Assembly: GCA_017455585.1 (NCBI GenBank)
Contig: JAFSZU010000113.1
Span: forward strand, 1 to 32,361
DNA: 32,361 nucleotides
Direction: 5' to 3'
DNA from: Bacteroidaceae bacterium
GTDB lineage: Bacteria > Bacteroidota > Bacteroidia > Bacteroidales > Bacteroidaceae
Positions 1-32,361 of this stretch are shown in pieces. The position numbers and the translations under genes are program-made. The notes under the pieces are model-generated. The model saw only the letters and a list, made by a program, of their open reading frames with translations, was not told the origin of the DNA and made no database searches. The stretch's first letter is position 1. Every line of letters starts with the position of its first letter.

Positions 1-222
1 GACGAGTTGACGAGTTGAAAGTTGAAACAACGGATGAATCGGAAAAGGGACATCGGAAAGAACGGAAAAGGGACATCGGAAAAAACGGAAAAGAACGGAA
101 AAGCAGCAGAAAGGAATCCGTGAAATCCGTGGAATCCGTGTTCAGGGAAAACGGAAGGAGCAGAATTGTTTCCGGGGCTTTCTGATGGTTTCCGTGATTT
201 TCGTTGTAGAGCTTTTGCGGCG
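1..222. repeat. Repeat-rich non-coding leader
   Basis: No gene is supported here. The first 28 bases hold the GTTGAAAGTT-type repeat seen at many gene boundaries in this window. Bases about 38-105 are a purine-rich tract built from variants of ggaaaag, acggaaaag and gggacatcgg, followed by three short copies of aatccgtg (about 115-141). The tract probably belongs to the leader of a minus-strand gene lying left of the window, because a minus-strand -7 box sits just to its right. Confidence 0.6.
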
Positions 223-230
223 CAAAGATA
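223..230 (-). promoter_or_regulatory. Putative -7 promoter box, minus strand
   Basis: Read on the minus strand this is TATCTTTG, an exact match to the Bacteroidetes -7 consensus TAnnTTTG. It points left, out of the window, through the repeat tract at 1-222. No clear -33 TTTG was found at the usual spacing, so the call rests on the -7 box and on the layout. Confidence 0.35.
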
Positions 231-558
231 GCGATTTCTATTCATACGCGCACAAGGAAAAGACTTTTTTCTTCAAAATGATACACCAGCAACGGCTTTT
301 TGCAACAATTACCATTCAAGGTGTTGATTACTCCATGACCACGGAATGACAAGAATAACCACGAATACTCTTTCCTGTTTCCTGAACACGGATAAAAACC
401 CTGGTGATTCGTCAAAAAGTGTAGCATTGCAACAGTTTTTCGTCAAGGAAAGAGTAGTTCGCATGAAAAGTTTACTTGTTTTGGCTCCTTTCTCCCTCAT
501 TTTTCCTTTTTCTCTTTTCATTTTTCATTCATTTCTGTGTCAGTTCACAAAAAAGCAT
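231..558. other. Intergenic stretch with an imperfect inverted repeat
   Basis: No convincing gene. Bases 362-376 (cgaatactctttcct) are the reverse complement of 446-461 (aggaaagagtagttcg) apart from one bulged base, giving a stem of about 15 bp around a 69-base interior. Bases about 319-336 (ggtgttgattactccatg) resemble the arm of the perfect hairpin at 20104-20179. The right part (about 480-535) is T/C-rich with ttttcatttttcattc units. Confidence 0.45.
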
Positions 559-566
559 TATCTTTG
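559..566 (+). promoter_or_regulatory. -7 promoter box of the MNT/HEPN pair
   Basis: TATCTTTG matches the Bacteroidetes -7 consensus TAnnTTTG and lies 24 bases before the start codon at 591, which predicts a 5' leader of roughly 15-20 nt. The -33 TTTG is not obvious. Confidence 0.55.
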
Positions 567-590
567 TGCCGTCATTAGAACGTAAGCTCT

Positions 591-908
591 ATGAGAAAAG
601 ACAAAGTCCTTTCAGAAATAAGAAATGTCGCACTTACGGGAATCCCTCAAGGAGCTAAGGTCATACTCTTTGGGTCACGTGCCCGTGGAGATGCTCGAAC
701 GAACTCTGACTGGGATATTCTGATACTTGTAGATAAAGAACATTTACAGGCAGAAGATCATGATCATTACTCTTATCCTTTTTGGGAATTAGGATGGAAA
801 ATCAACGCGATGATTCATCCGATGGTTTATACTATAAAGGATTGGGAAACTAAAAGCAGTCCACTATTTAGGGAAAATGTTGAACGCGAAGGAATGAAGC
901 TATGCTAA
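591..908 (+). CDS. MNT-type nucleotidyltransferase domain protein
   Basis: A 105-residue minimal nucleotidyltransferase of the pol-beta superfamily. The hallmark is visible at about residues 28-43: GSRARGDARTNSDWDILI, the GS-x10-DxD pattern that binds metal and nucleotide. Such proteins pair with HEPN proteins as two-gene modules. In characterised MntA-HepT pairs the MNT protein is the antitoxin and AMPylates the HEPN RNase; that role is inferred here from family and neighbourhood. The stop codon (906-908) overlaps the start of the HEPN gene at 902 by 7 bases, so the two are translationally coupled. The start is supported by a promoter box 24 bases upstream. AT-rich composition compared with the genes to the right suggests acquired DNA. 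Confidence 0.85.
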   Translation: MRKDKVLSEIRNVALTGIPQGAKVILFGSRARGDARTNSDWDILILVDKEHLQAEDHDHYSYPFWELGWKINAMIHPMVYTIKDWETKSSPLFRENVEREGMKLC

Positions 909-1313
909 GAACCAAAAATAGGAATGACCTCATAAAATACCGTATTGAGCTCGCCTATACCGTGTTACAAGAAGCACGTGACCAATGCCAAGATGGGGCA
1001 TTGGAACCTGACAGGAAACCGACTCTACTATGCCGTTTTTCACATGTGTCAAGCCCTGTTATTAAGTGAAGGTGAAACACCACGTCGCCATGCAGGCATG
1101 ATTCATAAAATCGGTATGGACTTCATTACCAGTGGAAAACTGGATAAAACATACGGGCGACTAATCTCCCGATTATATGAGTTGCGTCAATCTGGAGATT
1201 ATGATGAACAATATAATGCCACGGAAGGAGAAATTATCCCCTATTTCGAGCAGGTGGAAGCATTGTTAAAAGCCATGAACCAAATCATACAGTATCAAGT
1301 AGAAGGCCAATAA
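902..1313 (+). pseudogene. HEPN domain protein, frameshifted
   Basis: Partner of the MNT gene. Translation from ATG 902 gives an N-terminus typical of HEPN proteins (DLIKYRIELAYTVLQEARDQ) but then loses the frame and stops at about 1067. Homology continues in the +1 frame with GHWNLTGNRLYYAVFHM and later RRHAGMIHKIG and LYELRQSGDYDEQ, the usual HEPN order. The switch falls in the GGGG run at 995-998: removing one G joins the halves into one protein of about 136 residues. The core carries the R-x-S-G-D-Y form rather than a clear Rx4-6H RNase motif at that place. The lesion could be a real inactivating mutation, a phase-variable tract (short for that) or a sequence error. ATG 945 within the second frame is unlikely to be a true start because it would lose the first helix. 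Confidence 0.75.
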
Positions 1314-1323
1314 ATCTTATCAC

Positions 1324-1331
1324 TATATTTG
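1324..1331 (+). promoter_or_regulatory. -7 promoter box for the surface-protein leader
   Basis: TATATTTG matches TAnnTTTG and begins 11 bases after the HEPN stop codon. Initiation about 7 bases downstream (around 1338) would give the next gene an untranslated leader of about 380 nt. No clear -33 box was seen. Confidence 0.45.
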
Positions 1332-1337
1332 CCGCGG

Positions 1338-1720
1338 AAACACATCCAATTCATATCATATTCACCATTTAATACCACAAATTGCCTATGACCTAACAAC
1401 GAACAACGGGGAGACCGGCGCACGGTGTGCGGCACTCCCAAGGGACAAACAAGCAAATCACTAACTTCAAATTATTAACTCACGGAGAAGTGCGCTGAAG
1501 ACACGTTCGCAGTCTTATTGATAACTTGAGCTTTCTGCTCTTGTTCTCCTGTCCAAGAAATACCGCCAATTTTTCTATACGAGAACAAGTTGATGAAGGT
1601 TCACGCTTGGCGTGAATCATTGTTACTTGTATGTATAGATGGCTACTTGGCGGTTGCCTTAGGACAGATGCAAGTCTCGAATGGTTTCACGCCTTTTTCG
1701 TTTCTAAAACAAAGAAACGT
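1338..1720 (+). ncRNA. Long structured 5' leader, candidate regulatory RNA
   Basis: This 380-base stretch lacks a gene and holds unusually many complementary segments. Local hairpins: 1408-1412/1435-1439 with inner 1419-1423/1427-1431; 1498-1502/1512-1516; 1598-1606/1610-1618 (9 bp with one G-U, loop of 3); and 1699-1705/1713-1719, which ends one base before the start codon. Long-range pairs: 1549-1554/1662-1667 (6 bp) enclosing 1562-1569/1647-1654 (8 bp). A 9-bp perfect pair 1540-1548/1581-1589 crosses both and would form a pseudoknot. Segment 1609-1616 can instead pair perfectly over 8 bp with 1686-1693, which excludes the 1598-1618 hairpin. This resembles an RNA switch acting on translation start. 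The structure is read by eye; no known family is recognised. Function as a riboswitch, attenuator or protein-binding leader is inference. Confidence 0.5.
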
Positions 1721-4700
1721 ATGAAAACAAGACATTTACTAAGAATCTGTGTTCTGGGGTTTCTAATGACATTATTCTCCAAGAACATTTATGCTCAAGT
1801 AGAATACGACCATACTGAATATGTAACAATAAAGTGCGGTGAAATCATTACACTTGATCCTACAACACTCAGTGGAGAAGCGGGTACTTATTTCCGTTGG
1901 TATCGCAACCATCTGTCTAATAAAAGAAATGTGGCATTTTGTGATCTTGGTTCTGATTTTAGGGTTGGATTGGAGCCAATTAATGAATATTTTGTCAAGA
2001 CGACAATCTCTGGCGCAAATTATTATGATTCTTACAAATGTGATGTTATGGGACTTAAACCTGGAACATACACTGCGGAATTAACATGGCATACAGAATC
2101 TCGTTATTATAATTATAGCGGCGGGACTACAGGGTATGTTTATGTCCGTTGCAAATACATCGTCACAGTAAAAAACACAAGTAATCCGAAACTAACACTC
2201 TCTGTTAACGATACCTGCAAAAGAGTCATCAAAGGTACAAATATCAAGTTTACACCCAGTGTATCAGGTGCCACCGTCTATTGCAAAAAGGAAGTTGGGG
2301 TTTATAAATATCCAGCGTGGTCTTATGGTGGCTATGACGATCACTGGGAAAACACATACCCTTCGTTTGGTGTCACTATAAATGAAAATACAGCAATTAC
2401 AGCCCGTGCTGTTAAACAGGATTATCCAGTAAGTGATCTCTTCCATCGCATTTATGAAGTGATAGAACCTGGGGATTTCCATGTGTTGTTGGCCAATGGT
2501 GCAGATGTTCATTTTAAGATTATCAGCGAAAGTGAAAAGACTTGTGGTGTGTATTTTGTTCCAGGGACAGCTGAAGGTAACTTGCGGATACCGAGCACTA
2601 TAAATGGTTATAAAGTAACTCGTATTCAGAAATCGGCATTCGATGGATGCACAAGATTAACCTCTGTGGAAATACCTGAAAGTGTGGATTCCATTGGAGA
2701 ATATGCGTTTTCTGGCTGCTCTTCATTAAACTCCATAAACATACCTTCTTCTGTAACAGCCATTGGTCGTAATGCTTTTTCCGATTGCATAAGCTTAAAG
2801 AGTATAGAAGTTCCTTCAGGCGTAACTGCATTATCAACCTCCACATTCTATGGCTGTAGCAGTTTAAGCACTATCGCTTTGCACGGAGGACTTACATCAA
2901 TAAAAGGTTACGTTTTTGATCATTGTACCTCTTTGCAACAAATAGAGATTCCATCGACTGTTGAAAGCATCGGAATTCAAGCATTTATGGGTTGTGAGAA
3001 TCTTAAAGAGGTGATTATTGGCAAATCTGTGAAAGAGATAGGAGCACAAGCTTTCAGAAATTGTGAAAAGCTGGAGTCGGTTACATCGCTTATCGAGGAT
3101 CCTTTCGCAATCAATGAAAGGTGTTTTGCCATATATAATGATGCACAAAATTACACAGACTGGCGGTGGACTTCTGCTACCCTCTATGTGCCAAAAGGAT
3201 GTAAGGAGAAATACGCTTCTACTGCGGGGTGGCTGCTCTTCAATAAAATTGAAGAAATTGGAACTCCCGTTCCACCACCAGATTGGGAACCTACAGACAT
3301 TTCCAAGTTGGACAATGTCATCTATCTAGAAGAAATGAGGGCTTCCGCAGGAGGAACAGCAACACTCTCTTTCAGAATGAAGGACTCTGCGGCTATCCGT
3401 GGTTTCCAGTTTGACCTTTACCTACCAAAAGGAGTAACGGCTGTGAAGAATGCAAAGGGACGCATACAGGGGACATTGAGCACAGGGCGTTTGGATGATG
3501 ACGATGAGCATACACTAACGTTCTCGGAACAAGCCGATGGCTCCATTCGCATTCTTTGCGGCTCGCAATATGACGAGACGTTTACGGGTCGCGAAGGTGA
3601 GATAGCCACTCTACAGATTAAGATTGCCGATGACGTGGACGATGGCGAATATCCCATAGAGCTGAAGAATATGCGCCTGTCTGAAACGGATATCAGCAAA
3701 TACTATGACACCGAAAGTGTGGTATCGCGCCTCGTCATCAATTCATATATGCCTGGTGACATCAATGGCGACGGCATTGTCAACGTGAGTGACTATATTG
3801 GCATTGCCAACCATATTCTGGGCAGTACGCCGACAGGCTTCATAGAAAAAGCTGCCGACGTGAACGAGGACAATGTTATCAACGTGAGTGACTACATCGG
3901 TGTGGCCAACATCATCCTGACGGGGTCTCCATTCGGCAACAGCAACAATGTGAAAGCCGCACGGGTGAAAGCTAAGACTACAGACCTCAGCGCAAAGGAT
4001 AATGTTATCTATGTGGAACCTCTGACTGTAGATAAAGGTACGCAAGCCACATTGTCGTTTATGATGAAGAACTCGGCGGCTATCCGTGGCTTCCAGTTCG
4101 ATCTCTACCTGCCCGATGGCGTGACGGCTGTGAAGAATGCCAAGGGTCGCATTCAAGGTTCATTGAGTAGCGGGCGTTTGCCAGAGGACGACGAGCACAC
4201 ATTGACCATACAGGCTCAAGCTGACGGGGCCATCCGCTTCCTCTGCGGTTCGCAGTATGACGAGACCTTCACGGGCCACGAGGGCGAGATTGCTACATTA
4301 CTGGTAAATATTGCCAATGACATGGCCGATGGTGAATACCCAATCATCTTGAAAGGCATGAGGTTGTCGGAAACAGACATCAGTAAGTTCTATGATTCCG
4401 ACAATGTGGAAACTACGCTCACCATTAAAGGTGAAACTGATTTGCCATATATTTCAATAGAAAGTTTCACAATTGACCGTGGCGAAAAGGCAAAATTGAT
4501 GATAGACCTCATAAATTCTAACGATGAAATAAGGGTTATCTATTTTAACTACAAATTACCCAATGGCCTACATGTTATAGAGGTCGGAACTAAGATGGAT
4601 CGTGCATGGAGGTCAGATAATGAATCAGAAGGCTGGATCGGGGTTAGGTCTTCCAAATATTATTCCCCCATAGAAGGACTAGATGGCCCTGTTTTAGAAA

Positions 4701-4951
4701 TGGACTTAGAGGCAGATCAGTCGTTTATTGGTGGTAGCATCATTTTGAGTAACATTCTATTTTTGAAACTAGATGAAACGGAATACTCACAACCCGACTT
4801 GATATATAGTCTCAAGGGTGATGCGATAAAGAATATATCCAATCGGGGAATAAATGTTTTTACTCCTCTTTACAACCTCGCTGGCCAGCAGACAACGCAT
4901 CCGCGCAAGGGTGTTTATATCCAAGGTGGCAAGAAGGTGGTGGTGAAGTAA
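1721..4951 (+). CDS. Secreted BspA-type LRR protein with cohesin-like and dockerin-like modules
   Basis: A 1076-residue surface or secreted protein. The chosen start gives a signal peptide (about residues 1-25, ending in NIYA); the open frame runs 30 codons further up, but that part overlaps the structured leader. About residues 290-470 are BspA-type leucine-rich repeats with the IP-x-SV-x-IG-x-AF-x-GC pattern. About 530-676 and 758-903 are two near-identical cohesin-like modules (AIRGFQFDLYLP), and about 906-1027 is a diverged third one. Between the first two lie two dockerin-like calcium loops, DINGDGIVNVSD and DVNEDNVINVSD. The C-terminus (about 1043-1076; LYNLAGQQ, KGVYIQGGKKVVVK) is the short beta-rich tail typical of Bacteroidales type IX secretion cargo. 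LRR proteins of this kind usually mediate adhesion; carbohydrate or host binding here is inference. It has its own promoter and leader. Confidence 0.85.
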   Translation: MKTRHLLRICVLGFLMTLFSKNIYAQVEYDHTEYVTIKCGEIITLDPTTLSGEAGTYFRWYRNHLSNKRNVAFCDLGSDFRVGLEPINEYFVKTTISGANYYDSYKCDVMGLKPGTYTAELTWHTESRYYNYSGGTTGYVYVRCKYIVTVKNTSNPKLTLSVNDTCKRVIKGTNIKFTPSVSGATVYCKKEVGVYKYPAWSYGGYDDHWENTYPSFGVTINENTAITARAVKQDYPVSDLFHRIYEVIEPGDFHVLLANGADVHFKIISESEKTCGVYFVPGTAEGNLRIPSTINGYKVTRIQKSAFDGCTRLTSVEIPESVDSIGEYAFSGCSSLNSINIPSSVTAIGRNAFSDCISLKSIEVPSGVTALSTSTFYGCSSLSTIALHGGLTSIKGYVFDHCTSLQQIEIPSTVESIGIQAFMGCENLKEVIIGKSVKEIGAQAFRNCEKLESVTSLIEDPFAINERCFAIYNDAQNYTDWRWTSATLYVPKGCKEKYASTAGWLLFNKIEEIGTPVPPPDWEPTDISKLDNVIYLEEMRASAGGTATLSFRMKDSAAIRGFQFDLYLPKGVTAVKNAKGRIQGTLSTGRLDDDDEHTLTFSEQADGSIRILCGSQYDETFTGREGEIATLQIKIADDVDDGEYPIELKNMRLSETDISKYYDTESVVSRLVINSYMPGDINGDGIVNVSDYIGIANHILGSTPTGFIEKAADVNEDNVINVSDYIGVANIILTGSPFGNSNNVKAARVKAKTTDLSAKDNVIYVEPLTVDKGTQATLSFMMKNSAAIRGFQFDLYLPDGVTAVKNAKGRIQGSLSSGRLPEDDEHTLTIQAQADGAIRFLCGSQYDETFTGHEGEIATLLVNIANDMADGEYPIILKGMRLSETDISKFYDSDNVETTLTIKGETDLPYISIESFTIDRGEKAKLMIDLINSNDEIRVIYFNYKLPNGLHVIEVGTKMDRAWRSDNESEGWIGVRSSKYYSPIEGLDGPVLEMDLEADQSFIGGSIILSNILFLKLDETEYSQPDLIYSLKGDAIKNISNRGINVFTPLYNLAGQQTTHPRKGVYIQGGKKVVVK

Positions 4952-5015
4952 ACTGCGCATCGTCGGCAGCAAGCACCTCTACATAGTATCATTACTACAT
5001 AGTATCATTATATCA

Positions 5016-5054
5016 ACAGCGACTGTCAACCGTAGCAGGGTTGACAGTCGCTGT
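5016..5054. terminator. Perfect 16-bp hairpin after the surface-protein gene
   Basis: Bases 5016-5031 are the exact reverse complement of 5039-5054, with a 7-base loop. It lies 65 bases after the stop codon of the surface-protein gene, a normal place for a terminator, although no long T run follows. A direct repeat of tacatagtatcatta (about 4980-5010) precedes it. Confidence 0.6.
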
Positions 5055-5110
5055 AATGAAAGCTCTATCAGACAAGTTCTGAAGATTCTTTCAAACGGTG
5101 GCAAAGAAAA

Positions 5111-5182
5111 ATATTTCTTTTGAAATATGCAAATATAACGGCTCCAAATCTTGTATTTCCAGATGCCTTTGGAGTCGTTATA
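5111..5182. terminator. Two further hairpins, probable minus-strand terminator region
   Basis: Bases 5111-5117/5122-5128 form a 7-bp hairpin with a TTTT loop. Bases 5134-5148/5168-5182 form a 15-bp stem with one G-T wobble and a 19-base loop. They lie between the plus-strand surface gene and the end of the minus-strand MalY remnant and ATPase gene, so they may end transcription arriving from the right. Confidence 0.45.
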
Positions 5183-5213
5183 GATAAGCGTGAATATTAA
5201 AAGGAGGCAAGGC

Positions 5214-5396
5214 TCAGAGATGCGATGAGAGGCCCTGGATCAGCCGCCGTGTGGCCTCGTTGAGGCGGTCGTGCTGGGTGGCCAGGTTGATGCGGAGGAA
5301 GCCGGGTTGGCCGTAGAGTTCGCCGGGGTTGAGCCACAGGGCTTGCTCGGCAAGGAGGCGGTCTGCCAGTTGCAAAGTGACGGTGAAAGGCTGCAA
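5214..5396 (-). pseudogene. C-terminal remnant of a MalY/PatB-type C-S lyase
   Basis: These 60 codons (LADRLLAEQALWLNPGEL, QPGFLRINLATQH) match the last 55 or so residues of the intact gene at 6838-8013 almost residue for residue; the DNA of the two segments agrees at roughly nine of ten positions. The remnant begins 3 bases after the stop codon of the ATPase gene on the minus strand. No other part of a second MalY copy is present, so the piece is not a functional enzyme. It marks a duplication or insertion breakpoint. Confidence 0.8.
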
Positions 5397-5399
5397 TAA

Positions 5400-6680
5400 T
5401 TATATGGCGTACAGAGGAATATTGGTTAGTTGTCCTTGCTCTTTGTAAGGTAACATAGAATAGCGGACGGCCTGCATGGTGGGATTGTCCTTCAGAAGAG
5501 TTGTCAGTGAGTTAGCACGCACATTGCCTTCGGCTTTTACTTCAATAGGCAACAGACTGGCTTCATGCTGAATCACGAAGTCTAGTTCCAGTCGTGAGTC
5601 ATCTGTCTTATGGTAGTAAATAGGAGATATCTCATGGCTCTCCATCTGCTGTAGCACATACTGCTCCGTCATGCCCCCTTTATACTCAGTGAATATCTTA
5701 TTAGCCACCAGCACTTGCACAGGCTCAACTTTTACCATGGCTCCCAACAGCCCAATATCCACCAAATAGAGTTTGAAGGCTGCAAGGTCTTCGTAGATAT
5801 CCAATGGCAGAGCTGGCTTTGTACATCTGTGTACTTGATAAACCAGTCCTGCATCCACAAGCCATTTAATGGCCAGTTCAAAGTCGGTCGCACGTGCACC
5901 TGTGCGCAGTGCGCCATAGATGAACTTCTTGTTCTCCTTAAACAACTGTGAAGGAATGGAGTTCCAGACCATGCGTATTCTGGCTACCTGTTCTTTAGGG
6001 GCATGTTTAGAGAAGTCACGGTCGTAGCCACGCAGGATGTCTAACTGAATACGTCTCACCTCTTTGAGAGCTCCTGTCTCCATGTACTCTTCAACAGCTT
6101 CTGGCATTCCACCGACATAATAGTACTGGCGTAATAAATCCACATACTTCTCATGCAAAAGGTTCATCGTGGAACAATCACGGCTCTCCAAGAGTTTCAC
6201 CATTTCCACTTCTCCCATTGCCAATAGGAACTCCTCAAAACTCATCGGATAGATATTGATTTCATTGACCTGACCAACAGGATATGAACAGCCTTCGTGC
6301 ATAGAAAGCCCCAAGAGCGAGCCAGCCACGGCAACATGATATTCGGGAGCATCTTCACGAAAATACTTCAAGGACTCCAATGCTTCGGGAATGTCTTGAA
6401 TCTCGTCAAGTACAATCAGCGTATCTTCCGGTGTAATATCTACTCCAGTCAAGGCACGCAGGGCTCTGAGAATCCGGGCTATATTGAAATCTTGTGTGAA
6501 GATCTGTTTGGCCAAGTCGTTCTTTCGACAGTTCACGTACGCTTCTTGTCGGTATTCCCTACGCGAGAATTCATGCAGTAGCCATGTCTTTCCGACTTGG
6601 CGAGCACCATTCAGGACTAATGGTTTTCGAATCCGTTTATTCTTCCACGATATAAGCTGTTGGTAAACTGTTCTTTCCAT
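5400..6680 (-). CDS. AAA ATPase with DUF4143 C-terminal domain
   Basis: A 426-residue member of the widespread AAA_14/DUF4143 ATPase group. Walker A is GARQVGKT (residues 25-32) and Walker B is LIVLDE (about 89-94). The C-terminal half has the DUF4143 features, including YYHKTDDSRLELDFVI and LLPIEVKAEG, a pattern resembling the D-E-K core of restriction-like nucleases. The start at 6680 is preferred to the longer frame from 6779 because both -7 boxes (6716-6723, 6749-6756) lie upstream of it and the family begins at this point. The cellular role of the family is not established; copies are often scattered as accessory genes. It is flanked by the intact MalY gene and a MalY 3' remnant, which suggests it arrived as an insertion. 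Confidence 0.85.
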   Translation of the reverse strand: MERTVYQQLISWKNKRIRKPLVLNGARQVGKTWLLHEFSRREYRQEAYVNCRKNDLAKQIFTQDFNIARILRALRALTGVDITPEDTLIVLDEIQDIPEALESLKYFREDAPEYHVAVAGSLLGLSMHEGCSYPVGQVNEINIYPMSFEEFLLAMGEVEMVKLLESRDCSTMNLLHEKYVDLLRQYYYVGGMPEAVEEYMETGALKEVRRIQLDILRGYDRDFSKHAPKEQVARIRMVWNSIPSQLFKENKKFIYGALRTGARATDFELAIKWLVDAGLVYQVHRCTKPALPLDIYEDLAAFKLYLVDIGLLGAMVKVEPVQVLVANKIFTEYKGGMTEQYVLQQMESHEISPIYYHKTDDSRLELDFVIQHEASLLPIEVKAEGNVRANSLTTLLKDNPTMQAVRYSMLPYKEQGQLTNIPLYAI

Positions 6681-6715
6681 GAGATTATTACATTTTTCCT
6701 CACTTATTACTGCTG

Positions 6716-6723
6716 CAAATATA
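6716..6723 (-). promoter_or_regulatory. -7 promoter box of the ATPase gene (proximal)
   Basis: On the minus strand this reads TATATTTG, matching TAnnTTTG, 36 bases before the start codon at 6680. Confidence 0.5.
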
Positions 6724-6748
6724 CAGTTTTTTGCACTTGTTTTGTGCG

Positions 6749-6756
6749 CAAAGATA
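6749..6756 (-). promoter_or_regulatory. -7 promoter box of the ATPase gene (distal)
   Basis: On the minus strand this reads TATCTTTG, matching TAnnTTTG, 69 bases before the start at 6680. Having its own promoters supports separate expression of the ATPase gene from the upstream MalY gene. Confidence 0.5.
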
Positions 6757-6837
6757 CAGAAATCTGCACGTAATTGCAAGCAATCACCACATTTTTCTGC
6801 ATTTTACCACATTTTTATATGTGTTGTTCGGCAATAC

Positions 6838-8013
6838 CTAAAGAGTCTTTGAGAAGAATTGTAGTAGTCGTCGGGTGGCCTCGGTGAGGCGGGCGTGCTG
6901 GGTGGCCAGGTTGATGCGAAGGAAGCCGGGTTCGCCGTAGAGCTCGCCGGGGTTGAGCCACAGGGCTTGTTCGGTGAGTAGGCGGTCTGCCAGCTGCTGG
7001 GAGGTGAAGGGTAGGGAAGAGGTATCTACCCACGCCAGATAGGTGCCTTCGAGGTGAGCGATGGGGAGTTGCGGGCAGGCGGCCTTCATGGTGTTGCGGA
7101 ACTGGCGGTAGCCGTCATAGATGTAGGCTATGAGCTGGCGCAGCCATTCCTCGCCCTCGGATGTGTAGGCAGCTTGCAAGGCCAGGAAACTGAAGGGGTT
7201 GACATCGCAGACCTCGTTGTCGTTGATGGCGCGGTCGATGCGCTGGCGGAAGGCGGCATCGGGGCAGATGATATAGGAGATCTGGAGGCCGGCGGTGTTG
7301 AAGGCCTTGTTGGGTGCATTGGTGACCACCCACTGGCACCCTGCCTTTTCTGCAATGGGGGCAAAGGGCAGGAAGGGACGGCCGAGGTCGGGGTTGACGA
7401 ACTCACAGTGAATCTCGTCGGACAGGACAATGACACCGTGCTCACGGCAAAGGCTTGCCATGCGGGTCAGCTCTTCTTCTGTCCACACGCGCCCGGAGGG
7501 GTTATGCGGGTTGCAGAGCAGGAAGAGGCTGGGACGCTCCTTGGCCAGCGTGCGCTCCAGCGCATTGAAATCCACGGTATAACGCTCGTCCGCGGGTGAC
7601 CACGTAAGGGGGAAATCCACGAGGTGGCACTTGTTGTTGCGGATGGAGGAGAAGAAGCAGTTGTAGGCGGGCATGAACGTCAGCACGCCGTCTCCAGGCT
7701 GGCACAGTCCCTTGATGATGGCAGAGATAGCGGGCACCACGCCGCTGGTATATTGAATCCACGTGCGGTCAATGCTCCATCCGTGGCGGTGACTGTTCCA
7801 CCAGATGATGCGCTCATAGAAGGTCTCTGGCACCAGGGTGTAGCCAAACACGCCGTGCTCCACGCGGCGGCGCAGGGCCTCGATGATACACGGTGCCGTC
7901 TGGAAATCCATGTCGGCCACCCACAGCGGCAGCACGCCCTCGGCTGCCACGTCCCACTTGGCGCAGTCGCTGCCACGCCGCTCCACAAGTTGGTCAAAGT
8001 TATAACGCATCAT
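6838..8013 (-). CDS. MalY/PatB family PLP-dependent aminotransferase (C-S lyase)
   Basis: A 391-residue fold-type I PLP enzyme, the normal length for MalY/PatB proteins, which usually act as cystathionine beta-lyases (cystathionine to homocysteine, pyruvate and ammonia). The start region YNFDQLVERRGSDCAKWD and WVADMDF near residue 32 are family signatures. NPHNPSGRVW (about 168) and SDEIHCEF contact the cofactor, and the PLP lysine is in APNKAFNTAG (about residue 236). The protein may start at either of two adjacent ATG codons (8013 or 8010). A second MalY-type gene lies at 28569-29756 and a 3' remnant at 5214-5396. The upstream 300 bases are an inverted-repeat element. The exact substrate cannot be read from sequence. 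Confidence 0.9.
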   Translation of the reverse strand: MMRYNFDQLVERRGSDCAKWDVAAEGVLPLWVADMDFQTAPCIIEALRRRVEHGVFGYTLVPETFYERIIWWNSHRHGWSIDRTWIQYTSGVVPAISAIIKGLCQPGDGVLTFMPAYNCFFSSIRNNKCHLVDFPLTWSPADERYTVDFNALERTLAKERPSLFLLCNPHNPSGRVWTEEELTRMASLCREHGVIVLSDEIHCEFVNPDLGRPFLPFAPIAEKAGCQWVVTNAPNKAFNTAGLQISYIICPDAAFRQRIDRAINDNEVCDVNPFSFLALQAAYTSEGEEWLRQLIAYIYDGYRQFRNTMKAACPQLPIAHLEGTYLAWVDTSSLPFTSQQLADRLLTEQALWLNPGELYGEPGFLRINLATQHARLTEATRRLLQFFSKTL

Positions 8014-8030
8014 TACTTATAGTATTATTA

Positions 8031-8337
8031 GAAACCACAGATTGCACTGATTACACTGATTAATGATTCCACTGTCGGAAGCTTTATACACCACAGATTA
8101 CACAGATTTCACGGATTTCATGTCCTTTGGTAATCAAATTTCGATCTAATATTTCACAGATTCCTGAGCAGCACACGACCCAAATGCTGACTGTTTGTGG
8201 TCGAAATCAGCATGGCGTTTCGCTCTGGAATCTGTGCGCTCGGCTCGAAGAGACGCTTCACACTTGAAGAAATGATGAACAAAATCGATGCCGGCACCCA
8301 GAAAAGAATCCGTGTGATCTGTGAAATCTGTGGTTTA
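8031..8337. repeat. Inverted-repeat-bounded intergenic element, copy 1
   Basis: Non-coding. The left arm (8089-8117, caccacagattacacag...) is complementary to the right arm (8307-8336, aatccgtgtgatctgtg...), and a further left copy of accacagatt lies at 8034-8043. The interior carries block A (8119-8129, catgtcctttg), block B (8155-8174, cacagattcctgagcagcac) and block C (8252-8271, gacgcttcacacttgaagaa). Blocks A and B recur in the element at 29759-29973 and block C in that at 28081-28241. The right arm ends one base before the DUF3737 stop codon. Confidence 0.65.
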
Positions 8338-9195
8338 TTATGGTCGGGGGTGGGTCTCTATGATTTCGCAGTTGGCGGGCTGCTTGATGTGCTCGTCGAT
8401 GGTGATGCGGCCGATGCTGTCGGCCACGATGCGGCCGCTGACGGGGTTCTTCACCTCGGTGATGCTGCCGCGGATGGTGGCGTTGATGTCTGTGCTGTCC
8501 TCGAAGGCACGGTCCGAGGCGGGGTCGAAGGTGCAGTCCTCCAGCGTGAGGCCGTCGATGTAGCACAGGGGCTGCTCACCCCCGATGTGGCAGCGCACCA
8601 GCCGCAGATTCTTGCTGTGCCAACCCAGGTACTCGCCGTCGAGCACGGAGTCATAGATGGTCACGTTCTCCGTCTCCCAGAAAGCATCCTTGGTGACGAT
8701 GTGGGCGTTGCGGATCACGGCGTTGCGTACATACTGGAAGACGTATTTCGAGTCACTGTCGAGGCCGTCCACATCCACATCCTCGCAGAACATGAAAGGA
8801 TAGGTACCCTCGTGCAGACGCACGTTCCTTATCTTTACATCGCGCACGCGCCAGAACGTCTCGTCGGCATCGTTCAGCTGCACGTTCTCCAGCGTGAGGC
8901 CCCGCATCTCGCGGAAAAACTTGGGCGCATCAATGATGCAGTCGCGCATCACCATGTCGTTGCTGTACCAGATGGCAGAGCGCGAGCCCACCTCGAAATA
9001 GCAGTTGGTGATGAGGCTCCCATCGACATGCCACCAGGGATATTTCCCGATGAAGTGGCAGCGGTCGGCCTCGATGCGCTGGCAACATTTGATGCCGCTC
9101 TCGCCCTCGGTGATGGTTACATTCTCCAGTCGTGTGTCATGGATGGCGAACAAGGGCCGCTCGCCTCCGAAACTTTGGTTCTTGATGTGTTGCAT
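8338..9195 (-). CDS. DUF3737 family protein (right-handed beta-helix)
   Basis: A 285-residue protein matching the DUF3737 family from its first residues (QSFGGERPLFAIHDTRLENV). It is built of short repeating turns with V-x-I/L and C-x-F/I patterns, for example ADRCHFIGKYPWWHVDGS and NCYFEVGSRSAIWYSNDM, as expected of a pectate-lyase-like beta-helix. No signal peptide is evident, so it is probably cytoplasmic. The biochemical role of the family is unknown to me. It starts 36 bases after the end of the first AmpG-like transporter gene, so it may share that transcript. Confidence 0.85.
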   Translation of the reverse strand: MQHIKNQSFGGERPLFAIHDTRLENVTITEGESGIKCCQRIEADRCHFIGKYPWWHVDGSLITNCYFEVGSRSAIWYSNDMVMRDCIIDAPKFFREMRGLTLENVQLNDADETFWRVRDVKIRNVRLHEGTYPFMFCEDVDVDGLDSDSKYVFQYVRNAVIRNAHIVTKDAFWETENVTIYDSVLDGEYLGWHSKNLRLVRCHIGGEQPLCYIDGLTLEDCTFDPASDRAFEDSTDINATIRGSITEVKNPVSGRIVADSIGRITIDEHIKQPANCEIIETHPRP

Positions 9196-9231
9196 AGTTA
9201 GTGTGTTTATCTGTGGGATCGTGTGCTTCCT

Positions 9232-10500
9232 TTATTCTTGCTTGCCATAGGCTGGGTCTATGCGGATCATAGCAGAGACGGCGAAGGTGACGAGGCAGCA
9301 ACCCATGACCCACCAGAAGAAGTTGATGTAACCCAGGGCCTCACAGATATAGCCGGCAAACATGCCGGGCACTAACATGCCGGCATATTGAATGGCCGTG
9401 CAGATACTCAGGACCGAAGTACTCTTCTGGCCGATGGCAAAATAGACGAGGAAGAGAGAACAGGCCGTGAAGCCGAAACCGTAGCCCAGCTGCTCGATGA
9501 AGAAGCAGGTGCCGACAATCCAGAGGTTCGTTACTTGCGTGATACTCAGATACACATAGACCAAATCGGGCACAGAGATACTGAGCACCATGGGCCATAG
9601 CCAACGCTTGAAGCCGTGGCGGTTCACGCATATGCCGCCGACGATGCCGCCAACAAGCAATCCCACCACCCCCAGAATGCCTGTGAGGACACCCATCTGT
9701 TCATTGGTCATGGCCAAACCGCCATTGGCGAGGGTGTCCTTGAGGAAGGGAGTGGTCATCATATTCAGTTGTGCCTCGGGAAAGCGGAAGAGGAAGATGA
9801 AAAGGAGGGCCGACATCAGATGGGGCTTGCGGAAAAAGACGCGGAAGGTATCCAACAGGTCATTGGCCACCTCGCGGGTGCTCAGATGCACACGTGCCGG
9901 TGCTTCTGTCTTGGGAACTCCCGCGAAATTCCAGATCGTAATGCCCATGAAAAGCACAGACATCACCAACAAGGCTATCATCCATGACGTAGTGACAGGG
10001 AGACCATAGTGATTGGGGTTCATCAGCACGCCCGCCAGCGCCACAATGGCAAACTTGGCAATCACCATGCCCACTCGATAGAAGAAATTTCGAATGCCCA
10101 CATAGAGTGATTGCTCCGGAGGTGTCAGAGCAATGACATAGAAACCATCTACAGCTACATCATGAGTGGCACTGCTGAATGCGATGATGAAGAACAGTGC
10201 CAACAACGCTTGCAGCCAGAAGGCCGTATTCAGCAAGAATGCACAGAGGGCGAAACCACAGCAGATAACCACCTCCATGGTGAGAATCCACCAACGTTTG
10301 GTCTTGAACGAATCAATGAACGGACTCCAGAGGAATTTGAACACCCAAGGGAGTTGCAGCCACCCGATATAGAATGCCGCCACATCTTTGGTGATGCTCA
10401 TGTCAAGGAGAAGGAACATGGAGATCATGGTGACGAGTTGATTGGGCAGTGCCTCGGCCAAATAAGTTGTTGGCACCCAGGCGTAGGGCTTATGTTGCAT
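9232..10500 (-). CDS. MFS transporter, AmpG-like
   Basis: A 422-residue, about 12-segment inner-membrane transporter. The early motif WLQLPWVFKFLWSPFID and the segment ATHDVAVDGFYV (about residues 110-125) fit the AmpG/PAT branch of the major facilitator superfamily, which imports anhydro-muropeptides or acetyl-CoA in other organisms. In Bacteroidales such proteins often serve cell-wall recycling; that substrate is inferred, not shown. The gene lies 76 bases downstream of a second, diverged AmpG-like gene with the same N-terminal layout, so the two look like tandem paralogues, and 36 bases upstream of DUF3737. Confidence 0.8.
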   Translation of the reverse strand: MQHKPYAWVPTTYLAEALPNQLVTMISMFLLLDMSITKDVAAFYIGWLQLPWVFKFLWSPFIDSFKTKRWWILTMEVVICCGFALCAFLLNTAFWLQALLALFFIIAFSSATHDVAVDGFYVIALTPPEQSLYVGIRNFFYRVGMVIAKFAIVALAGVLMNPNHYGLPVTTSWMIALLVMSVLFMGITIWNFAGVPKTEAPARVHLSTREVANDLLDTFRVFFRKPHLMSALLFIFLFRFPEAQLNMMTTPFLKDTLANGGLAMTNEQMGVLTGILGVVGLLVGGIVGGICVNRHGFKRWLWPMVLSISVPDLVYVYLSITQVTNLWIVGTCFFIEQLGYGFGFTACSLFLVYFAIGQKSTSVLSICTAIQYAGMLVPGMFAGYICEALGYINFFWWVMGCCLVTFAVSAMIRIDPAYGKQE

Positions 10501-10563
10501 AATGGAGAATGAAGAATGAAAAATGAAAAATGAAGAATGGAGAATGAAAAATGGAGAATGGGA
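10501..10563. repeat. GAATGAAAAATGAA-type short repeat tract
   Basis: A run of variants of gaatgaaaaatgaa and gaatggagaatg fills the 76-base gap between the two AmpG-like genes. No hairpin or promoter box was seen. A similar pattern on the opposite strand occurs at about 500-535. Confidence 0.7.
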
Positions 10564-10576
10564 ATAGTGAGGGGAG

Positions 10577-11836
10577 TTATTCTTTTTGAGGGAGACGGAC
10601 TATGCGGCGCATGCTGATGTAGGCCAGCAGCCAAGCGGGCAGGGCCAGTAACGCATCGATGGCAAAGAATTGTTCAAAGCCCCAGAGGGTTACGAGCCAG
10701 CCGGAAGCGGCCATGGCGGGCAGCATGACAAGGGCGATGAGAGGGACGTAGAGATAGTTGACAGTGTCTGCGTAGCGGTCGTCAAAGAGGCGACGCAGGA
10801 TGGGCGCACAGGCATTCAACCCGAAACCAAAGCAGAGTTGGGCCGTGGCTGTGGCCGTGCAGAGCCACAATAAGTTAGAGGGCGGGAACTGTGTCATCAG
10901 CCAATAGACCACGGGTGAGAAGCCGATGGCAAAGATCATAAGTCCCTCTCTCATCTCCTTTCTCTCACCTCTCATCTTTGTCATCAATCTGTGCCCCAGA
11001 ATGAGTCCCACAGAGAACGCGATAACACCCACCGTTCCTTGTGCCAGACCGATGTCCTGTAGAGAGCATCCCAGCCCACCCTCACTGGGCGACGCAAATA
11101 AATAAAGTACGCGCGCGTGAAAGAGCAGTGCCTGGGGCAGGAGGAGGAAGAAAAGAGATGAGAGATGAGAGATAAAAGAGGAGGGAGGAGGGAGGAGAGA
11201 AGGCTGTGCTTGGCAGTCTCTTATCTCTAATCTCTCATCTCTCATCTCTTCTCTTCCTCTCACCGCCCACATATTCCACAGCAACAGTAGCAGATAGACA
11301 CCTGCCAACAGATAGACGGCCAGGCTCCAAGAGCGTGCAAAGACATGAGGATAGTTACGGAAGAGCACCTCAAAGGATCCCACCGCCACAATCATGACGC
11401 CGTATGTGAGGATGACTGCCGCCTGAGTGAAGGACATCCTGGCGACACGGTAGAACCGCTGCAGTGGACGGCGTAACCGTTGCTGATAGAACATCTGTGA
11501 CACCAGTTCGTGCCATGCAGATAACACACACAGTACAAACAGGCACAAAAGGACCCATTCCCTGCGGTTTGTGCGGGCTGTGAAAACAAAAGCCAGCGTC
11601 ACCAAACAGAGCAGTGAGGTCACTTCTGCGCATCGGAGCTGGGCCGCATAGTGTCCCCATCGCTGCAACGGTCGGCGCACCCATGACTTCATCACCCACG
11701 GCAAAGTGAGTAAGGCACAATAGAGTGTACTCATGCCCCATCCCAGTCCCAACTGGAGAAACATCAAAAGTGCCACGAAAGTGATCATGGCACTGGGGAT
11801 GGCCTCGGCGGCGAACAAGGTGGGGAGCCACTTCAT
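10577..11836 (-). CDS. MFS transporter, diverged AmpG-like, with repeat-derived loop
   Basis: A 419-residue membrane protein paralogous to the neighbour at 9232-10500: both begin with an (A)EA(L/I)P segment followed by L-LPWV at the same place (about residues 12 and 45). It has 10-12 hydrophobic segments. The signature charged motifs are weaker than in its neighbour, so the substrate may differ. About residues 197-227 are not transporter-like: they are encoded by an inverted repeat of gagatgagagatgag units (11155-11248) placed in frame between two membrane segments. Another ctctcatctc tract lies at about 10947-10975. The gene follows proS after 125 bases of repeats. Confidence 0.75.
   Translation of the reverse strand: MKWLPTLFAAEAIPSAMITFVALLMFLQLGLGWGMSTLYCALLTLPWVMKSWVRRPLQRWGHYAAQLRCAEVTSLLCLVTLAFVFTARTNRREWVLLCLFVLCVLSAWHELVSQMFYQQRLRRPLQRFYRVARMSFTQAAVILTYGVMIVAVGSFEVLFRNYPHVFARSWSLAVYLLAGVYLLLLLWNMWAVRGREEMRDERLEIRDCQAQPSLLPPPSSFISHLSSLFFLLLPQALLFHARVLYLFASPSEGGLGCSLQDIGLAQGTVGVIAFSVGLILGHRLMTKMRGERKEMREGLMIFAIGFSPVVYWLMTQFPPSNLLWLCTATATAQLCFGFGLNACAPILRRLFDDRYADTVNYLYVPLIALVMLPAMAASGWLVTLWGFEQFFAIDALLALPAWLLAYISMRRIVRLPQKE
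11155..11248. repeat. In-frame inverted repeat of GAGATGAGA units inside a transporter gene
   Basis: Bases 11155-11180 are complementary to 11218-11248 with few mismatches, around a 37-base purine-rich loop. The block lies wholly within the coding region of the AmpG-like gene and is read without a stop, giving an arginine/glutamate-rich stretch and then a serine/proline-rich stretch. Confidence 0.7.
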
Positions 11837-11837
11837 C

Positions 11838-11960
11838 AGTTGAAAGTTAAAAGTTGAAGGTTGAAAGTTTGAGGGTTAAAAGTTGAGAGTTTGGCTGGCA
11901 CACAGCCTTCATCTTTTGCGGGAAATAACTTTCAACTTTTAACTCTCAACTTTCAACTTA
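11838..11960. repeat. AGTTGAAAGTT repeats in inverted arrangement after proS
   Basis: Bases 11838-11869 (agttgaaagttaaaagttg...) and 11928-11960 (its approximate reverse complement) form two arms around a 58-base interior that itself holds ggct/agcc (about 11891-11905). The block fills the gap between proS and the transporter gene and could act as a terminator-like hairpin for proS. Confidence 0.65.
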
Positions 11961-11961
11961 C

Positions 11962-13443
11962 TTAATAGGATCGGGCAATGAGCACGCGGTACTTGGCGGG
12001 CTTGCCGCTGACCATATCGGTGCCGGGTGTCTGCTCGAAGGCGAAGGGCACGCAGCGGATGGTGGCCTGCGTCTCTTCCTTGATACGTGCCTCGGTCTCG
12101 GCAGTGCCGTCCCAATGGCAGAGGAAGAAGCCGCCGTCCTTCACACGTTCCTTGAACTCCTCATAGTTCTCGCATTCAAAGATATGCTCGTCACGGTACT
12201 TGCGGGCTTTCTCGAAGATGGCTGTCTGCATGTCGTCCAGCACGGCTTTCACGTGCTGGGCAATACCAGCCACAGAGCGTTCTTCCTTCTCCAAGGTGTC
12301 ACGCCGCATCAGTTCGATGGTGCCGTTCTCCAGGTCTCGGCCACCCATGACCAGTCGCACGGGCACGCCCTTCAGCTCATAGTCGGCGAACTTGAAGCCG
12401 GGACGCTTCTGGTCATTGTCATCCAACTTCACGCTGATGCCCAATGCTTTCAGCTCATCGGCAATTTCGCTCAGTTTCACACGGATGGCGTTGAGCTGCT
12501 CCTCGGTCTTGTAGATAGGGATGAGCACCACCTGCGTGGGAGCAAGTGCGGGCGGTAGCACAAGGCCGTTGTCATCGGAGTGGGTCATGATGAGGGCACC
12601 CATCAGGCGTGTGCTGACACCCCATGAGGTGGCCCAGGCATATTCGGGCTGGTTGTCCTTGTTGAGGAACTGTACGTCGAACGCCTTGCCGAAGTTCTGT
12701 CCCAGGAAGTGGCTGGTGCCGCTCTGCAGGGCCTTGCCGTCCTGCATCATAGCCTCAATCGTATAGGTGTCCAGTGCGCCGGCGAAGCGCTCGGTCTCAG
12801 ACTTCACGCCCTGCATCACGGGCACAGCCATCACCTTCTCCGCGAAGTCGGCATAGACCTGCAACATCTGGCGAGCGCGTTCCTCTGCCTCTTCGCGTGT
12901 GGCGTGGGCCGTATGTCCCTCCTGCCAGAGGAACTCTGCCGTGCGCAGGAAAAGGCGTGTGCGCATCTCCCAGCGCATCACGTTGGCCCACTGGTTGATG
13001 AGCAGTGGCAGGTCGCGGTAGCTGTGGATCCAGTTCTTGTAGGTGTTCCAGATGATGGTCTCTGAGGTGGGACGGATGATGAGTTCCTCTTCCAGCTTGG
13101 CCTCGGGATCCACCACTACGCCGTCGTGTGTCTCGTTGGTTTTCAGGCGGTAGTGTGTCACCACGGCACATTCCTTGGCAAACCCCTCCACATGTTCTGC
13201 CTCGCGGCTGAGGAAGCTCTTGGGGATGAGCAAGGGGAAATAGGCGTTCTGCACGCCCGTCTGCTTGAACATATCGTCGAGGATGCGCTGCATCTTCTCC
13301 CAGATGGCGTAGCCGTAGGGTTTGATGACCATGCAGCCGCGCACGTCGCTCTGCTCGGCCAGGTCTGCCTTGACCACCAGTTCGTTGTACCATTGCGAGT
13401 AGTTCTCGCTGCGTTTTGTCAGGTTCTTGAGTTCTTTTGCCAT
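11962..13443 (-). CDS. proS: Prolyl-tRNA synthetase
   Basis: A 493-residue class II aminoacyl-tRNA synthetase that charges tRNA-Pro. It is the short archaeal/eukaryotic-like ProS form without the bacterial editing insert, as usual in Bacteroidetes. Visible class II motifs: RPTSE (124-128), motif 2 at [16 protein letters not shown] (about 165-180) and motif 3 at [16 protein letters not shown] (about 275). The C-terminal anticodon-binding region begins near [12 protein letters not shown]. Start at 13443 with sequence [19 protein letters not shown] is typical. The promoter box at 13531-13538 lies 88 bases upstream and is divergent from the ompA-type gene. Confidence 0.97.
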
Positions 13444-13530
13444 ATTTTTGCACGGCTTTGCCGTAGTTTAATGTTTAAAGTTTAAGGTTTAATGAGGGCT
13501 GTCGTAGGCCCTTATTTGCCATTTTGGGCG

Positions 13531-13538
13531 CAAAGTTA
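13531..13538 (-). promoter_or_regulatory. -7 promoter box of proS
   Basis: On the minus strand this reads TAACTTTG, an exact TAnnTTTG match, 88 bases before the proS start codon. Confidence 0.55.
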
Positions 13539-13603
13539 GTGAAATATCGTGAAAGAGGTGCATTATTTTTGTTGTTTTTGTAATCTGTTTGGGAGAAAAT
13601 AGC

Positions 13604-13611
13604 TACTTTTG
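13604..13611 (+). promoter_or_regulatory. -7 promoter box of the OmpA-type lipoprotein gene
   Basis: TACTTTTG matches TAnnTTTG and lies 54 bases before the start at 13665. TTTG copies at 13577-13580 and 13588-13591 flank the usual -33 distance (spacers of 23 and 12 bases), neither ideal. Confidence 0.55.
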
Positions 13612-13664
13612 CACCGGAAAACAATCACTCAACACTATTAACCCATTTTAAACACACACAAACT

Positions 13665-14387
13665 ATGAAAGGATTGAAGTTTTATGCAGTGGGCCTCTGC
13701 GTCGCTCTGCTCATGAATTCCTGTGGTGCCAGCAACGCTACGAAAGGTGGTCTGATTGGTGGCGGCGGTGGTGCTGCTCTCGGTGCTGCCCTCGGCGCAC
13801 TCATTGCTCACAACTCCGGCAAGGGTGCCATCATCGGTGGTGCTGCCGGTGCTGCCTTGGGAACCGCTGCCGGTATTCTCATTGGCAAGAAGATGGACAA
13901 GGCCAAGGCTGCTGCCCAGCAGGTGGCTAACGCCCAGGTGACAACCACTACCGATGCTAACGGCTACGAGGCCGTGAAGGTGACATTTGACAGCGGTATC
14001 CTCTTCCAGAGTGGCAAATCTGTTCTCAACGCTACAGCACAGAGCTCACTGACCAACTTTGCTCAGAACGTGCTCCTGCAGAACACCGACATGAACGTGG
14101 GCATCGTAGGCTACACCGATAACGACCCCTGGAAGGGTAAGACCGCAGAACAGAGCGTGGCTGCTAACCAGCAACTCTCTCAACAGCGCGCCACTGCTGT
14201 CAGCAACTTCCTCAAGAGCAAGGGCGTGACCGGCAACCAAATCAAGGAAGTGGCCGGTCTTGGCGAGAGCAATCCCGTGGCCGACAACAGCACCGCTGCC
14301 GGCAAGGCTCAGAACCGCCGCGTTGAGGTCTATCTCTATGCCAGCGACGAGATGATCAAGGCTGCCCAGGCAGGCACACTCCAGTAA
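13665..14387 (+). CDS. OmpA-family lipoprotein with glycine-zipper segment
   Basis: A 240-residue outer-membrane lipoprotein. The signal ends at a lipobox-like LLMNSC with cysteine at about residue 20. Residues about 29-76 are a glycine zipper (GGLIGGGGGAALGAALGALI and GAIIGGAAGAALGTAAG), able to pack in or against membrane. The C-terminal part (about 105-227) is an OmpA-type peptidoglycan-binding domain with VGYTDND and NRRVEVYL. It probably ties the outer membrane to the cell wall. The strongly biased codon use (GGT, GCT, AAG, CTC) suggests high expression. It has its own promoter, is divergent from proS, and converges on mtgA with a shared hairpin. Confidence 0.92.
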   Translation: MKGLKFYAVGLCVALLMNSCGASNATKGGLIGGGGGAALGAALGALIAHNSGKGAIIGGAAGAALGTAAGILIGKKMDKAKAAAQQVANAQVTTTTDANGYEAVKVTFDSGILFQSGKSVLNATAQSSLTNFAQNVLLQNTDMNVGIVGYTDNDPWKGKTAEQSVAANQQLSQQRATAVSNFLKSKGVTGNQIKEVAGLGESNPVADNSTAAGKAQNRRVEVYLYASDEMIKAAQAGTLQ

Positions 14388-14400
14388 AGACATAGCGACA

Positions 14401-14450
14401 CAATAAAGAAACGGGGGGCAACCACAATGGCTGTCCCCCGTCTCTTATTG
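14401..14450. terminator. Bidirectional terminator between convergent genes
   Basis: Bases 14411-14419 (acggggggc) pair with 14433-14441 (gtcccccgt) around a 13-base loop, and caataa (14401-14406) pairs with ttattg (14445-14450) to lengthen the stem. It stands between the ends of the plus-strand ompA-type gene and the minus-strand mtgA gene, whose stop codon lies inside the outer stem. Confidence 0.75.
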
Positions 14451-15122
14451 TGACAAATTCCTCATTTGCCTCAGAATCCAAGTTTGCCGTTTCAACATGT
14501 AAGGCGAAGGTTCCTTGCTGCTGAAGCGCAGTGGGTTGGGCAAGGTGGCAGCAACGAGTGCGCACTGGCGGCGGGTGAGGTCGCGGGCAGTACACTGGAA
14601 ATGCCACTGCGCCACTGCCTCGGCACCGTAGATACCGTCGCCCATCTCAATGGAGTTCAGATAGACCTCCATGATGCGATCCTTGCTCCAGATGAGCTCA
14701 ATGAGTATGGTGAAATAGGCCTCCAGTCCCTTCCGGATCCATGAGTGCCCCGGCCAGAGGAATACGTTCTTGGCTGTCTGCTGGCTGATGGTGCTGCCAC
14801 CACGCTGCCGCTTCCCCGCCTTATTTTCCTTGATAGCCTGACCTATGGCATTAAAATCAAAACCGTTATGCTTGCGGAACAATTGGTCTTCGCTGGCCAT
14901 GACGGCCAGAGGCAAGTCCGTCGATATCTCCTCCAACGGAACCCAGTGATGACGCAACCGAACGTGTTCGCCACGACTCATCTGTTGCACGCATCGAATC
15001 ACCATCAGCGGAGTGAATGGTACAGGTAGCCAACGATAGACCACCACTGTCAGAATGGTGGAGATGAAGAATGCCACCACCGTCCATTGCAACCCCTTCT
15101 GTATTCTCTTGAGCCATTTCAT
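14445..15122 (-). CDS. mtgA: Monofunctional peptidoglycan transglycosylase
   Basis: A 225-residue GT51 glycosyltransferase that polymerises lipid II into glycan strands at the inner membrane. One N-terminal membrane segment (about residues 10-33) is followed by the GT51 motifs: [12 protein letters not shown] (about 78-89, catalytic glutamate), [13 protein letters not shown] (about 107) and the later [20 protein letters not shown] (about 145-165). It lacks a transpeptidase domain, so it is the monofunctional type. Its start overlaps the stop of the DUF1460 gene by 4 bases (ATGA), showing translational coupling. Confidence 0.95.
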
Positions 15123-16000
15123 TTCATCCTAATCACTCTCACCCCCAACTGTGTGGGATGTTGTTTCATGTAGTCGAAGAGTGTCATGGGCTCCAGCACC
15201 ACGCGCTTGTGTATCTGGCTGGCATTGAGCAGATGCAGACGGCCGTCTGTACCCCAGACAGCCAATCCCAGATGGGAGACATCCAGCCCCTCCTTCTTGG
15301 TCACGATGGCCAGGATGTCACCATCTTGAATGGCAGAGAGCTCTTTGCGCGAACGGTTGAGGAAGCGGCGTGGCACGTAGCGCATCGTCTGCCCGTTCAC
15401 GCGTTTCTCATTGGCTTTGATTTGCTGCAGGGCCGTTGCATCACCTTTGAGCATCGGGTAACGGTCTGGATGCTGGCTCATGTAGGTGCAGTTCAGCGTC
15501 TGCGACTCTACAAATGGATAGAATGCGCCGCGGCTGTCCTTGTCCTTTCCCTTGATTTCCTGCACGATGCCCATGGCTTCGTTGCTCCGTATCCACTCGC
15601 TGAAGTAGTGGTTGCGAGAGGCGTAGCCGTCCAATTGGCCGTCGCGATAGCGGATGCGTTCCAGATTCCGGCAGAAATCCGTGAAGCTGGTACTGTGCTG
15701 CTTTGTCGTCAGCACCAATGCCACCACATTCTCCACCAATGTGGTGCAATCCAGTTCGCGCAGGTTCACCGCCAATTCCTCCTTGGCGTTCACCTCCAGC
15801 GTCTTGCCCACGTAGGGGCGGTTCAAGAGCTGGTTGGCGTAGAAAAGCATCAGGTTCTCGCCTACGGGTTGGCGCGCTCCTTTCTTCAAGAGGGTGACAA
15901 CTCCGGTGCTGTCTGACTTCTGATAGGTAACAGCTGCGGCTCTTGTGGGTACAAGAGCCAGCAGTATAAGGATGAAAGATGTGCAGAGGGATTGCTTCAT
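15119..16000 (-). CDS. DUF1460 / N-acetylmuramoyl-L-alanine amidase-like protein
   Basis: A 293-residue exported protein with a signal peptide (about 1-23, ending TRAAA). It matches the DUF1460 family of NlpC/P60-like fold: [14 protein letters not shown] carries the likely catalytic cysteine (about residue 90), and [12 protein letters not shown] near the C-terminus carries the likely histidine. Family members are thought to cleave peptidoglycan peptides or act as amidases. Coupling with mtgA and the upstream GH36 gene (5-base gap) suggests a periplasmic envelope function. Activity is inferred. Confidence 0.85.
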
Positions 16001-16005
16001 ATCAA

Positions 16006-18177
16006 CTAACCCACCTTCTTCAGGCGTATGACACGGCTGGAGAACTGGCGGCTGAGGTAGGCATCGAGACCCGTCTCCATGAGGAAGCGCCCCGTGAAGG
16101 TCTTGCCGTCGAAGTAGTGTTCACGCTCGGTTCGACCGAACTCGTTGAGCTGGTAGCGGGCATCGGGGTCGAGACCGGCCATGTGCCAGCGCGGAGTCTG
16201 GAGACCCACGTAATGCTCAAACTTGTAGCAGAAGAAGACGGCCTCGCTCTTGTCCTCGGTGACGAACATCTCGCTGCAGAAGCCGTTGTTCTCGTAGGGA
16301 GAGAGCAGACGGTACTGGTCACCCAACTGGACAATGGGGCGTATTTCCTTGTAGAATGCTACAGCTTTCTTGGCGTAGTCTCGCTCCTGGTCGTTGAGGT
16401 CGCTGGGTTTCATTTCCATACCGAGGCGGCCTGTCATGGCCACATCGAAGCGGAACTTCAGGGGAATGACGCGACCGGTCTGGTGGTTGGGCGATGCGCT
16501 CACGTGCTGTGCCATTGCCAGTGTGGGGAAGAAGTGGCTGGTGCCCCACTGGATGAAGAGGCGTTGCTGAGCATCGGTATCGTCGCTCACCCAGAACTCG
16601 TCGAAGTAGGGCATGAAGCCCCAGTTGACACGACCACCGCCGCTGGAACACAACTGGATGACGAGGTCGGGATGGTTGGCGCGGATGCGTTCCAGAGCTT
16701 TGCGGAGTCCGAGGTGGAAATCCACGAAGAGGTGGCTCTGACGGTCAGCGGTCAGGTAACTGCTGCCGAAGTTCTGCATCGACATGTTGCAGTCCCACTT
16801 GATGTAGTGCAGACGCGGATTCTCCTTGACGAGGTTATCCACGATGCCGACCACGAAGTCCTGCACCTTGGGGTTGGACATGTCCAGCACCAACTGTGTG
16901 CCGCCACGGCCCTTGGAGAGTTCGCGGGTGGGGTGAGCCACCACCCAGTCCGGGTGCGCCTCAAAGAGTTCGCTCTTGCTGTTGGTCATCTCGGGTTCAA
17001 TCCAGATACCGAACTTGAGGCCGCGGTCCTCGGCAGCCTTCAAGAGGGCAGGCACGCCGTTGGGCAGTTTCTCGGTGTCGGTGACCCAGTCTCCCAGTCC
17101 TTGTGTGTCGTCGGTGCGACGGTATTTGCTGCCAAACCAGCCGTCATCGACCACGAAGAGCTCGCCACCCAGTTCCTTGATGCCGTCCATCATCTGCTCG
17201 CACACTTCCTGGTTGACATTCATATAGACACCTTCCCAGGAGTTGAGCAGGATCTCGCGCAGGGCCTTGCCGTTATGCAGCTGCCCGTTGCGTCCCCAGC
17301 GGTGGAAGGCGCGGCTGATGCCACCCTTGCCCTCATTGCTGTAGGCCAGAGCCAGTTCCGGTGTCTGGAAGGTCTCGCCGGATTTCAGGGTGTAGGCCGT
17401 GTGCAGGTCGTCGATACCGGCAATGAGTGTGTGACGGTACTTGCCACGGGTGTCTATGCGAATCTTGTAGTTGCCTGTCCAGCAGAGGGCTGCACCTATC
17501 ACACGGCCACTGTTCTCCTGCGGCTTGCCGTCAAGGGAAATCATCACCTCGGCACGGTCGTTCATGGCTGTGCGCACACCGTCGTGGTTGACAATGGTCT
17601 TCAGACCGGCCGTCAGAGGCTCCTCGGTCATGCCGCATTCCTGCCCCCATGCCCCGTGGAAATGAGTGAGCCATGCACCTTCCTGACGCAACGTCATCAG
17701 GCCGCTGGCATACTGCTCCAGCTTGATGGGCTTCTTCTCGCCGTTGCGGATGACGGTCCATGTCTGGATGACATCACTTTGCTGGTTGGCTTTGTAATAG
17801 AGATCTACGAAGAAGTCATACTTCTTGTCCTTCATGCTGATGATGGTGAGGTCGCCTTCGGTGCGGCTGCCGGTGATGGCCAGCTCGGTGGTCATGTTGC
17901 CATCGAAGTGTGTGACGCTGAGGGCTGTCTCGTCGAAGCTGTTGCGGCCAAAGGCGGGGTAGGCGTCGTAGTTGATGCTCATGGCATCATAGACTTCCTG
18001 CGCCTGAGCGGGGGTGATGCGCGAACCATAGTAATGGATGCGGGGTGTCTGACCCTCGTTGACAGAGAGCATGAGGGTGGTCTTCGGGGTGTTGATGAAC
18101 ACGTCCTTGGCGGAGAGGGTGTTACTCATTGGGAAAACCAATGAGCACGCGACCAAGAGGGAGAGAAGGTGCTTCAT
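16006..18177 (-). CDS. GH36 alpha-galactosidase, exported
   Basis: A 723-residue enzyme that removes terminal alpha-1,6-linked galactose from oligosaccharides such as raffinose or galactomannan. The signal peptide is at about 1-23 (ending TLSA). The GH36 layout is complete: N-terminal beta-sandwich, then a TIM barrel with FVVDDGWFGS (about 340), the nucleophile aspartate in YIKWDCN (about 461) and the acid/base aspartate in WVSDDTDAQQ (about 530), then a C-terminal beta domain. Its length fits family members of 700-730 residues. It lies 61 bases downstream of the S41 protease gene and 5 bases upstream of DUF1460, so the four genes probably form one transcript. Confidence 0.93.
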   Translation of the reverse strand: MKHLLSLLVACSLVFPMSNTLSAKDVFINTPKTTLMLSVNEGQTPRIHYYGSRITPAQAQEVYDAMSINYDAYPAFGRNSFDETALSVTHFDGNMTTELAITGSRTEGDLTIISMKDKKYDFFVDLYYKANQQSDVIQTWTVIRNGEKKPIKLEQYASGLMTLRQEGAWLTHFHGAWGQECGMTEEPLTAGLKTIVNHDGVRTAMNDRAEVMISLDGKPQENSGRVIGAALCWTGNYKIRIDTRGKYRHTLIAGIDDLHTAYTLKSGETFQTPELALAYSNEGKGGISRAFHRWGRNGQLHNGKALREILLNSWEGVYMNVNQEVCEQMMDGIKELGGELFVVDDGWFGSKYRRTDDTQGLGDWVTDTEKLPNGVPALLKAAEDRGLKFGIWIEPEMTNSKSELFEAHPDWVVAHPTRELSKGRGGTQLVLDMSNPKVQDFVVGIVDNLVKENPRLHYIKWDCNMSMQNFGSSYLTADRQSHLFVDFHLGLRKALERIRANHPDLVIQLCSSGGGRVNWGFMPYFDEFWVSDDTDAQQRLFIQWGTSHFFPTLAMAQHVSASPNHQTGRVIPLKFRFDVAMTGRLGMEMKPSDLNDQERDYAKKAVAFYKEIRPIVQLGDQYRLLSPYENNGFCSEMFVTEDKSEAVFFCYKFEHYVGLQTPRWHMAGLDPDARYQLNEFGRTEREHYFDGKTFTGRFLMETGLDAYLSRQFSSRVIRLKKVG

Positions 18178-18205
18178 AAGTTGAAAGTTGAGAGTTGAAA
18201 GTTGA
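18178..18205. repeat. AGTTGAAAGTTGAGAGTT repeat
   Basis: A short tract of the same GTTGAAAGTT family fills part of the gap between the S41 protease gene and the alpha-galactosidase start. Confidence 0.7.
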
Positions 18206-18238
18206 TAATTCTTGCAGGGTCAAGGGTGCCTCGGGACT

Positions 18239-19843
18239 TTATTCATCCTTTTTCAGCACTTCGAGGGCACGCAGCACCACAGGGTCTTCGGCATAGATGA
18301 TCTGGAAGTACTCGCTCATGTCCCAGAGGTCGCGGGCAACGAGGCCTTTGAGGATGAGGCCCACGTCTTTGCGTGTCTTCTGCAACTCGGCATCGTCCTT
18401 GGCGCGGAGGCTGTCTTTCTTCTCGGCATCTGTCAGCATCTGGTCGATCACCTCATCGGGGAGAGTGAAACCTGCACGGAATGACTCAAAGTCCTTGTAT
18501 TCCTTGTTGAGGCGCTTGCGGTTCTTGTCGATATATTTGAGGCTGGCGTTGACCACATAGCTGCGGGCGCTGAGTTCGCGGTGCAGTTTGGTATAGCGCA
18601 TGGTGTCCAGGGGCACGAAGATGTCTGGCATGATGCCACCTCCGCCATAGACGGTGCGCCCTTTCTTCAACGTCTTGTAGCGCAGGGAGTCGGGGAAGTG
18701 GATGCTGTCTGCATGAATCAACTCACCGCGGTTGTAGCGTTCCACCACGTCACGGGCATAGCTCTTGGCATCACCTTTCTCGTAGGGTTTCTGGATACAG
18801 CGGCCGGCAGGTGTGTAGTAGCGGGCAATGGTCAGGCGGATCATGCTGCCGTCTTCCAGATTGATGGGTCGCTGCACCAGTCCCTTGCCGAAGGTGCGTC
18901 GTCCCACGATGGTACCGCGGTCGTGATCCTGGATGGCGCCCGAGAGGATTTCTGCGGCCGAGGCCGAGTACTCATCCACCAGCACGACGATGCGCCCCTG
19001 GGTGAAGATGCCGCCGCCTGTGCTGCGGAACTCCCCCATATTCATGCCGCCGCGACCGCGGGTATAGACAATCATCTCATCGCGTGGCAGCAACTCGCTG
19101 GCCAGGTCCACGGCAGCATTCAAGTAGCCGCCGCCGTTGCCCTGCAAGTCAATAATCAGGTCCTTCATGCCCTGTTCCTGGAGTTTCTTGATGGCATCCA
19201 CCACCTCGTCATGCGTGGTGGCGGCGAAGTTGGAGAAGCGCACCAGTCCGATGCCGGGTTCCACCATGTAGGCGGCATCGAGCGAGTTGACGGGAATCTT
19301 GTCACGTTTGATCTTGAAGGTGAGCACGTCCTTGATGCCTCGGCGGACGATGCCCAGCGTGACCTTGGTGCCACGGGGGCCGCGCAGACGGCTCATGATG
19401 TCCTCCTTGCTCATCTTCACACCCGCGATGGCGGTGTCATTGACCGTCACAATGCGGTCTCCCGCCAGGATGCCGGCTCGCTCCGACGGCCCCTTGGACG
19501 TGGGCTGGATGACCACCAGTGTGTCCTCCAGCATATTGAACTGCACGCCGATGCCGTCGAAGTTACCTTGCAGCGGTTCATTAAGTTTCTTGGTATCCTT
19601 GGCGTTGGTGTAGGACGAGTGCGGGTCCAGCTTGGACAGCATTCCCGTGATGGCATCCTCCACCTGGCGCTCCATATTGACCGTGTCAACATACATCTGG
19701 TTGATCATCACCGTCGATTGCAGGAGCTTGCGAATAGCCATCTCCCGCTGGTCTGCCTTCTGTGCGCTGGCGGGTAATGAAGGAATGAGGAGTATTGTAG
19801 AGATAAAGGACAAGAGGTGAAGACGGAATGAGTGAGCAGTCAT
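18239..19843 (-). CDS. S41 family C-terminal processing peptidase
   Basis: A 534-residue tail-specific protease with a signal peptide (about 1-27, ending PASA). A PDZ domain spans about 94-178 (GIGVQFNML, GILAGDRIVTVND). The S41 catalytic domain follows, with LQGNGGGYL (about 233), the serine in YSASAAEI (about 297) and the lysine in FGKGLVQ (about 320), which form the Ser-Lys dyad. Family members cut C-terminal segments of exported proteins. It is the first gene of the minus-strand run and has a promoter box at 19883-19890. Confidence 0.94.
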   Translation of the reverse strand: MTAHSFRLHLLSFISTILLIPSLPASAQKADQREMAIRKLLQSTVMINQMYVDTVNMERQVEDAITGMLSKLDPHSSYTNAKDTKKLNEPLQGNFDGIGVQFNMLEDTLVVIQPTSKGPSERAGILAGDRIVTVNDTAIAGVKMSKEDIMSRLRGPRGTKVTLGIVRRGIKDVLTFKIKRDKIPVNSLDAAYMVEPGIGLVRFSNFAATTHDEVVDAIKKLQEQGMKDLIIDLQGNGGGYLNAAVDLASELLPRDEMIVYTRGRGGMNMGEFRSTGGGIFTQGRIVVLVDEYSASAAEILSGAIQDHDRGTIVGRRTFGKGLVQRPINLEDGSMIRLTIARYYTPAGRCIQKPYEKGDAKSYARDVVERYNRGELIHADSIHFPDSLRYKTLKKGRTVYGGGGIMPDIFVPLDTMRYTKLHRELSARSYVVNASLKYIDKNRKRLNKEYKDFESFRAGFTLPDEVIDQMLTDAEKKDSLRAKDDAELQKTRKDVGLILKGLVARDLWDMSEYFQIIYAEDPVVLRALEVLKKDE

Positions 19844-19882
19844 AAACAGTCTGAAAACGTGGTTATAGTTATTTATAGACTA

Positions 19883-19890
19883 CAAAGGTA
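19883..19890 (-). promoter_or_regulatory. -7 promoter box of the S41 protease run
   Basis: On the minus strand this reads TACCTTTG, an exact TAnnTTTG match, 40 bases before the start codon at 19843. Confidence 0.55.
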
Positions 19891-19955
19891 GCTATTATTT
19901 TCACAACGACATGCATTTTGCTGCCATTTTTAAGCTTTATTTAGATGAAACACTT

Positions 19956-20053
19956 GAGAGGCGACCGCACTGCGGTCTTGTTGGTGAATGCAAAAATAAT
20001 GTGAAATGATGATCCGCAATCATACCACCAAGACCGCGACGCGGTTTGCTCTC
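19956..20053. repeat. Imperfect inverted repeat with palindromic arms
   Basis: The left arm (19956-19985) is nearly the reverse complement of the right arm (20027-20053). Each arm contains its own short palindrome: accgca/tgcggt at 19964-19976 and accgcg/cgcggt at 20033-20045. No coding potential was seen. It lies between the divergent S41 and DUF5103 promoters. Confidence 0.6.
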
Positions 20054-20103
20054 ATACTTTTTTGCTTGAAGACCCGATTCTTCTGGCATATTCATCCATG
20101 GGT

Positions 20104-20179
20104 GTTGATTATTCCATCATGACCGAATGATTATTCCATCATGACCGAATAATCATTCGGTCATGATGGAATAATCAAC
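20104..20179. repeat. Perfect 33-bp inverted repeat with 10-base loop
   Basis: Bases 20104-20136 are the exact reverse complement of 20147-20179; the loop is catcatgacc. The left side also holds two direct copies of a 22-base unit beginning gattattccatcatgacc, so the hairpin looks like a unit duplicated directly and then inverted. A short relative is at about 319-336. Confidence 0.9.
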
Positions 20180-20416
20180 GCAGTCGCATCCTCGGAGTCA
20201 TTCCTACGGCACGCATTCCATTGACATCCGCATTACCAGCCATTTCGCTGTACCTACGGCACAGCTGTATGGCTGGCCGCTCGGCGCTCTGCGACGCTTC
20301 ACGCTTGAAGAACCCCTATCAGATGCCTATGGCATCATTTGCGAAACTTGAATCATTTAATGTGATGATCCAAAAGAAAAATCCGAAGTTTTGCCCGCTG
20401 AACGCAAAATAATCAC
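20180..20416. other. Remaining intergenic sequence with element fragment
   Basis: No gene. It holds two copies of cctacggcac (about 20206 and 20252) and, at 20293-20312, gacgcttcacgcttgaagaa, which differs by one base from block C of the inverted-repeat element at 8252-8271. It is probably a decayed fragment of the same element family. Confidence 0.45.
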
Positions 20417-20424
20417 TACCTTTG
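20417..20424 (+). promoter_or_regulatory. -7 promoter box of the DUF5103 gene
   Basis: TACCTTTG matches TAnnTTTG; a TTTG at 20390-20393 could be the -33 box with a slightly long 23-base spacer. Initiation near 20431 leaves only about 10 bases before ATG 20441, which argues against the GTG at 20429 as start. Confidence 0.55.
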
Positions 20425-20440
20425 CCGCGTGATTTCGATT

Positions 20441-21772
20441 ATGCTTCTCTTCAAACAGAATAAGCCGGACCGTCTGGGTCCTATAGGTCTTATAAGTCTT
20501 ATAAGTCTTATAGGTTCTATAGGTCTTATAGGTCTCATAAGTCTTATAAGTCTTATAGGACTCATGGTCCCGTTGAATTTGTCCGCCCAGCAGACGCGCA
20601 GCCTTGACCCGATGATCAAGAGCGTTCGCGTCCTTGTTGATGATGACCCGCTGCAGCCCCCTGTGGCCCGTCTGGGCACGCCGGTGGAAGTGAGCTTTGA
20701 TGTTCTCTCGCACGCGTATGCGCGTTATATATATAAGGTGGAGTTCTGCAATGCCGACTGGACGGTTGCCACCGACATCTTTGAGAGCGACTACCTGTCA
20801 GGCTTCAACAACCGCCCCATTGAGGACTATGAGACGAGTCTCAATACCAGCGTGCTATACACCCATTACCGTTTCCGCTTCCCCAACGAGGACTGCCGTT
20901 TGCGACTGCCCGGCAACTATCGGGTGCTCGTTTATGCCGACGAGCGCGACTCTGACGGGGAACCGCTTCTGGAGGCCTGTTTCTCCCTGTTGCAGCCGCG
21001 CATGAGTATCAGCGCACAGGTCAGCACAAACACAGACATCGACTTCAACCAGCAGCACCAGCAAGTGTCCTATGCCCTCAGCTACGGTGGCGAGCGTGTG
21101 GTGGATCCGGCGCGCGAGTTACACACCGTGGTGATGCAGAACCGCCGATGGGACAACGCCGTCGTCAACCTGCCGCACAATATCCAGAAGGCCACCGGTG
21201 TGGAATGGACACACCGGCGTGAACTCATCTTCCCCGCAGGGGCGGAGTTCCATAAGTTCGAAATCCTGGACGTGCGCCTCAACGGTATGGGTGTCGATCT
21301 GATGGAATGGGAAGACCCCTATCGCCATGCCACACTCTTTGCCGTGCAGCCGCAGCGCAACTACACCTACGATCCCGATCAGAACGGTGCATACGTCATC
21401 CGCCACAGTGGCGATGAGGACAATGACACGCAGAGCGAGTACCTGTTTGTGCATTTCCTCCTGAAGTCGCCCCGGCTGCCGGGTGGCGACGTCTATGTCT
21501 GCGGGCAGTGGACCAACGGCTTCCCAGACCCCGACTGCCGCATGTCATACAATGAGCCGCAAGGCTGCTATGAGGCAGGCATCCTCCTGAAACAAGGCTA
21601 CTACAACTATCAGTTCCGCCAGATGGATGCCGACGGTGTGGGGCAGACCGCCCGCACCGAAGGCGACTTCTATCAGACCGAGAACGAATACATCATCCTT
21701 GTCTATCATCGTCCGCAGGGTGCCCGCTACGATGCCCTGGTCGGGTATAGTAAGTTGAAAGTTGAAAGTTAA
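20441..21772 (+). CDS. DUF5103 type IX secretion system plug protein
   Basis: A 443-residue exported protein of the DUF5103 family, whose studied members plug the SprA translocon of the type IX secretion system. After the signal region the mature part starts near LSAQQTRSLDPMIKSVRV; VEFCNADWTVATDIFESDY and DYETSLNTSVLYTHYRF (about 100-145) and GDVYVCGQWTNGF (about 350) are family hallmarks. The signal peptide is odd: residues 13-42 are ten (G/S)-L-I type tripeptides coded by ten 9-nt repeats. ATG 20441 is preferred over GTG 20429 because of promoter distance; ATG 20564 would remove the hydrophobic segment. The stop codon and last residues (KLKVES) come from the downstream AGTTGAAAGTT repeat. 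Confidence 0.88.
   Translation: MLLFKQNKPDRLGPIGLISLISLIGSIGLIGLISLISLIGLMVPLNLSAQQTRSLDPMIKSVRVLVDDDPLQPPVARLGTPVEVSFDVLSHAYARYIYKVEFCNADWTVATDIFESDYLSGFNNRPIEDYETSLNTSVLYTHYRFRFPNEDCRLRLPGNYRVLVYADERDSDGEPLLEACFSLLQPRMSISAQVSTNTDIDFNQQHQQVSYALSYGGERVVDPARELHTVVMQNRRWDNAVVNLPHNIQKATGVEWTHRRELIFPAGAEFHKFEILDVRLNGMGVDLMEWEDPYRHATLFAVQPQRNYTYDPDQNGAYVIRHSGDEDNDTQSEYLFVHFLLKSPRLPGGDVYVCGQWTNGFPDPDCRMSYNEPQGCYEAGILLKQGYYNYQFRQMDADGVGQTARTEGDFYQTENEYIILVYHRPQGARYDALVGYSKLKVES
20477..20566 (+). repeat. Ten 9-nt tandem repeats coding a signal peptide
   Basis: Ten successive 9-base units, consensus (a/g)gtcttata, run from 20477 to 20566. Five are ggtcttata or close variants and four are agtcttata; the last is ggactcatg. 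The unit is a multiple of three, so copy-number change would lengthen or shorten the hydrophobic core without a frameshift. The isoleucine codons are all ATA. Confidence 0.9.
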
Positions 21773-21836
21773 AAGTTGAAAGTTAAAAGTTGAAAGTTAA
21801 AAGTTAAAAGTTGAAAGTTGAAAGTTAAAAGTTGAA
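21749..21836 (+). repeat. AGTTGAAAGTTAAA repeat tract
   Basis: About eight tandem 10-base units of agttgaaagt/agttaaaagt run from the last codons of the DUF5103 gene into the gap before the TRIC gene, and they supply the DUF5103 stop codon. Confidence 0.85.
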
Positions 21837-21854
21837 CAATCGTCCTATATATCC

Positions 21855-22517
21855 GTGGAAATCATTAAACACTTCTTCCAACAGATGGGGGACATGCTGA
21901 GCATCCCCTGGTCCTTCGTCATCCTAGAACTGGCCGGCACACTGGCCGGTGCCGTGTCTGGTGCCCGCCTCTCCGCCGCCAAGAAGTTTGACCTCTTCGG
22001 GGCTTTCATCGTCGGCACAGCCACGGCTTGCGGCGGCGGCACGATACGCGACCTGCTCATCGGCAAGACCCCCTTCTGGCTCGAAGACCCCATCTTCCTG
22101 CTCACCTGCCTGTTCGGCCTCGTCTGGGTCATCATCTTCCGGCGCTGGCTGGTGCGGCAGAACAACACGTGGTTCCTCTTTGACTGCATCGGTTTCTCCC
22201 TCTTCAATGTCATTGGTATCGAGAAATCCCTGGGACTCGGGTTCCCCACCTGGGCCGCCATCTGTCTGGGAGTCATCACGGGTGCCGGAGGCGGTGTGCT
22301 GCGCGACATCCTCATCAATGAGGTGCCCCTCATCTTCCGCAAGGAGATCTATGCCACTTGCTGCCTGGCCGGAGGCATCGTCTATATCCTCTGTCTCCAG
22401 TACCTCGGCTGGCGGCCCGAGGGCAGTGCCGTCCTCTCGTGTACCGTCGCCATTGGCATCCGAATGCTGGCCGTCAAATATGGCTGGAGCCTGCCAACCC
22501 TCAAGGCGGAACCGTAG
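21855..22517 (+). CDS. TRIC/UPF0126 family membrane channel protein
   Basis: A 220-residue inner-membrane protein of the UPF0126 (YadS/TRIC) family, which forms trimeric potassium-permeable channels in studied cases. The family's internal duplication is visible: TATACGGGTIRDLLIG (about 55-70) and TGAGGGVLRDILIN (about 140-154), each followed by a proline-containing segment, with about seven membrane helices. The chosen start is GTG 21855; ATG 21885 or 21894 is possible and would still keep the first helix. It follows the DUF5103 gene after the repeat tract and is probably co-transcribed. Confidence 0.88.
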   Translation: MEIIKHFFQQMGDMLSIPWSFVILELAGTLAGAVSGARLSAAKKFDLFGAFIVGTATACGGGTIRDLLIGKTPFWLEDPIFLLTCLFGLVWVIIFRRWLVRQNNTWFLFDCIGFSLFNVIGIEKSLGLGFPTWAAICLGVITGAGGGVLRDILINEVPLIFRKEIYATCCLAGGIVYILCLQYLGWRPEGSAVLSCTVAIGIRMLAVKYGWSLPTLKAEP

Positions 22518-22525
22518 AGTTGAAG

Positions 22526-22558
22526 CCCCCTCCCCGCTCCCCCTTCTGGGGAGAGGGG
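22526..22558. terminator. C/G-rich hairpin after the TRIC gene
   Basis: ctcccc (22537-22542) pairs with ggggag (22548-22553), and outer C runs (22526-22535) can pair with the G run at 22555-22558. It lies 10-40 bases after the TRIC stop codon. No T run follows, so termination is tentative. Confidence 0.4.
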
Positions 22559-22582
22559 TATCCTCTGAGAATTGGAAGTTAA

Positions 22583-22630
22583 CCTGTTAACGTGTTAACG
22601 TGTCAACCTGTCAACCTGTCAACGTGTCAA
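22583..22630 (+). repeat. Six 8-nt tandem repeats before the fucosyltransferase-like gene
   Basis: Units cctgttaa, cgtgttaa, cgtgtcaa, cctgtcaa, cctgtcaa and cgtgtcaa follow without gaps and end 2 bases before ATG 22633. The start at 22600 (GTG) would place translated repeats at the N-terminus, so it is not preferred. Confidence 0.85.
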
Positions 22631-22632
22631 AG

Positions 22633-23484
22633 ATGAGAGATTATACAACCATTATCCTTGAGGGGGGGCTGGGCAATCGCATGCGCGTGGCCGCTGCCGC
22701 CCTCGCCACCGCCCGCCGCACAGGGCTTCCCTTTCGCGTCTTGTGGCTCAACCAGTGGGGCATGCCCTGCCGCTTCGACCGCCTGTTCCAGGCTGTCAAC
22801 GGTGGCCATGAGCAATTTGAGATGAGAGATGCTGCGGGTTGGGAGCGTGCCGTCTATGCCCGTGCCCGTGCCGCTAATCTCTGGTTGCCACGTGCCGCAC
22901 AACATGTGCTGCACCGCCGCATCATTACATCCCCACAGGTCTATTATCTCCAGCAAGACGGCTTCGACTTCGACGCATGGTTCCGTCACGGTGGCGGACT
23001 GCTGATGGCCTACCGGGACTTCGCGTCCTATACGGGTGAGGATCTGCGCTCTCTTTTTCGCCCGCAGCCCGCTGTGCAGGAACTTGTTGACTGCTATTGT
23101 GAGCACTTCACGTCCCACACGATTGGCTGCCATATCCGGCGAACAGACAACCAGCAAAGTATCAAGGAATCACCTTTGGAACTCTTCATCGCAGCCATAG
23201 ACCGCGAAATAGAGCAGCACGCAGACACACGCATCTTCCTCGCCACAGACGATGAAGCTACCAAGACGCAGTTGCTCCGGCGCTATGGTGCTGACAGCAT
23301 CATCACATCACCCTCTGCTGCCACGCGAGAATCCAGTAACGGCATCCTCCTGGCTCTGGCAGAGATGCTTGCACTCGCCAGGACATCCCGCATCTATGGT
23401 TCTGCGGGAAGCACCTTTTCGCAGATAGCAGCACAACTCGGAGACAAGCCTCTTTTTTATCAAAAACTATCGACCTGCGGTTGA
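22633..23484 (+). CDS. Fucosyltransferase-like glycosyltransferase
   Basis: A 283-residue protein resembling the fucosyltransferase superfamily. The N-terminal IILEGGLGNRMRVAAAAL is the glycine loop seen at the start of alpha-1,2/1,6-fucosyltransferase-type enzymes, and GCHIRRTDNQQSIKESPLELF (about 174-194) matches their H-x-R-R-x-D nucleotide-sugar site. A GSAGSTFSQIAA segment near residue 260 also fits. It probably transfers fucose or a similar sugar to a glycan at the cytoplasmic face; donor and acceptor are unknown. No membrane segment was seen. Translation probably begins at ATG 22633, right after the tandem repeats. A short gagatgagaga-type repeat lies in the coding region at about 22819-22829. 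Confidence 0.75.
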   Translation: MRDYTTIILEGGLGNRMRVAAAALATARRTGLPFRVLWLNQWGMPCRFDRLFQAVNGGHEQFEMRDAAGWERAVYARARAANLWLPRAAQHVLHRRIITSPQVYYLQQDGFDFDAWFRHGGGLLMAYRDFASYTGEDLRSLFRPQPAVQELVDCYCEHFTSHTIGCHIRRTDNQQSIKESPLELFIAAIDREIEQHADTRIFLATDDEATKTQLLRRYGADSIITSPSAATRESSNGILLALAEMLALARTSRIYGSAGSTFSQIAAQLGDKPLFYQKLSTCG

Positions 23485-23517
23485 AGCTGGCCGCTACAGA
23501 GGGGGCGCAGCCAGCTT
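23484..23517. terminator. Hairpin between convergent genes
   Basis: aagctggc (23484-23491) pairs with gccagctt (23510-23517) around an 18-base loop. It overlaps the last base of the fucosyltransferase-like gene and lies 40 bases from the end of the convergent esterase gene. It lacks a clear T tract. Confidence 0.45.
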
Positions 23518-23557
23518 GTGTCGTGGGAGCTGATGTGTGTGTCTGGCCATCGACCTT

Positions 23558-25588
<2,031 letters not shown>

Positions 25589-25615
25589 TTAACAATATCC
25601 ACGTTCTCTATGCCG

Positions 25616-25623
25616 CAAAAGTA
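25616..25623 (-). promoter_or_regulatory. -7 promoter box of the esterase gene
   Basis: On the minus strand this reads TACTTTTG, an exact TAnnTTTG match, 49 bases before the start codon at 25567. Confidence 0.55.
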
Positions 25624-25644
25624 GAGAAAAGGCGATAATAGCAC

Positions 25645-25683
25645 AGATGTCCCATGACACACAATTTGTGTCATGGGACATCT
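25645..25683. promoter_or_regulatory. Perfect 17-bp palindrome, candidate operator or terminator
   Basis: Bases 25645-25661 are the exact reverse complement of 25667-25683; the loop is caatt. It begins 22 bases upstream of the esterase -7 box, so it covers the expected -33 region, which suits an operator for a dimeric regulator. It also lies 73 bases past the NUDIX stop codon and could instead end that transcript, but no T run follows on the minus strand. Confidence 0.6.
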
Positions 25684-25755
25684 ATGAACATCTTTGAGAC
25701 TATTTTAGAAGATATGGGCTGTCTGCTCCGCGTCTTCAGCAGACGTCTCGGAGGA

Positions 25756-26295
25756 TTACAGACCTCCGAAGTACTTGTAGAGAGCCGCAAGCATGGAGGC
25801 TTGCATGAACTCGCCGCGCTGCAGCATGGCCTTCACCTCTTCGGGTGAGAACGTATAGACCTCGATGTCCTCGGTGGCATCGAGGTGCTGGGTGGTGGTC
25901 TTCTCCACACCAACGGCCACGAAACTGTGGGTGATGTTGTTCATGGCACTGGCGTTGCAGGAGAACTGCATGGCCTCGTGCCACTCGCCGCCCGTGTAGC
26001 CGGTCTCCTCAGCCAGCTCGCGCCGGGCGGCAGCCATCGGGTCCTCACCGGGTTCTGCACAGCCGGCCACAATCTCGAAGCAGGTGCGGCCCAGGCCGTG
26101 GCGGTACTGACGGATAATGACCATCTCGCCCTCTTTGGTGATGGCGACCACGTGCACCCACGTGGGGTATTCCAGCACGTAGTATTCATCATTGATGCGG
26201 CCGTCGGGCAGCTGGCAGGTGTCGCGCCGGGCCGTGAGCCACGGGCGACGGAAGAGATACTCACTCTTCAAGAGTTTCCAGTCGAGGTTCTTCAT
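25756..26295 (-). CDS. NUDIX hydrolase (ADP-sugar pyrophosphatase type)
   Basis: A 179-residue NUDIX enzyme. The complete Nudix box G-x5-E-x7-REUxEExGU is visible as GCAEPGEDPMAAARRELAEETGY (about residues 78-100), which binds magnesium and cleaves a nucleoside diphosphate linked to another group. The N-terminal part (PWLTARRDTCQLPDGRINDEYYVLEYP) and IIRQYRHG resemble ADP-ribose/ADP-sugar pyrophosphatases. It is cytoplasmic. It starts 61 bases after the rhamnulokinase stop codon and may be co-transcribed with it. The precise nucleotide substrate is not determined. Confidence 0.92.
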   Translation of the reverse strand: MKNLDWKLLKSEYLFRRPWLTARRDTCQLPDGRINDEYYVLEYPTWVHVVAITKEGEMVIIRQYRHGLGRTCFEIVAGCAEPGEDPMAAARRELAEETGYTGGEWHEAMQFSCNASAMNNITHSFVAVGVEKTTTQHLDATEDIEVYTFSPEEVKAMLQRGEFMQASMLAALYKYFGGL

Positions 26296-26356
26296 TTCTG
26301 TTTATTTGCTAAAAAACAACGGTGTATGTGTCTATTATCACATCTGCTGGCGCTCA

Positions 26357-27982
26357 TTAGGGCATGTAGGTGATGAGTTCCACACTGTTGGCGGCGATGG
26401 CGCGCAGGGCTGCGAGGGTGGTGGCGTGGCCTCTGGCTCGCAGCTGCACGAGGGCGTTGCCCAGGGCTGTGCCCTCCTGGGGACCTGCGATGACGGGTAG
26501 CCCTGTGGAATCGGCGGTGAACTGCATGAGATACTGGTTGCGGGAGCCGCCGCCGATGACATGCAGCCGCTGGATATCAACGGGTGTGAGCTGGCGCAGC
26601 ATTGCGATGACCTCTTTGTAGCGGGCGGCCAGGGAGCGGAAGATGACACGCACGTAGTCGGCGGGTGTCTGGGGCAGCGCCTGGCCAGTCTCGGTGAGGT
26701 ACTCGCGGATGGCGGCGGTCATCGAGGCGGGGTGGGCGAAGCGCGGGTCATCGGGGACGATGAGGCTCTGACAGGTGGACTGGAGGCAGAGGGCGTTGAG
26801 GGCGTTGACATCGGAGGGGATGGCGGGCTGAACGCTGCCGGCGGACGAACCGCCGGCAACAGTGCAAGGCACAGGCCCCCCAGAGATCCCGGCTGCCTCA
26901 GAGATCCCGGCCGCCTCAGAGATCCCGGCCGCCTCAGAGATCCCGGCTGCCTCAGAGATCCCGGCCGCCTCAGAGATCCCGGCCGCCTCAGAGATCCCGG
27001 TCGCCTCTGGTTGGGTGGGCGGCGTATTCGCCGCCGTTCCGGCAGCACTCCACTCCTTGCGGCACTGCTCGTAGATCCAGAGGCCGGTGATGTTCTTGAG
27101 GAAGCGGGTGGTATGGTCGAGGCCGCCCTCGTTGGTGAAGTTGTGGGCAAAGCTGTCGGCGGTGATGATGGGGGTGGGAGACTCCACGCCGAGGAGGCTC
27201 CAAGTGCCGCAGCTGAGGTAGGCGAAGCGTTCATCCTGAGCGGGCACGGCAGCCACGGCGGAGGCAGTGTCGTGACTGGCCACGGCGATGACGGGGATGG
27301 CCGTGAGGCCCGTGGCTTCCTGCACCTGCGGCGTGAGGGTGCCCACTTGCTCGCCGGGCTGTACAAGGCGGCCGAAACGGTCGCGCGAGAGGCCGAGACT
27401 GCGCAGCAGGGTGGTGTCGAGGTCGCCCGTGCGGGGATTCAACATCTGGGACGTGGAGGCCACTGTATATTCGCAGACGGCCTCACCGGTGAGCATGTAG
27501 ATGAGGGCATCGGGGATGAAGAGAATCTTGTCGGCATTCTTTAGGGCTACGCTGTTGGCGCGACGGAGCGTGTCCAGTTGGAAGAGCGAGTTGAAAGGCA
27601 TGAACTGGATGCCCGTGCGGTCATAGACCTCCTGCTGTGACAGGCGGTCGGCGAAGTAGCGCTCCATGGCACCGTCGGTGTGCGGGTCGCGGTAGCAATG
27701 TGGCAAACCGAGGAGCTGGCCTTGGCGGTCGAAGAAGGCGAAGTCGCAGCCCCAGGTGTCGATGCCGATGCTCTGAAGAGTAATGCCCTCGGCCTTCACC
27801 TGGCGCAGGGCGCGCAGGATCTCGTTATACAGGTGTGGCAAGTCCCAGAAGATGTGGCCGTTGAGGGGCAGCTGTGGGGTCTCAAAGCGGGTGAACTCGC
27901 GCAGGTCAATGCGCTGGCCGTCGAAGGTGGCCAGGACGGTGCGGCCGCTGGTGGCACCGAGGTCAATGGAGAGAAAGTGCAT
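26357..27982 (-). CDS. rhaB: Rhamnulokinase with in-frame tandem-repeat insert
   Basis: A 541-residue FGGY sugar kinase that phosphorylates L-rhamnulose. FLSIDLGATSGRTVLATF at the N-terminus, IDTWGCDFAFFD (about 80), ASHDTASAVAAVP (about 245), YLSCGTWSLLG (about 265) and VIGGGSRNQYLMQ (about 475) give the full actin-like ATPase layout and fit RhaB best among FGGY kinases. Usual RhaB length is about 470-490; the excess comes from about residues 315-375, including six to seven copies of the hexapeptide AAGISE, coded by 18-nt repeats at 26883-27008. The start at 27982 is chosen because the longer frame (to 28027) translates an AGTTGAAAGTT repeat. No rhamnose isomerase or aldolase gene lies in the window. 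Confidence 0.88.
   Translation of the reverse strand: MHFLSIDLGATSGRTVLATFDGQRIDLREFTRFETPQLPLNGHIFWDLPHLYNEILRALRQVKAEGITLQSIGIDTWGCDFAFFDRQGQLLGLPHCYRDPHTDGAMERYFADRLSQQEVYDRTGIQFMPFNSLFQLDTLRRANSVALKNADKILFIPDALIYMLTGEAVCEYTVASTSQMLNPRTGDLDTTLLRSLGLSRDRFGRLVQPGEQVGTLTPQVQEATGLTAIPVIAVASHDTASAVAAVPAQDERFAYLSCGTWSLLGVESPTPIITADSFAHNFTNEGGLDHTTRFLKNITGLWIYEQCRKEWSAAGTAANTPPTQPEATGISEAAGISEAAGISEAAGISEAAGISEAAGISEAAGISGGPVPCTVAGGSSAGSVQPAIPSDVNALNALCLQSTCQSLIVPDDPRFAHPASMTAAIREYLTETGQALPQTPADYVRVIFRSLAARYKEVIAMLRQLTPVDIQRLHVIGGGSRNQYLMQFTADSTGLPVIAGPQEGTALGNALVQLRARGHATTLAALRAIAANSVELITYMP
26883..27008. repeat. Seven 18-nt tandem repeats inside rhaB
   Basis: Seven contiguous 18-base units (gagatcccggccgcctca and variants) run from 26883 to 27008. 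Units 1 and 4 carry a T for C at position 12, and the last unit has three changes. They are read in frame on the minus strand as AAGISE. Confidence 0.95.
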
Positions 27983-27984
27983 GG

Positions 27985-28020
27985 GGAGTTGAGAGTTGAA
28001 AGTTGAAAGTTGAAAGTTCT
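27985..28020. repeat. AGTTGAAAGTTGAAAGTT repeat before rhaB
   Basis: A tract of the GTTGAAAGTT family occupies the untranslated leader immediately before the rhaB start codon. Confidence 0.8.
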
Positions 28021-28080
28021 TCTGCATTATCTGCGATTTCTGCGAGACATAAGTAACTACTCAATATTAGTTTCTAACAT

Positions 28081-28241
28081 AAACCACAGATTTTACAGAT
28101 TAAACAGATTCTTTACTGCTTCTAATAATCTGTGTAATTGTTATCGAAATTTCTTCAAGTATGAAGCGACCGGAGGTCGAGCGCACAGATTTCCTATAAT
28201 GGAAAGGTTATAATCCGTGTAATCTGTGCAATCTGTGGTTT
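28081..28241. repeat. Inverted-repeat-bounded intergenic element, copy 2
   Basis: The left arm (28081-28110, aaaccacagattttacag...) is complementary to the right arm (28212-28241, aatccgtgtaatctgtg...). The interior has ttcttcaagtatgaagcg (28151-28168), the reverse complement of block C in the element at 8252-8271 with one difference, followed by cgaccggaggtcgagcgcacagatt. The element lies in the probable long leader of rhaB. Confidence 0.65.
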
Positions 28242-28330
28242 GTAAAAGATAATTCTGTTCATCTACTTATTATATAAACTATATGTGTTTTCTGCGAGAC
28301 ATATAATGGAGTCGCGGGCGATTGTGCGTG

Positions 28331-28338
28331 CAAAGATA
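28331..28338 (-). promoter_or_regulatory. -7 promoter box, probably for rhaB and the NUDIX gene
   Basis: On the minus strand this reads TATCTTTG, an exact TAnnTTTG match. It is about 350 bases from the rhaB start, so the transcript would carry the element at 28081-28241 in its leader. Confidence 0.45.
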
Positions 28339-28412
28339 GTGAATATTTGGCGTGTAAGAGCGTAAAAACACAGATTTTTGTGAAATGAGGCATGAATACG
28401 CGCATATTTCCC

Positions 28413-28420
28413 TATCTTTG
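28413..28420 (+). promoter_or_regulatory. -7 promoter box of the second MalY-type gene
   Basis: TATCTTTG matches TAnnTTTG and is divergent from the box at 28331-28338. Initiation near 28427 gives a leader of about 140 nt made mostly of repeats before ATG 28569. Confidence 0.5.
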
Positions 28421-28449
28421 CACGCCAGTCAGAGGGCTGCGCCTCCCCA

Positions 28450-28568
28450 ACTCCCAACTTTCAACTCCCAACTTTCAACTCTCAACTCCCAACTTTCAAC
28501 TTTCAACTTTCAACTCTCAACTTTCAACTCTCAACTCTCAGCTTTCAACTCTCAACTTTCAACTCTCC
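28450..28568 (+). repeat. CAACTTTCAACTCTCAACTC repeat tract
   Basis: About 12 tandem 10-base units of caactttcaa/ctctcaactc fill the leader up to the start codon at 28569. This is the reverse complement of the AGTTGAAAGTT family. An open frame runs through it, but its product (NSQLST-type repeats) is not part of the enzyme. Confidence 0.9.
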
Positions 28569-29756
28569 ATGCTCTACGACTTTGACCACATCATCGACCG
28601 CACAGGCACCAACGACGTGAAGCACTGTGCACTCCAGGAACACTTCGGACGCACTGACCTGTTGCCGCTGTGGGTGGCGGACATGGATTTCGAGACACCG
28701 CCGTTCATCACCGAGACTTTGCGCAAGCGGGTGGAGCACTCGCTGTTCGGCTACACCATTACACCGGAGGAGCTGTGGACCAGCGTGCGCCGCTGGCTGC
28801 TCGACCGCCACGGCTGGGCGGTGGAGCACGAGTGGCTGACGTTCATTCCAGGCATCGTCAAGGGAATCGGCATGGTCATCAATGCGTTGTTGGAGCGGGA
28901 CGAGCGCGTCATCATCCAGCCACCGGTGTATCATCCGTTCCGCTTGGTGCCGCAGAACAATGGGCGGGAGGTGGTGATGAACCCACTCATCGAGGAGCGT
29001 GATGCCGAGGGTGGGCTCCATTACCGCATGGACTTCAACGGGCTGGAACGGTTGGCACGTGAACCGAAGAACCGCTTGCTCATCCTCGCCAACCCGCATA
29101 ACCCGGCGGGAATCGTCTGGGAGGCGGAGACGTTGCGGCGCGTGGCAGAGATTTGTGCGGCGCATGACGTGGTGGTGATTTCCGACGAGATACACGGCGA
29201 CATGGCTCTCTTCGGACATCGGCACACGCCCTTTGCCTCGGTCAGCGAGGCCGCGGCACAGTGCACCATCACCTTTGGCGCGCCGTCCAAGACGTTCAAT
29301 ATCGCTGGTATTGTCAGTTCCTATGCCGTGGTGCCCAACGCGGCACTGCGCGAGCGCTTCTTCCACTGGTTGGAGGCCAGCGAGATGAACGCGCCCACGC
29401 TCTTTGCGCCCATCGCCACCATCGCCGCCTTCACGCCGGAGGGTGAAGAGTGGCGGCAGCAGATGTTGCGTTATGTGGAAGGAAATGTGATGTTTGTGGA
29501 GGATTACTGCCGAGATTATTTGCCGCAGATAAGACCCATGCGCCCCGAGGCATCGTACCTCGTCTGGCTGGATTGCCGGGGACTGGGACTCGACCACGAT
29601 GCACTCAACGACCTCTTTGTGAACCGTGCCCGCCTGGCACTCAACGACGGCGAGATGTTTGGCACCGAGGGCCGTGGCTTCATGCGCCTGAACGTGGGCT
29701 GCCCGCGAAGCGTCTTGCACCAAGCTCTGGAACAGCTGCGCACTGCGATTTCCTAA
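28569..29756 (+). CDS. MalY/PatB family PLP-dependent aminotransferase, second copy
   Basis: A 395-residue PLP enzyme of the same family as the gene at 6838-8013 but clearly diverged from it. MLYDFDHIIDRTGTNDVKH and LPLWVADMDFETPPF are standard family N-terminal motifs. ANPHNPAGIVW (about 175), SDEIHGDM (about 207) and the PLP lysine in GAPSKTFNIAG (about 239) are present, and the C-terminus GFMRLNVGCPR fits. Expected activity is C-S lyase on cystathionine or related compounds. ATG 28569 is preferred because the longer frame upstream is only repeat translation. The gene stands alone on the plus strand between rhaB and the ABC permeases. Confidence 0.9.
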   Translation: MLYDFDHIIDRTGTNDVKHCALQEHFGRTDLLPLWVADMDFETPPFITETLRKRVEHSLFGYTITPEELWTSVRRWLLDRHGWAVEHEWLTFIPGIVKGIGMVINALLERDERVIIQPPVYHPFRLVPQNNGREVVMNPLIEERDAEGGLHYRMDFNGLERLAREPKNRLLILANPHNPAGIVWEAETLRRVAEICAAHDVVVISDEIHGDMALFGHRHTPFASVSEAAAQCTITFGAPSKTFNIAGIVSSYAVVPNAALRERFFHWLEASEMNAPTLFAPIATIAAFTPEGEEWRQQMLRYVEGNVMFVEDYCRDYLPQIRPMRPEASYLVWLDCRGLGLDHDALNDLFVNRARLALNDGEMFGTEGRGFMRLNVGCPRSVLHQALEQLRTAIS

Positions 29757-29758
29757 TG

Positions 29759-29973
29759 CACCACAGATTACACAGATTATACGGACTCCCTTGCCACTAA
29801 CTATCTAATTTCTGTCTGGTATTTCACAGATTTCTGAGCGAAGTACGCCGTAGGCTTCGAGTGTTCGGCATTCAGCACCAGCGTAGCGTGCTGCTCCAGA
29901 ATCTGTGAGATAACAGATAAAAATATTAAAATCAAAGGACATGTAATCCGTGTAATCCGTGTAATCTGTGGTG
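29759..29973. repeat. Inverted-repeat-bounded intergenic element, copy 3
   Basis: The left arm (29759-29785, caccacagattacacag...) is complementary to the right arm (29954-29973, aatccgtgtaatctgtggtg). Read on the minus strand it shares with the element at 8031-8337 the 22-base block ending at 29959 (identical to 8082-8103), catgtcctttg (29933-29943) and a 20-base block with two differences (29888-29907), all in the same order. It lies between two convergent genes. Confidence 0.7.
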
Positions 29974-30020
29974 TATAAAGCTTGCGAAACTTGTGCTGTG
30001 TAATCTGTGTGAGACTATGC

Positions 30021-31196
30021 TCAGTTGAGGATGGTGCGGCCAACGGCCTTGCGGATCTCAAACATATACATGAAGCAGGAGAGGAGGAAGTAGATGGCGG
30101 CGAGACGCCAGAGAGTAAGGAGCTCGCAGTGACAGTCGCCGAGGGAGGCACCCATGCCCTGGATGCGCACGTAGGCGTTCAGACCCCATGTGCTGGGGAA
30201 GATGCTGCCCACAGCTTTCCATAGCGGCGGAACGGCGGCTCCCGGCCAGCTCACGCCCGAGAGGAACAGTAGCGGGATGGACATGAAGACGAAAAGCAGG
30301 ATGCAGTCCTCGCGGCGGTAGATGAAGTGTGACCAGAAGATGGCCATGTAGGTGCAGGCCAGCAGGTATGGCACGAAGAATCCCAGCAGGTCCCAGAAGT
30401 GCCCCAACTGCGGAAGGTTGAACCAACGGGTGACACAAACGGCCATGTAGAACGCCATGAGCAGGAAGAGCAGGAAGTGCACAAGTCCCTTGCCAAGCAC
30501 GATAGCAAGCGTGTTCTTGTAATGTTTGGTGGGCGGGATGACGAGGCCGCGGAAACGTTCGCGGGAGCGACCCATGGACATGCCCACGCCCAGACACAGG
30601 GCCTGTTGCAGGATGAGCATCAGCACCGGCGGGATGAGGAAGGCTGCAAAACCGCCCGCGGAGTTATAGAGTTTCACCTCCTCAAAGCGGATGGGCCAGC
30701 GCGCCACCTGTTCCTCTTTGCGAGAGATATTGGTCTGGTGTTCAGTCACCTTGATGTTGCGGTTCACCTCCTGCGCCACGTTGATGACGGCCAGATACTC
30801 CACCTTATAATAGAGCATGGACGTGAGGTCGCTGTAGAGTCCCACCACCGCCTGTTGCCCGCGCCACAGCCGCTGGTCGAACTCCCGGGGGATGCGCAGG
30901 ATGCCGAAGACCTCGCGGCGGCGCAGCAGCTCCTGGGCGTCGGACATGCTGGCACAACGTTCGGACACCATCACCTCGGAGGTGGCATCCACACGGCGGA
31001 TGAAGTCGCGGCTGCGGTCTGTCATGCAGTCATCGACCACACAGATGGGCAGCTGGCGTTGCGTCTCGGTGTTGTAGATCATGGCATAGAGCAGCGGATA
31101 GGCCAGCGGCAGGAGAATGATGAAGATGAGGATGCCCTCGTCCTTGACAATCTCACTCAGCTCATCGAGCCACACATGTATAACTGCTTTCAGCAT
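30021..31196 (-). CDS. ABC-2 type transporter permease
   Basis: A 391-residue inner-membrane permease of the ABC2_membrane_3 (YhhJ/YbhR-like) type. A first membrane helix (about 20-45, IFIILLPLAYPLLYAM) is followed by a periplasmic domain of about 130 residues, then five or six helices from about 175 onwards and the conserved FLSGVSWP segment (about 310). Such permeases work with an ABC ATPase and usually an HlyD-type adaptor to export drugs or lipids. It is 38 bases downstream of a second permease of the same type. The partner genes are presumably to the right of the window. Confidence 0.9.
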   Translation of the reverse strand: MLKAVIHVWLDELSEIVKDEGILIFIILLPLAYPLLYAMIYNTETQRQLPICVVDDCMTDRSRDFIRRVDATSEVMVSERCASMSDAQELLRRREVFGILRIPREFDQRLWRGQQAVVGLYSDLTSMLYYKVEYLAVINVAQEVNRNIKVTEHQTNISRKEEQVARWPIRFEEVKLYNSAGGFAAFLIPPVLMLILQQALCLGVGMSMGRSRERFRGLVIPPTKHYKNTLAIVLGKGLVHFLLFLLMAFYMAVCVTRWFNLPQLGHFWDLLGFFVPYLLACTYMAIFWSHFIYRREDCILLFVFMSIPLLFLSGVSWPGAAVPPLWKAVGSIFPSTWGLNAYVRIQGMGASLGDCHCELLTLWRLAAIYFLLSCFMYMFEIRKAVGRTILN

Positions 31197-31234
31197 TATT
31201 TGTTTAGGGTTTAAAGTTTAGTGTAAATACTTTA

Positions 31235-32361
31235 TTACGCCTTATACTCTTTATTCAGGAACGCATCTTTCAGGCGGAAGGCAAATAGATGCGGCAGGAG
31301 GAAGATGGCCACGAGGGCAGCCACATTGGGCCAGGCGTAGCTGATGCTGTAAACGTTCAGGCACTGGTTGACGTAGATGAGGAAGTAGTGGTGCAGGGGG
31401 AAGATGTTCGAGAGCCACTGGAACGGCAGGTCCATGGCCGATACGGGGAACGAGAAGCCCGCGAGCGAGAACTGCATGACACCCAAGAGTGAACAGGCCG
31501 ACATGGCCATGCGCATCTGTCCCGGAAAGGCCTCGAAGAGCAGAAGTCCGAAACCCTGCGATGCCAGTACGGCGAGGAAACCCCAGAGCATCATGCGCGG
31601 GATGCCACACTGGCAGGGGAACTGCAGGTAGCTGTAGAACACGAGGTCGATGAGGCAGAAGATGAGCGTGTAGAGCAGCGTCTGTGGCAGTAACTTGCCC
31701 AGAATGATGACGGCCATATTGCCATTGCCCATGTTGTAGAGTTTCTTTTGGCGGCCGCGCTTCCACTCGTTGCCGAAGGCATAGGCCGTGGTGAGCATGA
31801 TGACGAGCATGAGCAGCCCTGGCACGATGAGGTTGGAGAGGACGACAGAGTAGTTCAAGTGCGGGTTGCCCAGCGGATGGCTCTCAATGACAATGGGTTG
31901 GATGGTGCCCATGATCTGGTCGTCGCGAAACCCTCGGGCGCGCATCGTCTCGCGCGTCATGGCCAGACCGGCCATCTCGCCCATCTTGCGCATGTCCTTC
32001 ATCAGCAGCGAGGCGGCGATGTAGTAGGTGTCGTTGGTGTAGAACGAGATGGTGGGTTGCCGCTGTGTGAGAGCCGCCTCGGTGGTGCCTTTGGGGATGT
32101 GGAAGATGGCGTATATCTCGCCGCGCTGCATGGCCTGACGTGCCTCGGTGAAGCTGCACGGCTTCATCACGAAACGGGTCTCTTCCATGGTGCCGAGGAT
32201 GCGTGTGAGCTGGCGCGTCACATGGGTGTTGTCCTCATCTACGAGGGCAGCCGGCAGCTTGGTGGGCAGACCCGCCTGCATCAGGCTTGTGAACATCCAC
32301 AAGAAACCTAATGGTGCCACAAACATGATGACCAGGAAGATGGGGCGCCGCCCGAAGGCAC
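31235..32361 (-). CDS. ABC-2 type transporter permease, 5' end outside the window
   Basis: At least 375 residues of a second ABC2_membrane_3-type permease. The frame stays open to the right edge, and the residues before the internal methionine at 32326 (FGRRPIFLVIM) continue the first membrane helix, so the true start lies outside the window. The periplasmic part contains AALVDEDNTHVTRQLTRIL and the C-terminal half has five or six helices, with SLAGFSFPVSAMD equivalent to the FLSGVSWP segment of its neighbour. The pair suggests a heterodimeric exporter. Confidence 0.88.
   Translation of the reverse strand, partial: AFGRRPIFLVIMFVAPLGFLWMFTSLMQAGLPTKLPAALVDEDNTHVTRQLTRILGTMEETRFVMKPCSFTEARQAMQRGEIYAIFHIPKGTTEAALTQRQPTISFYTNDTYYIAASLLMKDMRKMGEMAGLAMTRETMRARGFRDDQIMGTIQPIVIESHPLGNPHLNYSVVLSNLIVPGLLMLVIMLTTAYAFGNEWKRGRQKKLYNMGNGNMAVIILGKLLPQTLLYTLIFCLIDLVFYSYLQFPCQCGIPRMMLWGFLAVLASQGFGLLLFEAFPGQMRMAMSACSLLGVMQFSLAGFSFPVSAMDLPFQWLSNIFPLHHYFLIYVNQCLNVYSISYAWPNVAALVAIFLLPHLFAFRLKDAFLNKEYKA

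Follow-up and report, generated by a model that had tools for sequence, protein, structure and literature searches.

Leaders that act through an intrinsic terminator, such as riboswitches, T-box leaders and leaders controlled by proteins or antisense RNAs, have in common a 5' leader that adopts mutually exclusive terminator and antiterminator-like folds, with a T-tract close to the gene. Plasmid copy control of the pT181/pIP501 type is a case of antisense-RNA attenuation, in which a leader adopts either a terminator or an antiterminator. Known metabolite aptamers keep conserved unpaired bases. Among Bacteroidota, the structured RNA motifs Flavo-1 (RF01705), Bacteroidales-1 (RF01693), Bacteroides-1 (RF01694), and Bacteroid-trp (RF01692) were found by comparison, as tabulated in PMC2864571.

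Here, we analyse a leader RNA in a window of 32,361 nucleotides, the whole stretch of contig JAFSZU010000113.1 considered in this study, from a Bacteroidaceae bacterium (assembly GCA_017455585.1). Its mode of action appears to be like that of a transcription attenuator, and the RNA family and its architecture appear to be new. With the intrinsic-terminator attenuators it shares the position in a 5' leader, the exclusive folds and the T-tract near the gene. In contrast to them, a rod of about 34 bp serves as its competing fold, the helices S3, S4, and S5 vary in sequence from copy to copy and yet pair with themselves, few unpaired bases are conserved, and the family stands before unrelated genes, in Prevotella-type genomes mostly genes of exported proteins. 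Throughout, "Prevotella-type" denotes the genus copies together with the named copies, the latter drawn by an exact Prevotella-like pattern. Leaders of the pT181/pIP501 type resemble the element in their alternative terminator and antiterminator and in their copy-specific, variable pairing arms, but here no antisense promoter signal is seen in or after the element. The four Bacteroidota motifs are likewise structured RNAs, whose cut-offs the window does not reach.

None of the 4227 families of Rfam 15 reached its gathering cut-off on the window, in good agreement with a preliminary description of this DNA, which recognised no known class. A lax search with the segment yielded two matches attributable to chance (E 2.0 and 3.3), which scored 15-16 bits where the cut-offs are 40 and 100, and in lax searches of 30 further loci no match overlapped an element. 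The T-box covariance model matched neither the window nor the 30 other loci in these searches. A literature search, covering largely openly available papers, found no description of this RNA family. Such an RNA does not appear in the accessible parts of PMC2864571, PMC8632094, PMC11109978, PMC9723704, PMC2965389, PMC7366714, and PMC10994844; PMC9723704 lists 64 structured 5' regions, which could hold a family member.

The locus and its relatives

Directly 5' of the leader, positions 591-1313 hold a pair of genes that Pfam assigns to an NTP_transf_2 nucleotidyltransferase and a HEPN protein. The HEPN domain is read from a frame opening only at 945, and another frame is opened by an ATG that overlaps the end of the first gene; the HEPN reading frame seems to be interrupted near its start. 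The promoter box that had been placed after the HEPN gene is there: its sequence matches TAnnTTTG, which we take to be the Bacteroidota -7 consensus. The product of the gene behind the leader matches LRR_5 (E 6e-50) and Dockerin_1 (E 5e-9) in Pfam, and from its position this gene is most likely the one controlled by the leader RNA. The features of the locus are as follows.

1324..1331, + strand: -7 promoter box TATATTTG, matching Bacteroidota TAnnTTTG; predicted transcription start at about 1338
1385..1396, + strand: 5' box CCTATGACCTAA, one of two conserved forms, the other being AGAAACAGACAG
1524..1699, + strand: conserved RNA core (putative switch) with a T-tract at its end; models R1 and R2; fold z -5.5
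1694..1698, + strand: TTTTT tract directly 3' of helix T; a T-run of at least 4 lies near here in 168 of 183 copies
1699..1719, + strand: 7-bp hairpin before the ATG at 1721; not general in the family
1721..4951, + strand: downstream gene; its product is a BspA-type leucine-rich-repeat protein that has a dockerin domain and whose N-terminus is export-signal-like

The core folds at -61.1 kcal/mol, compared with -40.1 +/- 3.8 kcal/mol in 200 dinucleotide shuffles, none of which was as good. A second copy of the leader segment, 78% identical, resides in the same genome. With blastn (E <= 0.001), matches of the segment were found in 31 of 139 genomes of the genus, and 8 of 53 BLAST copies were dropped as incomplete or odd. 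Two covariance models were built, R1 from 43 copies (alignment A1) and R2 from 84 more diverse copies (alignment A5); the window, included in both training sets, scores 160.3 and 147.7 bits, respectively. The palindrome produces antisense ghosts of up to 51 bits, and the count was therefore restricted to matches scoring 60 bits or more. Such matches occur in 38 of 139 genus genomes, in about 65 of 393 genomes of the order, and in 39 of 295 genomes drawn from the class, these 39 including a few members of that order; three weak matches (53-56 bits) came from other classes of the phylum. At looser cut-offs, set on rough covariance E-values, the numbers rise to 89 of 139 and 100 of 393 genomes for genus and order (E <= 0.01) and to 55 of 295 for the class (E <= 1e-5). 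The homologous leaders that the preliminary description had suggested collecting are thus carried by many genomes, often in several copies each. Copy numbers are lower bounds, and one genome (G020) has at least 15 model matches, antisense shadows included.

Among the matches listed by a pattern scan of named genomes, carriers are Segatella copri iAQ1173, Paraprevotella clara YIT 11840, Xylanibacter caecicola, Palleniella muris, P. intestinalis, and Prevotella sp. P2-180, besides many metagenome assemblies. Whereas the other records listed carry Bacteroidota labels, two copies (L194, L207) lie in one assembly labelled Bacillota (NALB_7861_17), which is likely a bin that is mixed or wrongly labelled. 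Positions 1500-1700 of the window had no blastn match in phage and plasmid records, and two exact-pattern scans, which diverged copies could escape, found none in viral contigs.

Two sets of helices on shared strands

In the genus alignment A1, only 53% of the cells of S3 and 33% of those of S5 are paired, owing to misalignment. Helices were therefore assessed by an alignment-free test, in which the 5' strand of a copy is confronted with its own 3' strand or with those of its eight nearest relatives. For this purpose, 183 distinct copies were reduced to 97 below 80% identity, and a separate MAFFT alignment was used solely to cut out the strands. A copy counts as a win when its own partner beats those of its nearest relatives. 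The helices of the core, all on the + strand, are listed with their comparative evidence.

1528..1540, +: S1, hairpin GAGC/GCTC; over 84 diverse copies, 95.5% of cells are paired and all 4 pairs show both-side changes
1541-1548/1581-1588, +: S2, helix on the side of the predicted terminator fold; p 1.8e-4 against nearest relatives (0.015 with a simpler score)
1549-1554/1662-1667, +: S3, helix of the rod; wins in 97 of 97 copies
1557-1560/1572-1575, +: S10, small hairpin; p 2.5e-4 family-wide, the exact pairs in the window being putative
1562-1569/1647-1654, +: S4, helix of the rod or loop-loop contact; 86 of 97 wins, both-side changes at 8 of 8 pairs
1575-1580/1633-1638, +: S5, helix of the rod; 97 of 97 wins
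1585-1590/1625-1630, +: S7, helix of the rod; p 0.0025, 52 of 97 wins, 96.1% of cells paired
1599-1606/1610-1617, +: S6, hairpin on the putative antiterminator side; p 0.0011, 99.7% of cells paired
1609-1616/1686-1693, +: T, putative terminator helix, with an extension 1617-1621/1680-1684; 72 of 97 wins, p 5.9e-8
1625-1632/1668-1675, +: S8, helix, putative inner terminator arm; p 2.9e-6
1641-1643/1656-1658 plus 1645-1646/1653-1654, +: S9, hairpin; p 4.5e-5

The stems 1540-1548/1581-1589, 1549-1554/1662-1667, 1562-1569/1647-1654, and 1609-1616/1686-1693, as drawn beforehand, are all present in the sequence, and so is the pairing of 1599-1606 with 1609-1616, for which we use the register 1610-1617. 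S5, S7, S8, S9, and the TTTTT directly after T are additions of this study.

Hairpin S1 is common to two sets of helices. Set A nests as a single rod, with S3 outside S4, S5, S7, and the hairpin S6. Set B places S2 and S10 on the 5' side and S9 inside S8 inside T, followed by TTTTT. S6 and T, both significant, compete for 1610-1617, which provides an alternative fold excluding the terminator helix. S7 overlaps, and thus competes with, S2 at 1585-1588 and S8 at 1625-1630. It is the weakest-supported helix, and yet the one that makes the folds exclusive on the S2/S8 side; part of its signal may be borrowed from S2 and S8 via the shared strands. The stems of the pseudoknot proposed earlier thus exist, but they may represent two alternative folds, because S3, S4, S5, S7, and S6 nest as a rod incompatible with S2 and S8. 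Coexistence of S2, S8, S3, S4, and S5 in one pseudoknot would fit the covariation as well, and it would leave only S6 versus T as the switch.

Against nearest relatives, S2, S3, S4, S5, S6, S7, S8, and T with its extension are all significant over the 97 copies, and four control pairings in the same copies are null (p 0.98, 0.91, 0.82, and 0.92). A simpler score reveals the same picture, weaker for S2, for S7 (p 0.02), and for T without its extension (p 0.022); with this score S1 does not reach significance (p 0.071). T is paired in 92.4% of cells in genus copies. An all-against-all variant was also run, in which kinship is uncontrolled and a control helix, S11, scores z 2.5. In alignment A5 (84 copies), the rod fold has 91.5% of cells paired and both-side changes at 32 of 38 pairs; the terminator fold has 91.8% and 29 of 38, where the fitting of A5 to the rod model R1 favours the counts of the rod. 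Neither pair count was reached by any of 500 shuffles. The strands of S4 are diverse, e.g., CCGCCAA, CTGGTAA, CGGCAAA, or CTCGAC, each matched by its partner; of its 648 cells, 642 are Watson-Crick, none is G-U, one is A-C, and five are other combinations. Counted over ten helices, G-U cells outnumber A-C cells by 629 to 101. A G-U pair in the sense strand corresponds to A-C in the complementary one, so this asymmetry indicates selection on the transcript of the coding strand, i.e., on the sense RNA. Comparison of the copies thus establishes the helices and their strand sharing as well as the T-tract and the placement before genes. The stems for which compensatory changes had been sought do covary, and a leader with mutually exclusive pairings before a surface-protein gene, as the preliminary description had it, is borne out.

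Two further pairings were rejected. A branch migration of S2/S8 into S7 and S11 (1540-1549/1666-1677) gave p 0.91 and 0.98 in the nearest-relative tests. A helix of 1667-1682 with sequence behind the T-tract gave p 0.014 in order copies and p 0.51 in Prevotella-type copies. At four order-level loci (L143, L159, L164, L132), the complement of the S8 3' strand recurs just after the T-tract, in L143 as AATAAGCAAAT ... ATTTGCTTATT; such a complement might let read-through RNA lock away the terminator strand, a weak case given the family-wide p of 0.014.

Probable transcription attenuation and competing readings

A G+C-rich helix (T), an adjoining T-tract and a gene downstream, as in intrinsic terminators, are all found here. 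Directly after T, a T-run of at least 4 (168 of 183 copies) or at least six T in eight positions (172 of 183) is present. A consensus terminator scan of 1200-1900 did not report T, because its loop is longer than the scan allows; the sole match was S6. On the same strand, an ORF with ATG starts within 60 nt in 155 of 183 copies; by set, and counting copies for which an ORF was found, these are 41 of 43 in the genus, 64 of 68 among named copies, and 50 of 66 in the order. In the remaining 28 copies no ATG ORF begins within 60 nt, for some of them since the sequence compared ends there. The start codon follows the element at a median of 21 nt (genus), 19 nt (named), and 43 nt (order), with 10th to 90th percentiles of 11-40, 12-36, and 0-85 nt, respectively. 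In five loci of distant groups (L315, L320, L322, L323, L329), the T-tract is succeeded by a conserved-looking stretch, which comprises TATAAAC or a similar word and, between this and the ATG, a small stem whose loop resembles GGGACTG.

TAnnTTTG is strongly enriched upstream of the element, with 32 occurrences against 3.25 expected in 42 genus upstreams, 48 against 7.2 for named copies, and 61 against 12.3 for order copies; 31 of the 32 genus boxes lie 160-279 nt before the core, as in the window. Inside the element and the following 60 nt it is not enriched (16 against 26 expected). Readthrough of T is thus probably the only route to the gene. Antisense boxes in or after the element show no enrichment (22 against 16.6 and 22 against 22.0 expected), and an antisense transcript from such a box was set aside.

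On these comparative grounds we regard the leader as a conserved cis-acting two-state transcription attenuator, at a probability of roughly 0.7; termination itself, its regulation, and the rod as the ON state are what we infer from the architecture. On the emerging RNA, S1, S2, and S6 would form first. On the rod route, the downstream arm would zip onto the upstream arm through S5, S4, and S3, and S7 would replace S2 under S6; as the rod then occupies the 5' strands of S8 and T, polymerase would read into the gene. On the terminator route, S2 and S9 would hold, S8 and T would form, and the T-tract would stop transcription about 20 nt before the start codon. Folding in silico, with programs that ignore pseudoknots and kinetics, gives S2 in 90 and S6 in 96 of the 97 copies for RNA cut at 1625. 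When the RNA ends at 1668 or 1678, the minimum-energy fold contains S3 and S4 in all 97; with the full-length RNA it contains them in 93 copies, and S7 in 91. Compared with a fold in which its arms are blocked, the rod gains 11 kcal/mol on average and is the more stable one in 96 of 97 copies. If the rod, as in silico, is the default, S2 or S9 would have to be held by something for termination to occur.

At the 85% level in A5 (84 copies, fitted to R1), the only conserved unpaired positions of the core are the S1-loop T's, two A's that precede S4, and the T-tract, and most of the S3-S5 arms vary freely provided that they pair. This near lack of conserved unpaired bases suggests a trigger other than a metabolite pocket, candidates being a protein, a second RNA, or the speed at which transcription or translation proceeds. 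Tentatively, the S3, S4, and S5 arms might form a copy-specific pairing code that is read out as rod or terminator without a conserved aptamer. Each exported-protein gene would then own a private switch, whose setting would depend on a partner RNA specific to that copy, on a general RNA-binding protein, or on how co-transcriptional strand exchange is timed.

As a special case of the attenuator, a small-molecule riboswitch of a new class, whose ligand would bind at S2/S10/S9 and shift the balance between rod and terminator, is rather unlikely. The architecture is typical of transcription-terminating riboswitches, and in Prevotella-type genomes many copies precede one type of target, exported proteins. 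However, conserved unpaired bases that could bind a ligand are hardly found at the 85% level, and across the class the target genes are diverse.

Control of translation, as proposed in the preliminary description, would have T and the ATG-proximal hairpin mask the start region and the rod free it. In the window, T ends 27 nt before the ATG, and a hairpin adjoins the ATG; hairpins of at least 6 bp ending no more than 3 nt from the ATG occur in 41 of 127 copies tested, against 17 expected from shuffles, among them the close relatives L047, L074, L075, and L086-L088. The 7-bp hairpin at 1699-1719 is present as described, but it is not general in the family. Likewise, the distance from element to ATG varies widely, and the T-tract abutting T has no role in masking. 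Since TTTTT directly follows it, 1609-1616/1686-1693 looks like a terminator stem rather than a mask of the start codon. With the T-tract against T and the gene probably reached by readthrough only, we prefer termination, and a translation switch seems improbable.

Upstream of the core, the 5' box exists in two forms, AGAAACAGACAG and CCTATGACATAG. The alternative boxes AGAAACAGACAG and GCCTATGACATAG lie 90-165 nt before the core in genus and named copies, near the predicted 5' end. ACAGAC occurs in 45 of 108 genus and named copies (4.0 in shuffles), CCTATG in 20 of 108 (1.0 in shuffles). The form CCTATGACATAG often holds AUG-codon-stop, in the window ATGACCTAA at 1388-1396. This could point to an attenuator that senses ribosomes through an AUG-NNN-stop micro-ORF near its 5' end: 24 of 43 genus upstreams have the pattern, where shuffles give 7.0, with a cluster at 120-149 nt, and in order copies 15 occurrences lie 30-39 nt upstream. 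Enrichment is weak in the named (20 of 65 against 13.7) and order sets (26 of 69 against 18.4), and in 45 to 54 of 108 copies AGAAACAGACAG words without AUG stand in its place. Hence, the micro-ORF was rejected as a general feature and not built on, and a ribosome-sensing device is very unlikely. A reading of GCTCTTATTC as boxA-like was also set aside: S1 covaries, and GCTCTT is lost in other groups.

Still less probable is a stand-alone small RNA that merely lies upstream of genes. It would have its own TAnnTTTG box and its own terminator-like end, but the start codon follows on the same strand at a median of 19-21 nt in Prevotella-type copies, and without a promoter signal inside the element little room is left for a separate promoter. 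A mobile or repeated DNA palindrome (MITE, REP-like, or recombination site) instead of an RNA device is hardly credible: the element is overall a large imperfect inverted repeat with many dispersed copies before unrelated genes, as in G020, but the G-U/A-C asymmetry, the mostly fixed orientation and start-codon spacing, the two strand-sharing helix sets, and the T-tract all speak against it, and a possible spread of copies by recombination is compatible with the RNA reading.

Downstream genes and what they imply

A simple hydropathy rule assigns export-signal-like N-termini to 95 of 105 proteins encoded within 60 nt of Prevotella-type copies (38 of 41 genus, 57 of 64 named), compared with 104 of 437 other ORFs in the same loci. 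BspA-type leucine-rich repeats were detected by Pfam in 21 of 100 downstream proteins scanned, each cut to at most 320 residues. In order copies, 19 of 50 downstream proteins are signal-like, and in 21 of 66 the first gene encodes a small helix-turn-helix-like protein, picked by sequence strings; about 15 of these 21 genes, judged by eye, are followed by a gene of an exported protein. Pfam HTH_3 was found in two of four helix-turn-helix-like proteins tested. These proteins are weakly helix-turn-helix-like; a signature similar to IHIGxLIxxxLxxQxRSxxWLA recurs at L155, L136, L139, L142, L151, L165, L170, and others, and in several of these genes the ATG lies no more than one or two bases from where the element ends. 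Order-wide targets also include some methyltransferases and restriction genes. This shift of targets at the order level indicates that surface control is not the whole story. Genes of aminoacyl-tRNA or amino-acid functions are not among the downstream Pfam families listed (25 of 33 and 25 of 31).

If the attenuator reading is true, a fair share of Bacteroidales and other Bacteroidia would possess an RNA family in front of genes of surface or secreted proteins, which in distant groups would also precede small helix-turn-helix-like and some restriction-modification genes. Cultured carriers exist in Segatella copri iAQ1173, Paraprevotella clara YIT 11840, Xylanibacter caecicola, and Palleniella. 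The family would offer a handle on variable-surface expression in gut Bacteroidota and a new architecture of RNA switches. Should the pairing-code reading also be true, the copies would constitute a common regulon for the variable cell surface of these bacteria.
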